A stretch of DNA of 64,000 nucleotides from an uncultured Clostridia bacterium (GTDB lineage Bacteria > Bacillota > Clostridia > Oscillospirales > Oscillospiraceae). The stretch covers positions 62,001-126,000 of the forward strand of contig CAMNQX010000003.1 of NCBI GenBank assembly GCA_946550725.1. The letters are read 5' to 3'. Under the pieces are notes generated by a model that was not told the DNA's origin, did no database searches, and was given only the letters and a program-made list of their open reading frames with translations. This document shows positions 1 through 64,000 of this stretch, piece by piece. A program made the position numbers and the translations under genes. The first letter of the stretch is position 1; each line of letters opens with the position of its first letter.

Positions 1-1
1 C

Positions 2-535
2 ACGCCGGCCCCCACCCCAACGCCCACCCCCGTTCCCACCCCGGAGCCGACCCCCACTCCCACCCCGGAACCCACCTCCTACCCCTATGACGGACCCGCG
101 CCGCCCTACAACGCCACCATGGCCTACGACAGCCTGGACCTCCCGGAGACGCTGACCGCCCCTGTGAGCGGGGGTTACACCTCGGGCTACGGCTGGCGGG
201 AGCACCCGGTGGACGGCGGGGACAATTTCCACCACGGGGTGGACATCTCTTCCCCCGAGGGCACGGAGATCAAAGCCTTTGCCGACGGGGTGGTGGACGT
301 GGTGGGCACGGGGGAGTCCTACGGAAACTACATCCAGCTCAGGCATTCCGACACGGTCAAGACCCTCTACGCCCACTGTAGCAAGGTGCTGAAGAAGGAG
401 GGCGACGAGGTGAAGATGGGGGATGTGATCGCGCTGGTGGGCTCCACGGGCAACGTCACCGGGCCGCATCTCCACTTTGAGGTGAAGGTCAACGGTTTGT
501 GGCACGACCCCACCTACTACCTGGAGCTGCCGTGA
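2..535 (+). CDS. M23 (LytM-type) peptidase, 5' truncated by window edge, with Pro/Thr-rich linker
   Basis: Frame is open from base 2 (TPAPTPTPTPVPTPEPTPTP linker), then GYGWREHPVDGGDNFHHGVDIS and GPHLHFEVK motifs of M23; stop overlaps the next gene. Confidence 0.85.
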   Translation, partial: TPAPTPTPTPVPTPEPTPTPTPEPTSYPYDGPAPPYNATMAYDSLDLPETLTAPVSGGYTSGYGWREHPVDGGDNFHHGVDISSPEGTEIKAFADGVVDVVGTGESYGNYIQLRHSDTVKTLYAHCSKVLKKEGDEVKMGDVIALVGSTGNVTGPHLHFEVKVNGLWHDPTYYLELP

Positions 536-1089
536 AGCGCGTCACCGTCTCCCCCGGCTTCTGGCTGATGGCGGCGGCGGTCTGGCTGATGGAGCCGGAC
601 CTGCTGGCGCCCACTTTTTTTGCCGCCGCCGTCCACGAGGCGGGCCATGTGGCTGCGCTGTGGGCGGTGGGGGGCAGGGTAGAGGGCTTCGCCCTGGGTG
701 CGCTGGGGGCGCGGCTGCGGATGTCCGGCGGGCTGTCCTACGCCCGAGAGCTGCCCGTGGCGCTGGCGGGGCCGGCGTGCAGCGTGCTTCTGGCGTTGGG
801 CGCGGCAGGGGCAGGGTGGTTTTTGACAGCGGGGATCTCGCTGGCCCTGGGCCTATTCAACCTCCTGCCCGTCCTCCCCCTGGACGGAGGGCGGGCGGTG
901 GCCTGCCTAGGGGGGATGTTTCTCTCTCCTGTGGGGGCGGAGCGGCTGGAGCGGATCGCCGCCGCCGTGGGGTTGGGGCTGGTGCTGGGGCTGGGAGGGC
1001 TATGCCTGATCCGGGGCTACGGCCCCGGTCTGCTGGCCATGGGACTTTGGCTGGGAAAAAACGCCCTGGTGGCCGAGAAAAACCCTTGA
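532..1089 (+). CDS. M50 site-2 protease family membrane peptidase (SpoIVFB-like)
   Basis: HEAGH zinc motif plus NLLPVLPLDGGRA motif, hydrophobic; GTGA overlap with the upstream stop. Confidence 0.85.
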   Translation: MKRVTVSPGFWLMAAAVWLMEPDLLAPTFFAAAVHEAGHVAALWAVGGRVEGFALGALGARLRMSGGLSYARELPVALAGPACSVLLALGAAGAGWFLTAGISLALGLFNLLPVLPLDGGRAVACLGGMFLSPVGAERLERIAAAVGLGLVLGLGGLCLIRGYGPGLLAMGLWLGKNALVAEKNP

Positions 1090-1140
1090 CATTTTGGACG
1101 AAAACGCACAAAATAGGGGGATAAGAAAGGCGGGGTGCCC

Positions 1141-1788
1141 ATGCTGCTGTTTGAGGCCAGGGAACAGGTGGTCCATTACGGAAAGGAACTGGTTCGGCGC
1201 GGTTTGGCTTCGGGCAGCTTTGGAAACGTAAGTATGTATATCCCGGAGGGGAAGGTACTGGTCATCTCCCCCTCAGGAATGGAGTACGAGCGGGTCACCC
1301 CGGCGGACGTGGTGGTGCTCACGGAGGACGACGTGCAGCTGGAGGGAAGCCGAAAGCCCTCCAGCGAGATCGAGCTTCACCGCGCCCTCTACCGCAGTCG
1401 CCCCGACGTGCTGGCGGTGGTCCACACCCATTCCCCCTACGCCACCACCATGGCCTGCATGGGCAAGCCCCTGCGCCCGCTGCACTATGCCGCCGGATAC
1501 GCCGGGGGTGAGGTGCCCTGCATCCCCTATGTGCCCTTTGGCACCGCCGAGCTGGCAGAGGCCGCCGCGCGGGGAATGGGAACGGCGCACAACGCCGTGC
1601 TGCTGGGTGGGCACGGGCTGGTGGCGGTAGGCGCTGACCTCTCCTTCGCCATGGACGTGGCCGAGCAGATGGAGTTCCTGGCCCAGATCTGCTGGCGGTG
1701 CGAGGTGGCGGGGGGCGGCATCCCCCTCAGAGACGTCCACGTGGCTCAAGCTGCCGCGGCCCTCAAGGGCTACCGGCAGAAACCATAA
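1141..1788 (+). CDS. Class II aldolase/adducin family protein (fuculose-phosphate aldolase-like)
   Basis: GSFGNVSM, ISPSGMEYE, VVHTHSPYAT, LLGGHGLVAVG motifs; alternative GTG start at 1135. Confidence 0.85.
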   Translation: MLLFEAREQVVHYGKELVRRGLASGSFGNVSMYIPEGKVLVISPSGMEYERVTPADVVVLTEDDVQLEGSRKPSSEIELHRALYRSRPDVLAVVHTHSPYATTMACMGKPLRPLHYAAGYAGGEVPCIPYVPFGTAELAEAAARGMGTAHNAVLLGGHGLVAVGADLSFAMDVAEQMEFLAQICWRCEVAGGGIPLRDVHVAQAAAALKGYRQKP

Positions 1789-1824
1789 TGAGTAGACCCG
1801 CAAATCAGAGAGGAAGTGTTCCCC

Positions 1825-2853
1825 ATGAGCAAAACCACATCCATCCAGTCCACCATCCCCGAAGGGTACGCCCCGCTGCTGAATCTGTACGACACGCAGA
1901 AGGCCATCTCTCTGCTGAAGCGGCTGTTTGAGGACGGCCTGGCGGGGGCGCTGCGCCTGCGCCGGGTGTCCGCGCCGCTGTTTGTGGAGGCGGCCACCGG
2001 CCTCAACGACGACCTTAACGGCGTGGAGCGGCCCGTGTCCTTCGACATTCCCGCCGCTGGCCGGGACGCCCAGGTGGTCCACTCCCTGGCGAAATGGAAG
2101 CGTCTGGCCCTGAAGCGCTATCAGTTTTCGGTGGGGGAGGGGCTGTACACCGACATGAACGCCATCCGCCGGGACGAGCAGCCCGACAACCTCCACTCCA
2201 TCTATGTGGACCAGTGGGACTGGGAGAAGATCATCGCTCCTCGGGACCGGGACGTGGCCCATCTGAAGCAGACGGTGCGGGATATCGTGAAGGTGGTGGC
2301 GGATACGCAGGCTACCCTGCGTTCGGTGTTTCCCCAGCTCACCGTTCTACCCGCCATCCAGGGGGAGGTTTCCTTTGTCACCGCCCAGGAGCTGGAGGAC
2401 CAGTGGCCCGACCTCACCCCCAAGGAGCGGGAGAACGCCTACGTCAAGGACCACCCCATCACCTTCCTCATGGGCATCGGCGGCGCGCTGAAGTCGGGCA
2501 AGCCCCACGACGGCCGCGCTCCCGACTACGACGACTGGTCGCTGAACGGCGATATCCTGCTGTGGAACGATGTGCTTCACTGCGCCTTTGAGCTTTCCTC
2601 CATGGGCATCCGGGTCAGCCCCGAGTCTCTGGACAAGCAGCTCACCCTGGCCGGGTGCGACGACCGCCGTGAACTGTCCTTCCACAAGGCGCTGCTGGCG
2701 GGGGAGCTTCCCCTCACCATGGGCGGCGGCATCGGCCAGTCCCGGCTGTCCATGCTCCTGCTGGGCAAGGCCCATATCGGCGAGGTGCAGGCCAGCGTGT
2801 GGGACGAGGCCACCCAGAACGTCTGCCGCGCGGCGGGGGTCGTTTTGCTGTAA
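1825..2853 (+). CDS. asnA: Aspartate--ammonia ligase
   Basis: Full-length AsnA-like protein (VERPVSFDI, SIYVDQWDWEKII, GGGIGQSRLSMLLL); AGAGAGGAAG RBS before ATG 1825. Confidence 0.95.
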   Translation: MSKTTSIQSTIPEGYAPLLNLYDTQKAISLLKRLFEDGLAGALRLRRVSAPLFVEAATGLNDDLNGVERPVSFDIPAAGRDAQVVHSLAKWKRLALKRYQFSVGEGLYTDMNAIRRDEQPDNLHSIYVDQWDWEKIIAPRDRDVAHLKQTVRDIVKVVADTQATLRSVFPQLTVLPAIQGEVSFVTAQELEDQWPDLTPKERENAYVKDHPITFLMGIGGALKSGKPHDGRAPDYDDWSLNGDILLWNDVLHCAFELSSMGIRVSPESLDKQLTLAGCDDRRELSFHKALLAGELPLTMGGGIGQSRLSMLLLGKAHIGEVQASVWDEATQNVCRAAGVVLL

Positions 2854-2868
2854 GATGGAAATTCCCTC

Positions 2869-2897
2869 TTGCGCATCGGGGGAAATTGCGGTATAAT
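2869..2897 (+). promoter_or_regulatory. Sigma-A type promoter for tRNA-Leu
   Basis: TTGCGC - 17 bp - TATAAT, about 23 nt upstream of the tRNA 5' end. Confidence 0.7.
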
Positions 2898-2919
2898 ATC
2901 TGCCAGTGGCCATGCACCT

Positions 2920-3006
2920 GCCGGTGTGATGGAATTGGTAGACGTAGTGGACTCAAAATCCACCGCTGGCGACAGCGTGCCGGTTCGAGTCCGGCCACCG
3001 GCACCA
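2920..3006 (+). tRNA. tRNA-Leu (anticodon CAA), CCA encoded
   Basis: GCCGGTG/CACCGGC acceptor stem, anticodon stem GTGGA-CTCAAAA-TCCAC, GGTTCGAGTCC T-loop, long variable arm. Confidence 0.97.
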
Positions 3007-3008
3007 AA

Positions 3009-3038
3009 AGAGACACCCGTTTGGGTGTCTCTTTTTTT
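3009..3038 (+). terminator. Rho-independent terminator after tRNA-Leu
   Basis: AGAGACACCC-GTTT-GGGTGTCTCT followed by a T run. Confidence 0.9.
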
Positions 3039-3120
3039 ATGGGGAGTTTCGTTAAAATGCACAAAATTTTTGAAAGAAATCATTTCAATCTGGAAATCCA
3101 ACCAAAGATGATTTAGAATA

Positions 3121-3169
3121 TGGCAAAGGCCATGGCCTTTGCCAAATGGGCCAGCCCATTTGGTATAAA
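3121..3169 (+). promoter_or_regulatory. Promoter with two overlapping perfect palindromes upstream of the giant sialidase/esterase gene
   Basis: TGGCAAAGGCCATGGCCTTTGCCA (24-bp palindrome) overlaps CCAAATGGG-CCAG-CCCATTTGG; TTGCCA - 18 bp - TATAAA (3140-3169). Confidence 0.6.
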
Positions 3170-3207
3170 CTCAGCTGGTCCACAGGGACAAGGAAAGGAT
3201 GGTACAC

Positions 3208-6200
3208 ATGAAGCTCTTTGCCAAACGGATCGCCTGCCTGCTCCTGGCCGCCTGCCTGGCGGTGGGACTCCTCCCCGTGTCCGCGCTTGCGGCCCGGGCG
3301 CAGGATGAAATAGCAGAGGTCCCGGCAGGGGAGGAGGCTTTCGCCGGTCTGGCGGAACAGCCCGCCGACCCCATGGACGCCAGAACAGGCGACCAAGACC
3401 CCGAACTCACCATTTCTGGCTATACCCGGGTGACCGAACTGCCCGCCGACGGGCTTTCGGGGAAATATCTGATCGTCGCGCCGTATAACGGCAACTACTA
3501 TATGCTCTACCCTGGCACGACGAGCGCCGGAGCGGGCAAGAACAACTCCGCCCGGCTGGTGGTGGAAGATGACGGCGCAGCCACCGGCTACCAGGTCGGT
3601 TCCGGCACAACCTATGACAGTGCGGAGGAAAAGACCGGCTTCTCCGCCGCGGACAATACCGTTACCCAAAATGCAAGCAACTATTCCATCACGGCTGTAG
3701 GCCCTGACAGCACCGCTTACTACCTGTTCAACAGTAGCAACCCGATCTACAGCACCAGCAGCCCCAGCGCGCTGACCATTGAAAGCTCCAGCAACAGCGG
3801 GTATTTTAGGCTCCGCAATACCGCTTCCAATCGGGCGCATTTGGCCTTTTATGTGCCCCACATGAATTATAACCAAAGCGGCGGCCTGACTGCCAATACC
3901 GCTGATTGCATTATTGATCTGATGCTCTTTCGGAAGGACGTGCTTCCCGGCTACAATCAGGTGACTAAGGTGAGCCAGATCAAGGCGGACCGCAAGTACC
4001 TGATCGTGGCCGAGGCTCCCAACGGGACCTTCTATGCCCTCCACATCAACGCGGATGGCGCAAGCAACCGTCCCGGTGCTACGGCCTATCCCAATTGCGC
4101 CGCGACCCTGTCTGTTTCCGACGGCGCCGTCACTGCGGTCAGTACCGCAAACACGGAAACTGCCATCGCGATGAGCGACCTTCTTGTCACCATTTCCCCC
4201 AGTGATACAAACTATACCATTAAAAATGCAACATACTGTCTGGCGCTTACTCAAAACGAGATGTACCATGCGGCCAGTGAGGATATCCCGCTTGAGATCT
4301 CTTTTGTGGTCAACGGCCGCTGCAACATCCATAATTCTACCGCCAACCGCTATGTTACATTTAATGTGAATGGTGATACCGCAACAAGTCATTACCCGCA
4401 GTCGCCCACCGGCTTCTGCGGCTGGGGCGACCCCCAGCCCAACTACATCCCCATCTACCTCTACATTGAGGGCGACCTGCCCGTGGAGCCTGGCTCGGCC
4501 CTGGCAGGGATGCTCTCCGGCGACCAGATCGGCGGTGCCAACGGCAGTGCCGACCCCGCCGGGCAGAACTCCTGGGTGTTCACCGGAGGCCGCGCCGCCC
4601 AAGGCAGCTTTGTCGACGTGGCAGGCGCCCGCACCTGGGCCGGGCACTTTGAGGAGTGGGTCCGCTACACCCAGACCAAGTCCCTCCAGACTGGTGGTGA
4701 AGCCGACAGCCCCTACCTCCAGCGTCACGTCATTAACGCCGCCTACGAGGAGCAGACCCTGGCGCAGATCGTCTCCACCTTTGATGACCGCATCGGCGCG
4801 CTCAAGCCCCGTGCGGTGGTCTATCTGGTGGACGAGAACGGCAGTAGCGTAGAGAACTTCGCCACCAACCTGAACGGCCTGATCGACAAGGCCCTGGCCT
4901 TGAAGGACGGCACGGGCATGCTCGTCATCGCCACCCTCACCCAGGCCGACAAGACCGCGGTGGACGCGGTGGTGGACGCCCTTACCGACGCCCGGAAGCC
5001 CCGCGTCCTGCCTGTGCTGGTCACCCTGACCGACGCACAGAAGGCCGGCGGCTACCCCAACGCCCAGGGCCACCTGGCCCTGGCCAAGGCTCTGGCCGAC
5101 GCGGTGGCGGGGAGCCCCGTCTCCAACACCGAACAGTGGCCCTACGGCATCAGTGGGCTTTCCTCCAGCACCTTTACCGCGAACTGGCCCGTCAAGGCCA
5201 CGGTGACTGCCAACCACGAGGGTTACGGCGTGCCCGAAAGCCGCACCGCGCCCCAAGCTACCATCAAGAGCAAGGTGGACAACACAAATACCGCCATGAC
5301 CTGGCTGTTCATGGGCGATTCCATCACCCACGGCTCGGCCTGGACGGGCGGCTACGACAGCCTTGCCCAGCTCTTTGAGAAGTTCGTGAAGGACGACCTG
5401 GGCCGCACACAGGACATTGTCATCAACGCCGGGTCCTCCGGCGCGAACACGGCGTCTACCATCACCGACCTGGACCGCCGTCTGACCAAGTACAACCCCG
5501 ATGTGGTGGTGCTTATGCTGGGTACCAACACCAGCGGCGTAAGCGACGATCAATACCAGGCCAATATCCGCACCATTTTGGACGCGATCATCACCAAGGG
5601 CGCGGTGCCCGTCCTGCGTACGCCGCCTCCCAGCACCAACTCCGGCTACACCAGCCGTCTGGCGACCCGCTCTCAGCTGATCCGGGACGTGGCGGCGGAG
5701 ACCGCCTACGCGAATAAGGTCATTTTGGTGGATCAGTACGAGACGTGGACCAACTCCAACTGGCAGGAGGTCTTTGCGCGCAACAATCTCCACCCCGATG
5801 AGGCGGGCCACCTGTGGTTCGCCCACCAGCTCATCAATGAGATGGGCCTGTGGAAGGCCGATTCCGCCATCTGCCAGCTGGAATATGTGGCGCGGGAGGA
5901 AGCGGAGCCGGTGACCGCCCCCGTCGTTCCCGGCTACACCCAGCTCACCGACATGGCCGACGTTGACCAGACCAAGGGCTACCTCATCGTCAGCCGGGAC
6001 GCGGAGGGCAACCTCTATGCCCTCTATCCCTCTGCGTTGGGCGAGACGTTAGGAGCTGGCGCCCTTCCCAGCAGCCCCACTGCCGAGGACAACGGCGCCC
6101 GCGCCGCCGCCTTGACGGTGAACGGGCAGAACGTTACTGCCAAGTGGCTGAAAAACGACGCCGCCTTGGAAATGAATACCCTGCTGTTCGGTATCAAGGC

Positions 6201-9200
6201 CAGTGACGGCGGCTATGTGTTCACCGCAGCCAATGGCCGCCACCTGAACATGGCGGACTATATGTTCACCGAGGGCACGGTAGCCCTGGAGGTCACCAAC
6301 CGGGGCGCAGACCGCTTTAACGCGTTCCAGATCAGGAACAGCAGCGCAGACCGCTATTTGGACTTTTCCAAGAACGGCGACCCCAACGCCTTCCAGGGTA
6401 GTAGCGCAGGCTGGGGCACGGACTTCTGGGCGCCCCGCAGCATGAGCATGAATGTCTGGCTCTTTGAAGGGCCCGACCTTCCCACCGCCAAGAGCATGCT
6501 CCAGGATCTGCTGACAACGGCCACGGGCCTGACCGCAGCCGACTACACCCGCGCCAGCTGGAACGCCCTCCAGACCGCCAAGGCCGCCGCCCAGCAGGTT
6601 TTGACGAACAACCCGGATGCCGACCCTGACGCCCAGGCCTTTGCGGACGCCCGGGACGCCCTGCGGGACGCCATCGACGGCCTCCAGACCACCGTCACCG
6701 TGCCCACCGTCCCCGAAGGCGCGACCAAGATCGAGGACTGGAAGACTATGGTGCCGGCAAACGGAACGACCCAGAACGAACCTTTTGCTTCCGGTACCGG
6801 CGGCAGCGACAAGTTCCGCATTCCCGCCATCATCACCCTGAAGCATCAGACCGGGGCCAACGCCGGAAAGAATGGCCGTCTGCTGGCCGCCATTGACGCC
6901 CGGTGGAACCACACCGGCGACGCCTGCGCGCTGGATACCATCGTCAGCTACTCCGATAACAATGGCGGCGATTGGAACTATCACTTCGCCAACTATTTTG
7001 GCGACAGCACCAACGCCAAGGACGCCCATGCCTCCACCATCATCGATCCCCAGCTTACCGAGGGCAAGGACGGCACCATCTACCTGATGGTGGACATCTA
7101 CCCCGGCGGTGTGGGCCTGAACACGGCCCCCGCGGCGCCCGAGGTCTCCACCGGCTTTGCGGAGATCGACGGCATAAAGCGGATGATGCTTTACACCTCC
7201 ACCAGCGGACAGACCGATGACAACTATTCCTATTATGTGGGCGCCTTTACAAACGGCTACGCGCCTGTGATGGAGCCGTTGGGCGGCGAGGCGGATGTGT
7301 TCAGCGGCTTCTATGTGGACGAGTATTACTACCTGTACCATACCGCAGGCGAATTTAACGCCAAGACCCCGGCCAATGACAAGATCTACTGCCAGCGGCT
7401 GGGCGACAACACCTACGTCCAGCAGAACGTGTTCTTCTACAACGCCACCCTCCACGCCCGCATCGCCACCTTCCTTTGTATCGCGAAGTCCACCGACGGC
7501 GGCGAGACCTGGAGCGCGCCCCAGATCATCAACGATCAGGTGCATCAGGGCGACTACAGATTCTATGGCGTCGGTCCCGGCGCGGGTCTGTGCGTAGACA
7601 CCGCGGGCAGCACCAACCCCAACGCCATCCCCGACGGCACCCTCATCCTGCCCATCTACAACAACACAGGCGAGACCGCCCGGTTTATCTACTCCACCGA
7701 CAACGGTACAAGCTGGCACATGGGCAAAACCGCAACCGAGTTGGGCACAGGCTGGTCCAGTGAGAGCTGCCTGGTGCAGATCGACGACACCACCGTCCGC
7801 CAATTCTATCGCGACGGATGGTACAACAGCGGCGTGGTGCGCTACACCGACCACACCTGGAACGGTACAGGCTGGGACACCGGTGATGTCGTCAGAGTGG
7901 AGAGCGCCACCCGCTGGGGCGCCTGCCAGGTGTCCGCCATCAAGTATTCCCAGAAGATCAACGGGAAGGATCTGATCCTGTACTCCGCCCCCGCCTCCAC
8001 CAGTGGGCGCGCCAAAGGCGTGATCCACGCGCTTCTGGTCAACGAGGATAAGACCCTGACGCTGTTCAACACCTACACAGTGGACGGGGACAAGGATTAT
8101 AAATACTCCAGCCTAACCGAGACCAAGGACGGCGATATCGCCCTGCTGTATGAAGGCCCCTACGATAACGCCAAGGGCGATGTGAGCGTATTCAAGATCA
8201 TCCCCATTGAGAGCATCGTGCCCACCGCCAAGGACCCCACCAGCGTCAGCCTGACCCAGAGCGCGGTCACCCCCAACGAGGACGGCTCCATCACCTTGTA
8301 TACCAACACTGCTGAGACGGATGGACGCAAGCACACCGTTCAGCTCAATGCCGCCGTGCTCCCGTCCATGGCGGATCAGACCGTGACCTGGAAGTCCTCT
8401 GACGAGGATGTGGCGACGGTCAGCGGCACCGGCCTGGTCACTGCCAAGGGCAACGGCACCGCCACCATCACCGCCACCAGCACCAAGCGGGGGGTCTTTG
8501 CCACCCTGACGGTGAAGGTGGACACCCAAATCGAGCGTATCACCGTGAAGAAGGACGGCACGGATATCGGCAGCGGGCCTGTGAAGGTCTATACCAATGC
8601 CGAGGACGCGGGACACAGTGTGATCCTGACCGCGGACACCGATCCTGCCAACGTCACTCACCCGGCTCTGAACTGGACCCGCCCCGACGGGGCGAAGGGC
8701 CAGTTGACCCTGTCTGACCGGGGCTTGAACGGCAGCAGCATCACCATCACCGCCGTCCCCGGCGAACGAAACGTGGGCGAGGTGAACGTGCGGGTGGCCT
8801 CCGCTGACCATCCCGAGGTCTACAAGGAGTTTAAGGTCCACGTTATCCGCAAGCTGGAGAGCACCGTGTCCATCAGTATCGTGGGTGTGAACGACCCCGC
8901 CAAGGCGCCCCAGTTCGGCCAGACCCTGGAGGCCGATATCAACAACCTCCAGATGACCGATGCGGGCAAGGCTGCCCTTACCTACCAGTGGAAGCGCACC
9001 AAGGGCGGTACGACCACCAACATCGGGACCGGCGCCAAGACCTACACCCTCACGCAGGCGGACATCGGCGCTGTCATCTCTGTGGACGTGACCGCCGGGG
9101 CGAACTCCTTCTATGAGGGCACCCGCTCCGCCACCCGCGCTCTGCCCGTGGAGCTGGCCGACGGCCCGCTGACCGGGCCGCAGGACCTGACCGGGACCGC

Positions 9201-11274
9201 CCCCACCGCCGCGGACGCAAGCGACGGCTCCATCTCCGGCTTCGGCACCGACTATGCCGCCTATGAGTACCGCCTGATGGTGACCGACGGCGTGGAGAAC
9301 GAGTGGGCCGACGTGACCGCCGCCACCATCGAGAACTTGGCCGCCGGGACCTACCAGGTCCGCGCCAAGGAGACCGCCACCCATAAGGCGGGCGGCGTCA
9401 GCGTGGTGACCGTGCCCGCTTTCGGCGCGACCACCTACGCCATCGCGCTGGACGCCATGACCAACGGCCGGGTGTCCCGCAGCGCCAGCGTGGCGGAGGA
9501 GAACACCCCCGTGACCCTCACGGTCCTCCCCGAGACCGGCTACCGCCTGGAGGCGAACGGCCTGCGCGTGGAGAAGAGCGACGGCTCCCCGGTAACGGTC
9601 ACAAGAGTTGCCGGGCGGGACAACGAGTATACCTTTACCATGCCCGGCGAGGCCGTGACGGTCAAGGCTGCGTTTGAACAACTCACGTTCACCGTTACCC
9701 ACGAGTTGACCAACCTCCACTGCAGCCGCGGCGCGGCGGACGGCCACCAGGTGGCCTACGGCGAGAGCACGGCCGTTACCCTGATCCCCAACGAGGGCTA
9801 CGTGCTGCCGCTGCGGAAGGACATCACCATTCGAAACAGCCTGGGTGATCAGATCACCGGCTGGACCATCAGCGATGACGGCGTGATCACCATCACCGGC
9901 GGCGTGACCAGCGATCTGATCATTATCGCCGTGGGTCGGCCGGACACCCACACGGTGAACTATACCCTGACCAACGGCTTGAAGAAGAGCGCAGAGACGG
10001 CTGACAGCGTGGGCCACATGGCTGCGTATACGGGCGCTCTGGTGGCAGAAGAGGGCTACGCCCTGCCTGAGACCATCATCGTCACCGTGGGCGGCAGCCT
10101 GATCGGAGAAGGGAACTACCTCTACAACAAAGACACCGGCGAGATCAGCATTTCGGCCGGAAAAATCTATGACAACGTGGTCATTACCGCTGTCGGCGTC
10201 AAGACGGGGGACGAGATCGTGTCCGTGACCGGGGTGACGCTGAACCAGACCCAGGCCAGTATGACCGTGGGTGGCACCCTGAGCCTGGTGGCCACGGTCG
10301 CTCCCGCCGACGCTACCAACAAGGCCGTGGTTTGGAGCGCGGCGGATCCTGGAATTGCAGCCGTAGACGAAAACGGCGTGGTGACCGGCGTGGCCGAAGG
10401 GACGACGACCATTACCGTCATGACCGTGAACGGCAGGCAGACCGCTGAGTGCGTGGTGACTGTGACCGAGGCCACTGCTCCCTCCCGTCCCTCCGGCGGT
10501 AACAACGGCAGTACCACCACCCAGACCGAGACCCGGGAGGACGGCAGCAAGGTGACCACCGTGACGAAACCCGACGGAACCGTCACCGAGACCGTGGAGC
10601 AGCCTGACGGCTCTAACTCCGAGACTGTCACCACCAAGGACGGAGCCGTGACCATCACCGTCACTGATGCTGAGGGCGAGGAGCTGGCAAAAGTCGAACT
10701 TCCCGCCACCATTCCCGCCCCCGAGACCCGGTTTGACGATGTGCCCGAGGACCACTGGGCGGACAAGGCCATCCATAACGCCGCCGCTCTGGAACTGGTG
10801 AAGGGCGTTGGAAACAACAAGTTCGACATGGTCGCCCCCATGAGCCGCGGCTCTCTGGCAACGGTGCTCCACCGCCTGTCCCAGGGCAAGACGGACTACG
10901 AGACCACCTTCCAGGATGTTGCCCAGGGTAAGTTCTACACCGAAGGCGTGGCCTGGGCCGCGAAGGTCAAGGTCGTCACCGGCTACACCGAAGACATTTT
11001 CGCCCCCGAGGACGTGATCACCCGGGAGCAGCTGGCAGTGATGCTGGCGCGGTATGCCAAGCTCATCGGCATGGACACTAAGGCGGACGCAAAAGCTCTG
11101 GATCAGTTCGCCGACGGTGAGAACACCGGCAGCTGGGCCGTGAACGGCGTGGCCTGGTGCGTGGAGAACGGTATCCTCCAGGGCAAGGGCGGCAACGTCC
11201 TCGATCCCACCACCAACGTCACCCGCGCGGAAGTCGCCGTGATGCTGGACCGGTTCATCGCCTTGATGAAATAA
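3208..11274 (+). CDS. Giant SLH-anchored surface protein: signal peptide, repeated unidentified domain, SGNH/GDSL esterase, GH33-type sialidase, Big-like and other Ig-like domains, three C-terminal SLH domains
   Basis: Signal peptide MKLFAKRIACLLLAACLAVGLLPVSALA; SGNH blocks FMGDSITHG, NAGSSGANT, MLGTNTSG, LHPDEAGH; sialidase KFRIPAII and Asp boxes STDGGETW, STDNGTSW; SLH repeats FDDVPEDHWADKAI.., FQDVAQGKFYTEGVAWAA.., GENTGSWAVNGVAWCVENGI.. Confidence 0.9.
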   Translation: MKLFAKRIACLLLAACLAVGLLPVSALAARAQDEIAEVPAGEEAFAGLAEQPADPMDARTGDQDPELTISGYTRVTELPADGLSGKYLIVAPYNGNYYMLYPGTTSAGAGKNNSARLVVEDDGAATGYQVGSGTTYDSAEEKTGFSAADNTVTQNASNYSITAVGPDSTAYYLFNSSNPIYSTSSPSALTIESSSNSGYFRLRNTASNRAHLAFYVPHMNYNQSGGLTANTADCIIDLMLFRKDVLPGYNQVTKVSQIKADRKYLIVAEAPNGTFYALHINADGASNRPGATAYPNCAATLSVSDGAVTAVSTANTETAIAMSDLLVTISPSDTNYTIKNATYCLALTQNEMYHAASEDIPLEISFVVNGRCNIHNSTANRYVTFNVNGDTATSHYPQSPTGFCGWGDPQPNYIPIYLYIEGDLPVEPGSALAGMLSGDQIGGANGSADPAGQNSWVFTGGRAAQGSFVDVAGARTWAGHFEEWVRYTQTKSLQTGGEADSPYLQRHVINAAYEEQTLAQIVSTFDDRIGALKPRAVVYLVDENGSSVENFATNLNGLIDKALALKDGTGMLVIATLTQADKTAVDAVVDALTDARKPRVLPVLVTLTDAQKAGGYPNAQGHLALAKALADAVAGSPVSNTEQWPYGISGLSSSTFTANWPVKATVTANHEGYGVPESRTAPQATIKSKVDNTNTAMTWLFMGDSITHGSAWTGGYDSLAQLFEKFVKDDLGRTQDIVINAGSSGANTASTITDLDRRLTKYNPDVVVLMLGTNTSGVSDDQYQANIRTILDAIITKGAVPVLRTPPPSTNSGYTSRLATRSQLIRDVAAETAYANKVILVDQYETWTNSNWQEVFARNNLHPDEAGHLWFAHQLINEMGLWKADSAICQLEYVAREEAEPVTAPVVPGYTQLTDMADVDQTKGYLIVSRDAEGNLYALYPSALGETLGAGALPSSPTAEDNGARAAALTVNGQNVTAKWLKNDAALEMNTLLFGIKASDGGYVFTAANGRHLNMADYMFTEGTVALEVTNRGADRFNAFQIRNSSADRYLDFSKNGDPNAFQGSSAGWGTDFWAPRSMSMNVWLFEGPDLPTAKSMLQDLLTTATGLTAADYTRASWNALQTAKAAAQQVLTNNPDADPDAQAFADARDALRDAIDGLQTTVTVPTVPEGATKIEDWKTMVPANGTTQNEPFASGTGGSDKFRIPAIITLKHQTGANAGKNGRLLAAIDARWNHTGDACALDTIVSYSDNNGGDWNYHFANYFGDSTNAKDAHASTIIDPQLTEGKDGTIYLMVDIYPGGVGLNTAPAAPEVSTGFAEIDGIKRMMLYTSTSGQTDDNYSYYVGAFTNGYAPVMEPLGGEADVFSGFYVDEYYYLYHTAGEFNAKTPANDKIYCQRLGDNTYVQQNVFFYNATLHARIATFLCIAKSTDGGETWSAPQIINDQVHQGDYRFYGVGPGAGLCVDTAGSTNPNAIPDGTLILPIYNNTGETARFIYSTDNGTSWHMGKTATELGTGWSSESCLVQIDDTTVRQFYRDGWYNSGVVRYTDHTWNGTGWDTGDVVRVESATRWGACQVSAIKYSQKINGKDLILYSAPASTSGRAKGVIHALLVNEDKTLTLFNTYTVDGDKDYKYSSLTETKDGDIALLYEGPYDNAKGDVSVFKIIPIESIVPTAKDPTSVSLTQSAVTPNEDGSITLYTNTAETDGRKHTVQLNAAVLPSMADQTVTWKSSDEDVATVSGTGLVTAKGNGTATITATSTKRGVFATLTVKVDTQIERITVKKDGTDIGSGPVKVYTNAEDAGHSVILTADTDPANVTHPALNWTRPDGAKGQLTLSDRGLNGSSITITAVPGERNVGEVNVRVASADHPEVYKEFKVHVIRKLESTVSISIVGVNDPAKAPQFGQTLEADINNLQMTDAGKAALTYQWKRTKGGTTTNIGTGAKTYTLTQADIGAVISVDVTAGANSFYEGTRSATRALPVELADGPLTGPQDLTGTAPTAADASDGSISGFGTDYAAYEYRLMVTDGVENEWADVTAATIENLAAGTYQVRAKETATHKAGGVSVVTVPAFGATTYAIALDAMTNGRVSRSASVAEENTPVTLTVLPETGYRLEANGLRVEKSDGSPVTVTRVAGRDNEYTFTMPGEAVTVKAAFEQLTFTVTHELTNLHCSRGAADGHQVAYGESTAVTLIPNEGYVLPLRKDITIRNSLGDQITGWTISDDGVITITGGVTSDLIIIAVGRPDTHTVNYTLTNGLKKSAETADSVGHMAAYTGALVAEEGYALPETIIVTVGGSLIGEGNYLYNKDTGEISISAGKIYDNVVITAVGVKTGDEIVSVTGVTLNQTQASMTVGGTLSLVATVAPADATNKAVVWSAADPGIAAVDENGVVTGVAEGTTTITVMTVNGRQTAECVVTVTEATAPSRPSGGNNGSTTTQTETREDGSKVTTVTKPDGTVTETVEQPDGSNSETVTTKDGAVTITVTDAEGEELAKVELPATIPAPETRFDDVPEDHWADKAIHNAAALELVKGVGNNKFDMVAPMSRGSLATVLHRLSQGKTDYETTFQDVAQGKFYTEGVAWAAKVKVVTGYTEDIFAPEDVITREQLAVMLARYAKLIGMDTKADAKALDQFADGENTGSWAVNGVAWCVENGILQGKGGNVLDPTTNVTRAEVAVMLDRFIALMK

Positions 11275-11287
11275 CATTTCGCCAAGG

Positions 11288-11321
11288 AAAAGGCCCGCAG
11301 TCAAAAGACTGCGGGCCTTTT
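11288..11321. terminator. Bidirectional-looking terminator
   Basis: AAAAGGCCCGCAGTC-AAAA-GACTGCGGGCCTTTT just after the stop of the giant gene. Confidence 0.9.
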
Positions 11322-11330
11322 CATATGCGG

Positions 11331-11393
11331 GGCGATGGGGGCGATGCGTGCCGGTGGCACGCGTCCCATGACAGGCGAGACCAGGCCCCTACA
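11331..11393. repeat. GTAGGGGC-type dispersed intergenic repeat copy
   Basis: Contains GGGCGATGCGTGCCGGTGGCACGCGTCCCAT, identical to a block at about 54478-54508. Confidence 0.65.
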
Positions 11394-11539
11394 AAGGAAA
11401 AGTGCAAGCCACAAAGGGATTTAGGGGTGCATAGTGTGCGCCGGACCTGGGAATTTACGAATTTACTTGCCCTTTCTACGACAGGCTGTGTCATTCGCCC
11501 TGATTCTAGCGTGTTCAAATACTATTTCCTTGTTTCTCA

Positions 11540-11818
11540 TTATTCGTCCTCTAAATTACCACTGTTTTTGTATGTATGGTGTAGATTTGAAAGCGCAATA
11601 AATAGCTCCGTCGGATTTTGGCATGACCAATTCCATGCTTTGAATGCGTTGGCAAAGGATGCTAACCATCGATCTTCTGGGAGATCGTCGTGAACGATCT
11701 TGCTCCTTAACAATACTAGCTCTGGTATAATGTAATTTTCGACTTGTGCTTTTGTAGCTTCTCTAGAATAGCCTCTTTCTTTCTCAGCCTCACACAATGC
11801 AAGACATTGATCTATCAA
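11540..11818 (-). CDS. Small hypothetical protein in a low-GC island (immunity-protein-like in size and context)
   Basis: 92-aa ORF, TTG start, AT-rich relative to surroundings; no family recognised. Confidence 0.5.
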   Translation of the reverse strand: MIDQCLALCEAEKERGYSREATKAQVENYIIPELVLLRSKIVHDDLPEDRWLASFANAFKAWNWSCQNPTELFIALSNLHHTYKNSGNLEDE

Positions 11819-11833
11819 GCTCAGCAGTACCGC

Positions 11834-11944
11834 TCACTTCATCTTGATATTTCCTCCTTGAATTACTCTAACCACCGAAGGATCATGCACATCGTTTGAA
11901 ATACCTGTAAGACTGGGAATGGTTTCCCTTACCCTTTGCTCCAT
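11834..11944 (-). pseudogene. Short ORF, possible C-terminal fragment of a larger protein
   Basis: Reads MEQRVRETIPSLTGISNDVHDPSVVRVIQGGNIKMK* and stays open further upstream as ..GVPPPALTRGTSHGK; below the length cutoff of the ORF track. Confidence 0.35.
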
Positions 11945-11998
11945 TTTACCATGTGAGGTCCCTCGGGTCAAGGCGGGCGGGGGAACGCCTTTTACGCA

Positions 11999-12030
11999 AA
12001 AAAGGGACGCCCAAATGGGCGTCCCTTTCG
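11999..12030. terminator. Terminator for the giant minus-strand gene
   Basis: AAAGGGACGCCC-AAAT-GGGCGTCCCTTT preceded by an A run on + (U tract on -). Confidence 0.85.
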
Positions 12031-12046
12031 CTTGAGGTCGGTTTGC

Positions 12047-15000
12047 TTACTTCATCAGGCCGATGAAGCGGTCCAGCATGACGGCCGCTTCCGCGCGGCT
12101 GACATTCGCGGTGGGGTCAAGAGCAGAGCCGCCCTTGCCCTGGAGGATGCCGTTTTCCACGCACCAGGCCACGCCGTCCACGGCCCAGGACCCGGTGTTC
12201 TCGCCGTCGGCAAAGGTCTCCAGCACCTTGGCGTCCGCCTTGGTGTCCAGACCCACCAGCTTGGCGTAGCGGGCCAGCATGACGGCCAGTTGCTCCCGGG
12301 TGATGATCTGGTCGGGGGCGAAGATGTCGGCGTTGAAGCCCTTCACCACGCCGGCCTTAGCGGCCCAGGCCACACCCTCGGTGTAGTACTTGCCCTGGGC
12401 CACGTCCTGGAAGGCGGTCTCATAGTCCGTCTTGCCCTGAGACAGGCGGTGGAGCACCGTCGCCAGCGCGCCGCGGGTCATGGTGGAGTGGATGCCGAAC
12501 TTGTTATCGCCCACACCTTCGATCAGCTCCAGGGCGGCGGCGTTGTGGATGGCCTTGTCGGCCCAGTGCCCTTCAGGCACGTCGTCAAAGCGGGTTTCGG
12601 GAGTGGGGATGACGGCGGGCAGCTCCACCTTGGCCAGTTCTTCACCCTCAGCGTCGGTGACGGTGAGGGTCACGTCCTTGTCGGGGGTGGTGATCTTCTC
12701 GGTCTTGGCCCCCTCGGGGGTGGTCACGGTCTCGGTGACGGTGCCGTCCTTCTTGGTCTCCACCACTTCCACGGTGCCGTCAGGCTTCTCGGTGGTGGCA
12801 GTCACGGTCCCGGTGCGGTTATCGGTGACGGTGGTGGTTTTGGAGCCGTCGGGGTTGGTGGTGGTCTCCGTCGAGGTGGACGGACGGCTGCTGGTGGAGG
12901 AGCTGCTGGCCTTGGTGCCCGTCTTGACCGTCGCGTTAAAGGCGGTCACAGCGGCGTTGAGCGTTTCCACGGCCAGGTCCACCTCGGCCTGTGTCTCGGC
13001 GGTCAACGCTGCCTCAGCGGCGGTGATGGCGGTGTTCAGGGTGCCCATAGCGGCATCGGTGGTGTACTTCGTGCCTCTGGACACCTCCGCCGGGTCCATC
13101 TCCGTTTCGTAGGTCCGCACACCGGCCTTGGCCTGGGTGGCGGCGGTGATGGCGGCCTCCAGCGCGGCGGTGTTCACCGCGGGCGGGGTGACGCCCTTGT
13201 CGCCCACCTCCACGACCACGTTCTTGTCGGCGGTGATGGCGGAAATGGTATACACGCCCTCAACGGGGGTAATGGCGGCGCCATCCACCTTCACCGACTT
13301 CACTTCCTTGGCCGTGTCGGCCACGGTCAGCTTGAAGGTCAGGGTGCCGTTGTCCGCCACGGTCACGACGTTGCCGGAAGCCGTCCCGCCGGTCACCTCA
13401 GCCAGCGCCGCGCCGTTCAGGGTGAAGGTCACGGTGTGGGGGGTGGGGGTGACGGTCCCGTCGGTGATGGTCACCGTGGCGCTGCCGGTCTTGGTTTCAT
13501 AGTCCGTAGCAACGATCTGATAGTAGACCGTATAGGTGCCGACATCGGTGAAGGTGGGGTTGGTCTCGCTCCACTCCGCACTCTCGGCGGTCCGGTATTC
13601 AATGGTGTAGCCGCTCGTGGGCTGAGTGACGGTCACGGTAATGCTGTGGGGCTGGCCGTCATGGGGCACGCTCACATTGTCGGCAGTGGCAACGATCACG
13701 TTGGAGGGTGCCCGCTCCACATTCACGGTGCAGTTGCAGGTCTGTCCGCCGCTGGCGGTGGCGTGAATGCGCACATTTCCGGCCTTGAGGATCTTCACGG
13801 AAACCGTTCCGTTCGCGCCGGGAGTCAGCTGGAGCACGCCGCTGGTGTCCGGCTGGTCACTGTTCACCTGCCAGATCGCCCAGGTAACGGCCTTGTCGGT
13901 GGCGTTGTCGGGGCTGACAACGGCGGTCAGGGTAAAGTCCGGATCGCCCACAACGGCAGCCCTCTGCGTAACGTCCTCCCCTTTCTCCTGGATGACAATG
14001 CCGGTGGTGGGAATGGTCTTGGCCACCACGGGGCCGACAGCAGCGGAGGTCTGGGTGCCGTCATAGTTGTGGTCATTGTCGCCGGTGACCTTGAGCTTGA
14101 TGTACTTGCCCACATCGGCGGCCTTCAGGGTATAGGTCTGGGTGTTGGCGCCAGCGATGTCCGCGTAGGTCCCGTTCTCGGTGGCGCTGCTCATCCACTG
14201 GTAGGAGACCACGGCACCGGCGGGCTGGACGCTGGAGGACAGGATGCTGTCCACTTCCAGGCTGGTGGGGTCCTCAATGGAGACCCCGGTCACCTGATCA
14301 TACTGGCGCACGCCGTTGGCGGTGATGGTCACCGCGCCGGTGACATTCTGGATCTCGATCGCGCCAGTGGTCTTGTTATAGGTATAGGCCGGGCTGGCAT
14401 TTCCTGCCATGGTGACGGTGATGTTCTCAGGCAGAGCATAGTTGGCCATCGGCGTCAGGGTATAGGTGTAAGTGCCGCCGTGGTTCACGCTTTGGGTCGC
14501 CTGAGGCCGGTTCAGGCCGTTCATTTCGGCAAAGCTCACCGTGTAGCTTTTCAGAGTGGCGGCGGCGGTGATGCTGATGCTGGAGCGCAGGCCGTTGCTG
14601 CCAAAGCCCAGGATATATTTCCCGGGATTCTCGGGATCCGGGTTATAGGTCAGCGTGTGGCGGGCGGAGTAAAGCTCGTCGCTCTCGGTCCCGTCGTCAT
14701 TCAGGAGCTTCACGGTGAGACCGCCCACACCGGTTGCGGTAGGCAGGGTATAACCATCCGCAGGGGTGAAGGTAATAGTGGTGACGGCGCCCCAATCCAC
14801 GGTGTGCTCATGCTCCTGATCCAGTGCCCCCAGGCCGCAGGTAATGTTGGTCAAGGTGTGCTTGATTTTCAGCTGGATCTTGCTCACCGTGGCGGTCACC
14901 GTCACGTCCTTGGCGGGCATGGAGAACTTCCAGACGTTTGTGGTGCCTTCTCTGTTGGCCGTAACCGAGCCGTTGTCCGCGTCGGTGACGGTCACCGCGT

Positions 15001-18000
15001 CCACCTTCCAGCCCTCGGCGACGTTCAGGGTGATGGTCACCTCCGCGTTTTCGACGGCCTTATCGGTGACCGAGATGGTCGCGCCCTCGGCGGGCTGGGT
15101 GGCGGTGATGTTGTATTCCCTGGCGTCGGCAACGGCGATGGTGGTCTCCGACACCGCGCTCTCCAGCTGGGCGGCGGTCTCCTTGACCTTCACAAAGTAC
15201 TTGCCGGCTGTCAGATTTTCGATCTTGCCCTCACTGGTGACCGCAGCGTCATTCCACTCGCCGGCGTCTCCGGCCTTGATCTGGAAGGCGGTGCCGTCGG
15301 CATAGGAGGCATAGTTGGTAATGGTAATATAGCCGCTGTTTTCTGCGCCGCCGGTGGCGGGCTTAGTGGGAGACAGGACAGGGGCGTCGGGTCCGTCCAT
15401 CTTGACCACTGCGTTGGTAGTCTTAGCGGTCACGGCGCCTTCATAGAAGAAGCTGTCGGTGGGGGTGGCCGTGACCCGCACGGCGATCCGCTTACCCACC
15501 AGCTGCGCGGCATCCGCGGCCGCGGGCGTATAGGTCTTGCCGGCCGTTCCGGTGCCGGAGTGGATGGGCGTCGCATTCTCGGCGATCTCGGCGTCCGCGC
15601 TGTCCAGCGCGTACCATTGATAGGTCAGGTTCGCCTTGGCGCTTTCGCTGGTGGTTTGGTCGATCCCCACCACCAGCTGGGAGACGTCCGCCTCCATCTG
15701 CTGGCCAATGGTGGGGGCGGTCTTGCCGCCCAGGCCGATGGAGATGGGGTTCTGGAGGTAGCGGCGCACGGTGACGTTAAAGGTCAGCTCCTTGGTCGAA
15801 GCCGGACCCACGTCGGTGCTGGTCACCGTCAGCTTGAAGTCCTTGGTGCCCACCTTCTTGGCGTCGGAGGTGTCATTCACCGTAAAGGTGCGGGAGCCGT
15901 CGGCGGCGTCGCCGTTGATGGTGAGCAGGCCGGTATCCTGACCGTCCGCGCGGGCCCAGTTAAAGGCGGGGGTGGTGGCGTCCTCGGGATACACCTCAAC
16001 GGCGAGAGCGGCGCTGTTGGGATGGTCGGCGAGGTCGGTGTTGGCGTGGAGGATCAGGCCCTCGCCGGTCACGGTGCTATCGGTGCTGGCGACGGTCTTG
16101 GCGCCGTTCTTAATGGTGACCTTCTCCACCTTGGTTACCACGGTGATGGTCACGCTGTCGCTCTGGGTGGTGCCGTCAGCGGAGGTGGCTGTGGCGGTCA
16201 CGGTGGCCGTGCCGTTCTTCACGGCGGTGATGGGCATGGAGAACACGTTGTCGGCGCGGGTCGCGGCACCCAGCTGTACGACTGTGTTGTCATCCACCGT
16301 CCACTGGACGGTGCCGTCGGCCAGCCCGGTGGCATTGTCGGGGCTGACGGTGGCGGTGAGCGTGGTGGTGTTGCCGCTCACCACGGTGTTGGCGGGATCG
16401 GAGGTATTGCTGTCCGTGCCGTTGCCGTTCTTGATCATCTTGATGGTGGAGCGGGCGATGGTCACGCCGGTGATCTGCGTGTCCGCCGGGCCGATATTGG
16501 GGATCGTCATGGCCTTGATGCCCGCATACTCCCCTGTACCGGTGACTACGACCTTGAGGGTCTTGCCCTGGTCGTCGGCCACCGGGGTATAGGTAGCGCC
16601 GGTCGCATTGGAAATGGTCACCACGTTGTTGTTCGCGTCGATCCGGTACCACTGATAGCTGACAGTAGCTTCGGAGGGAATTGTGGCCATATCGATCGGA
16701 CTGCCCACCCTAGCGTTGCCTGTTATAGTTAGCGTCGCGTTGAAGGAGTTCTTCAGCTCGCCGGTAACGGTGACGGCGTAATCGGGCATGGTGAAGGTGA
16801 AGTAGGTGTTATCGTTCTCGCCCACCATAGTGGCGGTGACGGTGCGGGCCTCGCTGCCCCCGGCGGGATTGGTCTCGGTGACGGTTACCGCGCCCAGGGT
16901 CATGCCGTCAGCAGGGCTCGGGCAGGTGACCTTGATCACGTCGCCTGCGGCGGCCTGGTCGTTTGTCAGGTCCTTATCGCCCGAGCTGTCGGACACCTTC
17001 GCCGTCAGGGCGGGAGTGCCGCCCAGCGTCACCGCAAAGGTCGGATCATCCCGGAAGATGTACAGGTTGTCGATGGTGATGTTAGACGGAATGCCCGTGC
17101 CATCGTTGTTGCCGCAGATAAAGCCTACGTCCGCAGCATTCATCGGCCCGGTGCCGTTGTTGTTGCCTACCAGGGCGTTAGTAAACAGCGTTACGCCGTC
17201 AATGTCGAGACTTACCCTGATTTTTTCCGCCGCGGCATCTCCCTCTCCCTCTACGGCGGAGTTAATGGTGATCTTGAAGTGTCGGGTGTCCCCGTTGCCG
17301 AAGGACGGACCCTGCACGGTGCTGCTCCAGAAAGAGGAGTCATTATGATTGGACTCGCCATTCCAGCGCTCATGGAACCAAGTGGTATTATTGTTTTCCT
17401 GGCCTATATAAACCCAGTGGTTTTGATCGCTCAGGCGTAGGGCCAGCGCAAAGCGGCCCGCGCCGGTACCCTCGCGGGTGGCGTCAAACTCGATGGTGCC
17501 GTTCTTCACGCCGGTGCCTACCAGCTTGACCAGACGGTTCATGCGGGCGTTGGAAGTTCCGTCCTTGTCGGCGGCGGTGTTCCGCGCGGGGAAAACCAGC
17601 TTCATCTTGTCATTTTCCCAGGAAACAGTAGGCTTGCAGCCCTCTGGGGCATCATTATTAAAGCCCAGCGCGGGCCGCTTGCCAACCGCATCTGTCATAT
17701 CATAGACAAACTTAGCGGTGGATGTATCAACGGCCGGGAGCTGCACGTTGGTGTTCTCGTGGGACTCCGTCAGCTCAGTGGCGGCCACGTTCACCGCGCC
17801 GCTCAGCTTTGCGCCGTGGCCGTCCTTGGAGACGCGGACGCAATACTCGCCCGCCGCCACAGAGTTGACGTTCAGCGTGTACACGCCGTTCGCATCGGTG
17901 GCAGCGGACGCGACGCTGGTGACAAAGCTCTTGGCGGTGTTGTTCTGCACCAGTTCCACCTTGGCGTCAGCCAGAGGAGTTGAGCCGTCGGTGGTCACCG

Positions 18001-18904
18001 TGCCGCTGATGGTGCGGTGGAGCGGCTCAAGGGCCACCTCCGTGGTGGTTCCACCGGTGACCTCCGCCGTTGCGGAGGCATAGTTCGCCGCCGTCACAGT
18101 GGCGGTGTATTCCTGGCCGGAAATGAGCGTAACGGTTGCCACGCCGTCTCCGTTCGTGGTGGCGGCCTGACCGCCCACCACCACCGTCGCGTCCGGGATC
18201 ACGGTATTCGTACCGGTCTTAACTGTAATTGTAGTAGAAGCTGTGGAAGGGGCCGTCGCAGGTGTAGCCAGCCGAAGCTCAGCGCAAGAAATGTAATTCG
18301 ATTGCGTTTCAACCCCAATAACTTTTACATACTGGGCAAAGACAGGATAGGAGAACACCACCGTATTCCAAGTGTTTTCAGTCTTGACCCAAGCTTCCCC
18401 GGCTCTGTTATCGGCAATAGAACTCCAATGACTGCCATCCGAACTAACAAGGATATCATATTTTGTTACAGCGCCATTCTTTGCGCCGCGATTCATCCAG
18501 TGGAGGCCGGACAGCCACACTGCGTTTGGCAATGCAATTTGCACATAACGGTCACTTTCATTCGTAAAGCTGTCCCAACTGCCATAGTGTGTGCCTTCCG
18601 TTTCGTCCTTTAGATTCGCAAGCCCCTCACCGGTATAAGGATTCGGACCAGAAGGGGTCATGTCATCCAAAGGAATGAGCGAGGTCCCGTCAATGGGAGT
18701 TAATTCAGCCAAAGCCATTAACTCCGCATTGCCTCCCTCTACTTTAGGTAGCGTGGCGGTGGCCGCCTCACTTCCGCTCTCTGGTGCCTCAATGGCGATC
18801 TCGTCGTCATTTACACGGGCCGCCAGCGCGGTCATGGGCACCAGAGACAGTACCATGACCAGGGCCAGCAGCAGCGCGCCGAGGCGTTTTCCAATCTTTT
18901 TCAT
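12047..18904 (-). CDS. Giant SLH-anchored surface protein: F5/8 type C-like domain, carboxypeptidase-regulatory/Cna-B-like repeats, concanavalin-A-like region, Big-like and other Ig-like repeats, three SLH domains
   Basis: MKKIGKRLGALLLALVMVLSLVPMTALAA signal peptide; HYGSWDSFTNESDRYVQIALPNAVWLSGLHW discoidin-like; ISGTVTTDGSTPLADAKVELV; SLH C-terminus nearly matching the 3208-11274 protein. ATG 18904 preferred over TTG 18925. Confidence 0.88.
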   Translation of the reverse strand: MKKIGKRLGALLLALVMVLSLVPMTALAARVNDDEIAIEAPESGSEAATATLPKVEGGNAELMALAELTPIDGTSLIPLDDMTPSGPNPYTGEGLANLKDETEGTHYGSWDSFTNESDRYVQIALPNAVWLSGLHWMNRGAKNGAVTKYDILVSSDGSHWSSIADNRAGEAWVKTENTWNTVVFSYPVFAQYVKVIGVETQSNYISCAELRLATPATAPSTASTTITVKTGTNTVIPDATVVVGGQAATTNGDGVATVTLISGQEYTATVTAANYASATAEVTGGTTTEVALEPLHRTISGTVTTDGSTPLADAKVELVQNNTAKSFVTSVASAATDANGVYTLNVNSVAAGEYCVRVSKDGHGAKLSGAVNVAATELTESHENTNVQLPAVDTSTAKFVYDMTDAVGKRPALGFNNDAPEGCKPTVSWENDKMKLVFPARNTAADKDGTSNARMNRLVKLVGTGVKNGTIEFDATREGTGAGRFALALRLSDQNHWVYIGQENNNTTWFHERWNGESNHNDSSFWSSTVQGPSFGNGDTRHFKITINSAVEGEGDAAAEKIRVSLDIDGVTLFTNALVGNNNGTGPMNAADVGFICGNNDGTGIPSNITIDNLYIFRDDPTFAVTLGGTPALTAKVSDSSGDKDLTNDQAAAGDVIKVTCPSPADGMTLGAVTVTETNPAGGSEARTVTATMVGENDNTYFTFTMPDYAVTVTGELKNSFNATLTITGNARVGSPIDMATIPSEATVSYQWYRIDANNNVVTISNATGATYTPVADDQGKTLKVVVTGTGEYAGIKAMTIPNIGPADTQITGVTIARSTIKMIKNGNGTDSNTSDPANTVVSGNTTTLTATVSPDNATGLADGTVQWTVDDNTVVQLGAATRADNVFSMPITAVKNGTATVTATATSADGTTQSDSVTITVVTKVEKVTIKNGAKTVASTDSTVTGEGLILHANTDLADHPNSAALAVEVYPEDATTPAFNWARADGQDTGLLTINGDAADGSRTFTVNDTSDAKKVGTKDFKLTVTSTDVGPASTKELTFNVTVRRYLQNPISIGLGGKTAPTIGQQMEADVSQLVVGIDQTTSESAKANLTYQWYALDSADAEIAENATPIHSGTGTAGKTYTPAAADAAQLVGKRIAVRVTATPTDSFFYEGAVTAKTTNAVVKMDGPDAPVLSPTKPATGGAENSGYITITNYASYADGTAFQIKAGDAGEWNDAAVTSEGKIENLTAGKYFVKVKETAAQLESAVSETTIAVADAREYNITATQPAEGATISVTDKAVENAEVTITLNVAEGWKVDAVTVTDADNGSVTANREGTTNVWKFSMPAKDVTVTATVSKIQLKIKHTLTNITCGLGALDQEHEHTVDWGAVTTITFTPADGYTLPTATGVGGLTVKLLNDDGTESDELYSARHTLTYNPDPENPGKYILGFGSNGLRSSISITAAATLKSYTVSFAEMNGLNRPQATQSVNHGGTYTYTLTPMANYALPENITVTMAGNASPAYTYNKTTGAIEIQNVTGAVTITANGVRQYDQVTGVSIEDPTSLEVDSILSSSVQPAGAVVSYQWMSSATENGTYADIAGANTQTYTLKAADVGKYIKLKVTGDNDHNYDGTQTSAAVGPVVAKTIPTTGIVIQEKGEDVTQRAAVVGDPDFTLTAVVSPDNATDKAVTWAIWQVNSDQPDTSGVLQLTPGANGTVSVKILKAGNVRIHATASGGQTCNCTVNVERAPSNVIVATADNVSVPHDGQPHSITVTVTQPTSGYTIEYRTAESAEWSETNPTFTDVGTYTVYYQIVATDYETKTGSATVTITDGTVTPTPHTVTFTLNGAALAEVTGGTASGNVVTVADNGTLTFKLTVADTAKEVKSVKVDGAAITPVEGVYTISAITADKNVVVEVGDKGVTPPAVNTAALEAAITAATQAKAGVRTYETEMDPAEVSRGTKYTTDAAMGTLNTAITAAEAALTAETQAEVDLAVETLNAAVTAFNATVKTGTKASSSSTSSRPSTSTETTTNPDGSKTTTVTDNRTGTVTATTEKPDGTVEVVETKKDGTVTETVTTPEGAKTEKITTPDKDVTLTVTDAEGEELAKVELPAVIPTPETRFDDVPEGHWADKAIHNAAALELIEGVGDNKFGIHSTMTRGALATVLHRLSQGKTDYETAFQDVAQGKYYTEGVAWAAKAGVVKGFNADIFAPDQIITREQLAVMLARYAKLVGLDTKADAKVLETFADGENTGSWAVDGVAWCVENGILQGKGGSALDPTANVSRAEAAVMLDRFIGLMK

Positions 18905-19012
18905 ACTTTTTCCACCCTTTCCCAAAAATTCGCCCCCTTTGGCGGGGGCACCCGTTTCTGTGTTCCGGCCTTCCCCCGGAACACAAGGAGCCTTAACTCC
19001 TATGCGCCGTTT

Positions 19013-19041
19013 ATTTTACTCGAAACGGCCCGAAATTGCAA
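19013..19041 (-). promoter_or_regulatory. Promoter for the giant minus-strand SLH gene
   Basis: On minus: TTGCAA - 17 bp - TAAAAT, leaving a leader of about 100 nt. Confidence 0.6.
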
Positions 19042-19111
19042 TACTTTTACAAAAATTTTTTAATTCCCTCCGCTTTGATTGACATAATTCACAAAACGGA
19101 GGTCTAGCAAA

Positions 19112-19158
19112 CCAAAAAAGCACCCCGGTACAGGTCCTGTACCGGGGTGCTTTTTTGG
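19112..19158 (-). terminator. Terminator after tRNA-Gln
   Basis: Perfect 23-bp inverted repeat CCAAAAAAGCACCCCGGTACAGG-T-CCTGTACCGGGGTGCTTTTTTGG. Confidence 0.85.
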
Positions 19159-19229
19159 CAGCGGGAGAAGGATTCGAACCCTCACAAACAGAGTCAGAGT
19201 CTGTCGTGCTACCCTTACACAATCCCGCT
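19156..19229 (-). tRNA. tRNA-Gln (anticodon CTG), CCA encoded
   Basis: Minus-strand AGCGGGA/TCCCGCT acceptor, ACAGA-CTCTGAC-TCTGT anticodon arm, GGGTTCGAATCC T-arm. Confidence 0.93.
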
Positions 19230-19350
19230 ATCTAATTGTGCTGTCTTGGCTTGCGCCACTCATAAAGGCAGAGGTTATTATACCAACCTCCCGGCCCCTT
19301 GTCAAGCCCTTGGGGAAAAATTTCTCGCCCTTGAAACTTTGTGAAAAGAC

Positions 19351-19379
19351 TTGCAATTTCACCCAAAACATAGTATACT
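19351..19379 (+). promoter_or_regulatory. Promoter for the decarboxylase operon
   Basis: TTGCAA - 17 bp - TATACT. Confidence 0.65.
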
Positions 19380-19509
19380 CCGATTATAATGCGGGAAGAT
19401 GGGGTGCCGCCGGTCCTGCATTGGTGAAACAGCACAAAAACGGCGGTGTTCTCACTGTTTTAGGGGACAAAATCCCCAAGTTTTATTGGTAAGAGGAGGC
19501 AATTTGATC

Positions 19510-20910
19510 GTGAAACAGGTTCAAATCACAGAGACTGTCCTGCGCGATGCACAGCAGTCCCTCATCGCCACCCGGATGCCCTTCGCCGACTTCAAGGACA
19601 TCCTGCCCGTGATGGACAAGGCGGGGTATTATTCGGTGGAGTGCTGGGGCGGCGCTACCTTCGACTCCTGCCTGCGCTATCTGGGCGAGGACCCCTGGCA
19701 GCGGCTGCGCGACATCCGCGCCGCCATGCCCAACACCCGGCTGCAGATGCTGCTGCGCGGGCAGAATCTGCTGGGCTATAAGCACTACCACGACGACGTG
19801 GTGGAGAAGTTCGTGGAGCTGTCCATCAAGAACGGCATCGACATCATCCGCATCTTCGACGCTCTCAACGACTTCCGCAACATCAAGACCGCCCTGGAGG
19901 CCACCAAGAAGTACGCCAACGACCGCACCATCGCCTCGGGCTGTATCTCCTACACCCAGTCTCCCGTCCACACCGTGGAGAAGTATGTGGAGATGTGCAA
20001 GGAGCTTAAGACCATGGGCTTCGACACCATCTGCCTGAAGGATATGGCGGGCACCATGAGTCCCTATGAGGCCGAACATCTTATTAAGGGAATCAAGGAC
20101 GCGGTGGGCGAGATGCCCATCATCCTCCACACCCACTGCACCACCGGCATGGCCTACATGACCATCACCAAGGCCATCGAGAGCGGCGTGGACGTGATTG
20201 ACTGCGCCTCCTCCGCCATGTCCAACGGCACCTCCCAGCCCGCCACCGAGACGATGTTCTATGCCCTCCAGCAGTACGGCATCCCCTGCGGGCTGGACGA
20301 GAAGGTCATCAACCAGGTCAACGACCACTTCAAGCCCATGAAGCAGAAGTACATCGACTCCGGCCTGCTCAACCCCAAGAGCATGGGCACCGACTCCCAG
20401 GCTCTGGTCTACAAGGTCCCCGGCGGTATGCTCTCCAACATGATCGCCAACCTCAAGGACATGAACGCCATGGATAAGTTTGACGAGGCCCTGGCGGAGA
20501 TCCCCTCCGTCCGCGCCGACCTGGGCTATCCTCCGCTGGTCACCCCCCTGTCTCAGATGGTGGGCAACCAGGCGGTGATCAACGTCCTGATGGGCGAGCG
20601 CTACAAGCAGATCTCCACCGAGATCAAGAACTACTTCAAGGGCGACTACGGCGTGGCCCCCGGCGCGGTGAGTAAGGAGCTGGAGGAAAAGATCCTGGGC
20701 GCCGGCGGCAAGCCCACCGACTGCCGCGTGGAGGACTCCAAGCGCACCGGCGAGGAGTTCAAGGCCGCCAAGGAGGCCCTGGGCGACCTGGCCCAGTCCG
20801 AAGAGGACGTGATGAGCTACATCTGTTTCCCCGAGCAGGCCAAGAAGTTCCTGACCGAGCGCAAGGCCAAGGAAGAGAACGTCTGCACCTACACCATCAC
20901 TGAGGCGTAA
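19510..20910 (+). CDS. oadA: Oxaloacetate decarboxylase alpha subunit / pyruvate carboxylase subunit B-like carboxyltransferase
   Basis: ITETVLRDAQQSLIATRM, FRNIKTALEATKKY, HTHCTTGMAYMT; no biotinyl domain on this polypeptide. TTG 19504 is an alternative start. Confidence 0.9.
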   Translation: MKQVQITETVLRDAQQSLIATRMPFADFKDILPVMDKAGYYSVECWGGATFDSCLRYLGEDPWQRLRDIRAAMPNTRLQMLLRGQNLLGYKHYHDDVVEKFVELSIKNGIDIIRIFDALNDFRNIKTALEATKKYANDRTIASGCISYTQSPVHTVEKYVEMCKELKTMGFDTICLKDMAGTMSPYEAEHLIKGIKDAVGEMPIILHTHCTTGMAYMTITKAIESGVDVIDCASSAMSNGTSQPATETMFYALQQYGIPCGLDEKVINQVNDHFKPMKQKYIDSGLLNPKSMGTDSQALVYKVPGGMLSNMIANLKDMNAMDKFDEALAEIPSVRADLGYPPLVTPLSQMVGNQAVINVLMGERYKQISTEIKNYFKGDYGVAPGAVSKELEEKILGAGGKPTDCRVEDSKRTGEEFKAAKEALGDLAQSEEDVMSYICFPEQAKKFLTERKAKEENVCTYTITEA

Positions 20911-20922
20911 GGAGGCGAGCAC

Positions 20923-21258
20923 ATGAAGATGCCGATTTTCCCCGACGCGACGGTGTACGCCCTGTTGGGCTACGGCGTGGTGTTCGTGGGTCTGATCCTG
21001 CTGATGGCGGTGGTCATCCTGGCGGGCAAGGCCATGTCTTCCAAGAAGGCCGCCCCGGCTGCCGCCCCTGCGGCGGCAGGCTCCGCCGCGGCCCCCGCCG
21101 CCGTGAAGGACGGCCCCGCCGCCCCCGGCTCCGCCGGTCAGATCGCGCTCCATAACGTCAGCGACAAGGAGGCCGCCATGCTCATGGCCATTGTGGCCGA
21201 CAAGCTGGGAAAGCCCCTCAACGAGCTGCGCTTCAAGTCCATCAAGGAGGTCAAGTGA
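20923..21258 (+). CDS. OadG-like small membrane subunit
   Basis: One N-terminal TM segment, Ala/Pro-rich linker, position in operon. Confidence 0.7.
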   Translation: MKMPIFPDATVYALLGYGVVFVGLILLMAVVILAGKAMSSKKAAPAAAPAAAGSAAAPAAVKDGPAAPGSAGQIALHNVSDKEAAMLMAIVADKLGKPLNELRFKSIKEVK

Positions 21259-21259
21259 G

Positions 21260-21664
21260 ATGAAATATAAGGTTACTTTGAACGGCAAGACCTACGAGGT
21301 CGAGGTGGAGCAGGGCAAGGCCATGCTCCTGGACGAGTATGAAGCCATCGCCCCCGCCGCGCCCGCTCCCGCGGCTCCTGTTGCTGCCGCCCCCGCCGCC
21401 GCTCCTGCGGCTCCCGCTCCCGCGGCCGCCCCTGCCACGGCTACCGCCGCAGGTGAGCCTGTTCCCGCCCCCATGCCCGGCACCGTCCTCCGCGTGGAGG
21501 TCAACCAGGGCCAGGCCGTCAAGGCCGGGGACCTGCTGGTGGTGCTGGAGGCCATGAAGATGGAGAACGAGATCTTTGCCCCCAAGGACGGCACGGTGGC
21601 CCAGATCGTCGCCCCCAAGGGTACCACCGTGGAGACCGGTTCCCCCCTGATCGTGCTGGCATAA
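21260..21664 (+). CDS. Biotin carboxyl carrier protein subunit of the decarboxylase
   Basis: Ala/Pro linker then VLEAMKMENEI biotinylation motif. Confidence 0.93.
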   Translation: MKYKVTLNGKTYEVEVEQGKAMLLDEYEAIAPAAPAPAAPVAAAPAAAPAAPAPAAAPATATAAGEPVPAPMPGTVLRVEVNQGQAVKAGDLLVVLEAMKMENEIFAPKDGTVAQIVAPKGTTVETGSPLIVLA

Positions 21665-21676
21665 GGAGGGACTTCC

Positions 21677-23134
21677 ATGGATATTTTAGGAACCCTGTCC
21701 GGCCTGGTACAGGAGTCCGGCTTTGCCGGCTTCCTGGCCGCGGGCGGCTGGAAAAACCTGATCATGATCGCCGTGGCCTGCGTGCTTTTGTACCTGGGCA
21801 TCGGCAAGAAGTTCGAGCCGCTGCTGATGGTGGGCATCGCCTTCGGCGTGCTCCTCACCAACATCCCCGGCGGCGGGCTTTACCACATGGGAATGTGGGA
21901 CGCCTACGTTTATGAAAGCCCCTATGACGTGACCTATGACTACGCCCTCTACAACAAGGCGGAGTCGCGGGCCTACACCCAGGAGGAGTTTTCCTACTAT
22001 GCCTATGCCCGGGCCTGCGGCCACACCAACGAGCAGATCGAGCAGTATTTTGAGGACCACAAGGAGACCGGTAGCGACATCTACACCGACGTGTTGACCC
22101 TGATGACCTCTCCCGACTTTGACCAGACTCTTCTGAGCCGGCTGGAGGCGGATGAGAGCGGGAAGACGGCGTGGGAGATCAAGTCGGAGCTTTCCTTCAC
22201 CGACATCATCCACCTGGGCGGCCTGCTGGACATCCTCTATATCGGCGTGAAGGCCGGCCTTTACCCCTGCCTGATCTTCATCGGCATTGGCGCCATGACC
22301 GACTTTGGACCGCTGATCGCCCGGCCCTCCTCCCTCATTTTGGGCGCGGCGGCCCAGTTGGGCGTGTTCCTGGCCTTCTTCGGAGCGGTGGCTATGGGCT
22401 TTACCGGCCCGGAGGCAGGCTCCATCGGCATCATAGGCGGCGCGGACGGGCCAACGGCCATTTTGACCACGTCTAAGCTGGCCCCCCACCTCTTAGGCCC
22501 CATCGCCATCGCCGCCTATTCCTACATGGCGCTGATCCCGCTGATCCAGCCGCCCATCATGCGGGCGCTGACCACCAAGAAGGAGCGGGAGGTCAAGATG
22601 GTGCAGGCCCGCACCGTCTCCAAGACCGAGAAGATCATTTTCCCCATCCTGGTTTCGGTGTTCATCATCCTGCTTATCCCCTCCACCGCGCCGCTGATCG
22701 GCTGCCTGATGTTCGGTAACCTGCTCCGGGAGACCGGCTGCACCGAACGTTTGAGCGACACCGCCCAGAACGCCCTGATGAACATCGTTACCCTGTTCCT
22801 GGGCATCTCCGTGGGTGCGACGACGGTCGCCTCCCGCTTCCTGTCCCTCCAGACCCTCATGATCGTGGTGCTGGGCCTGGTGGCCTTCTCCCTGTCCACG
22901 GTGGGCGGCCTGCTGGTGGGCAAGATCATGTATGTGGTCTCCGGCGGCAAGGTCAACCCCCTCATCGGCTCCGCCGGCGTGTCCGCCGTGCCCATGGCCG
23001 CCCGTGTATCTCAGGTGGAGGGCCAGAAGGCCAACCCCAGCAACTTCCTGCTGATGCACGCCATGGGCCCCAACGTGGCCGGCGTCATCGGCTCCGCCAT
23101 CGCCGCGGGCTTCCTCATGAACGCCCTGGGCTAA
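21677..23134 (+). CDS. Na+-translocating decarboxylase beta subunit (OadB/GcdB family)
   Basis: GIGAMTDFGPLIARPSS, GSIGIIGGADGPTAI, SAGVSAVPMAARVSQ. Confidence 0.92.
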   Translation: MDILGTLSGLVQESGFAGFLAAGGWKNLIMIAVACVLLYLGIGKKFEPLLMVGIAFGVLLTNIPGGGLYHMGMWDAYVYESPYDVTYDYALYNKAESRAYTQEEFSYYAYARACGHTNEQIEQYFEDHKETGSDIYTDVLTLMTSPDFDQTLLSRLEADESGKTAWEIKSELSFTDIIHLGGLLDILYIGVKAGLYPCLIFIGIGAMTDFGPLIARPSSLILGAAAQLGVFLAFFGAVAMGFTGPEAGSIGIIGGADGPTAILTTSKLAPHLLGPIAIAAYSYMALIPLIQPPIMRALTTKKEREVKMVQARTVSKTEKIIFPILVSVFIILLIPSTAPLIGCLMFGNLLRETGCTERLSDTAQNALMNIVTLFLGISVGATTVASRFLSLQTLMIVVLGLVAFSLSTVGGLLVGKIMYVVSGGKVNPLIGSAGVSAVPMAARVSQVEGQKANPSNFLLMHAMGPNVAGVIGSAIAAGFLMNALG

Positions 23135-23268
23135 GAAGCGCGAGCATAGGCGCGCCGCCGGGGATGGACCGGAGCGAGGGGCGAATTGGTAAGCGGCCAA
23201 AGGCCGCGCGATTTGCCCCGAGACGGAGGGAAGCCACGGCGACAAGCGCGCTCAATGCGAGCGTGACA
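23135..23268 (+). repeat. Stop-codon-adjacent hairpin element, copy A
   Basis: GAAGCGCGAGCATAGGCGCG...ATGGACCGGAGCGAGGGGCGAATTGGTAAGCGGCCAAAGGCCGC..ATTTGCCCCGAGACGGAGGGAAGCC...CAATGCGAGCGTGAC. Confidence 0.8.
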
Positions 23269-23307
23269 CACATTTCGTTATCATTTTAAGAAAGGTAGGA
23301 TATTCAC

Positions 23308-24921
23308 ATGGCTAACATCGACCTCACTAAGTACGGCATCACCGGCGCGACCGAGATCCTCCACAACCCCTCTTATGAGGAGCTTTTCCAGGCGGAGATG
23401 GACCCCACCCTGGAGGGCTATGAGAAGGGCCGGATGACCGAGCTGGGCGCCGTCAACGTCATGACGGGCGTGTTCACCGGCCGCTCCCCCAAGGACAAGT
23501 TCATTGTCATGGACGAGAACTCCAAGGACACCGTGTGGTGGACTTCCGACGAGTTCAAGAACGACAACAAGCCCGCTTCCAAGGAAGCCTGGGACGCCTG
23601 CAAGGCCCTGGCTGTCAAGCAGCTGTCCGGCAAGAAGCTGTACGTCATGGACGTGTTCTGCGGCACCAACCCCGACACCCGCATGGCCATCCGCTTCATC
23701 ATGGAGGTGGCCTGGCAGGCCCACTTCGTGAAGAATATGTTCATCCAGCCCACCGCTGAGGAACTGGCCAACTTCGAGCCCGACTTCATCTCCTACAACG
23801 CCGCCAAGGCCAAGGTGGAGAACTACGCCGAGCTGGGCCTCAACTCCGAGACCGCCGCCATCTTCAACATCACCTCCCGTGAGCAGGTCATTCTCAACAC
23901 CTGGTACGGCGGTGAGATGAAGAAGGGTATGTTCTCCATGATGAACTACTACCTGCCTCTGAAGGGCATCGCCTCCATGCACTGCTCCGCCAACACCGAC
24001 ATGAACGGCGAGAACACCGCCATCTTCTTCGGCCTGTCCGGCACCGGCAAGACCACCCTGTCCACCGACCCCAAGCGCCTGCTCATCGGCGACGACGAGC
24101 ACGGCTGGGACGACGAGGGCGTGTTCAACTTTGAGGGCGGCTGCTACGCCAAGGTCATCAACCTGGACAAGGACGCCGAGCCTGACATCTACAACGCCAT
24201 CCGCCGGGACGCCCTGCTGGAGAACGTCACCGTGGACGCCGACGGCAAGATCGACTTCGCCGACAAGTCCGTCACCGAGAACACCCGCGTCAGCTACCCC
24301 ATTGACTTCATTGAGAAGAACGTGAAGAAGGTCCATTCCGCCTCCTTCGGCCCCGCGGCCAAGAACGTAATCTTCCTCTCCGCCGACGCCTTCGGCGTGC
24401 TGCCCCCCGTGTCCATCCTCACCCCGGAGCAGACCCAGTACTACTTCCTCTCCGGCTTTACCTCCAAGCTGGCGGGCACCGAGCGGGGCATCACCGAGCC
24501 TACCCCCACCTTCTCCGCCTGCTTCGGCCAGGCCTTCCTGGAGCTGCACCCCACCAAGTACGGCGAGGAGCTGGTCAAGCGCATGGAGAAGTCCGGCGCC
24601 AAGGCTTACCTGGTGAACACCGGCTGGAACGGCACCGGCAAGCGCATCTCCATCAAGGATACCCGCGGCATCATTGACGCCATCCTGGACGGTTCCATCC
24701 TCAAGGCTGAGACCAAGAAGATCCCCTACTTCAACCTGGAGGTCCCCACCGCTCTGCCCGGCGTGGACTCCGGCATCCTGGATCCCCGCGACACCTATGC
24801 CGATCCCGCCGAGTGGGATACCAAGGCCAAGGATCTGGCCGGCCGCTTCGTGAAGAACTTCGTCAAGTACACCGGCAACGACGCCGGCAAGGCTCTCGTC
24901 GCGGCTGGCCCCGAGGTGTGA
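23308..24921 (+). CDS. pckA: Phosphoenolpyruvate carboxykinase (ATP)
   Basis: [48 protein letters not shown]. Confidence 0.97.
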
Positions 24922-24955
24922 GCGTAGACACAATGTGTCCAACGCGAACATGACA
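24922..24955 (+). repeat. Stop-codon-adjacent hairpin element, minimal copy B
   Basis: GCGTAGACACAATGTGTCCAACGCGAACATGACA: outer stem and ends only. Confidence 0.6.
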
Positions 24956-24975
24956 CGCTGGAGAAAGTAAGAAAA

Positions 24976-25006
24976 GCCCGCCGGGAATCTCCCGGCGGGC
25001 TTTTTT
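24976..25006 (+). terminator. Terminator after pckA
   Basis: GCCCGCCGGGA-ATC-TCCCGGCGGGC-TTTTTT. Confidence 0.92.
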
Positions 25007-25052
25007 ATCACAAATCTTTGATTTCATTAAGACAAAATCTACGATAACGCTG

Positions 25053-25733
25053 TCAGGACAAGGGCGTGAGCCAGGTAAAGTTTTCTTTTCCCGCGCCCAT
25101 TTCAAAGTGGTACATGACAATACCCAAGTCGATCTTGGCGTAAAAGCCCAGCCCCGGCTTGACCGACACCTGGTCCCCGGACAGGGAGAATTTGAATTTC
25201 TGCTGATTCATCGCTGTAGGCGCCAGCAGGGCGGCGTCGATGCCCCGGTAAAACCAGTCAGGGGTGGAAACGCCGGGGTCCTCGGTCACTTGCTCACGGC
25301 TTTTGGCGGTGTGGGCAACGCCTTTGGTCTCTCCGTAACCGATGGCGATCACCAGGCAGAGCTTTTCGCCAGCCTCGACCTGTATCACAGAGGGGACCTT
25401 CTTGTAGGTCATGGCGACCCAGCAGGTGTTCAGCCCAAGCTGATGGGCTTTTAACACGATCCGCTCGCCGTAATACCCGCATTTTTGCCGAAGGTCAGCA
25501 TCCTTTTTCCCCACCAGCGCCACATAGTTTTTCACGCCGGAGAATTTTCCGTAGTGAGCCATAAAGATGCCAAAGGCTTTCGGCTCGTTGCTTACAAGCT
25601 GGATGTGTAGGCCGCTCTCTTGGTTGCAAGCGTCGATCTCAGCTTGGAGCGGCGTAAGAACATCTGTCCGCAAGGGCCTATCCTGATACTGTCTGACACT
25701 GTGCCGAGCTTTGATGGCGTCAAGTACGTCCAT
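25053..25733 (-). CDS. Nitroreductase family protein
   Basis: AIKARHSVRQYQDRPL, GLNTCWVAMTYKK, AIGYGE, LLAPTAMNQQKF. Confidence 0.85.
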   Translation of the reverse strand: MDVLDAIKARHSVRQYQDRPLRTDVLTPLQAEIDACNQESGLHIQLVSNEPKAFGIFMAHYGKFSGVKNYVALVGKKDADLRQKCGYYGERIVLKAHQLGLNTCWVAMTYKKVPSVIQVEAGEKLCLVIAIGYGETKGVAHTAKSREQVTEDPGVSTPDWFYRGIDAALLAPTAMNQQKFKFSLSGDQVSVKPGLGFYAKIDLGIVMYHFEMGAGKENFTWLTPLS

Positions 25734-25774
25734 TTCATGATACCTCCATTTGTGTAAAAGATTTGCGCGGATAT

Positions 25775-26155
25775 TTAATCTTCCCCGCTCCGGTCTGGCA
25801 ACTGTTCCAGAAAGGCTTTGGCGTGGAGCAGCATTTGGATCAGCCGCCCCATCGACTGCTGGTCCGAATCAAAATAGTAATACCGTTTGGTCCCCTCGCG
25901 GCGCACGTTGACAAGCCCCGCATCCTTGAGGATCTGGAGGTGGTGGGACACAGCCGGCCGGGATAGGTTCGTCTTTTCAGCAATAGGGCCTACCCTCACC
26001 CCGCCGCAGTGTCCTATGGCCATCATTTCCAAAATCAAGTGCTGGCGGGTCTCGTCTCCCAATGCTAACAATGTCTTTTGGCAGCCCTGAAATTCTGGGG
26101 CGAGCCGCGCGACCTCTGCGCTGTGCTCCAAGCGCATCACGCCCCTTTCGTTCAT
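25775..26155 (-). CDS. ArsR-type winged-helix regulator
   Basis: ALGDETRQHLILEMM..VGPIAEKTNLSRPAVSHHLQILKDAGLVNVRREGTKRYYYF. Confidence 0.9.
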   Translation of the reverse strand: MNERGVMRLEHSAEVARLAPEFQGCQKTLLALGDETRQHLILEMMAIGHCGGVRVGPIAEKTNLSRPAVSHHLQILKDAGLVNVRREGTKRYYYFDSDQQSMGRLIQMLLHAKAFLEQLPDRSGED

Positions 26156-26274
26156 TTGCTTAAACCATTATACCATTCGTTTCATGGAAATCTACATTGG
26201 GAAAGAAAATCAAGACGAAAGGGGAGTGGCGAGGGGCGGAGGGATAGGCTGTCACCTTTGTGGAACGCAAAGAT

Positions 26275-26306
26275 AACGGGACGGCTTCTGATGAAGCCGT
26301 CCCGTT
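26275..26306 (-). terminator. Terminator-like hairpin after bioY
   Basis: AACGGGACGGCTTC-TGAT-GAAGCCGTCCCGTT. Confidence 0.65.
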
Positions 26307-26319
26307 TTGTGTTTTTGTC

Positions 26320-26880
26320 TCACACCAATTCGCTTTTTTGCAGTGCCCGCTTCAGGGGCGGGGCGATCAGGGCCGTGGCCAGCACCTTCACCGCCTCGCC
26401 AGGGAGGTAGATGAGGCAGCCCGTCTTGACCACCGTCCACACGTCCAGCCCTTTTCCCATGTAGACATTCAAAATCAGGCCCATATAGGGGGTTCCGATC
26501 ACATATCCCGCTAAAATACCTACTGCGGCCGCCCCGGCGATGCGAAGGGGAGAGGTGTGATCCTTCACCAGCCACGCGCTCACCGCCGCCGTCAGCGGAA
26601 AGCCCAGCAAAAACCCGAAGCTGGGCTGGAAGATGTACCCCGGCCCGCCGCCCTGGGTGAAGATGGGCAGGCCCAGCAGCCCCAGGGCCAGGTACACCCC
26701 CTGGGACGCCGCCCCCCACTTTGCCCCCAGCAAAATGCCCGCCAGGGCCGCCATCATGGTTTGCAGGGTGATGGACATGAAGCCCAGGGGGATCTTCAAA
26801 AACCCGCACACGGCGGTGAGGGCGGCAAAGACCCCGGCCAGGACCAGGGGGCGAAGATAGGAACGCTGCTTAGTAGACAT
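26320..26880 (-). CDS. bioY: Biotin transporter BioY (S component)
   Basis: LVLAGVFAALTAVCGFLKIPLGFMSITLQTMMAALAGILLG..; downstream of BirA-type operators. Confidence 0.93.
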   Translation of the reverse strand: MSTKQRSYLRPLVLAGVFAALTAVCGFLKIPLGFMSITLQTMMAALAGILLGAKWGAASQGVYLALGLLGLPIFTQGGGPGYIFQPSFGFLLGFPLTAAVSAWLVKDHTSPLRIAGAAAVGILAGYVIGTPYMGLILNVYMGKGLDVWTVVKTGCLIYLPGEAVKVLATALIAPPLKRALQKSELV

Positions 26881-26883
26881 AAC

Positions 26884-26915
26884 TTGTAAACCTCTTTTCT
26901 TGACTTGGTTGACAA
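26884..26915. promoter_or_regulatory. BirA operator-like site 1
   Basis: TTGTAAACC - 14 bp - GGTTGACAA in the bioY leader. Confidence 0.85.
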
Positions 26916-26941
26916 ATGGAGTATACCACAAAAAACCGGGC

Positions 26942-26973
26942 TTGTAAACCGTTTTTTGAAAATCGGTTGACAA
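26942..26973. promoter_or_regulatory. BirA operator-like site 2, overlapping both -35 elements
   Basis: TTGTAAACC - 14 bp - GGTTGACAA; overlaps bioY promoter TTTACA-17-TATACT (minus, 26920-26948) and birA promoter TTGACA-17-TAAACT (26967-26995). Confidence 0.87.
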
Positions 26974-27018
26974 CCTCCTTCCGCCACGGTAAACTGAGAG
27001 AAAAAGGAGGGAGCGGCG

Positions 27019-27999
27019 ATGGTGAAGGACGAGGTGCTCTCGGCGCTACGGCGGGCGGAACGCCCAGTGTCTGGGGCAGAGCTGTGCAAGGCCCTGGGCG
27101 TGAGCCGGGCGGCGGTGTGGAAGGCGGTGGAGGCCCTGCGGAAAGAGGGCTACGAGATCGAGGCCCAGAGCGCGGTGGGCTACCGCCTGGTGGCCGCCCC
27201 CGACCGCCTCACCGCCGCCGAGCTGCGGGCGGCAGACGGCGTAGTGGGCCGGGAGGTGGTGTGCCTGGACACGGTGGACTCCACCAATGAGGAGATCAAG
27301 CGCCGGGCGCTGGCTGGGGCGGAAGCGGGACTGGTGGTCACCGCCGAGACCCAAACAGGGGGAAAAGGCCGCCGGGGGCGGAGCTTTCAGTCCCTTTCCG
27401 GCAAGGGACTTTACCTCTCCGTGCTCCTGAAGCCCAACGTACCTCTGGACCAGGTGAGCCAGCTGACGGCCTGGACGGCGGTGGCGGTGTGCCGGGCCAT
27501 TGAGGAGGTCTGCGGCGTGCGGCCCCAGATCAAGTGGCCCAACGACGTGCTGGTGGACGGCAAAAAGCTCTGCGGCATCCTCACGGAGATGGGGGTGGAG
27601 GCGGAGACGGGCGCGCTGGGCTACGTGGTGGTGGGCATGGGCACCAACGTGTCCCAGACCGAGGAGGATTTCGGCCCGGAATTGTGCGACCTCGCCACTT
27701 CCCTGCACCTTTTGGGGGCGGAGGTCACCCGGCGGGAGCTGGCTCTGGCCCTCATCGCGGAGCTGGACCGCATGAACGCCGCCTTTCCCCATGGCCGGGA
27801 GGAATATTTCGACGCCTACACCCGGCGGTGCGTCACCCTGGGCAGGGAGGTTTTGCTCATCCGGGGAGACGGGACCACCCAGGCCACGGCGGAGCGCCTC
27901 ACCGGGGCGTTCCAGCTGGTGGTGCGCCGCCCCGACGGGACGGAGGAAACGGTATCCTCCGGGGAGGTCTCGGTGCGGGGCCTGCTGGGCTATCAATAA
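27019..27999 (+). CDS. birA: Bifunctional biotin--[acetyl-CoA-carboxylase] ligase / repressor
   Basis: N-terminal HTH (SGAELCKALGVSRAAVWKAVEALRKEGYEI), then DSTNEEIKRRA, TQTGGKGRRGRSF, KWPNDVLVDGKKLCGILTE. Confidence 0.95.
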   Translation: MVKDEVLSALRRAERPVSGAELCKALGVSRAAVWKAVEALRKEGYEIEAQSAVGYRLVAAPDRLTAAELRAADGVVGREVVCLDTVDSTNEEIKRRALAGAEAGLVVTAETQTGGKGRRGRSFQSLSGKGLYLSVLLKPNVPLDQVSQLTAWTAVAVCRAIEEVCGVRPQIKWPNDVLVDGKKLCGILTEMGVEAETGALGYVVVGMGTNVSQTEEDFGPELCDLATSLHLLGAEVTRRELALALIAELDRMNAAFPHGREEYFDAYTRRCVTLGREVLLIRGDGTTQATAERLTGAFQLVVRRPDGTEETVSSGEVSVRGLLGYQ

Positions 28000-28057
28000 G
28001 CGGTCAGGAGACGGGCGCGGGGCGTCCGTCCCTTTTTTGAAAAAATATCCGCTTGAC

Positions 28058-28084
28058 TGCAACATTTGGCGGGGCTGAAACGTC
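28058..28084 (+). promoter_or_regulatory. Candidate autoregulated ECF-type promoter
   Basis: TGCAAC - 17 bp - CGTC just upstream of the ECF sigma gene; resembles ECF -35 AAC / -10 CGTC. Confidence 0.4.
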
Positions 28085-28109
28085 AAGAGAGTGTCAGGAG
28101 GTGAAAGAG

Positions 28110-28553
28110 ATGGATTGGGAAACCTTTGTCATGACCAACGCCAACAGCCTGTTTCGCACGGCGCTGGCCATTCTGGGCGACCACGCCGAGGCGGAGGACG
28201 CGGTACAGGACGCATTTGTGAAGTATCTGGAAAAGGCCCCCAAGGACGTGGCAAACCCCATGGGCTGGCTGACCCGGGTGCTGGTGAACGGGTGCAAGAG
28301 CCGCCTGCGGCTGAAGTGGCGGCAGGTGGGGGAGCTGCCTGACGACCTGGCCGCCACAGGGGCGGAGCGGGTAGAGCTGGAGGAGCTTTGGCAGCTGCCC
28401 GCCCGGGACAGGGCGGTCATCCACCTCTTTTATTACGAGGGGTACTCCACCGCCGAGATCGCCCAGATGACCGGGGAAAAAGAGGGGACCATCCGTTCCC
28501 GCATGTCCCGGGCCAGAGGAAAACTGCGCACTTTATTGGAAGAAGCTCAGTGA
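28110..28553 (+). CDS. ECF-type RNA polymerase sigma factor
   Basis: DHAEAEDAVQDAFVKYLEKA and LPARDRAVIHLFYYEGYSTAEIAQMTGEKEGTIRSRMSRARGKL. Confidence 0.92.
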   Translation: MDWETFVMTNANSLFRTALAILGDHAEAEDAVQDAFVKYLEKAPKDVANPMGWLTRVLVNGCKSRLRLKWRQVGELPDDLAATGAERVELEELWQLPARDRAVIHLFYYEGYSTAEIAQMTGEKEGTIRSRMSRARGKLRTLLEEAQ

Positions 28554-28568
28554 AAGGAGGGGCAAACC

Positions 28569-31517
28569 GTGAAGGATTATGAGCGTTACATGAACCGCCA
28601 GCGAATGTCGGAGACCGGCATGGTGCGGCTGATGAAGCTGGAGACGGAGCGGCCCGAAAAGGGTACCCGCGCCGGGAAAAAGCGGCAGGCCCTTCCACGG
28701 TGGGCGAAGACCCTGGGCATGGCGGCCAGCCTGGTCCTGGTGGTGGGCCTGTGCGCCCTGCCCGTCCTGCGCTGGGCCGCCCAGCGGGCGAACCCCCAGC
28801 CGGTGGAGGAGGAGCTGTTTTTCCATGAGGTGGACAGCGTCCCCTTCACCGACCAGGCCATCGCCGGGGGCATGGGGCTGGACGCCATGGAGCCAGAGGA
28901 TGCCGCCGCCATTTTTGGAAGTGCTCCCGACGACTTTGTGGGCCTTTTGGAAACGGTGGGGCTGGACAAGTTCGACATGGAGTATTACACCGTAGATATG
29001 GCGAATGAAGGGGACGGCAGCTACCGCTTTTTGATGAAGGGGGACTACATCTCCCCAAGGGTGGAGGAGAAATTGCCGCCCACCACCAGCTATACGCCCG
29101 CCACCACCGTGTGGCTGGAAATTTACGAGGGCCACAGCTATCTGGACGAGGCGGGCTGGGCGGCTCTGGAGCCCTGTACGTTCCATGACCATACGGTCAC
29201 CGCCGCCTGCGTTGAGGATAACGTCCGGGCCGCCGCCGCCTTCAACGTGGAGAGCGGCGGCAAGACCTACGGCGTGCTGTATGCCGTCACCGCTGACGGC
29301 GAGCGCAACGCCAAGGAGCTGGTGACCAAAATGGTGCGCTATATCACCACCAACGGTCTGTCCATCCCCAGCAACGAACTGGTGTTCAATGAGGTGGAGG
29401 GGGTCCCGCAAAACGGCAACGCCCCGGAGGGACTGCACGACACCACCATGGATGTGTACGATATGGGTATGATCCTGCACAGCAGTGGGGAGTGGTGGGA
29501 CGATATTTGCGCGGAGTTTGGCTGGACCGGGTATGACGTGTCCGGGACCTCCACCCCCGCGGGCCGGGACCCGGAGACGAACTACGCGCTGACCTATTTC
29601 CGCATCAGCGGGCAACACCGGACCGGAGAGCAGCAGTGGGACGGCAGCACCTTCGAGCTGGCGTTGATGCCCAACATGACCGACTTCGCCGCCTACACCG
29701 CCCAGGATATCCACAACTGGGACGCGCTGGAGGTCAGCACCGTGAACGGTATCCCGGTGACGGCGGCGATCTACTACCACCCGAGCCAGCAGGTGTATTA
29801 CGCCGCCGCCACCTTCGTGGTGGAGGACTCCATCTGCGACTACGGCGTGTTCTATCAGGTCTGCGTCAAGACCGAGGCGGAGGCCAAGGACCTGGTGACC
29901 CGGGCGGTGAACTATTTGACCAGCGGCGGCGTGTTTACCGAGATGTACGGGCAGTACGGCTTTGGCATCATGGACTACGACGAGCTGACCCAGGTCAGCA
30001 CCCAGCGGCCCGGCATGACCGTGGGGGACAGCCGCCCCCTGAGCCGGGAGGAGATCGAGTGGGTGTTCCCGCCCCTGGCAGAGGGCGGCGAGGAAGCCTG
30101 GTACGGCACGGCCTACTTCTACCCCGACGGGAGCCTTGGCTCCATCGTCCTCTCCGGGTTTACCGACTATGGCGGGGTCTCGGATGAGACGGCGCTCCGC
30201 CAGGTGACCATCGTTATGGGCAAGGAGGAGGAGACCTTCCGGGACAACTATGTGGACGGCGGCTACATCGGCGCGGAGACGGAGGGCTACCGGGACAACC
30301 GGCTCCGGGGCTACTGGCGGCACGACCCGGAGTATGTGTGGGGCAGCGACGCCGACGACCTGGGGGCGGATGTGTTCGTCTGTCAGCTGGACCCCAACCT
30401 GGGCTGGGTGGCGGAGATCATTACCAGCCAGAAGGACGGCACCTTTGACGAAAACCGCTGGCTCAACACCGAGTGGGTCGTGAAGGCCATGGGCAACCTC
30501 TGGTGGAAGGACGACCTGACCATGGAGACCGACGGGATCTTTGTCCGGGAGTACGCCACCCTGGGCGAGTTGCGGAGCGCGGTGGACGAAAGGTTCCTGC
30601 CCTATCTGCCCACGACCCTGATGGACCACGATGAGTTCCACGGTTACTGGCGGCGCAACTCGGGAGAGTATGAGTCGGCGGAGGCGCGCTGGGATAAGCC
30701 CTGGGTCATTCAGGGCAGCTACGCCCGGTTCAGCTATTCGGGGGACGTTGACGTGAAGTGGCCCATCACGGCCATGGGGCTTCCGGAGGTCACCGACATC
30801 ACCGACCGGGAGAGCTATGATTTCCGGGAGCATCCGGGGCTGGTGATGCCCCAGCCGGAGGGAAGCTTCCTGGAGGAAATTTACGAGAAGCTGTATTTAC
30901 CCACCTTCTGGGCCAAGGACGCCAGTTTAGACTTGATCGAGAGCCGCATTTACAAAAGCGACGAGTATAACAGCGAGTGCCGCTTCCAGCTCCTCCACGA
31001 CAACAACGTGCTGGTGACCTACCGATTCGCCAACATGACGGCGGAGGAAATTTGGAAGGTGGTGGAGGAAACCGTCCCGGGAGGTGGAAACACGATGGAG
31101 TTATCAGGAACGTATTACCTGGAGAGCGCCGACGGCGGCGTGATAGGCAACATGGCCAAGGTCGCCTTTGACGGGGACACCGTCACCATCAGCTCAGACA
31201 GGCTGCACTTTCACACCTGCGTTTGCAGCAGCAGAATGAGGGAGCGGGTGAACGGAAAAGAACTGGTGCGGATGATCTGCGACAAGTGCGACGGCATTTT
31301 CTCCTTTGAGGTCGTAGACGAGGACACCCTGCGGCTTGACATGGACAACTCCTCCCTCCACGGCGACCACCATAGCGACTGGACTTTCGAGGTCAGCGAC
31401 GGAACGGTGTTCCGCCACCTCCGGGATGGGGAGGACGCCACCCACCACCCGGAGCCGGAGCACAATGTGGAGGTGACCCACCACCCCGAGCCGACCCATC
31501 ACTCCGGGCATCATTAA
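28569..31517 (+). CDS. Large single-TM anti-sigma-like protein with extracytoplasmic domain and His-rich C-terminus
   Basis: Immediately downstream of the ECF sigma; cytoplasmic N-terminus, one TM (LGMAASLVLVVGLCALPVL); tail HHPEPEHNVEVTHHPEPTHHSGHH. Confidence 0.75.
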   Translation: MKDYERYMNRQRMSETGMVRLMKLETERPEKGTRAGKKRQALPRWAKTLGMAASLVLVVGLCALPVLRWAAQRANPQPVEEELFFHEVDSVPFTDQAIAGGMGLDAMEPEDAAAIFGSAPDDFVGLLETVGLDKFDMEYYTVDMANEGDGSYRFLMKGDYISPRVEEKLPPTTSYTPATTVWLEIYEGHSYLDEAGWAALEPCTFHDHTVTAACVEDNVRAAAAFNVESGGKTYGVLYAVTADGERNAKELVTKMVRYITTNGLSIPSNELVFNEVEGVPQNGNAPEGLHDTTMDVYDMGMILHSSGEWWDDICAEFGWTGYDVSGTSTPAGRDPETNYALTYFRISGQHRTGEQQWDGSTFELALMPNMTDFAAYTAQDIHNWDALEVSTVNGIPVTAAIYYHPSQQVYYAAATFVVEDSICDYGVFYQVCVKTEAEAKDLVTRAVNYLTSGGVFTEMYGQYGFGIMDYDELTQVSTQRPGMTVGDSRPLSREEIEWVFPPLAEGGEEAWYGTAYFYPDGSLGSIVLSGFTDYGGVSDETALRQVTIVMGKEEETFRDNYVDGGYIGAETEGYRDNRLRGYWRHDPEYVWGSDADDLGADVFVCQLDPNLGWVAEIITSQKDGTFDENRWLNTEWVVKAMGNLWWKDDLTMETDGIFVREYATLGELRSAVDERFLPYLPTTLMDHDEFHGYWRRNSGEYESAEARWDKPWVIQGSYARFSYSGDVDVKWPITAMGLPEVTDITDRESYDFREHPGLVMPQPEGSFLEEIYEKLYLPTFWAKDASLDLIESRIYKSDEYNSECRFQLLHDNNVLVTYRFANMTAEEIWKVVEETVPGGGNTMELSGTYYLESADGGVIGNMAKVAFDGDTVTISSDRLHFHTCVCSSRMRERVNGKELVRMICDKCDGIFSFEVVDEDTLRLDMDNSSLHGDHHSDWTFEVSDGTVFRHLRDGEDATHHPEPEHNVEVTHHPEPTHHSGHH

Positions 31518-31528
31518 GACAAGAAAAT

Positions 31529-31556
31529 GGCCTCCGGTGAAAACCGGAGGCCGTAT
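31529..31556 (+). terminator. Terminator after anti-sigma gene
   Basis: GGCCTCCGGT-GAAA-ACCGGAGGCC then GTATTTTA. Confidence 0.7.
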
Positions 31557-31576
31557 TTTATAGAAAGCTTTCTCTC

Positions 31577-31705
31577 TTAGAACTTGCTCTCGGGGGCCTT
31601 GCGGCTCTCGGGCGCGTCCTTCTTCTTGTTCTCAGGGGCCTGATCCTTCTTGTCGGTGGGGCAGTTCTGGTTCTTGTTCTGCGGGTTCTTGCTCTGATCC
31701 TTCAT
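31577..31705 (-). CDS. 42-aa highly charged small protein
   Basis: MKDQSKNPQNKNQNCPTDKKDQAPENKKKDAPESRKAPESKF with GAGGTGAGAGAC RBS upstream of ATG. Confidence 0.6.
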   Translation of the reverse strand: MKDQSKNPQNKNQNCPTDKKDQAPENKKKDAPESRKAPESKF

Positions 31706-31784
31706 GTCTCTCACCTCTTTCCGCGCTTTTAGTATCACCACCCGCCCATGTTTTATCCCGGATGAAAAAATTTCCACAAAAGGG

Positions 31785-31814
31785 TTGCCATTTCACCACA
31801 AGATGTGGTATACT
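31785..31814 (+). promoter_or_regulatory. Promoter for nrdR
   Basis: TTGCCA - 18 bp - TATACT, spacer containing CCACA-AGA-TGTGG. Confidence 0.6.
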
Positions 31815-31864
31815 TCTCTCGTTGATTTACATAATTCCTTTGTGAGAGAGAGGAGCGGTGTGAT

Positions 31865-32320
31865 ATGAAATGTCCCTTCTGCGGCAACTTGGAGAGCAAG
31901 GTGGTGGATTCCCGCCCCACCGACGAGGGGGACAGCATCCGCCGGAGGCGGGAGTGTCTGGTGTGCCGCAAGCGGTTTACCACCTATGAGACCATCGAGC
32001 GTGTACCCATCGTGGTCATCAAAAAGGATGGCTCCCGCCAGGCCTTTGACCGCAACAAGCTCATCGGCAGTATGCTGAAATCCTGCGAAAAGCGCAGCGT
32101 GCCCCTGAGTACGCTGGAGAGCATCGCCGACGAGATCGAGCTGAGCCTCCAAAACGACATGGCAAAAGAGGTCAAGTCCAGCGACATCGGCAACATGGTC
32201 ATGGAGAAGTTGAAAACCGTGGACGAGGTGGCCTATGTCCGCTTCGCGTCGGTGTACCGCCAGTTCAAGGACATCAACTCCTTCCGCAAGGAGCTGAATA
32301 AGCTTTTCAAAGAGAAATGA
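31865..32320 (+). CDS. nrdR: Transcriptional repressor NrdR
   Basis: [42 protein letters not shown] zinc ribbon and ATP-cone. Confidence 0.97.
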
Positions 32321-32450
32321 GAAGCGCGACCCGTAGACACGCAGGCGTGGATGGAGCGGCCCGCACGGCAAAAACAGGCCGGGCACAGCCCGGCGGCATT
32401 TTGCCAAGGGCCGGGAAGCCACGCCGCGGCGTGTCCAACGGGAGCGTGAC
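32321..32450 (+). repeat. Stop-codon-adjacent hairpin element, copy C
   Basis: GAAGCGCGACCCGTAGACACGCAGGCGTGGATGGAGCGG...GGCAAAA...TTTTGCC...CCGGGAAGCCACGCCGCGGCGTGTCCAACGGGAGCGTGAC, starting right after nrdR TGA. Confidence 0.8.
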
Positions 32451-32481
32451 AGCCCCAATCGGACACACCGTGAATAAGCGG

Positions 32482-32513
32482 ATGAATATTCATATTTAGA
32501 TGAATAATATTCA
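32482..32513. promoter_or_regulatory. ARG-box-like palindromes upstream of argG
   Basis: ATGAATATTCAT (32482-32493) and TGAATAATATTCA (32501-32513), similar to the ArgR/AhrC TGAAT..ATTCA consensus. Confidence 0.55.
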
Positions 32514-32542
32514 ATCTGTTGGTGAAAATAACCGCTAAAAGG

Positions 32543-32587
32543 AAATGCAAGGGGAATGTTTATGCAACTTTGCCCTTGCATTTTTTT
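32543..32587 (+). terminator. Leader terminator/attenuator-like hairpin upstream of argG
   Basis: AAATGCAAGGG...CCCTTGCATTTTTTT; an alternative ATGCAA-CTTTGCCC-TTGCAT pairing uses the same 3' arm. Confidence 0.6.
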
Positions 32588-32637
32588 GCGCGCGGTGGTA
32601 GACTATGTGCAACTTCACAATATGGGAGGTCTTTTCC

Positions 32638-33858
32638 ATGGCAAACAAGGACATCAAGAAGGTCGTTTTGGCGTATTCGGGAGGGTTGGACACCTCCATT
32701 ATCATTCCGTGGCTGAAAGAGAACTACAACGACCCGGAGATCATCGCCGTCTCCGGCGACGTGGGCCAGGGCACCGAGCTGGACGGGCTGGAGGAGAAGG
32801 CCATTAAGACGGGCGCCTCCAAGCTGTACATCGAGGACCTCACCGACGTGATGGTGGACGAGGTCATCATCCCCTCCATGATGATGGGGGCGAAGTATGA
32901 GGACTATTTGCTGGGCACCGCCTTCGCCCGGCCGGTGATCGCCAAGCGGCTGGTGGAGATCGCCCTCAAGGAGGGGGCGGACGCCATTTGTCACGGCTGC
33001 ACGGGCAAGGGCAACGACCAGGTGCGTTTTGAGCTGGCCATCAAGCGGTATGCCCCGGGGATGAAGATCATCGCTCCCTGGCGGGAGTGGGACATCAAGG
33101 GCCGGGACGAGGAGATCGACTACGCTGAGGCCCACGGCGTGCCGTTGAAGATCAGCCGGGAGACCAACTACTCCAAGGACAAGAACCTGTGGCACCTGAG
33201 CCACGAGGGCCTGGACCTGGAGGACCCGGCCAGCGAGCCGCAGTACGACAAGCCCGGCTTTTTGGAGATGGGGGTCTCTCCCATCATGGCCCCCGACAAG
33301 GCCACCTACGTGACCATCGACTTCGTCAAGGGCGTACCCACCGCCGTGGACGGGGTGAAGATGAAGGCCAGCGACATCATCCGCAAACTCAACGAGCTGG
33401 GCGGAGCCAACGGCATCGGCCTTTTGGACATCGTGGAGAACCGCCTGGTGGGGATGAAGGACCGTGGGGTGTACGAGACCCCCGGCGGCACCATCCTTTA
33501 CCGCGCCCACGAGGTGCTGGAGATGATCACCCTGGACAAGGACACCAAGCACATGAAGACCAAGCTGGCGGTGGACTTTGCCGACCTGGTCTACAACGGC
33601 AAGTGGTTCACCCCCCTGCGGGAGGCCCTGTCCGCCTTTGCCCTGGACACCCAGAAGCACGTCACCGGGCAGGTGAAGCTGAAGCTCTACAAGGGCAACA
33701 TCATCACCGCCGCCGTCACCAGCCCGGAGACGCTGTATTCCGAGAGCCTGGTGACCTTTGAGGAGAGCGACTACGACCAGAAGGACTCCCAGGGTTTCAT
33801 CAACCTCTGGGGCCTGCCCGACACGGTGCAGGCGCTGCGGGAGCAGGGCAAGCTGTAA
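32638..33858 (+). CDS. argG: Argininosuccinate synthase
   Basis: [36 protein letters not shown]. Confidence 0.97.
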
Positions 33859-33983
33859 GCGTCCGAGCCGTGGTGAGCAGCGCGGATGGACTGGAGCGAG
33901 AATCAAATTGGTAAGGCGGTGTAGCCGCCGCGATTTGATTCGAGTCGGAGGGAAGCCGCGCGTCGCGAACAGGCGAGGCGTGA
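33859..33983 (+). repeat. Stop-codon-adjacent hairpin element, copy D
   Basis: GCGCGGATGGACTGGAGCGAGAATCAAATTGGTAAGGCGG..CCGCCGCGATTTGATTCGAGTCGGAGGGAAGCCGCGC, begins directly after argG TAA. Confidence 0.8.
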
Positions 33984-34011
33984 TAATGAGCAAGTACAAG
34001 GAGCGATTCTG

Positions 34012-35403
34012 ATGAAATTATGGGCAGGACGTTTCCAGAAGGAAACGGACGGGCTGGTGAACGACTTCAACTCGTCCATTTCCTTCGACGCGCGGCTGTA
34101 TAAGCAGGACATTGAAGGCTCCATCGCCCATGCCACCATGCTGGGCAAGCAGGGCATCATCGAGGAGCACGAGGCGGAGAAGATCATTGACGGGCTGAAG
34201 ACCATCCTCCGGGACATTGAGGCTGGGACCGCCGAGCTGACCGAGGACAGCGAGGACATCCACATGAACGTGGAGCGGCTGCTCACCGAGCGCATCGGGG
34301 ACACGGGCAAGCGGCTCCACACCGGGCGGTCGAGAAACGACCAGGTGGCGGTGGACTTCCGGATGTTCGTCCGCGCCGAGATCCCCGAGATCAAGGGGCA
34401 GATCCTGGCGCTGGAGACGGTTTTGGTCAACAAGGCCAAGGCCCATGTGGACACGGTGATGCCGGGGTACACCCATATGCAGCGGGCACAGCCCACTACC
34501 TTTGCCCACGTGCTTATGGCCTACGCCAATATGTTCCGCCGGGACGTGACCCGGCTGGAGGACTGCCTGGCGCGGCTGGACGAATGCCCCTTGGGAGCGG
34601 GCGCGCTGGCGACCTCTACGTATCCCGTAGACCGCTTTGAGACCGCCGCCCTTCTGGGCTTTGCCAAGCCCATGGACAACTCCATGGACGCGGTGTCCGA
34701 CCGGGACTTCGCCCTGGAGCTGCTGAGCGACCTGTCCATTTTGATGACCCACCTCTCCCGGTTTGCCGAAGAAATTATCCTTTGGTGCTCCTGGGAGTTC
34801 AAATTCGCCGAGCTGGACGACGCTTACTCCACCGGGTCGTCCATCATGCCCCAGAAGAAAAACCCCGATGTGGCCGAGCTGGTGCGGGGCAAGGCGGGGC
34901 GGGTGTACGGCTCCCTCATCACCCTGCTGACGGTGATGAAGGGCCTGCCTCTGGCGTACAACAAGGATATGCAGGAGGACAAGGAGCCGGTGTTCGACGC
35001 CATCGACACGGTGAAGCTGTGCCTCCCGGTGTTCGCCGCCATGGTAGACACCCTCACCATTCTGCCCCGGAACATGGAACGGGCGGCTCAGGTGGGCTTT
35101 ATCAACGCCACCGACTGCGCCGACTATCTGGTGAAAAAGGGCCTGCCCTTCCGGGACGCCTACATGATCGTGGGGCGGCTGGTGAACCTGTGCACCAAGA
35201 GCGGAGACACCCTGGACACCCTCACCCTGCGGGACTTCCGGGCCATCTCCAAGCTGTTCGACTCCGACGTGTACCAGGCTCTCCAGCTCAAGACCTGCGT
35301 CAACCAGCGCAAGGTGTACGGCGGGCCGTCCAAGGAGAGCGTGGAGCGGCAGATCGCCAACCTGGAGGAATTTATCGCCGCCCACACGGCGACGGAGGAC
35401 TGA
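34012..35403 (+). CDS. argH: Argininosuccinate lyase
   Basis: KLWAGRFQKETD, HTGRSRNDQVAVDFR, GSSIMPQKKNPDVAEL. Confidence 0.97.
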   Translation: MKLWAGRFQKETDGLVNDFNSSISFDARLYKQDIEGSIAHATMLGKQGIIEEHEAEKIIDGLKTILRDIEAGTAELTEDSEDIHMNVERLLTERIGDTGKRLHTGRSRNDQVAVDFRMFVRAEIPEIKGQILALETVLVNKAKAHVDTVMPGYTHMQRAQPTTFAHVLMAYANMFRRDVTRLEDCLARLDECPLGAGALATSTYPVDRFETAALLGFAKPMDNSMDAVSDRDFALELLSDLSILMTHLSRFAEEIILWCSWEFKFAELDDAYSTGSSIMPQKKNPDVAELVRGKAGRVYGSLITLLTVMKGLPLAYNKDMQEDKEPVFDAIDTVKLCLPVFAAMVDTLTILPRNMERAAQVGFINATDCADYLVKKGLPFRDAYMIVGRLVNLCTKSGDTLDTLTLRDFRAISKLFDSDVYQALQLKTCVNQRKVYGGPSKESVERQIANLEEFIAAHTATED

Positions 35404-35406
35404 GCC

Positions 35407-35784
35407 GTGGAGCTGAACGCCATGTTCAAAAGCGTGTTGGAGCAGGACCGCGCCGCCGTTGTGCTGTGCGACCTCCAACACACCATCGTCTACATGAATC
35501 CCGCCGCCGTGGCCCGGTACGCCAACCGGGGTGGGGCGGCACTGGTGGGCAAGAGCCTGCTGGACTGCCACAACGCCGCGTCCGGCGCCATGATCGAGAA
35601 GGTGGTGGCGTGGTTCGCCGCAGACAAGGGCCACAACCTCGTCTATACCTACCGCAACGTCAAGGAAAACAAGGACGTTTACATGGTGGCCCTGCGGGAC
35701 GGGGACGGGACCCTCATCGGCTACTACGAAAAGCACGAATACCGCAGTCCGGAGACGATGGCGCTCTACGATTTCGGGGACTGA
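35407..35784 (+). CDS. PAS-like domain protein
   Basis: IVYMNPAAVARYANRGGAALVGKSLLDCH, GHNLVYTYRNVKENKDVYMVALRDGDGTLIGYYE; GTG start. Confidence 0.7.
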   Translation: MELNAMFKSVLEQDRAAVVLCDLQHTIVYMNPAAVARYANRGGAALVGKSLLDCHNAASGAMIEKVVAWFAADKGHNLVYTYRNVKENKDVYMVALRDGDGTLIGYYEKHEYRSPETMALYDFGD

Positions 35785-35799
35785 CGAGGGGGAGCGCGC

Positions 35800-36738
35800 A
35801 TGAGCAAGCCGAAGGTATACATTGACGGACAGGCGGGCACCACGGGGCTGCAGATCTACGGGCGGCTGCAGAGCCGGGACGACATTGAACTGCTCGCCAT
35901 CGACCCGGACAAGCGTAAGGACGAGAGCGCCCGCCGGGAGTGTCTCAACGAGGCGGATCTCGCCATCCTCTGCCTGCCCGACGAGGCGGCACGGGAGGCG
36001 GTGGGCCTCATCCGAAACGGCCGCACCAAGGTCATCGACTGCTCCACCGCCCACCGCACGGCGGAGGGCTGGGTGTACGGCCTGCCCGAGCTTTGGCGGC
36101 AGCGGGAGAAGCTGCACGCCGCCAAACGGGTGGCCAACCCGGGCTGCTACGCTACGGGAGCCATCGTTCTGCTGCGTCCTCTGGTTGGGGCGGGGTTTTT
36201 AAGCACGGAGAACCCACTGACCATCCACGCCCTGTCCGGGTACACCGGGGGCGGGAACAAGGCCATCGGGCAGTATGAGTCCGGGGAGCGGCCCGCCGAG
36301 CTTTCCAGTCCCCGGCACTACGCTCTGAGCCTTTCCCACAAGCACATTCCCGAGATCATGGCCCAGACGGGCCTTCACCGCAAGCCTCTTTTTTGCCCCA
36401 TCATCTGCGACTTTCCCCAGGGGATGGTGGTGTCAGTCCCTATGTCCCTGACCTGGATGGGCGGGGTGGACCAAAGGCTTCTGCGTAGGTGCTATGAGCG
36501 GTATTATCAGGGAGAGCCGTTGGTGCGGCTGGCCCCGAAAACCGTCCCTGAGGACGGATTTTTAGGAAGCAACAACTACGCCGGGCGGGACGATCTGGAG
36601 ATCATCCTGTGCGGGAACGACGATCAGGCGGTGGCCTTTGCAAGGTTCGACAACCTGGGCAAGGGAGCCTCCGGCGCGGCGGTGCAGAACATGAACATCA
36701 TGCTGGGCTTTGAGGAGACCAAGGGATTGAATTTGTGA
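35800..36738 (+). CDS. argC: N-acetyl-gamma-glutamyl-phosphate reductase (short, type 2 form)
   Basis: VYIDGQAGTTGLQIYGRL, DCSTAHR, NPGCYATGAI. Confidence 0.93.
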   Translation: MSKPKVYIDGQAGTTGLQIYGRLQSRDDIELLAIDPDKRKDESARRECLNEADLAILCLPDEAAREAVGLIRNGRTKVIDCSTAHRTAEGWVYGLPELWRQREKLHAAKRVANPGCYATGAIVLLRPLVGAGFLSTENPLTIHALSGYTGGGNKAIGQYESGERPAELSSPRHYALSLSHKHIPEIMAQTGLHRKPLFCPIICDFPQGMVVSVPMSLTWMGGVDQRLLRRCYERYYQGEPLVRLAPKTVPEDGFLGSNNYAGRDDLEIILCGNDDQAVAFARFDNLGKGASGAAVQNMNIMLGFEETKGLNL

Positions 36739-36739
36739 C

Positions 36740-36830
36740 CGGAAACGCGGGCCGATGGGGACATCGGCCCCTACAAGACAACAAACGATCCGGTAGGATC
36801 GTAGGGGCGGCTGTCCTCAGCCGCCCGCAG
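36740..36830. repeat. GTAGGGGC-type dispersed intergenic repeat copy
   Basis: GGGCCGATGGGGACATCGGCCCCTAC and GTAGGGGCGGCTGTCCTCAGCCGCCCG inverted repeats between argC and argJ. Confidence 0.65.
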
Positions 36831-36843
36831 AGGAGGAATTGGG

Positions 36844-38070
36844 ATGAAAAACGTGACCGGCGGCGTGTGCGCCGCCAAGGGCTTTACCGCCGGGGGGGTC
36901 CACTGCGGCGTGAAGGAGGGGGCCGACCCCGCCAAGAAGGACCTGGCTCTGATCTTGTCCGAGACGGAGTGTCAGGCGGCGGCGGTGTACACCACCAACC
37001 GGGTGAAGGCCGCGCCCATCTATGTCACCATGGAGCATCTGGAGGACGGGGTGTGCCGGGGGATCATCGCCAACAGCGGCAACGCCAACGCCTGCGCCCC
37101 GGAGAGCCACGAAAACGCCCTGGAGATGTGCACCATGGCGGCCACCGCCACCGGGCTGAAGGCCCAGGACTTCGTGGTGGCCTCCACCGGGGTCATCGGC
37201 CAGACCATCCGTCTGGCCCCCATTCAGGCGGGTCTGCCGGGACTGGTGAAGGCGCTGAGCCACAGCGCGGACGCCTCCGATGCGGCGGCCCACGCTATCA
37301 TGACCACCGACACGGTGAAGAAGGAACTGGCAGTGACGGTGGAGATCGGCGGAAAGACCGTCACCATCGGCGCTATTGCCAAGGGCAGCGGCATGATCCA
37401 CCCCAACATGGGCACCATGCTCTGCTTCATCACCACCGACTGCGCCATCACCCATGAGATGCTCCAGGACGCCCTTCACGAGATCGTCCCCCGCACCTTC
37501 AACCGGGTCACCGTGGACGGGGACACCTCCACCAACGACATGTGCGTGGTGCTGGCCAACGGCCTGGCGGGCAACGGGCAGATCGAGTGGAAGGACGACG
37601 ATTATAACACCTTTGCCCAGGCGCTGCGTTATGTCTGCGAGCAGCTGGCCCGTTCCATCGCCGCCGACGGCGAGGGGGCCAGCCGCCTCATCACCTGCAC
37701 GGTGCGTTCCGCCCGCGGCGAGGAGAGCGCGGAGCGCCTGGCCAAGGCTGTGGTCGGCTCCGCTCTGGTGAAGGCCGCCATGTTCGGCGCGGACGCCAAC
37801 TGGGGCCGGGTGCTGTGCGCCATGGGCTACTCCAAGGCCCCCTTCCGCCCCGAGTATGTGGACATGAAGTTTTCCTCCGCCGCCGGGGAGGTGGCCGTGT
37901 GCGAAAAGGGCACCGGCCTTGCCTTTGACGAGGAGCTGGCGAAAAAGGTGCTCACCCAGGACGAGGTGGTCATTGACGTTTCCCTCAATGAGGGCGACCA
38001 CGAGGCCACCTGCTGGGGCTGCGACCTCACATATGATTACGTCAAGATCAATGGAGATTATCGAACATAA
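36844..38070 (+). CDS. argJ: Glutamate N-acetyltransferase / amino-acid acetyltransferase
   Basis: VTGGVCAAKGFTAGGVHCGVK, IANSGNANAC, AKGSGMIHPNMGTML. Confidence 0.95.
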   Translation: MKNVTGGVCAAKGFTAGGVHCGVKEGADPAKKDLALILSETECQAAAVYTTNRVKAAPIYVTMEHLEDGVCRGIIANSGNANACAPESHENALEMCTMAATATGLKAQDFVVASTGVIGQTIRLAPIQAGLPGLVKALSHSADASDAAAHAIMTTDTVKKELAVTVEIGGKTVTIGAIAKGSGMIHPNMGTMLCFITTDCAITHEMLQDALHEIVPRTFNRVTVDGDTSTNDMCVVLANGLAGNGQIEWKDDDYNTFAQALRYVCEQLARSIAADGEGASRLITCTVRSARGEESAERLAKAVVGSALVKAAMFGADANWGRVLCAMGYSKAPFRPEYVDMKFSSAAGEVAVCEKGTGLAFDEELAKKVLTQDEVVIDVSLNEGDHEATCWGCDLTYDYVKINGDYRT

Positions 38071-38202
38071 GCCGCGTTAAAATTCCGCCATCCCGCGTTG
38101 CCGCGGCTTGCCGTACACACGGTACTGTCTGCGTCCCGCCGCCTTGCTGGCAAAATTTTTCCAGCGGCTTAGAAACGTGTAAAAGAGTGGGGTGATTTTC
38201 CC

Positions 38203-39054
38203 ATGTCGAAACTGATCGACCGGGCGCAGGTGCTGGTAGAGGCCCTGCCCTACATCCAGAGCTTCAACGGTAAGACCATCGTGGTGAAATACGGCGGCAA
38301 CGCCATGGTGTCCGATGAGCTGCGCACCGCCGTCATCTCCGACATCGTCCTGCTGTCCCTCATCGGCGTGCGCGTGGTGGTGGTCCACGGCGGCGGGCCG
38401 GAGATCTCCGCCATGCTCAAGAAGATCGGCAAGGAGTCCAAATTCGTGGACGGGCTGCGTGTCACCGACGGGGAAACCATGGACGTGGTGCAGCAGGTGC
38501 TGTGCGGCAAGGTGAACAAGGACCTGGTGGCCACCCTCAACCGCACCGGCGGCAAGGCCATCGGCCTTTGCGGCATGGACGGGGGACTGTTCCAGGCGGT
38601 GAAGCTGGACGAAAAGTACGGCCAGGTGGGGAGCATCATCCGGGTGGACCCCGCCGCCGTGGTGGACTGCCTCAACGCCGGGTATGTGCCGGTGGTGTCC
38701 ACCGTGGCCCAGGGGATGGACGAAAGCGTGGCTTACAACGTCAACGCCGACACCGCCGCCGCCAAGCTGGCCATCGCCCTGAGGGCGGAAAAGCTGATTT
38801 TGCTCACCGACGTGCGCGGCCTGCTCCGCGACCCCAAGGACGAGAGCACCCTCATCCCCACCCTCCACCCCTCCGACGTGCCCGGCCTTGTCAAGGACGG
38901 GGTCATTCAGGGGGGCATGATCCCCAAGGTGGACTGCTGCGTGGAGGCGGTGCGCTCCGGGGTGCGGGGGGCGCACATTTTGGACGGCCGCATTCCCCAC
39001 TCCATCCTCATTGAGATGCTGTCGGACAGCGGCGTGGGAACGATGATCCTGTAA
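38203..39054 (+). CDS. argB: Acetylglutamate kinase
   Basis: KTIVVKYGGNAM, VVVVHGGGPEIS, YNVNADTAAAKLA. Confidence 0.97.
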   Translation: MSKLIDRAQVLVEALPYIQSFNGKTIVVKYGGNAMVSDELRTAVISDIVLLSLIGVRVVVVHGGGPEISAMLKKIGKESKFVDGLRVTDGETMDVVQQVLCGKVNKDLVATLNRTGGKAIGLCGMDGGLFQAVKLDEKYGQVGSIIRVDPAAVVDCLNAGYVPVVSTVAQGMDESVAYNVNADTAAAKLAIALRAEKLILLTDVRGLLRDPKDESTLIPTLHPSDVPGLVKDGVIQGGMIPKVDCCVEAVRSGVRGAHILDGRIPHSILIEMLSDSGVGTMIL

Positions 39055-39068
39055 GGGAGGAAAACGGT

Positions 39069-40256
39069 ATGGACTTCAAGACCTTAGAGGCGCTGGACAA
39101 GCAATATGTGATGCAGACCTACGCCCGCTTCCCCGTGGCCTTTGACCACGGAAGCGGCGCGACCCTTTACGACGTGGACGGCAAGGAGTACATCGACTTC
39201 TCCTCCGGCATCGGGGTCAACTCCCTGGGCTACGGCAGCGAGCCTTGGGTCAACGCCATCGCCCAGCAGATCGTGAAGCTGGGCCACGTGTCCAACCTCT
39301 TTTACACCGCCCCCTATGTGGAGCTGGCCCAGACCCTGGTGGAGCGGGCGGGGATGAGCAACGTGTTCTTCGCCAACTCCGGCGCGGAGGCCAACGAGGG
39401 CATGATCAAGCTGGCGCGGAAGTACTCCTTTGACAAATACGGAAAGGGCCGGGGGACCATCCTCACCCTGCGCCAGTCCTTCCACGGCCGCACCGTTACC
39501 ACCCTGTCCGCCACCGGACAGGACGTGTTCCACAACTACTTCTTCCCCTTTAACGAGGGCTTCCGTTACGCCGAGCCGACCATGGACGGTATTTCCGAAG
39601 TAGCGGGCCACGACGTGTGCGCCGTGATGCTGGAGCTGGTCCAGGGCGAGGGAGGCGTGAACCCCATGGAGCGCGCCTTCGTCCACGACCTGGCGGTGCT
39701 GTGCGCCGAGCGGGACTGGCTGCTGCTCATCGACGAGGTGCAGACCGGCGTGGGCCGCACGGGGACGCTGTTCGCCTACCAGCAGTACGGCGTGCTCCCC
39801 GACGCGGTGTCCTTTGCCAAGGGCATCGCCGGCGGCCTGCCCTTCGGCGGAGTGATGGCAAACGAAAAGTGCCGGGAGGTGCTCACCGCCGGCACCCACG
39901 CCACCACCTTCGGCGGCAACCCTGTTTGCGCCTCCGCCGCCAAGGCGGTGCTGGACACCTTGAATGAGACGTTTTTGGCCCAGGTGAAAGAAAAGGGCGA
40001 CTACTTACGCACCCGCATCGACGGCCTGGAGCTGCCGGGGCTGGGGCAGACCCGCGGCCTGGGCCTGATGATCGGCATTCAGGTAGAGGAGGGCTTCGAG
40101 AACAAGGCCCTGGCCCGCAGGCTGTTGGAAAACGGTCTGGTGGTCCTCACCGCCGGGGGCAACGTCCTGCGGCTGCTGCCGCCGCTGACTATTACCAAGG
40201 AGGAGATGGACAAGGGCCTCTCCATTTTGCAAAAGACGCTGGAGGCGGCGGGATGA
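39069..40256 (+). CDS. argD: Acetylornithine aminotransferase
   Basis: FANSGAEANEGMIKLAR, SFHGRT, LLIDEVQTGVGRTG. Confidence 0.95.
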   Translation: MDFKTLEALDKQYVMQTYARFPVAFDHGSGATLYDVDGKEYIDFSSGIGVNSLGYGSEPWVNAIAQQIVKLGHVSNLFYTAPYVELAQTLVERAGMSNVFFANSGAEANEGMIKLARKYSFDKYGKGRGTILTLRQSFHGRTVTTLSATGQDVFHNYFFPFNEGFRYAEPTMDGISEVAGHDVCAVMLELVQGEGGVNPMERAFVHDLAVLCAERDWLLLIDEVQTGVGRTGTLFAYQQYGVLPDAVSFAKGIAGGLPFGGVMANEKCREVLTAGTHATTFGGNPVCASAAKAVLDTLNETFLAQVKEKGDYLRTRIDGLELPGLGQTRGLGLMIGIQVEEGFENKALARRLLENGLVVLTAGGNVLRLLPPLTITKEEMDKGLSILQKTLEAAG

Positions 40257-40864
40257 AACTCCACTACATGGGCAAATTCAGCGGCAACGTGGCCGACATC
40301 CCCCATGGAGAGCACAAGCCCAACGCCGTGAAATTCAAGGAGGCGGACGACCCCAAGAAGCTGGCGGTGATTGCCAACGCCTGGGCCTTGGTCATCACCC
40401 TGGTGTGCCTTGCAGCCTACGGGGCGCGGATCGGAATGGCGGGGCTGGAGAGGGGCTTTGCCGTATGGGGACAGATGATGATCGGGTTCGGCCTTGCCAT
40501 GCTGTCCCTCTTCCCCCACGAGTTTCTTCACGCCGTCTGCATGAAGGAAGACGTGTACCTCTACACCAACTTCAAGCAGGGGATGCTGTTCGTCACGGGG
40601 CCGGAGGATATGTCCAAGGCCCGGTTCGTCTTCATGTCCCTTTGTCCCAACCTGGTGTTCGGGCTGATCCCCTTCGTCCTCTTTCTGATCTGGCCGAACC
40701 TTGCGGTACTGGGCGCGCTGGGGGCGCTGTCCATCGGCGCGGGGGCGGGGGACTACTACAACGTGTTTCACGCTCTGACCCAGATGCCCAAGGGGGCGCG
40801 GACCTATCTTTATCAGTTCAACTCCTGGTGGTATCTGCCGGAGAACAAGGAGGAACAGGCATGA
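40253..40864 (+). CDS. DUF3267-like membrane protein with zincin motif
   Basis: LSLFPHEFLHAVCM (HExxH) in a multi-TM protein; ATGA overlaps with argD and argF. Confidence 0.7.
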   Translation: MKLHYMGKFSGNVADIPHGEHKPNAVKFKEADDPKKLAVIANAWALVITLVCLAAYGARIGMAGLERGFAVWGQMMIGFGLAMLSLFPHEFLHAVCMKEDVYLYTNFKQGMLFVTGPEDMSKARFVFMSLCPNLVFGLIPFVLFLIWPNLAVLGALGALSIGAGAGDYYNVFHALTQMPKGARTYLYQFNSWWYLPENKEEQA

Positions 40865-41790
40865 AAAAGGACCTTTTGAAGCTGCTGGACCTGTCCAAAG
40901 AGGACATTTTGACCATTCTGGACACCGCCGACCAGATGAAGTACAGCCTCAAGCACGGCATCCCCCACCGGGTGCTGGAGGGCAAGACTCTGGCCATGAT
41001 CTTTGAGAAGAATTCCACCCGCACCCGCGTCTCCTTTGAGACGGGGATGTATCAGCTGGGCGGCCACGCCCTGTTTTTGTCGGGGAAGGAGAGCCAGATC
41101 GGCCGGGGAGAGCCCATCGAGGACACCGCCCGGGTGCTGAGCCGCTATTGCGACGGCATCATGATCCGCACCTACGCCCAGGACGAGGTGGAGACCCTGG
41201 CCAAGTACGCCTCCATCCCCGTCATCAACGGCCTCACCGATTTCTGCCACCCCTGCCAGGTGCTGGCCGACCTGATGACCGTGCGGGAGAAAATGACCCG
41301 GCTGGAGGGGCTGAAGCTCACCTTCATCGGTGACGGCAACAACATGGCGAACTCCCTCATCGTGGGCGCGCTGAAGTGCGGCATGAAGGCCGCCGCGGCC
41401 TGCCCCGAGGGGTACGACCCCGACCCGGCGGTGCTGGACTTTGCCAAGGGCTTTGGGCGCGATTTCACCCTCTGCCGCGACCCCAGGGAGGCCGCCGCAG
41501 ATGCGGACGTGATCGTCACCGACGTGTGGGCGTCCATGGGGCAGGAGGAGGAAAAGGCCAAGCGGGAGAAATCCTTCGCCGGGGTCTATCAGGTCAATGA
41601 GGACCTGATGAAGCTGGCCCACGAGGGCTGCATGGTGCAGCACTGCCTGCCCGCCCACCGGGGAGAGGAGATCACGGCGGAGGTCTTTGAAGCCCACGCC
41701 GACGAAATTTTTGAAGAGGCGGAGAACCGCCTCCACGCCCAAAAAGCCGTTATGGCGATCCTGATGGGAAGCGCGAGGGTAGACGCATAG
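40861..41790 (+). CDS. argF: Ornithine carbamoyltransferase
   Basis: FEKNSTRTRVSFETGMYQLGG, NGLTDFCHPCQVLADL, VQHCLPAHRGEE. Confidence 0.96.
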   Translation: MKKDLLKLLDLSKEDILTILDTADQMKYSLKHGIPHRVLEGKTLAMIFEKNSTRTRVSFETGMYQLGGHALFLSGKESQIGRGEPIEDTARVLSRYCDGIMIRTYAQDEVETLAKYASIPVINGLTDFCHPCQVLADLMTVREKMTRLEGLKLTFIGDGNNMANSLIVGALKCGMKAAAACPEGYDPDPAVLDFAKGFGRDFTLCRDPREAAADADVIVTDVWASMGQEEEKAKREKSFAGVYQVNEDLMKLAHEGCMVQHCLPAHRGEEITAEVFEAHADEIFEEAENRLHAQKAVMAILMGSARVDA

Positions 41791-41833
41791 CCTCGGATGG
41801 AACGGAGCGAGGGGCGGGCTTGTGGCCCGCCCC
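41768..41833 (+). repeat. Stop-codon-adjacent hairpin element, half copy E merged with a terminator
   Basis: GAAGCGCGAGGGTAGACGCATAGCCTCGGATGGAACGGAGCGAGGGGCGGGC-TTGTG-GCCCGCCCC then TTTTT; contains argF stop TAG. Confidence 0.7.
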
Positions 41834-41849
41834 TTTTTGCACCTACATT

Positions 41850-42001
41850 TGTGTAGGGCGCGACCACTGGGCGCGCCGGGTCGTCGCGCCCTGCGGATGA
41901 GACTTGCAACGTTGTTACGTAGGGGTCGATGTCCTTATCGGCCCGCCAACGGACGCACGATTCACAGACGTATTGTAGGGGCGCACATCGTGCGCCCGCG
42001 C
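41850..42001. repeat. GTAGGGGC-type dispersed repeat copy or copies
   Basis: TGTAGGGCGCGACC..., GTAGGGGTCGATGTCCTTATCGGCCCG, TGTAGGGGCGCACATCGTGCGCCCG. Confidence 0.65.
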
Positions 42002-42002
42002 A

Positions 42003-42033
42003 AAAAGGGACGGCTCTATGAGCCGTCCCTTTT
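42003..42033 (-). terminator. Terminator of EF-G-like gene
   Basis: AAAAGGGACGGCTC-TAT-GAGCCGTCCCTTTT. Confidence 0.8.
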
Positions 42034-42050
42034 GATCTGTTATAATGCGC

Positions 42051-44126
42051 TTACTCCTCGGCCTCCGCCTTGGCGTCGGCGATGACCTTGTCCTGGACGG
42101 GCTGGGGCGCGTCCTCGTAGCGGACGAAGGAGAAGGTGAAGGAGCCGCGGGACTGGGTCATGGACCGCAGGTCGATGGCATAGGTGTCCATCTCAGCCAT
42201 GGGGACCTCGGCCTCCAGCACCTGGTTGCCCTCGCCGTCGGGGTTCATGCCCATGACGCGGCCGCGGCGCTTGGTGATGTCGCCCATGACATCGCCCATG
42301 TAGCTGTCGGGGATGGTGACCTTAAGGGCGCCAATCGGCTCCAACAGGACGGGGGAAGCCTCGGGCATGGCGGCGCGGTAGGAGATCTGGGCGGCGGTCT
42401 TGAAGGCGATCTCGGAGGAGTCCACGGGGTGGTAGCTTCCGTCATAGAGGGTGGCCTTCAAATTGACCACGGGGTAGCCCGCCAGCGGGCCGTGGACGAC
42501 CGCTTCTCTGAGGCCCTTTTCCACCGCGGGGAAGAAGTTCTTGGGCACGGCGCCGCCGAACACCTCCTCGGCAAACACCAGCTCTTCCTCGTCGGGATTC
42601 GGCTCAAAGCGGATCCACACGTCGCCGAACTGGCCGGAGCCGCCGGTCTGCTTCTTGTGGCGGCCCTGCTTCTCCACCTTTTTGCGGATCTTCTCCCGGT
42701 AGGGGACCTTGGGGGTCTTCAGCTCCGCGTCCACGTTGAAGCGGCTCTTGAGCTTGCTCACCAGCACGTCCACCTGAATGTCGCCGGCGGCGTAAATGAC
42801 CATCTGGTGGGTCTCGGCGTTGTTGACGAAGTAGAAGGAGGGGTCCTCCTCGCACATCCGGTTCAGGCCCTGGGCGATCTTGTCCTCCTGGCCCCGGGTC
42901 TTGGGGTAGATAGCCACGGAATAGCACGGCTCGGCGAAGGGGATCGGCTCGATCTTCACCACCTTGCGCGGCTCACACAGGGTGTCGCCGGTCTTGAGCT
43001 TATCCATCTTGGACACCGCGCCGATGTCGCCGCAACCCAGCTCCTTGACCTCCTCGGCCTTCTTGCCCTTGATGACGTAGAGGCGGCCCAGCTTCTCCGC
43101 TTCGTTGGTGCGGGCGTTGACCATGGGCATATCGGGCTTGATGGAGCCGGAGAGGACCTTGATGTAGGAGTACTTACCGTACTGGTCGGAGACGGTCTTG
43201 AACACGTAGGCGGTGGGCAGGGCGCCGGGGGCGATGACGAACTTGTCGGCGTGGCCGTCGGCGTTCTCCGCCATGAGGGCGCGGCCCTCCAGGGGGGTGG
43301 GGAGCATCTCCACGATGGTGTCCAGCAGCATCCGGGTGCCCAGGCCGCTGAGGGCGGAGCCGCACACCACGGGGAACAGGGACAGGTCCTTCACGCCCTG
43401 GCGCAGGCCCTGGAGCATCTCGGCGTAGGTGAAGTCCTCGCCGGAGAAGTACTTGTCCATGAACTCCTCGCTGGTCTCGGCCACGGATTCCTTCAGCGCG
43501 TCGTAAAGCTCGTCCAGGACGGGCTTCTTGTCCTCGGGGACGTCGATCTCGATGCGCTCGGCCTTGGAGCCGATCTCAAAGGCCCGCTTGTGGAGCACGT
43601 CGATGATGCCGATGACCTTCTTGTTGGCGTCCCAGATGGGGGCGGCCACAGGGGCGATGTTCTTGCCGAACCGCTCCCGCAGGGTCTCGAAGGCGGCGTT
43701 GTAGTCGGAGTTGTCCTCGTCGGTCTTGGAGATATAGAGAAGGCGGGGGATCTTCCGCTGCTCGCAGTATTTCCAGGCCTTCTCCGCGCCCACGCTCATC
43801 CCCGCCTTGGCGGAGCAGACGATGATGGCGGCGTCGGCCACCTGAAGGGCCTCCATCACGTCGCCGGCGAAGTCGAAGGCGCCCGGGGTGTCCAGCACGT
43901 TGATCTTGCAGCCGTTGTACTCCACAGGGGCGATCGCGGTGGAGATGGAGGTCTGGCGGCGGATCTCCTCGGGGTCGAAGTCACACAGGGTGTTACCGTC
44001 GGCGGTGTTGCCCAGGCGGACGGTACCGCCGGTGATGTAAAGCATGCTCTCCACCAGGGTGGTCTTGCCGTTGCCCGCGTGGCCCAGCAGGCAGACGTTG
44101 CGGATGTTCTGTACGGAATAGCTCAT
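42051..44126 (-). CDS. Elongation factor G-like translational GTPase (EF-G paralog)
   Basis: GHAGNGKTTLVESML P-loop, DTPGAFDFAGDV, EF-G domains IV/V (GRVMGMNPDGEGNQVLEAEVP). Confidence 0.92.
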   Translation of the reverse strand: MSYSVQNIRNVCLLGHAGNGKTTLVESMLYITGGTVRLGNTADGNTLCDFDPEEIRRQTSISTAIAPVEYNGCKINVLDTPGAFDFAGDVMEALQVADAAIIVCSAKAGMSVGAEKAWKYCEQRKIPRLLYISKTDEDNSDYNAAFETLRERFGKNIAPVAAPIWDANKKVIGIIDVLHKRAFEIGSKAERIEIDVPEDKKPVLDELYDALKESVAETSEEFMDKYFSGEDFTYAEMLQGLRQGVKDLSLFPVVCGSALSGLGTRMLLDTIVEMLPTPLEGRALMAENADGHADKFVIAPGALPTAYVFKTVSDQYGKYSYIKVLSGSIKPDMPMVNARTNEAEKLGRLYVIKGKKAEEVKELGCGDIGAVSKMDKLKTGDTLCEPRKVVKIEPIPFAEPCYSVAIYPKTRGQEDKIAQGLNRMCEEDPSFYFVNNAETHQMVIYAAGDIQVDVLVSKLKSRFNVDAELKTPKVPYREKIRKKVEKQGRHKKQTGGSGQFGDVWIRFEPNPDEEELVFAEEVFGGAVPKNFFPAVEKGLREAVVHGPLAGYPVVNLKATLYDGSYHPVDSSEIAFKTAAQISYRAAMPEASPVLLEPIGALKVTIPDSYMGDVMGDITKRRGRVMGMNPDGEGNQVLEAEVPMAEMDTYAIDLRSMTQSRGSFTFSFVRYEDAPQPVQDKVIADAKAEAEE

Positions 44127-44177
44127 TTGCCTCGCTCCTTCGTGTTGGAAGTGGTCGTTCCGAAAAACCTATTAGTC

Positions 44178-44206
44178 ATTATACACCAAAGGAAAGCGTC
44201 TGACAA
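44178..44206 (-). promoter_or_regulatory. Promoter of the EF-G-like gene
   Basis: Minus strand TTGTCA - 17 bp - TATAAT. Confidence 0.7.
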
Positions 44207-44320
44207 CTGTTATTTTCGGAAAAATGCCAAGAGACTGAAAACCCGTGATACCACCAGGAAAAGCGGCGCGCATACCCGCCTCAAATTCGGGCATACTGGC
44301 CGTGATTGGAGGGGTTTTGC

Positions 44321-45001
44321 GTGTTGATCGCACTGTTTCGCACGGTGGTGCTCTACCTGCTCATCATTCTGGGCATCCGCCTGATGGGAAAGCGGCAGGT
44401 GGGGGAGCTGGAACCCAGCGAGCTGGTGTTCACCCTCCTCATCGCCGACCTGGCGGCGGTACCCATGCAGGACTTTGGCATCCCCCTGACCCGGGGCGTG
44501 ATCCCCATTGTCGTGCTGCTGTGCGTGACGCTGCTGTTGTCCCTGCTCACCATGCGGAGCATCAAGTTCCGCGCCTTCATCTGCGGCCGGCCGGGTATCG
44601 TGGTGCGGGACGGCAAGGTCTGCCAGGCGGAGATGGAGAAGAACCGCTTCACCCTGGACGAGCTGTCCGAGGAGCTGCGCATCCAGGGGTACAGCGACAT
44701 CTCCAAGGTCAAGTACGCCATTCTGGAGACCAACGGCCAGCTGACGGTGCTGCTGAATGCGGAGGAGCAGCCGGTGACGGCGGCGCAGATGGGCCTAAAG
44801 CCGAAGGACCCGGGCCTGCCCGCCCTCATCATCAGCGACGGGCGGCTGCTGGAGGACAATCTCCGCAAGCGGGGCTTGGACGACAAGTGGCTGGAAAAGC
44901 AGCTGTCCCATCACCATGTGCGGCGGGTGAAGGACGTGTTCCTCCTGTCGGTGGATGAGCAGGGGACAGTCTACTTTGCGGAAAAGGAGAAGCGGCGGTG
45001 A
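44321..45001 (+). CDS. DUF421 (YetF-like) membrane protein
   Basis: RLMGKRQVGELEPSELVFTLLIADLAAVPM; GGAGGGG RBS before GTG. Confidence 0.85.
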   Translation: MLIALFRTVVLYLLIILGIRLMGKRQVGELEPSELVFTLLIADLAAVPMQDFGIPLTRGVIPIVVLLCVTLLLSLLTMRSIKFRAFICGRPGIVVRDGKVCQAEMEKNRFTLDELSEELRIQGYSDISKVKYAILETNGQLTVLLNAEEQPVTAAQMGLKPKDPGLPALIISDGRLLEDNLRKRGLDDKWLEKQLSHHHVRRVKDVFLLSVDEQGTVYFAEKEKRR

Positions 45002-45378
45002 AAAAGGGATGGCTGGCGATCGGACTGCTGGTGGGAATGGTGGCGCTGTCGTGGTGGCACGTGTCCGCCCTGAACGCGCTGACGGACGACCTGGGCGGGC
45101 AGCTGCGAAGGGCGGAGACGCTGGCGGAGAGCGGCGAGTGGGACAAGGCGGCGGAGGTCACCAGGGAGGCGTCAGAGCAGTGGGACGGCCGGGCCTTTTA
45201 CCTCCACGTCACCCTGGACCACAGGACCGCCGACGACATCGCCGTGGGCTTTGCGGAGACGCTGGAATTTTTGGAGTGGCAGGAGGCGGGGGAGTATTCC
45301 GCCGCCAACGCCCGGCTCATGGAGCAGCTGGAACTGCTGGGCCAGGTGGAGTGGCCAAGTTTGGAAAATCTATTGTAA
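44998..45378 (+). CDS. DUF4363-like protein
   Basis: Signal/TM N-terminus, size and pairing with the DUF421 gene; ATGA-like overlap. Confidence 0.6.
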   Translation: MKKGWLAIGLLVGMVALSWWHVSALNALTDDLGGQLRRAETLAESGEWDKAAEVTREASEQWDGRAFYLHVTLDHRTADDIAVGFAETLEFLEWQEAGEYSAANARLMEQLELLGQVEWPSLENLL

Positions 45379-45435
45379 GAGGAGCGTTAAAAAGCCCCCA
45401 GCCGAAGCTGGGGGCTAACGTGTACCGGGAAGAAT

Positions 45436-47301
45436 TCAGTTGTTGGGGTCGTAGGGCTTGTCGGTCTCAACAAAAATGCCCTTGTCGGTGCTCCAGCCCA
45501 CGTTGAAGCCCAGAGCCTTGCCCAGGTCACGAAGCTGGTAGTAGGTGTATCCGCCGCCGTTGTCGTCCGTCAGGATGAACGCCGCCAGGTCCTTGGCTGC
45601 GCCGTCCACCAGCGTCTGGGCTGTCGCTTCTTTGTACGCCCGCTGGCCAGAAAACGGCGTGCTGTGCTCGCTGCCGTCGGGTTTGTAGACCGTCTTGGTG
45701 GTGATGGACACCTGGCCGTTCCAATCCACCTGGAACTGGGCGGCCGAGCCGTTCAAAATGTCTGCCAGGTCACGCAATTTAATGTAGTTGGTATCGTTGC
45801 CGCTCTGGTCCTTCAGGGCGTACATCTGGAACTCCACCTGTTTGCCGTCGATGGTCACCGTCTGGGTGGAGGGGTAGGCCACCTTGGCAGGCTGCTCGGG
45901 CTTGGCGGGCTGCTGGGGCATGGTACTGTTGTAATGGAAGGTGGCGCGGGTCGTAGAGCCGCGGGCCAGAGGGCTGTTGAACATCTTGATCTCAATGGCG
46001 TCCCACTGCGCCTCACTGCCGCTGTAGTAGACGTCGGTCACGTTCGGACAGTTATAGAACGCGGCCTGTCCAATTTTGGTCACGCTCTCTGGGATGGCTA
46101 CGCTGGTCAGGCTGGAGCAACCCCGGAACGTGCTGGAGCCGATGTCGGTCACGCCGCCCCCAAACACCGCCCTGGTCAGCGCCGTGCAGTTCTCAAACAC
46201 GCTTGACCCCATTTTGGTCACGCTGCCCGGGATGGTCACCTCAGTCAGGGCGGTACAGTTCTTGAACGCGTTCGTTTCGATCTCGGTCACGCTGGTCGGG
46301 ATGTCTACATGAGCAAGGGCGGTGCAGCCGTTGAAGGTATACTGTCCGATCTTTGTCACGCTGTCCGGGATGGTCACCTCGGTCAGGGCGGTGCAGTCCC
46401 AGAATGTCCAGGTCCCCATGTCGGTCACGCTGTTCGGGATGTCCACGCTTGTCAGCGCCGTGCAGCCCTTGAACACGCCGTTTTTCAGGTAGATCACGTT
46501 AGACGGGATGGTCACGCTTGTCAGCTTGGTGCAGTCTGCGAACGCGGAATCGTCAAGGGTGTTCACGCTGTCCGGGATGGTCACGCTGGAAATATCCCTA
46601 TACTGCTTCTGGACAAAACAGCTGACTCGCCCCGTGCTGTATATCCTCATCCTGAAAATGCCGTCCCACCATGTGATCGACTCGGTGACCGGGTATTGAT
46701 CGGGGGACATATCCCACCACTGATTGGTCGAGTCAAGCAGGATCCACCGACCGTCCGCGTAGACCGCGTTCCCCTGATGAGGCAAATTATTCAGCTTGCA
46801 GCTGATATACCCCGTCGGCAGTCCCGCCAGACCATGCATAAGAAGGGTAAGAGCGCTGTACCCGCCGCAGACCCCGCGGCGGTTCAAAAACGTGCATCCG
46901 GGGTTCTCTGCCTGACCTACGCGTATTTCCTGCTCCTCGGTCAATCTCTCGCCGCGATATTGTGCCGTGGCATATCCGTATGCCGTATAATCATATTCGA
47001 TGTTCTGCGACACCCAGTCAAAGATGGCGCGGGCTTTTTCCGTCTCCGTTGTTTTCCCGGCTGTCAGGCGCTGCGTCAGCTCGGCGATCTCCCGGAACGT
47101 GGCCTCCTCGTCCTCTTCGTCATATTCGTCAAATGGCAGGCTGACGCCGTCAGGCGGAATAACCTCTGGCCGTTCGGACGGCAGCAGGGCCGCCATCTCC
47201 GCGCCGGTCAGGGTGGGTTCCGTGTCCGCCGCAAAGGCCGGGGCGGTCAGGGAAGCCAGCAGAGCCAGGGCCAAAAGCAGGGATATCACAGTTCGTTTCA
47301 T
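45436..47301 (-). CDS. Secreted protein: transglutaminase-like domain, BspA-type leucine-rich repeats, copper-amine-oxidase-like stalk domain
   Basis: RRGVCGGYS..HQGNAVYADGRWILLDSTN; repeated CTALTEVTIPDSVTKIGxxxFxxC; C-terminal YIKLRDLADIL and YYQLRDLGKALGFNVGW. Confidence 0.85.
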   Translation of the reverse strand: MKRTVISLLLALALLASLTAPAFAADTEPTLTGAEMAALLPSERPEVIPPDGVSLPFDEYDEEDEEATFREIAELTQRLTAGKTTETEKARAIFDWVSQNIEYDYTAYGYATAQYRGERLTEEQEIRVGQAENPGCTFLNRRGVCGGYSALTLLMHGLAGLPTGYISCKLNNLPHQGNAVYADGRWILLDSTNQWWDMSPDQYPVTESITWWDGIFRMRIYSTGRVSCFVQKQYRDISSVTIPDSVNTLDDSAFADCTKLTSVTIPSNVIYLKNGVFKGCTALTSVDIPNSVTDMGTWTFWDCTALTEVTIPDSVTKIGQYTFNGCTALAHVDIPTSVTEIETNAFKNCTALTEVTIPGSVTKMGSSVFENCTALTRAVFGGGVTDIGSSTFRGCSSLTSVAIPESVTKIGQAAFYNCPNVTDVYYSGSEAQWDAIEIKMFNSPLARGSTTRATFHYNSTMPQQPAKPEQPAKVAYPSTQTVTIDGKQVEFQMYALKDQSGNDTNYIKLRDLADILNGSAAQFQVDWNGQVSITTKTVYKPDGSEHSTPFSGQRAYKEATAQTLVDGAAKDLAAFILTDDNGGGYTYYQLRDLGKALGFNVGWSTDKGIFVETDKPYDPNN

Positions 47302-47393
47302 GTTCTTCTCTCCCTCCAAAAAGGTGATTTTATTCTACCAGAACGGGGCGGGAAAAGCAAACTTTTTTCCTTTGGAGGGGAAATGGGTTTTTG

Positions 47394-47422
47394 TTGCAAA
47401 TTGCTTTGGGAACCGCTATAAT
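47394..47422 (+). promoter_or_regulatory. Promoter for ruvC
   Basis: TTGCAA - 17 bp - TATAAT. Confidence 0.65.
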
Positions 47423-47461
47423 AGAAAATCACAAGGTTAAAATTGGGGGAGGTGTGGGCGC

Positions 47462-47947
47462 GTGGTCATTTTGGGCATCGATCCGGGCTATGCCATCGTG
47501 GGCTTCGGGGTGCTGGAAAAGACCCGGGGGCTGGACGCCCGGCTCATCGCCTGCGGGGCCATCAACACCCCGGCGGGGTTGCCCCTCCCGAAGCGGCTGT
47601 TGCAGATCAGTGACGATATGCGCGCCCTCATCGCCCGGTTTTCCCCCGAGGTGATGGCCATTGAGAAGCTCTACTTCGGCAACAACGTCACCACCGGCAT
47701 CGGGGTGGCCCAGGCCCGTGGGGTCATTTTGGCGGAGGCGGAGCGGGAGGGGCTGGCCATCTACGAGTACGACCCCTCCCAGGTGAAATCGGCGGTGACC
47801 GGCTACGGCAAGGCGGAAAAGCGGCAGGTGATGGATATGACCAAGCGTCTTTTGCACCTGAACGCCGTACCCAAGCCCGACGACGCGGCGGACGCGGTGG
47901 CCATCGCCTTGTGCCACGCTCGGTCTTCGACCTCGCTTTTATTATAA
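47462..47947 (+). CDS. ruvC: Crossover junction endodeoxyribonuclease RuvC
   Basis: VILGIDPGYAIVGFGVLE, IEKLYFGNNVTTGIGVAQARGV, KPDDAADAVAIALCH. Confidence 0.95.
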   Translation: MVILGIDPGYAIVGFGVLEKTRGLDARLIACGAINTPAGLPLPKRLLQISDDMRALIARFSPEVMAIEKLYFGNNVTTGIGVAQARGVILAEAEREGLAIYEYDPSQVKSAVTGYGKAEKRQVMDMTKRLLHLNAVPKPDDAADAVAIALCHARSSTSLLL

Positions 47948-47952
47948 TGCTC

Positions 47953-48034
47953 GGGCGGGCAAAGCTCGCCCTCCGCAAATTCCGCGCTGCGCGCGAAATT
48001 TACGCGCCTGCTGGCGCGTCCCCGCTCTCGCGGG
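47953..48034. repeat. Cluster of four short stem-loops between ruvC and ruvA
   Basis: GGGCGgGC-AAA-GCtCGCCC; AAATTcCGCGC/GCGCGaAATTT; ACGCGCC-TGCT-GGCGCGT; CCCGC-TCTC-GCGGG. Confidence 0.55.
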
Positions 48035-48082
48035 TGCCCTCCGGATGTTCTATTTTACTTTAAGTCATAAGCAGGTGAGGAA

Positions 48083-48688
48083 ATGTATTATTATGTGAAA
48101 GGCGAGGTGGCCCACATCGCGCCCTATCTGGCGGTCATCGACTGCGGTGGGGTGGGATACGCGTGCCGCACCACCCAGAACACCCTGTCCTACCTCAAGC
48201 GGGGGCAGCAGGCCAAGCTGTATACGCACCTCAACGTCCGGGAGGACGCCATGGAGCTGTACGGCTTCTACTCCGAGAGCGAGCTGAGCTGCTTCCAAAT
48301 GCTGTTGGGGGTCAGCGGCGTGGGACCCAAGGCCGCGCTGGCCATGCTGTCCGCCACCACCCCGGAGGGGCTGGCCGCCAGCGTCATCACCGGGGACGAG
48401 CGGGCGTTGACCGCCGCTCAGGGGGTGGGCAAGAAGATCGCCCAGCGGGTCATTCTGGAGCTGAAGGATAAGCTGGCGAAAGGCCAGCTTCCCACCGCCG
48501 GCGGCGAGAGCTACGGCGGCAGCGGCGTCACCGTCATCCCCCAGAATAAGGCCAGCGAGGCCGCCGCGGCGTTGGCGGTGCTGGGCTATTCCGCCCAGGA
48601 GGTGGCCCTTGCCTTGAAGGATATCGATTTGGACCAACTGCCTTTGGAGGAGATCGTCCGCCAGGCGCTGAGAAAGATGGTCAAATAA
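48083..48688 (+). CDS. ruvA: Holliday junction branch migration protein RuvA
   Basis: MYYYVKGEVAHIAPYLAVIDCGGVGY, LLGVSGVGPKAALAML, GVGKKIAQRVILELKDK. Confidence 0.96.
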   Translation: MYYYVKGEVAHIAPYLAVIDCGGVGYACRTTQNTLSYLKRGQQAKLYTHLNVREDAMELYGFYSESELSCFQMLLGVSGVGPKAALAMLSATTPEGLAASVITGDERALTAAQGVGKKIAQRVILELKDKLAKGQLPTAGGESYGGSGVTVIPQNKASEAAAALAVLGYSAQEVALALKDIDLDQLPLEEIVRQALRKMVK

Positions 48689-48710
48689 TTTGTTTGAGGA
48701 GGAAATGATC

Positions 48711-49088
48711 ATGAAAAAACGTATTTTAGCCCTTGCTCTGGCCCTCACGATGGTGTTTGCCTTGTGTGCTTGCGGAGAGAAGCAGACCGCCGCCGACACC
48801 AAGACCGTCACCGTCACCGTGGTCCACGGGGACGGCTCCACCAAAGACTTTACCGTCAAAACCGACAAGGAGCTGCTGGGCGAGGCCCTCACCGACGAGA
48901 AACTGATAGAGGGGGAGAACGGCCCTTACGGGCTGTTCGTCAAGACGGTGGACGGCGAGACCGTTGACGACGCCAACCAGGAGTGGTGGTGCCTCACCAA
49001 GGGCGGCGAAAGCGTGGAGACCGGCGTGGACTCCACCCCGGTGGAGGACGGCGCGACCTACGAGTGGACGCTGATGGTGGGCTATTGA
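48711..49088 (+). CDS. DUF4430-like lipoprotein
   Basis: Lipobox ALCACGEK; YGLFVKTVDGETVDDANQEWWCLTKGGE resembles transcobalamin-like C-terminal/DUF4430 proteins. Confidence 0.75.
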   Translation: MKKRILALALALTMVFALCACGEKQTAADTKTVTVTVVHGDGSTKDFTVKTDKELLGEALTDEKLIEGENGPYGLFVKTVDGETVDDANQEWWCLTKGGESVETGVDSTPVEDGATYEWTLMVGY

Positions 49089-49135
49089 TCCCCGGAGCGG
49101 ACCGGCAGACAGAGAAACAAAAGAGGTGACCCCCC

Positions 49136-50197
49136 TTGAGCATCGATTTTTCCGAGAGCGGCTTTGAGACGGAGCAGCCGCTGGTAGCCACCTCCCTTCT
49201 CCGGGAGGACGACGGGGAGTATTCCCTGCGCCCCAAAACACTGACGGAGTATATCGGGCAGAGGAAGGCCAAGGAGAACCTGACGGTGTTCATCCAGGCG
49301 GCGAAGCTGCGCAACGAGCCGCTGGACCATGTCCTGCTCCACGGCCCTCCCGGCCTGGGCAAGACCACCCTTTCGGGCATCATCGCCAACGAGATGGGGG
49401 TGAACATCCGCATCACCTCCGGCCCGGCCATTGAAAAACCCGGCGACCTGGCGGCGCTGCTCACCAACCTCCAGGAGAATGACATCCTCTTCGTGGACGA
49501 GATCCACCGCCTCAACCGGCAGGTGGAGGAGATCTTGTACCCCGCCATGGAGGATTACGCCATCGATATCATCATCGGCAAAGGCCCGTCGGCCAACTCC
49601 ATTCGGCTGGACCTGCCCCGGTTTACCCTCATCGGGGCCACCACCCGGGCGGGGCAGCTCTCCGCGCCCCTGCGAGACCGGTTCGGGGTCACCCTGCGGC
49701 TGGAGCTGTACACCCCCGAGGAGCTGGCCCTCATCGTGAAGCGCTCGGCGGGCATTTTGGAGGTGCCCATCGAGGACGCGGGAGCCATGGAGATCGCCAA
49801 GCGCTCCCGGGGCACCCCCCGCATCGCCAACCGGATGCTCCGCCGGGTGCGGGACTTTGCCCAGGTGAAGGCGGGAGGCATCATCACCCGCCAGGTGGCG
49901 GACGAGGCGCTCACCGCCCTGGAGGTGGACCACCTGGGGCTGGACGCGGTGGACCGGCGGATGCTCCGCTCCATCATCGACAACTACCGGGGCGGCCCGG
50001 TGGGGCTGGACACCCTGGCGGCCACCATCAACGAGGAGTCGGTGACGCTGGAGGACGTGTACGAGCCGTATCTCATGCAGCTGGGCTTCCTGACCCGCAC
50101 CCCCCGGGGCCGGTGTGTGACGGTCAAGGCGTATCAGCATCTGGGCCTGAGCGTGCCCGGCGGATTTGACGGCGGGATGGAGCAGTTGACACTGTAA
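49136..50197 (+). CDS. ruvB: Holliday junction DNA helicase RuvB
   Basis: [58 protein letters not shown] start. Confidence 0.96.
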
Positions 50198-50304
50198 GCG
50201 CGAGCATAGGCGCGCCGCCGGACTTGGAGCAGAGCGAGGCCAAAAACAGGTTTGGCGAGCGGCGGCGAAAGGACGGCGACCAGCGCGCCCAATGCGAGCG
50301 TGAT
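50198..50304 (+). repeat. Stop-codon-adjacent hairpin element, copy F
   Basis: GCGCGAGCATAGGCGCGCCGCCGG.. and ..GGCGACCAGCGCGCCCAATGCGAGCGTGA, matching copy A ends; directly after ruvB TAA. Confidence 0.75.
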
Positions 50305-50328
50305 ATCATTGGAGGAAGAAGGGCGACT

Positions 50329-51681
50329 ATGGGCAAATTATTTGGAACAGACGGCATTCGCGGCGTGGTCAACGCCGGGCTGGACGCTGAGCTGGCCTAC
50401 CGGGTGGGCCTGGCCACGGCGGCGGTGCTCCGCAGGGATCAGGGCGGGAAAAAGCCGGTGGTGACCATCGGGAAGGATACCCGCATCTCCTCCGACCTGC
50501 TGGAGGGCGCGCTGGTGGCGGGGCTATGCACCGCCGGGGCGGACGTGCTGCACCTGGGCGTGTTCCCCACCCCCGCCGTGGCCTTCGCCACGGTGGACAA
50601 TCACGCCGACGCGGGGGTGGTCATCTCTGCCTCCCACAATCCCTTTGAGCACAACGGCATCAAGATCTTCAACGGCCAGGGCTTCAAGCTCTCCGACGCG
50701 CTGGAGAACCAGATCGAGGACATCATTCTGAACCACGAGGACGTTCCCGCCATGACTCACGGGGACATCGGCAAGGTCACCTATTTGGACGCCAACGAGC
50801 GGGAACGGTATCTGGACCATCTGGTGAGCACCATCGACACCGATCTGGCGGGGCTTCGTATCGCGGTGGACTGCGCCAACGGCGCCTCCTCCGCCACCGC
50901 GCCCTACCTGTTTGCCCGCTTCCCCGGCCTGACGTGCCATGTGACCCACGCTCAGCCGGACGGGGTGAACATCAACAGCGGCTGCGGCTCCACCCACCTG
51001 GAGGCCCTCCAGGCGGTTATGAAAAGCGGGGAATACGACCTGGGTCTGGCCTTTGACGGCGACGCGGACCGCTTCCTGGCGGTGGACGAGCAGGGAAACC
51101 CCATGGATGGCGACCAGATCATGGCCATCTGCGGCAGCGATATGATGGCCCGGGGAGAGCTGCCCCAGAACACCGTGGTGGCCACTGTCATGTCCAACCT
51201 GGGCTTCCGGCTGTTCACCCAGGAGCACGGCATGACCCTCCACATCACCGACGTGGGGGACCGCAACGTGCTGGAGCGGATGGTGGAGGGGGGCTACGCC
51301 CTGGGCGGCGAGCAGTCCGGCCACACCATCTTCCTGAAATACGCCACCACCGGGGACGGTCAGCTCTCCGCTCTCCAGCTGCTGCAGGTGCTGAAGAAGT
51401 CGGGCAAGAAGGCGTCCCAGCTGGCGGCCATGTGTAAGGTCTACCCCCAGGTGCTGATCAACGTCCCCGTGGACGACAAGGCCGCCAAGGAGAAGATCAT
51501 GGCCTCCCCCGCGCTGGCCCAGGCGGTGGCCGAGACGGAGACGGCCCTGGCAGGCAAGGGCCGGGTGCTGGTGCGCCCCTCGGGCACCGAGGCGCTGGTG
51601 CGGGTGATGGTGGAGGCCACCGAGGACGGCGCGGCCCGCGCCGCGGCGGAGACTTTGGTGAATTTGATAAAAAATTTGTGA
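50329..51681 (+). CDS. glmM: Phosphoglucosamine mutase
   Basis: MGKLFGTDGIRGVVN, ISASHNPFEHNGIKIF, AFDGDADRFLAVDEQG, VRPSGTEALVRVM. Confidence 0.96.
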   Translation: MGKLFGTDGIRGVVNAGLDAELAYRVGLATAAVLRRDQGGKKPVVTIGKDTRISSDLLEGALVAGLCTAGADVLHLGVFPTPAVAFATVDNHADAGVVISASHNPFEHNGIKIFNGQGFKLSDALENQIEDIILNHEDVPAMTHGDIGKVTYLDANERERYLDHLVSTIDTDLAGLRIAVDCANGASSATAPYLFARFPGLTCHVTHAQPDGVNINSGCGSTHLEALQAVMKSGEYDLGLAFDGDADRFLAVDEQGNPMDGDQIMAICGSDMMARGELPQNTVVATVMSNLGFRLFTQEHGMTLHITDVGDRNVLERMVEGGYALGGEQSGHTIFLKYATTGDGQLSALQLLQVLKKSGKKASQLAAMCKVYPQVLINVPVDDKAAKEKIMASPALAQAVAETETALAGKGRVLVRPSGTEALVRVMVEATEDGAARAAAETLVNLIKNL

Positions 51682-51718
51682 TAATTTCACATTAGATAAA
51701 ATAATTTGCCCAAATCCC

Positions 51719-51747
51719 TTGACAAGCAGACGAGAAGTATATATAAT
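51719..51747 (+). promoter_or_regulatory. Consensus sigma-A promoter
   Basis: TTGACA - 17 bp - TATAAT, 18 nt before the SigH-like start codon. Confidence 0.85.
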
Positions 51748-51765
51748 GTGCGAGGAACAGAACGA

Positions 51766-52350
51766 ATGAGCGAGAAAAATCCACTCTTCCAGGCTGAAAA
51801 GACCGATGTAACGCTGCTGACTGCGGCGCGCGGCGGCGACCGGGCCGCGGAGGAGGAGCTGATCGTGCGTTATACCCGGCTGGTCCGGGTCTGTGCCCGC
51901 CCGCTGTTTCTGGCGGGGGGAGACAGCGAGGACCTGGTGCAGGAGGGCCTGCTGGGCCTGCTGGACGCCATCCGGGAGTTTGACAGCAGCCGGGACGCCG
52001 GATTTGCCACCTTTGCGCGGGTCTGCATCCAAAACAGACTGCGCTCCGCGGTGCGAAGCGCGGCGCGGGAAAAACATATGGCGCTTAACGCCGCCGTCTC
52101 TTTGGAGGAGCGGGAGGCGTCCGAGGGCGGGCAGGAGCCTGGGAACCCCGAGGACGTGATCATCGCCCGGGAGGCCTGGCGGGAGGAGATGACCCGGCTG
52201 GGCCGGGAGCTTTCCTCGTTTGAGCGGGAGGTGCTGGGACAGTACCTGGACGGATTTTCCTACCAGGAGATCGCCCAGGCCACCGGCAAACCGCTCAAGG
52301 CGGTGGACAACGCGGTCCAGCGCATCCGCCGCAAGCTGGCGCGGCGCTAA
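51766..52350 (+). CDS. Sigma-70 family factor (SigH-like)
   Basis: EDLVQEGLLGLLDAIREFDSSRDAGFATFARVCIQNRLRSAVR; FEREVLGQYLDGFSYQEIAQATGKPLKAVDNAVQRIRRKL. Confidence 0.88.
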   Translation: MSEKNPLFQAEKTDVTLLTAARGGDRAAEEELIVRYTRLVRVCARPLFLAGGDSEDLVQEGLLGLLDAIREFDSSRDAGFATFARVCIQNRLRSAVRSAAREKHMALNAAVSLEEREASEGGQEPGNPEDVIIAREAWREEMTRLGRELSSFEREVLGQYLDGFSYQEIAQATGKPLKAVDNAVQRIRRKLARR

Positions 52351-52444
52351 ATTTGGCGTGATCAGCGAAAGCTGAACGCACATATTTTATGTCCCAGCAA
52401 TATCGGTTTTTCCGGGCCTGGGCAATCAAAGAGAGGGTATTACC

Positions 52445-52735
52445 ATGTACGAAGACAAGACACTCATCTGTAAGGAATGTGGCCAGGAGTTCGTGTTCAC
52501 CGCCGGTGAGCAGGAGTTCTACGCCGAACGCGGCTTCCAGAACGAGCCTCAGCGCTGCAAGGCCTGCCGCGACGCCCGGAAGGCCGCTGCCCGTGGCCCC
52601 CGCGAGTACTTCACCGCTACCTGCGCCGCCTGCGGCGGCGAGGCGAAGGTCCCCTTTGAGCCGAAGACCGACCGCCCCGTCTACTGCAGCGAGTGCTTCG
52701 CCAAGATGCGCGAGGAGCAGGCCAACGAGCAGTAA
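52445..52735 (+). CDS. Zinc-ribbon protein
   Basis: Four CxxC pairs: CKECGQEFVFTAGEQEFYAERGF, CKACRDARK, CAACGGEAKVPF, CSECF. Confidence 0.88.
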   Translation: MYEDKTLICKECGQEFVFTAGEQEFYAERGFQNEPQRCKACRDARKAAARGPREYFTATCAACGGEAKVPFEPKTDRPVYCSECFAKMREEQANEQ

Positions 52736-52750
52736 GACTCATCCGACAAA

Positions 52751-52781
52751 AACCCCCGACGAGAGATCGTCGGGGGTTTTG
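52751..52781 (+). terminator. Terminator after zinc-ribbon gene
   Basis: AACCCCCGACGA-GAGA-TCGTCGGGGGTTTT. Confidence 0.9.
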
Positions 52782-52807
52782 TTATGCATGGGGAGCGCGC
52801 GTAATGC

Positions 52808-54415
52808 CTACTGCTCCAATTCCAGGAATCTCCGTAATAACGCCGCCACCTGGGCGCGGGTGGCCAGACGCTGCGGGTACAGCTTGCCTTCCTGATCCCC
52901 CTGGAGCAGCCCACGGTCCACCATCCAGTTGGTGCCGTCCGCGGCCCAGGAGGAGACGTCGTTGCCGTCCGGCATGGTGGCGAGGTGGAAATTGGCGACG
53001 GCGGTGGCTCCATAACGGAACTTGGCGTAATTGTAGATCATGGTGGACACCTCTTCCAGCGTCAGCGCCCGGTGGGGGTCCAGCCCGTCGCTGATGCGGT
53101 TGGTCACCGCCCAGCGGTGTCCCTTGATGAACCAGGTCTCCTGCCCGACGGGGGTGGTGTCCACCCCGTCCAGACGGGCGAGGACGGTCATCAGCATGAC
53201 GCGGGTCATGGAGCCGTTGGGGTCAAAACGGTTTCCACCCACGCCGTTGAACAGGCCGTTCTCGGTGGCGTAGGCCACGTCTTCCGCGTACCAGGCGTCG
53301 GCGCTGACGTCGAGAAAGCCGCTGGCCGCCGCGTTGTCGTCAGGAGTCTGAACAGGCTGGGCGACCTCGCCGGGGGTGAAAAAGTCCACCTGATAGGCGA
53401 GGCTGGCCGCCTGCCCGGCGGCGGTGCGCAGACCGTCAATGGTGACGGTATAGCGGCCGGAGTAGGCCGAAGCGTCCAGCTGGGGCCGGAAGATGATGCA
53501 GTTGGCAACGCCGTAGTTTTCGGTGTTCACCCCCAGGTAGGCCCCGGCGTCGGCGGCGGTGTAGGACTCCGTGCCCCGGAGGGTCCACACCCCCTCAGAG
53601 TCGGCGTGGGTGAGGGTGACAGTCAGCTCGCTCAGGACGGGCACGGCGTACTTTGCCGGGTTCAGGGAGACGCTCCACGCCTGGTCCTTCCCAAACAGAG
53701 TGGAGGGAAAGCTGCCGGAGGCGGGCCAGGCGATGAAGTCGTAGTTGTCCTCGCTGCCGCTGCGGTCAAAGGCCCAAACGGTGGCAAAGTTGTAGGAATA
53801 GCCGCCGAAGGCGTGGTCGCTGGGGGAGAAGCCAAAGCCCGTCTTGGCCATGGTGGGGTTGAGGAACCAGCGGCGGTGGCCCAGGGAGGTGAGGTTGCCG
53901 CTGTCCGAGTCGTTCATGAAGGCGTTCACCGCCTGGGGCAGCGTGGCGTTGGTGCCCATGTAGATGTTGGAGCTGGAGGCCGCGTTGAGACCCGTGCGGT
54001 AGAAGCTCTCGTCCATGTCGGCGGGCTGCTCCGGGTGATGGGACAGCGCGCCGTTGGCCGCCAACAGCACCGCCCCGTGCTGGGCGCGGCCGGTCAGGCC
54101 GCTGTCCAGGGTCACGCTGTTCAACCCCGCCATGCGGCGGATGAGGTTGAGCCGCCCCAGGGCGGCGTTCAGCGCCCCGTCAGACAACGCCCCCGCGGCA
54201 TAGGGCGCGGCGGCGGAGGGGGCGGAGGTAAAGACCTCCCCGTTGACCCCCAGGGGGTTGTCCACCAGCAGCTGGGTGATCTCCGCCTGGGACAGCTTGG
54301 GCAGAGAGGTCAAGCCGCTGGACGTGAGGGGAGCGGAGGAAGGACTCACCCCCGCCGCGAGGGTGGGGGTGAGCAGAAACACAAAGGCCAAAAAGAGGCT
54401 GACGATACGTTTCAT
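52808..54415 (-). CDS. CAP/SCP-domain secreted protein with SLH domains
   Basis: MKRIVSLFLAFVFLLTPTLAAG signal peptide; LGRLNLIRRMAGLNSVTLD..SHHPEQ..GHRRWFLNP..GFGF; SLH FLDVSADAWYAEDVAYATENGLFNGVGG. Confidence 0.87.
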   Translation of the reverse strand: MKRIVSLFLAFVFLLTPTLAAGVSPSSAPLTSSGLTSLPKLSQAEITQLLVDNPLGVNGEVFTSAPSAAAPYAAGALSDGALNAALGRLNLIRRMAGLNSVTLDSGLTGRAQHGAVLLAANGALSHHPEQPADMDESFYRTGLNAASSSNIYMGTNATLPQAVNAFMNDSDSGNLTSLGHRRWFLNPTMAKTGFGFSPSDHAFGGYSYNFATVWAFDRSGSEDNYDFIAWPASGSFPSTLFGKDQAWSVSLNPAKYAVPVLSELTVTLTHADSEGVWTLRGTESYTAADAGAYLGVNTENYGVANCIIFRPQLDASAYSGRYTVTIDGLRTAAGQAASLAYQVDFFTPGEVAQPVQTPDDNAAASGFLDVSADAWYAEDVAYATENGLFNGVGGNRFDPNGSMTRVMLMTVLARLDGVDTTPVGQETWFIKGHRWAVTNRISDGLDPHRALTLEEVSTMIYNYAKFRYGATAVANFHLATMPDGNDVSSWAADGTNWMVDRGLLQGDQEGKLYPQRLATRAQVAALLRRFLELEQ

Positions 54416-54464
54416 AGGAGTCATCCTTTCAGCGAGCATCCGCGGAAGCGTTGGTGCAAAACCG

Positions 54465-54597
54465 GCGGCCCGATGAGGGCGATGCGTGCCGGTGGCACGC
54501 GTCCCATCGCACGACCGAGCCGACAGGCGAGACCATCGAGCCCTACGCCGTCCGGCGGTTTCGCCGCGTAGGGGCCGATGTCCCCATCGGCCCGCCT
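54465..54597. repeat. GTAGGGGC-type dispersed intergenic repeat copy
   Basis: GGGCGATGCGTGCCGGTGGCACGCGTCCCAT shared with 11.3 kb copy; GTAGGGGCCGATGTCCCCATCGGCCCG shared in form with the 36.7 kb copy. Confidence 0.7.
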
Positions 54598-54605
54598 GAG
54601 CAGCG

Positions 54606-56084
<1,479 letters not shown>

Positions 56085-56137
56085 TTATTCTCAAATTGTA
56101 AAAATTTTATCTATTTTAATCTGTATGGAGAAGAATG

Positions 56138-56881
56138 TCAAGGGAAAGTTTTTGACAGCGTCAGGGCGCCGGTGAAGCGGACCTCGCCGTTCTCTCCCTG
56201 GCCGCTGACCAGCCCGTCCTCCCCCTGCCAGCCGGCCTTGAGGGTGAGGACCTCCCCGGCGTGGCACTCCTTCAGGTAGTTGAGCCGCAGCCCGGTGACA
56301 AAGGCCCCGGCGGGGGCGGAGTGAAGGGCCAGCGCGTCGCACAGAAGGTCGGCGTATCGGGTGTTGTTCACATGGCCGTTAACGTCCAGATCGCTGTAAT
56401 GGAACGTCCGCCGCTCCACCTCGGGGAGACCGTCGGGCAGCCGCAGGGGGCGCAGGCGGGTGGTGCGGTTCAGCGCGCCGCCGTCGGTGCCCTGCAGCTC
56501 GGGGAAGGCGGACATCCGGGACAGGGCGCGGGTGTCCAGGTCCGCCAGCACCCAGGAGGCCAGGGCCTCACCTACCGGCTTGCCGTCCACCAGCAGGTCG
56601 GTGTCCCGGTACATCACCGCGCTGTCGCCGCCCCGGTGCCAGGTCTTCAGCTCCAGCGCGTCGTGGAGGCGCAGGGGGCGGGTCAGGGTGAACTGCGTCC
56701 GGGCCAGCATCCAACAGTGGCGGTATTTGGCGATCATTTGGGGATTGGCGCCGCCGAAGTCCTCAGAGGCAAGCCCGGCCACATCCTGAAGGTAGCCCAG
56801 CACCGCGCTGGGACGGCAGGCGTCGAAAACGTCCAGGTCGCGGGTGTCGATATGGTAGGTGTGAGAGAAGAAACGGGACAT
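56138..56881 (-). CDS. Acyl-ACP thioesterase-like protein
   Basis: Double hotdog arrangement: ..DACRPSAVLGYLQDVA.. and HYSDLDVNGHVNNTRYADLLCDAL. Confidence 0.85.
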   Translation of the reverse strand: MSRFFSHTYHIDTRDLDVFDACRPSAVLGYLQDVAGLASEDFGGANPQMIAKYRHCWMLARTQFTLTRPLRLHDALELKTWHRGGDSAVMYRDTDLLVDGKPVGEALASWVLADLDTRALSRMSAFPELQGTDGGALNRTTRLRPLRLPDGLPEVERRTFHYSDLDVNGHVNNTRYADLLCDALALHSAPAGAFVTGLRLNYLKECHAGEVLTLKAGWQGEDGLVSGQGENGEVRFTGALTLSKTFP

Positions 56882-56995
56882 GGGGACCCCCCTCAAAGCG
56901 TTTTTTCCATTATAACGCCGCCGGAGAAAAAAGTCCAAGCACATAATTTCCAAATTTGGCGGGAAACTATAGCTGCAAGATAGGAGTTGAGACGA

Positions 56996-58003
56996 ATGGC
57001 AAAACGACTGGGCCGCCACACGGTAGCGCTGGAGAGCGGGGCGGTGATCGCCTCCCACGCCTGCGTGGGAGGCAAAAAGGAAGGGGAGGGGCCGCTGAAG
57101 CGGTACTTCGACTACCTTACCTCCGACGACAGCTTTGGGGAAAAAACGTGGGAAAAGGCGGAGTGCCGCTGCCAAAAGCTGGCGGTCAAGCTGGCGTTGG
57201 AGAAGTGGGGGCGCGATCAGAACGTATTGGACTACCTGCTGGCGGGGGACCTGCTCAACCAGTGCATCTCCTCCTCCTTTGCCGCCCGCGGCTCCGACGT
57301 GCCCTTCTTTGGCCTCTACGGGGCGTGCTCCACCATGGGGGAGAGCATCTCCCTGGCGGCGCTGCTTCTGGAGTCGGGGGCGGCGGAGACGGTGGGGGCG
57401 GTGACCTCCTCCCACTTCTGCACCGCCGAGCGGCAGTACCGCACCCCACTGGCCTACGGCGGACAGCGCACCCCCACCGCCCAGTGGACGGCCACGGCGG
57501 CTGGATGCTCCATCCTCACCAAGGGTGGACGGGGGGTGAAGGTCACCCATGTGACCACAGGACACATCGTGGACAAGGGCATCTCCGACGCCAACAACAT
57601 GGGGGCCGCCATGGCCCCCGCGGCGGCGAACACCCTGGTGGCCCATTTTAAGGAGACGGGCCGGGAGCCGGGGTATTACGACTTGGTGGTCACCGGCGAC
57701 CTGGGCCAGCTGGGCCGGGAGATCCTGCTGGAGCTGACCCGGGAGGAGGGGGTGGACCTGTCCGGGGTGCACAACGACTGCGGCCTGCTCCTTTACGACC
57801 TGGTGAACCAGGATGTCCACTGCGGCGCGTCGGGCTGCGGCTGCGCCGCCAGCGTGCTCAACGGCTATCTGCTCCACAAGATGGAGGAGGGGACCTTGCG
57901 GCGGGTGCTGTTCTGTCCAACGGGGGCGCTGCTGTCCCCCACGTCGTCCCAGCAGGGGGAGACGATCCCGTCCATCGCCCACGCGGTGGCTCTGGAGGTG
58001 TGA
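56996..58003 (+). CDS. spoVAD: Stage V sporulation protein AD
   Basis: SFAARGSDVPFFGLYGACSTMGESISLAALLLESG, thiolase-like fold. Confidence 0.95.
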   Translation: MAKRLGRHTVALESGAVIASHACVGGKKEGEGPLKRYFDYLTSDDSFGEKTWEKAECRCQKLAVKLALEKWGRDQNVLDYLLAGDLLNQCISSSFAARGSDVPFFGLYGACSTMGESISLAALLLESGAAETVGAVTSSHFCTAERQYRTPLAYGGQRTPTAQWTATAAGCSILTKGGRGVKVTHVTTGHIVDKGISDANNMGAAMAPAAANTLVAHFKETGREPGYYDLVVTGDLGQLGREILLELTREEGVDLSGVHNDCGLLLYDLVNQDVHCGASGCGCAASVLNGYLLHKMEEGTLRRVLFCPTGALLSPTSSQQGETIPSIAHAVALEV

Positions 58004-58006
58004 GAC

Positions 58007-58363
58007 ATGGAGTATTTGAAGGCGTTTTTGTGCGGCGGCGTGCTGTGCGTCATCGGCCAGCTGCTCATTGACAAGACCAAGCTGACCCCTGCCCGCATTT
58101 TGACGACCTACGTGGTGGCGGGGGTCTTCCTCACGGCCGTCGGGGTCTACCCCAAGCTGGTGGAGTGGTTCGGCTGCGGCGCGACGGTGCCGCTGACCGG
58201 GTTCGGCTACTGTCTGGCCCGGGGGGTGGCCCGGGCGGTGGCGGAGGAGGGCTGGCTGGGGGTGCTCACCGGCCCGCTGACCGCTACGGCGGGCGGCATC
58301 GGCGCGGCTATTTTCTTCGCCCTGCTGGTGGCGTTGATCTTCAAGCCCAAGTCCAAATCGTAA
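58007..58363 (+). CDS. spoVAE: Stage V sporulation protein AE
   Basis: YLKAFLCGGVLCVIGQLLIDKTKLTPARILTTYVVAGVFLTAVGVY. Confidence 0.92.
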   Translation: MEYLKAFLCGGVLCVIGQLLIDKTKLTPARILTTYVVAGVFLTAVGVYPKLVEWFGCGATVPLTGFGYCLARGVARAVAEEGWLGVLTGPLTATAGGIGAAIFFALLVALIFKPKSKS

Positions 58364-58369
58364 AAAAGG

Positions 58370-58398
58370 AAAGGGACGGCCGCGCGGCCGTCCCTTTT
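58370..58398 (+). terminator. Terminator after spoVAE
   Basis: AAAGGGACGGCCG-CG-CGGCCGTCCCTTTT. Confidence 0.85.
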
Positions 58399-58404
58399 GC
58401 TGCT

Positions 58405-58534
58405 GTCACGTTCGCATTGGACACGCTGACGGCTTCGCTTCCCTCCGACTCGGGCTGAATCACGGCGGCTTGCCGCCTACCAATTCAGCCCCCGCTCCAG
58501 TCCATCGAAGCCTGCGTGTCTATGCTCACGCTTC
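58405..58534 (-). repeat. Stop-codon-adjacent hairpin element, copy G (best-paired full copy)
   Basis: Minus strand GAAGCGTGAGCATAGACACGCAGGCTTCGATGGACTGGAGCGGGGGCTGAATTGGTAGGCGGCAAGCCGCCGTGATTCAGCCCGAGTCGGAGGGAAGCGAAGCCGTCAGCGTGTCCAATGCGAACGTGAC. Confidence 0.85.
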
Positions 58535-59014
58535 CGGCCTTGCCAGACCGTGAATGAAACCGTTTAAGGCAGGGGAGAGCACGTCGGCGGCCACCACCGT
58601 GTTTTTGTAGATCAGCAGGGACACCTGCACCCCCTGCTCTCCGGTGGGGTAGTTGAGGATCTGATATGTATACCGCTTGACCGTCCGCCCGGCGTACTTG
58701 GCCAGGTCGAAGCCCTGGCTGCTCTGCAGGGCCAGGTAGTCGTCGTACTCGCTGCCCATCTCCTTGGGAATGAGCAGCTCCTCCACCGCCAGCGGCTCCT
58801 TGCTTACCAGCCAGCCGTGGGCCTCCAGATAGGCCAGCCGGTCCTCAGCGGTGCGGATGCCCTTGGGGGAGACGGTCTCTCCGGCGGCGGCGGTGGGTTC
58901 GCCGCCCAGAGCCGTCACCGCCAGCACCAGGGCACAGACGAACACCACCACGCCGCCCAGGGCGGCCAGCCGACGGCGGGGAAGTTTGATGGCGCGGATC
59001 ATCATAAAGATCAT
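58526..59014 (-). CDS. DUF4830-like membrane-anchored protein
   Basis: N-terminal TM, RLAYLEAHGWLVSKEPLAVEELLIPKEMGSEYDDYLALQSSQGFDL..; stop lies in repeat copy G. Confidence 0.65.
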   Translation of the reverse strand: MIFMMIRAIKLPRRRLAALGGVVVFVCALVLAVTALGGEPTAAAGETVSPKGIRTAEDRLAYLEAHGWLVSKEPLAVEELLIPKEMGSEYDDYLALQSSQGFDLAKYAGRTVKRYTYQILNYPTGEQGVQVSLLIYKNTVVAADVLSPALNGFIHGLARPEA

Positions 59015-59115
59015 TCCTTTCTGTGGGGCGGACGGGGAAAAGCCTCTGGCAAATATCTATGCGGATATGATATACTATATGCTTGAAGAAACAGCTCGAA
59101 GGGAGGCGAAGGAGG

Positions 59116-59817
59116 ATGGAACGGCTGGACAAGCGTCTATCCGCGGCGGGATTTTCCCGAAAAGAGGCGGGAGCTTGCATTCGGACGGGCCGGGTGACGG
59201 TGGATGGCACGGTGGTCACCGCGCCGGAGCGGCGGGTGGAGGAGACCGCCATAGTGGCCGTAGACGGCGCGCCTTTGCGGACGGGATGCTGCTACGTGAT
59301 GCTCCACAAGCCCGCGGGGGTGGTCACCGCCACCGAAGACGCCCGGGAGCGGACGGTCCTTGACCTGCTGCCCGAGGAGCTGCGCCGCCGGGGGCTGTTT
59401 CCGGTGGGACGGCTGGACAAGGACGTGACCGGACTGGTGCTGCTCACCGACGACGGCCCCCTGGGCCACAAGCTCACCTCCCCCCGCCACCATGTGGACA
59501 AGGTGTACGAAGTGACGGTGGACGGCGTGCTTACAGAGGAGGACCGCCAAGCGCTGGCGGACGGACTGAAGCTGGGGGACGGCCTGCAGTGTCTCCCAGC
59601 GGAGCTGCGCCTCACCGACGGGTTGGATACCGCCCTTTTGACCATCCGGGAGGGAAAGTTCCACCAAGTCAAGCGGATGATGGCGTGTCTGGGCAAGTCG
59701 GTGAAGACGCTCAAGCGGCTTTCCATGGGCAGTCTGACGCTGGACGAAGGGTTAAAGCCGGGGGAGTGGCGGTATTTGACGGCGGAGGAGAGGGAAACGC
59801 TGGTCAAAAGCGACTGA
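59116..59817 (+). CDS. 16S rRNA pseudouridine synthase (RsuA family)
   Basis: S4-like N-terminus, GLFPVGRLDKDVTGLVLLTDDG, KFHQVKRMMACLGK. Confidence 0.92.
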   Translation: MERLDKRLSAAGFSRKEAGACIRTGRVTVDGTVVTAPERRVEETAIVAVDGAPLRTGCCYVMLHKPAGVVTATEDARERTVLDLLPEELRRRGLFPVGRLDKDVTGLVLLTDDGPLGHKLTSPRHHVDKVYEVTVDGVLTEEDRQALADGLKLGDGLQCLPAELRLTDGLDTALLTIREGKFHQVKRMMACLGKSVKTLKRLSMGSLTLDEGLKPGEWRYLTAEERETLVKSD

Positions 59818-59976
59818 AAAATAAATTCGGCATTTTCAACAAAAATTTTTCATTCACCCCTTGTATTTGCTTGGCGAATCCAGTATAATGGTGACAGTAT
59901 CCTAAAATGGCCTCGTTTCCACCGCAGAGAGACGGGAGAGAAGTATGAAAAAATGGGTGAGAGGGATGGTGTTTTT

Positions 59977-61068
59977 ATGTCCAGCCGTATCTTTCAAAGC
60001 GTGATCCTGCAAATGAAGGACTGCACCAAGCTGCCATTGGGCGTTGTGGATGCGGAGGGGACGGTGGTGGCCTGCACCGACCTCTCCCTGGTGGGCCAGC
60101 GCTGGCCCCAGGTGGTGGACCCCATCAACCACCACGAGGGGGCTTACGCCACGGTGGACGGCAAGCTGTTCCGCCCGCTGGCGGGCTGGAGCAATCTCTA
60201 TGACTACGCCGCGTTCGTGGTGGGCGAGGGCGAGGCGGCCCAGAGCTACTGCGCGCTGGCGGCGGTGGCCCTCAACGGGGCCAAGAGCTTCTACGAGGAG
60301 AAGCACGACCGGGCCACCTTTGTGAAAAACATCATCACGGACAACATCATGCTGGGCGACATCTACATCCGCGCCCGGGAGCTGCACTTCCCCACCGACG
60401 CCAGCTGGGGCGTGTTCCTGGTGCGGCCCTCCGCGGAGGGCAGCCCCAACGCCCTGGACGCCATCCAGAACCTGTTCCCCGACCGGCAGAACGACTTCGT
60501 TCTGGCCATCAGCGAGACGGACATCGCCGTGATCAAAACGCTGGAGACAGGCTCCGACGCCAAAACGCTTTACGCATTGGCAACGGAAATGTTGGAACAT
60601 TTGGAGGAGGAACTCCATCTAAAGTGTGTGATCGGCGTGGGCACCATCGCCGCCCATGTCCGCGACCTGGCCCGCGCCTACAAGGAGGCCGGGGTGGCCA
60701 TTGAGGTGGGCAAGGTGTTCAACACCGAGATGTCCATCATCAACTACGAAAACCTGGGCATCGGGCGGCTCATCTATCAGCTGCCCACCACCCTGTGCGA
60801 GATGTTCCTGCAGGAGGTTTTCAAGAAGAACCCCATCGACTCGCTGGACCAGGAGACGCTGTTCACCATCAACAAGTTCTTTGAGAACAACCTCAACGTC
60901 TCCGAGACGGCCCGCAAGCTCTTTGTCCACCGCAACACCCTGGTGTACCGGCTGGAGAAGATCAAGAAGCTCACCGGGCTCGACCTCAGAGAGTTTGATG
61001 ACGCCATCACCTTCAAGGTGGCGCTGATGGTCAAGAAATATCTGGTATCCCGAGGCATCGACGGATAA
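59977..61068 (+). CDS. PucR/CdaR-type transcriptional regulator
   Basis: C-terminal LNVSETARKLFVHRNTLVYRLEKIKKLTGLDLREFDDAITFKVALMV HTH. Confidence 0.85.
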   Translation: MSSRIFQSVILQMKDCTKLPLGVVDAEGTVVACTDLSLVGQRWPQVVDPINHHEGAYATVDGKLFRPLAGWSNLYDYAAFVVGEGEAAQSYCALAAVALNGAKSFYEEKHDRATFVKNIITDNIMLGDIYIRARELHFPTDASWGVFLVRPSAEGSPNALDAIQNLFPDRQNDFVLAISETDIAVIKTLETGSDAKTLYALATEMLEHLEEELHLKCVIGVGTIAAHVRDLARAYKEAGVAIEVGKVFNTEMSIINYENLGIGRLIYQLPTTLCEMFLQEVFKKNPIDSLDQETLFTINKFFENNLNVSETARKLFVHRNTLVYRLEKIKKLTGLDLREFDDAITFKVALMVKKYLVSRGIDG

Positions 61069-61082
61069 GCTGGGAGGCACCC

Positions 61083-61829
61083 ATGGTACGGCTCATCGAC
61101 GTGACCAAGATCTATGAAAACGGTAGCGAGGCCCTGCGAAACGTCTCCTTCCGCATCGACGACGGGGAATTTGTATTTCTGGTCGGTCCCTCCGGATCGG
61201 GGAAATCCACCGTGACGCGCCTGCTCACGGCGGAGATCGCCCCCACCGAGGGGCGGGTGATCGTCAACGGTCACAACCTCAACAACATCAAGCCCTCCAA
61301 GGTGCCCTACCTGCGGCGCACCCTGGGGGTGGTGTTCCAGGACTTCCGCCTCATCAAGAAAAAGACGGTGTGGGAGAACCTGGCGTTTGTCATGCGGGTG
61401 GTGGGGTCGTCTCCCCGCTCTATCCGCAAGCGCATCCCCTATGTGCTGGAGCTGGTGGGGCTGGAGGACAAGGCCAGGGAATTCCCCACCCAGCTCTCCG
61501 GCGGCGAACAGCAGCGGCTGGCTATCGCCCGGGCGCTGGTGAACAACCCCCAGATGATCATCGCCGACGAGCCGACGGGGAACCTGGACCCGGCCCGCAG
61601 TGTGGAGATCATGGAACTGCTGGCCCTCATCAACGAGCTGGGCACCACCATGCTGGTGGTCACCCACGAAAAGGACCTGGTGGACCGGATGGGCAAGCGG
61701 GTCATCGCCATTGAGGGCGGACATATTTTAAGCGACGAACAAGGCGGATACTACCATTATGAGCAATACGGACAACAAGATGGAACAAGAGATGGACAAG
61801 GATCAGACGACCCAGCCGACGAGGCGTGA
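61083..61829 (+). CDS. ftsE: Cell division ATP-binding protein FtsE
   Basis: LVGPSGSGKSTVTRLL, LSGGEQQRLAIARALVNNPQMIIADEPTGNLDP. Confidence 0.95.
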   Translation: MVRLIDVTKIYENGSEALRNVSFRIDDGEFVFLVGPSGSGKSTVTRLLTAEIAPTEGRVIVNGHNLNNIKPSKVPYLRRTLGVVFQDFRLIKKKTVWENLAFVMRVVGSSPRSIRKRIPYVLELVGLEDKAREFPTQLSGGEQQRLAIARALVNNPQMIIADEPTGNLDPARSVEIMELLALINELGTTMLVVTHEKDLVDRMGKRVIAIEGGHILSDEQGGYYHYEQYGQQDGTRDGQGSDDPADEA

Positions 61830-62766
61830 GATCGACCGGCGGCGGATGGCCGGACCCAGCCGGGTGACGAAAAAGAGCCGGGGCTGGAACATCGGCTATT
61901 TCTTCCGGGAGGGCTTCGTGGGCATTTTCCGCCACGGACTGATGTCCTTTGCGGCGATCGGGATGATCGTGGCGTGCCTGTTGATCATGGGCACGTTTTC
62001 TTTGGTTGCGGTGAATCTGGACCGCAACCTTCAGGAGCTGCAGGCGAAAAACGAATTTTCCGCCTATGTGGACGAGAGCTACACGGTGGAGCAGGCCCGC
62101 GGCCTGGGGGAGACGATCTCCGCCATCGACAATGTGCGGGAGATCGAATTTGTGGACCGGGAGACGGTGCTCACCACCTTCCAGGACCAGCGCCGGGGGG
62201 AGAGCGAGCTGTTCGACCTCCTGCCTGACGACACCTTCCAGCACCGGTACCAGATCTGGGTCAACGACATCTCCCGCCTTCAGGAGACGGTGGACGCCGT
62301 GGGCGGCGTGACGGGGATCTCGGAGACCTCGGCGGGCATCGAGATCGCCGAGGGCATGATCACCATGCGCAACGTAGCCACGGGCGTGGCGGTGATCCTG
62401 ATGGCCGTGCTGGTGGTGGTGAGCCTGTTTATCATCGCCAGCACCCTGCGGCTTGCCACCTTCTACCGCCGGGACGAGATCGCCATTATGAAAATGTGCG
62501 GCGCCACCAACGGCTTCGTCCGCTGGCCTTTCGTCGTGGAGGGTGCGTTGCTGGGGCTGTTCGCGGCGGTGCTGGCCTTCGGGCTTCAATGGTGGCTCTA
62601 TTCCCTGATTTCCAACGCCATGGCCTCCGGCGGCCAGCTGGGCTTTTTGGTGGTCATGACCTTTGAGAGCCTGTGGCAGTATGTCCTGGCCATGTTCTGC
62701 GGCGCGGGACTGCTCATCGGTACGCTTGGCTCTCTGTTGGCCATTCGTAAATTCCTGCACGTCTAA
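61759..62766 (+). CDS. ftsX: Permease-like cell division protein FtsX
   Basis: YFFREGFVGIFRHGLMSFAAIGMIVACLLIMG, FYRRDEIAIMKMCGATNGFVRWPFVVEG; start may lie further downstream. Confidence 0.93.
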   Translation: MSNTDNKMEQEMDKDQTTQPTRREIDRRRMAGPSRVTKKSRGWNIGYFFREGFVGIFRHGLMSFAAIGMIVACLLIMGTFSLVAVNLDRNLQELQAKNEFSAYVDESYTVEQARGLGETISAIDNVREIEFVDRETVLTTFQDQRRGESELFDLLPDDTFQHRYQIWVNDISRLQETVDAVGGVTGISETSAGIEIAEGMITMRNVATGVAVILMAVLVVVSLFIIASTLRLATFYRRDEIAIMKMCGATNGFVRWPFVVEGALLGLFAAVLAFGLQWWLYSLISNAMASGGQLGFLVVMTFESLWQYVLAMFCGAGLLIGTLGSLLAIRKFLHV

Positions 62767-62780
62767 AGGAGGCGGTTTTC

Positions 62781-64000
62781 ATGAATGATCGACCCAGACG
62801 AAACCGCCGCCAGCGGCTCACCGCGCTGCTGGCCGGTCTGCTGGCGCTGCTGCTCATCCTGCCCATGGTGGTCATGGCGGTGGGCAACGTGATGTCCGCC
62901 CAGGGCGCGTCGGTCAGCTCCATCCAGAGCCAGATCAACGCCCTCAAGGGGAAGAACAAGGACCTGGCGTCCCAGCGGTCCAACCTGAAAAGCGAGCTGA
63001 AAAACATCCAGGCGGACAAGAGCGCGGCCACGGCCCGGCGCAACAACCTGGAGCAGCAGATCAACTACTTACAGGACGAGATCGACAACCTCAACGCCCA
63101 GCTGGAGCAGTACGCCGCCCTCATCGCGGAAAAGGAGCGGGAGGTGGCGGACAACGAGGCCCGGGAGGCGGCCCAGTTCGAGCTGTTCAAGAAACAATGC
63201 CGGGCCATGGAGAAGGAGGGGACGGTGACCTACTGGTCCATCCTCTTCGCCGCCAACAGCTTTTCCGATCTGCTGGACAAGGTGAACACCATCAACGCCA
63301 TCGCCGACTATAACCAGGGCGTCTGCGACCAGCTTCAGGCCGCCCGGGAGGCCCTCCGGCAGGCCCAGGCCGAGTTGGAGGAGGCCGAGGCGGAGACGGA
63401 GGAGACCAAGACCCAGCAGGAGGGCGCCCAGGCCGAGCTGGAGAGCCAGAAGGCGGAAGTCCAGGCTCTGATCAAGGAGATCGCCGCCGACGAGAAGGCC
63501 ACCCAGGCGGAGATCGACAAGCTGGACAAGGCCGCCAAGGAGCAGGACGCGGAAATTGCCCGGCTGGATAAGGAGCTGCAAAAGGCCATCGCCGAGGCCA
63601 AGAAGAGCAACAGCAACCAGTATCAGTTCGACCCGGGCACGGGCTTTTACTGGCCCCTGCCCAAGGAGCGGGTGAGCGTCACCTCCTTCTTCGGTCCGCG
63701 CACCCACCCCATTACGGGCAAATATCACAACCATTCCGGCACCGACATCGGCGCCTACGCAGGCACGGAAATCTACGCCGCCCACGGCGGCATCGTCCTC
63801 ACCTCCGCCTACCACAGCTCTTACGGCAACTATGTGGTCTTGAGCCGGGGCGACGGCATCACCACTCTTTACGCCCATATGTCCAAGCGGGCGGTGAAGG
63901 TGGGCGATGTGGTGAGCCAGGGCCAGGTCATCGGCTACGTGGGCTCCACCGGGTCCTCCACCGCGCCCCACCTCCACTTTGAGGTGCGTGTGAACGGCGT
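62781..64000 (+). CDS. Coiled-coil M23 peptidase (PcsB/EnvC-like FtsEX partner), 3' truncated by window edge
   Basis: Open frame from ATG 62781 to window end: TM anchor, long coiled coil, TSFFGPRTHPITGKYHNHSGTDIGA and APHLHFEVRVNG. Confidence 0.9.
   Translation, partial: MNDRPRRNRRQRLTALLAGLLALLLILPMVVMAVGNVMSAQGASVSSIQSQINALKGKNKDLASQRSNLKSELKNIQADKSAATARRNNLEQQINYLQDEIDNLNAQLEQYAALIAEKEREVADNEAREAAQFELFKKQCRAMEKEGTVTYWSILFAANSFSDLLDKVNTINAIADYNQGVCDQLQAAREALRQAQAELEEAEAETEETKTQQEGAQAELESQKAEVQALIKEIAADEKATQAEIDKLDKAAKEQDAEIARLDKELQKAIAEAKKSNSNQYQFDPGTGFYWPLPKERVSVTSFFGPRTHPITGKYHNHSGTDIGAYAGTEIYAAHGGIVLTSAYHSSYGNYVVLSRGDGITTLYAHMSKRAVKVGDVVSQGQVIGYVGSTGSSTAPHLHFEVRVNG

Follow-up and report, generated by a model that had tools for sequence, protein, structure and literature searches.

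A family of hairpin repeats near stop codons in Oscillospirales gut bacteria

In this work, we describe hairpin repeats of about 130 bases in gut bacteria of the order Oscillospirales, which are a family without an earlier name. Paired mutations, which keep the shape while the letters change, mark them as a folded single strand, RNA or DNA, under selection. They are best read, at a probability of roughly 0.6, as non-autonomous mobile hairpin repeats, whose folded sense strand would be recognized by an enzyme acting in trans, and which would be inserted by stop codons and carried in mRNAs.

Copies in the window and architecture of the element

Seven intergenic segments had been singled out by the first-pass annotation within the window, i.e. 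the whole stretch of 64,000 nt that was analyzed, and all of them are matched by a covariance model (Table 1). Twelve copies of the same genome went into the model, among them the 23.1k and 58.4k copies, which match by construction; the five remaining ones (32.3k, 33.9k, 50.2k, 24.9k and 41.8k) are outside the model-building set. The motifs and stem pairs originally quoted are as described, and all seven copies are real, with the qualification that the 41.8k copy is truncated, the 24.9k copy internally deleted, and the 33.9k copy built on a second base type. A search of the whole genome, a 1.76-Mb draft, which the annotation had proposed, produced 42 copies at E<0.01.

Table 1. Copies of the element in the window, with host genes and the position of the host stop codon relative to the first base of the element (CM, covariance model score)
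Copy	Feature	Coordinates	Strand	Evidence	Host gene	Stop position	Surroundings
23.1k	full copy, apical subtype A (AATTGGTAAG)	23136..23268	+	CM 147.4 bits	Na+-decarboxylase beta subunit	+1	next gene pckA (NCBIfam); stop TAA ends 1 nt upstream
24.9k	mini copy, 42 nt, outer stem only	24914..24955	+	CM 39.1 bits; fold	pckA	-8	at pckA stop, preceding a terminator-like hairpin; ORF 23308-24921 ends in the element's GTG-TGA
32.3k	full copy, apical subtype B (CAAAAACAGGC...GCGGCATTTTG)	32322..32451	+	CM 71.5 bits, z -6.85	nrdR	+1	next gene argG
33.9k	full copy, type II base	33857..33985	+	CM 87.2 bits	argG	-2	next gene argH; argG TAA completed by the element's first AA
41.8k	partial copy, 5' half ~41769-41833	41769..41878	+	CM 26.9 bits; fold	ornithine carbamoyltransferase	inside element (second TAG, 41788-41790)	stop supplied by the element (ORF 40405-41790), then a T-rich terminator-like hairpin
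50.2k	short full copy, 110 nt	50196..50305	+	CM 70.4 bits	ruvB	-2	next gene glmM; ruvB TAA completed by the element's first AA
58.4k	full copy, subtype A	58404..58533	-	CM 142.3 bits, z -5.70	unnamed ORF	-8	ORF 58526-59014 (minus) stops at the TGA within GCGTGA; then a separate terminator-like hairpin
58.4k	conserved 5' end AAGCGYGAG	58525..58533	-	position profile, 12-copy alignment			
58.4k	conserved 3' end CGTGACA	58404..58410	-	position profile			

When folded, the sense strand forms a single long rod, in which covarying stems alternate with conserved purine-rich internal loops, over a total length of about 110-145 nt and between fixed ends, (G)AAGCG...CGTGACA. The consensus of the 5' arm is (G)AAG-CGY-GA-SNRT-A-7 bp-A-7 bp-[ATGGAYYGGAGCGA]-9 bp-[apical cassette], and the 3' arm continues, after the apical cassette, as 9 bp-[GAGTCGGAGGGAAG]-7 bp-linker-7 bp-CA-4 bp-GA-RCG-TGACA. 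The conserved purine-rich internal loop is thus formed by ATGGAYYGGAGCGA / GAGTCGGAGGGAAG, with two further stems between it and the outer stem. The latter features a tandem G-A of the YGAR/YGAR type, formed in the 58.4k copy by the 5' end AAGCGYGAG with the 3' CGARCG, and a second tandem G-A flanks the apical stem. At the 3' end, CGTGA is nearly invariant in the position profile, the copies having been chosen for GTGA, and is followed by CA in 90-94%.

Three types of base, with the ends AAGCG...CGTGACA common to all, could be distinguished: type I, RTAG.../CCAA; type II, GCCGTCGTGAGCAG / GTCGCGAACAGGC (given as GCCGTGGTGAGCAG / GTCGCGAACAGGC in the 33.9k copy); and type III, GAAGCGG...CCGCTTC. 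The apical cassette similarly comes in sets, namely AATTGGTAAG/GCGATT, CAAAAACAGG/GCGGCATTTTG, GCGAGCG/AGACCAGC and AAAAGCCCAAGG/GGGTTTT. Mini copies and remnants measure 37-58 nt. When compared with dinucleotide shuffles, the six window copies folded gave z values of about -2.6 to -6.9, and the sense strand folds more stably than the antisense in all three copies compared.

Some variants were also observed. A copy located after a prfB-like gene (L061:1501-1684) carries an extra segment of about 50 nt within the conserved internal loop. In the genome of another Oscillospirales family, hairpins resembling the apical stem (AAATTGGTAAGCGGGC...) are found without the rest of the element (L070:1501-1544 and L075:1501-1544). 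Type II copies of G004, a same-genus relative, and of other relatives (L077, L081, L085, L169-L177) sit inside a larger composite repeat, GCCTGGCAAAAAATACAGAG ... TCTCGGCCCGCAAACGTGCG.

Covariation and distribution of the family

In the alignment of the 12 copies, 93.7% of the cells pair and 23 of 40 pairs show a two-sided change in one copy or more; shuffle and slide controls score much lower on 4 of 5 measures. In an alignment of 105 copies taken from other genomes, two-sided changes were counted in 745 cells, as opposed to 194 in shuffles; having been fitted to the model, this alignment leans towards structure. Significant covariation (E<0.05, tree-simulated null) was found for 23 of the 36 structural pairs, 41 pairs being significant overall, by a purpose-written, R-scape-like test, based on a FastTree tree, independent-site simulation and an APC-corrected G statistic. 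The compensatory change around conserved purine-rich loops, reported at first on a handful of stems, is thereby confirmed. Divergence per site is uneven, 0.278 in stem columns versus 0.086 in internal-loop columns.

Stem mismatches are far more often purine-purine than pyrimidine-pyrimidine, and G-U exceeds A-C. This bias, together with the greater stability of the sense strand, speaks for folding of the sense strand and not for a double-stranded cruciform; RNA and single-stranded DNA would give the same covariation signal. Both readings initially offered, a selected RNA or ssDNA structure and a mobile hairpin repeat, are consistent with this evidence.

Related Oscillospiraceae, where a search had also been suggested, do carry the family: within the host family, model R2 detects it in 24 of 201 genomes and 14 of 106 genera. 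Recognizable members were also detected in four genomes of two other Oscillospirales families (L197-L199 among the loci). Copy number varies from 0 to 25 among relatives of the same genus, the highest figure being that of G004. When GTDB genomes were searched with an exact two-ended pattern, 69 stretches matched, most of them in records named Oscillospiraceae or uncultured bacteria; the isolate Pseudoflavonifractor sp. An85, Lawsonibacter sp. and Candidatus Enterenecus avicola are represented among them. In a class-wide draw of 292 genomes, matches were found only in the genome under study and in one other of the same family, large surveys being run with stricter filters. As far as tested, the element is confined to the order Oscillospirales. 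Carriage by phages or plasmids was rejected, no match having been found in either, nor in IMG/VR for the two-ended pattern.

The initial view that this is not a recognized named family stands. The window, searched against Rfam 15 at the gathering threshold, shows no family on the element, the only matches being two tRNAs, and three copies searched at a relaxed threshold gave only weak sub-gathering matches, away from the element. Literature searches for described repeats in the carrier genera returned nothing relevant. An earlier computational detection is possible: a report of 3161 candidate human-microbiome RNAs leaves 20 palindromic ones unexplained (PMC8040213).

Location at stop codons and signs of mobility

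Every copy had been said to begin at, or to overlap, a stop codon. This is true for all seven in the window, but not beyond it: taking open frames of at least 100 codons and stops between -25 and +6, this applies to 27 of 37 copies in the whole genome and to 69 of 130 across all genomes, versus 6.4% at random positions. A same-strand stop ends between -2 and +6 nt from the first base of the element in 48 of 130 first (i.e. non-tandem full) copies; the mirror test, made at the 3' end, gave 2 of 128, and random positions 2.2%. The Fisher p of 1.7e-14 for the two ends is nominal, copies being related by descent at some orthologous sites. For the genome under study, these figures are 18/37 and, at the 3' end, 0/37.

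The favored distances are -2, 0 and +1, found in 15, 7 and 14 of the 48 sense copies, respectively, along with -8 and -14. At -2, a TAA or TGA is completed by the AA or GA of the element, while at -8 and -14 the gene is ended by a TGA or TAG lying inside the element, in frame and near its 5' end. Type II copies are far less tied to stops (3/26), and many of them, in G004, follow a separate hairpin.

Other locations were also noticed. Some copies are read through in frame (L111:5193-5321, L119:5194-5322, L122:3532-3663, L090:7342-7470, L166:1501-1632 and 2014-2148), forming part of the basic C-terminal tail of an apparent DEAD-box helicase in several species. Two lie by apparent tRNA genes (L041:1501-1631 and L052:267-398), the former directly 3' of the tRNA end.

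Copies are dispersed, and present or absent at orthologous sites, by which small mobile palindromic repeats are recognized. Element-free orthologous sites were found at a fba-like gene, tpiA-gpmI and pgk-tpiA (genes named from protein ends), and the element follows pgk in 3, and groES in 4, of 17 genomes read; some of the sites that look empty are in fact deletion remnants. Copies also form head-to-tail tandems, separated by short spacers, in which types may be mixed, as in the II-I-II array of L107. At the groES site the flanks are 93-97% identical and the element 77%: the inner cassette differs, and the outer stem is kept with one compensatory change from G-C to A-T. Over the sites occupied across species, outer-stem differences are two-sided in 13 cases, one-sided in 4 and broken in 2; such occupancy, with mostly compensatory change, would fit a selected host function too. 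No target-site duplication was detected in 149 copies, beyond the effects of tandem copies. The best pair of copies within the genome under study is 95.5% identical and the median 68%, so that no recent burst is visible. Nor was a longer autonomous version, featuring both ends and a gene between them, found: the sole long span, L121, consists of two unrelated ends.

The same stops host other repeats in relatives. Different small inserts are located after pgk (L208, L221 and L205) and after groES (L230, L234 and L239); beyond them the 3' end of the gene itself is repeated, which suggests a different type of insertion, with a long duplication. Pairs of GTAGGGGC-type REPs follow the stops of pgk (L210) and groES (L238), and a GTAGGGGC-type repeat is found at L164:1447-1932, inside a RAYT gene of the genome under study, between phoH-like and ybeY-like genes.

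Possible origin and relation to known repeats

In the favored reading, the folded strand would be recognized by an enzyme supplied in trans, whose insertions would leave no target duplication and would preferably place the AAGCG end at a stop codon, thereby bringing the element into the 3' UTR or the intercistronic spacer of ordinary genes. Having its own stop codons (TGA or TAG) near the 5' end, its insertion into the last codons would be tolerated. Once in place, copies may be duplicated head-to-tail, may swap inner cassettes with other copies, and may decay by internal deletion. A sub-question of this reading, not exclusive with it, is whether insertion is random, with survival only of copies just after stops, in the stop-supplying orientation. 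We consider this somewhat doubtful: the in-frame TGA or TAG, and the other small repeats found right after stops in relatives, argue for it, but copies flush with an intact stop dominate the narrow interval (-2 to +6), those at 0 and +1 having no need of the element's stop, and 3' ends abutting facing stops are as rare as the mirror test indicates. Selection alone may nevertheless explain part of the positional bias. That the internal-loop motifs of the folded sense strand are read by a mobilization system not described before, inserting preferentially at translation stops, is a bolder proposal, and a decidedly unlikely one; if true, gene ends would be tied to a mobile structure made of RNA or ssDNA.

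The sense orientation at stops, the sense-strand structure with its conserved loops, the housekeeping operons among the hosts and the sites keeping occupancy with compensatory change could also be explained by a host-beneficial, cis-acting RNA, i.e. a 3'-UTR or intercistronic hairpin which would protect or process the upstream message, or tune operons such as groES-groEL, argG-argH and pgk-tpiA, and which recombination would have spread and selection maintained. This is unlikely, given that most orthologous sites of relatives, and most genera, are without the element, that copy number is so variable within a genus, that host genes have no common function, and that in-frame coding copies and tandem arrays exist. 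Membership of a REP/REPIN family, moved by RAYT, an IS200-like Y1 transposase, is very improbable. The genome under study (G000) does encode two RAYT-like proteins (NF047646, below cut-off), and REPs, too, lie downstream of genes, but RAYT matches were found in only 5 of the 20 element-bearing genomes, several of which are incomplete, and none in G004. Moreover, the two RAYT loci of G000, as read, contain no element, one of the genes containing a different GTAG repeat, and the RTAG-like positions 11-14 are not a fixed unpaired tag: position 11 is A in 48%, G in 33% and C in 19%, is base-paired and covaries with its partner. The REP-type transposase partner suggested by the first-pass annotation was therefore rejected as a consistent mobilizer, few carrier genomes having RAYT; no mobilizing enzyme was identified in the carrier genomes. 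Location downstream of genes might finally suggest a family of intrinsic terminators, the chances of which are practically nil: the element has no T run, separate terminators follow some copies, many copies precede co-directional genes, and just one of 63 stop-adjacent copies scores as a terminator, which refutes this as a general explanation.

The element is most likely an analogue of the ERIC, BOX and REP repeats, not a member of any of them. ERIC (or IRU) sequences of enterobacteria, about 127 bp long, are intergenic, form a long stem-loop, are co-transcribed with their neighbors and affect mRNA stability depending on orientation; they feature 7-bp TIRs, TA ends and target duplications (PMC2229807, Table 1). 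Length, dispersal between genes and the long stem-loop are similar. In contrast, the Oscillospirales element ends in AAGCG...CGTGACA, shows neither the TA ends nor the TA duplication of ERIC/RUP/NEMIS-type MITEs, and the 58.4k copy found no match in 20,395 E. coli records. Pneumococcal BOX repeats are likewise modular, with a predicted RNA fold, are transcribed as 3' extensions, and encode the gene's stop in 36 of 58 overlapping CDSs (PMC3049150). However, BOX, in Streptococcus, joins boxA to boxC through a variable number of boxB units, while the element described here is a single nested rod with an exchangeable apical cassette and whole-element tandems; the distinction is drawn from the description of BOX, our alignments showing no tandem inner modules.

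REPs, found mainly downstream of genes and in many cases probably transcribed (PMC3733652), share with REPINs, BIMEs and the present family a palindromic nature and this location. They are, however, 20-40 bp long and carry unpaired GTAG or CGTC tags, whereas the element measures about 130 nt and its GTAG-like letters are paired and not fixed; neither a fixed unpaired GTAG nor a RAYT gene flanked by the repeat was found. Integron attC sites also have variable stems, recognized by their fold, and are located just after the stop codons of cassette genes. They differ in their RYYYAAC/GTTRRRY ends, as opposed to AAGCG and CGTGACA, and in that the copies described here follow housekeeping genes and do not lie in cassette arrays.

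The described small palindromic repeats that we found are mostly from Proteobacteria, streptococci and cyanobacteria; the present family belongs to a major order of gut bacteria. It shapes the 3' ends of housekeeping genes, such as nrdR, argG, ruvB, pgk and groES, and in one case, the tail of the apparent helicase (named from sequence), has turned coding. With this family, one can cleanly address whether selection acts on such repeats as RNA, as ssDNA or as both, and which enzyme moves them.
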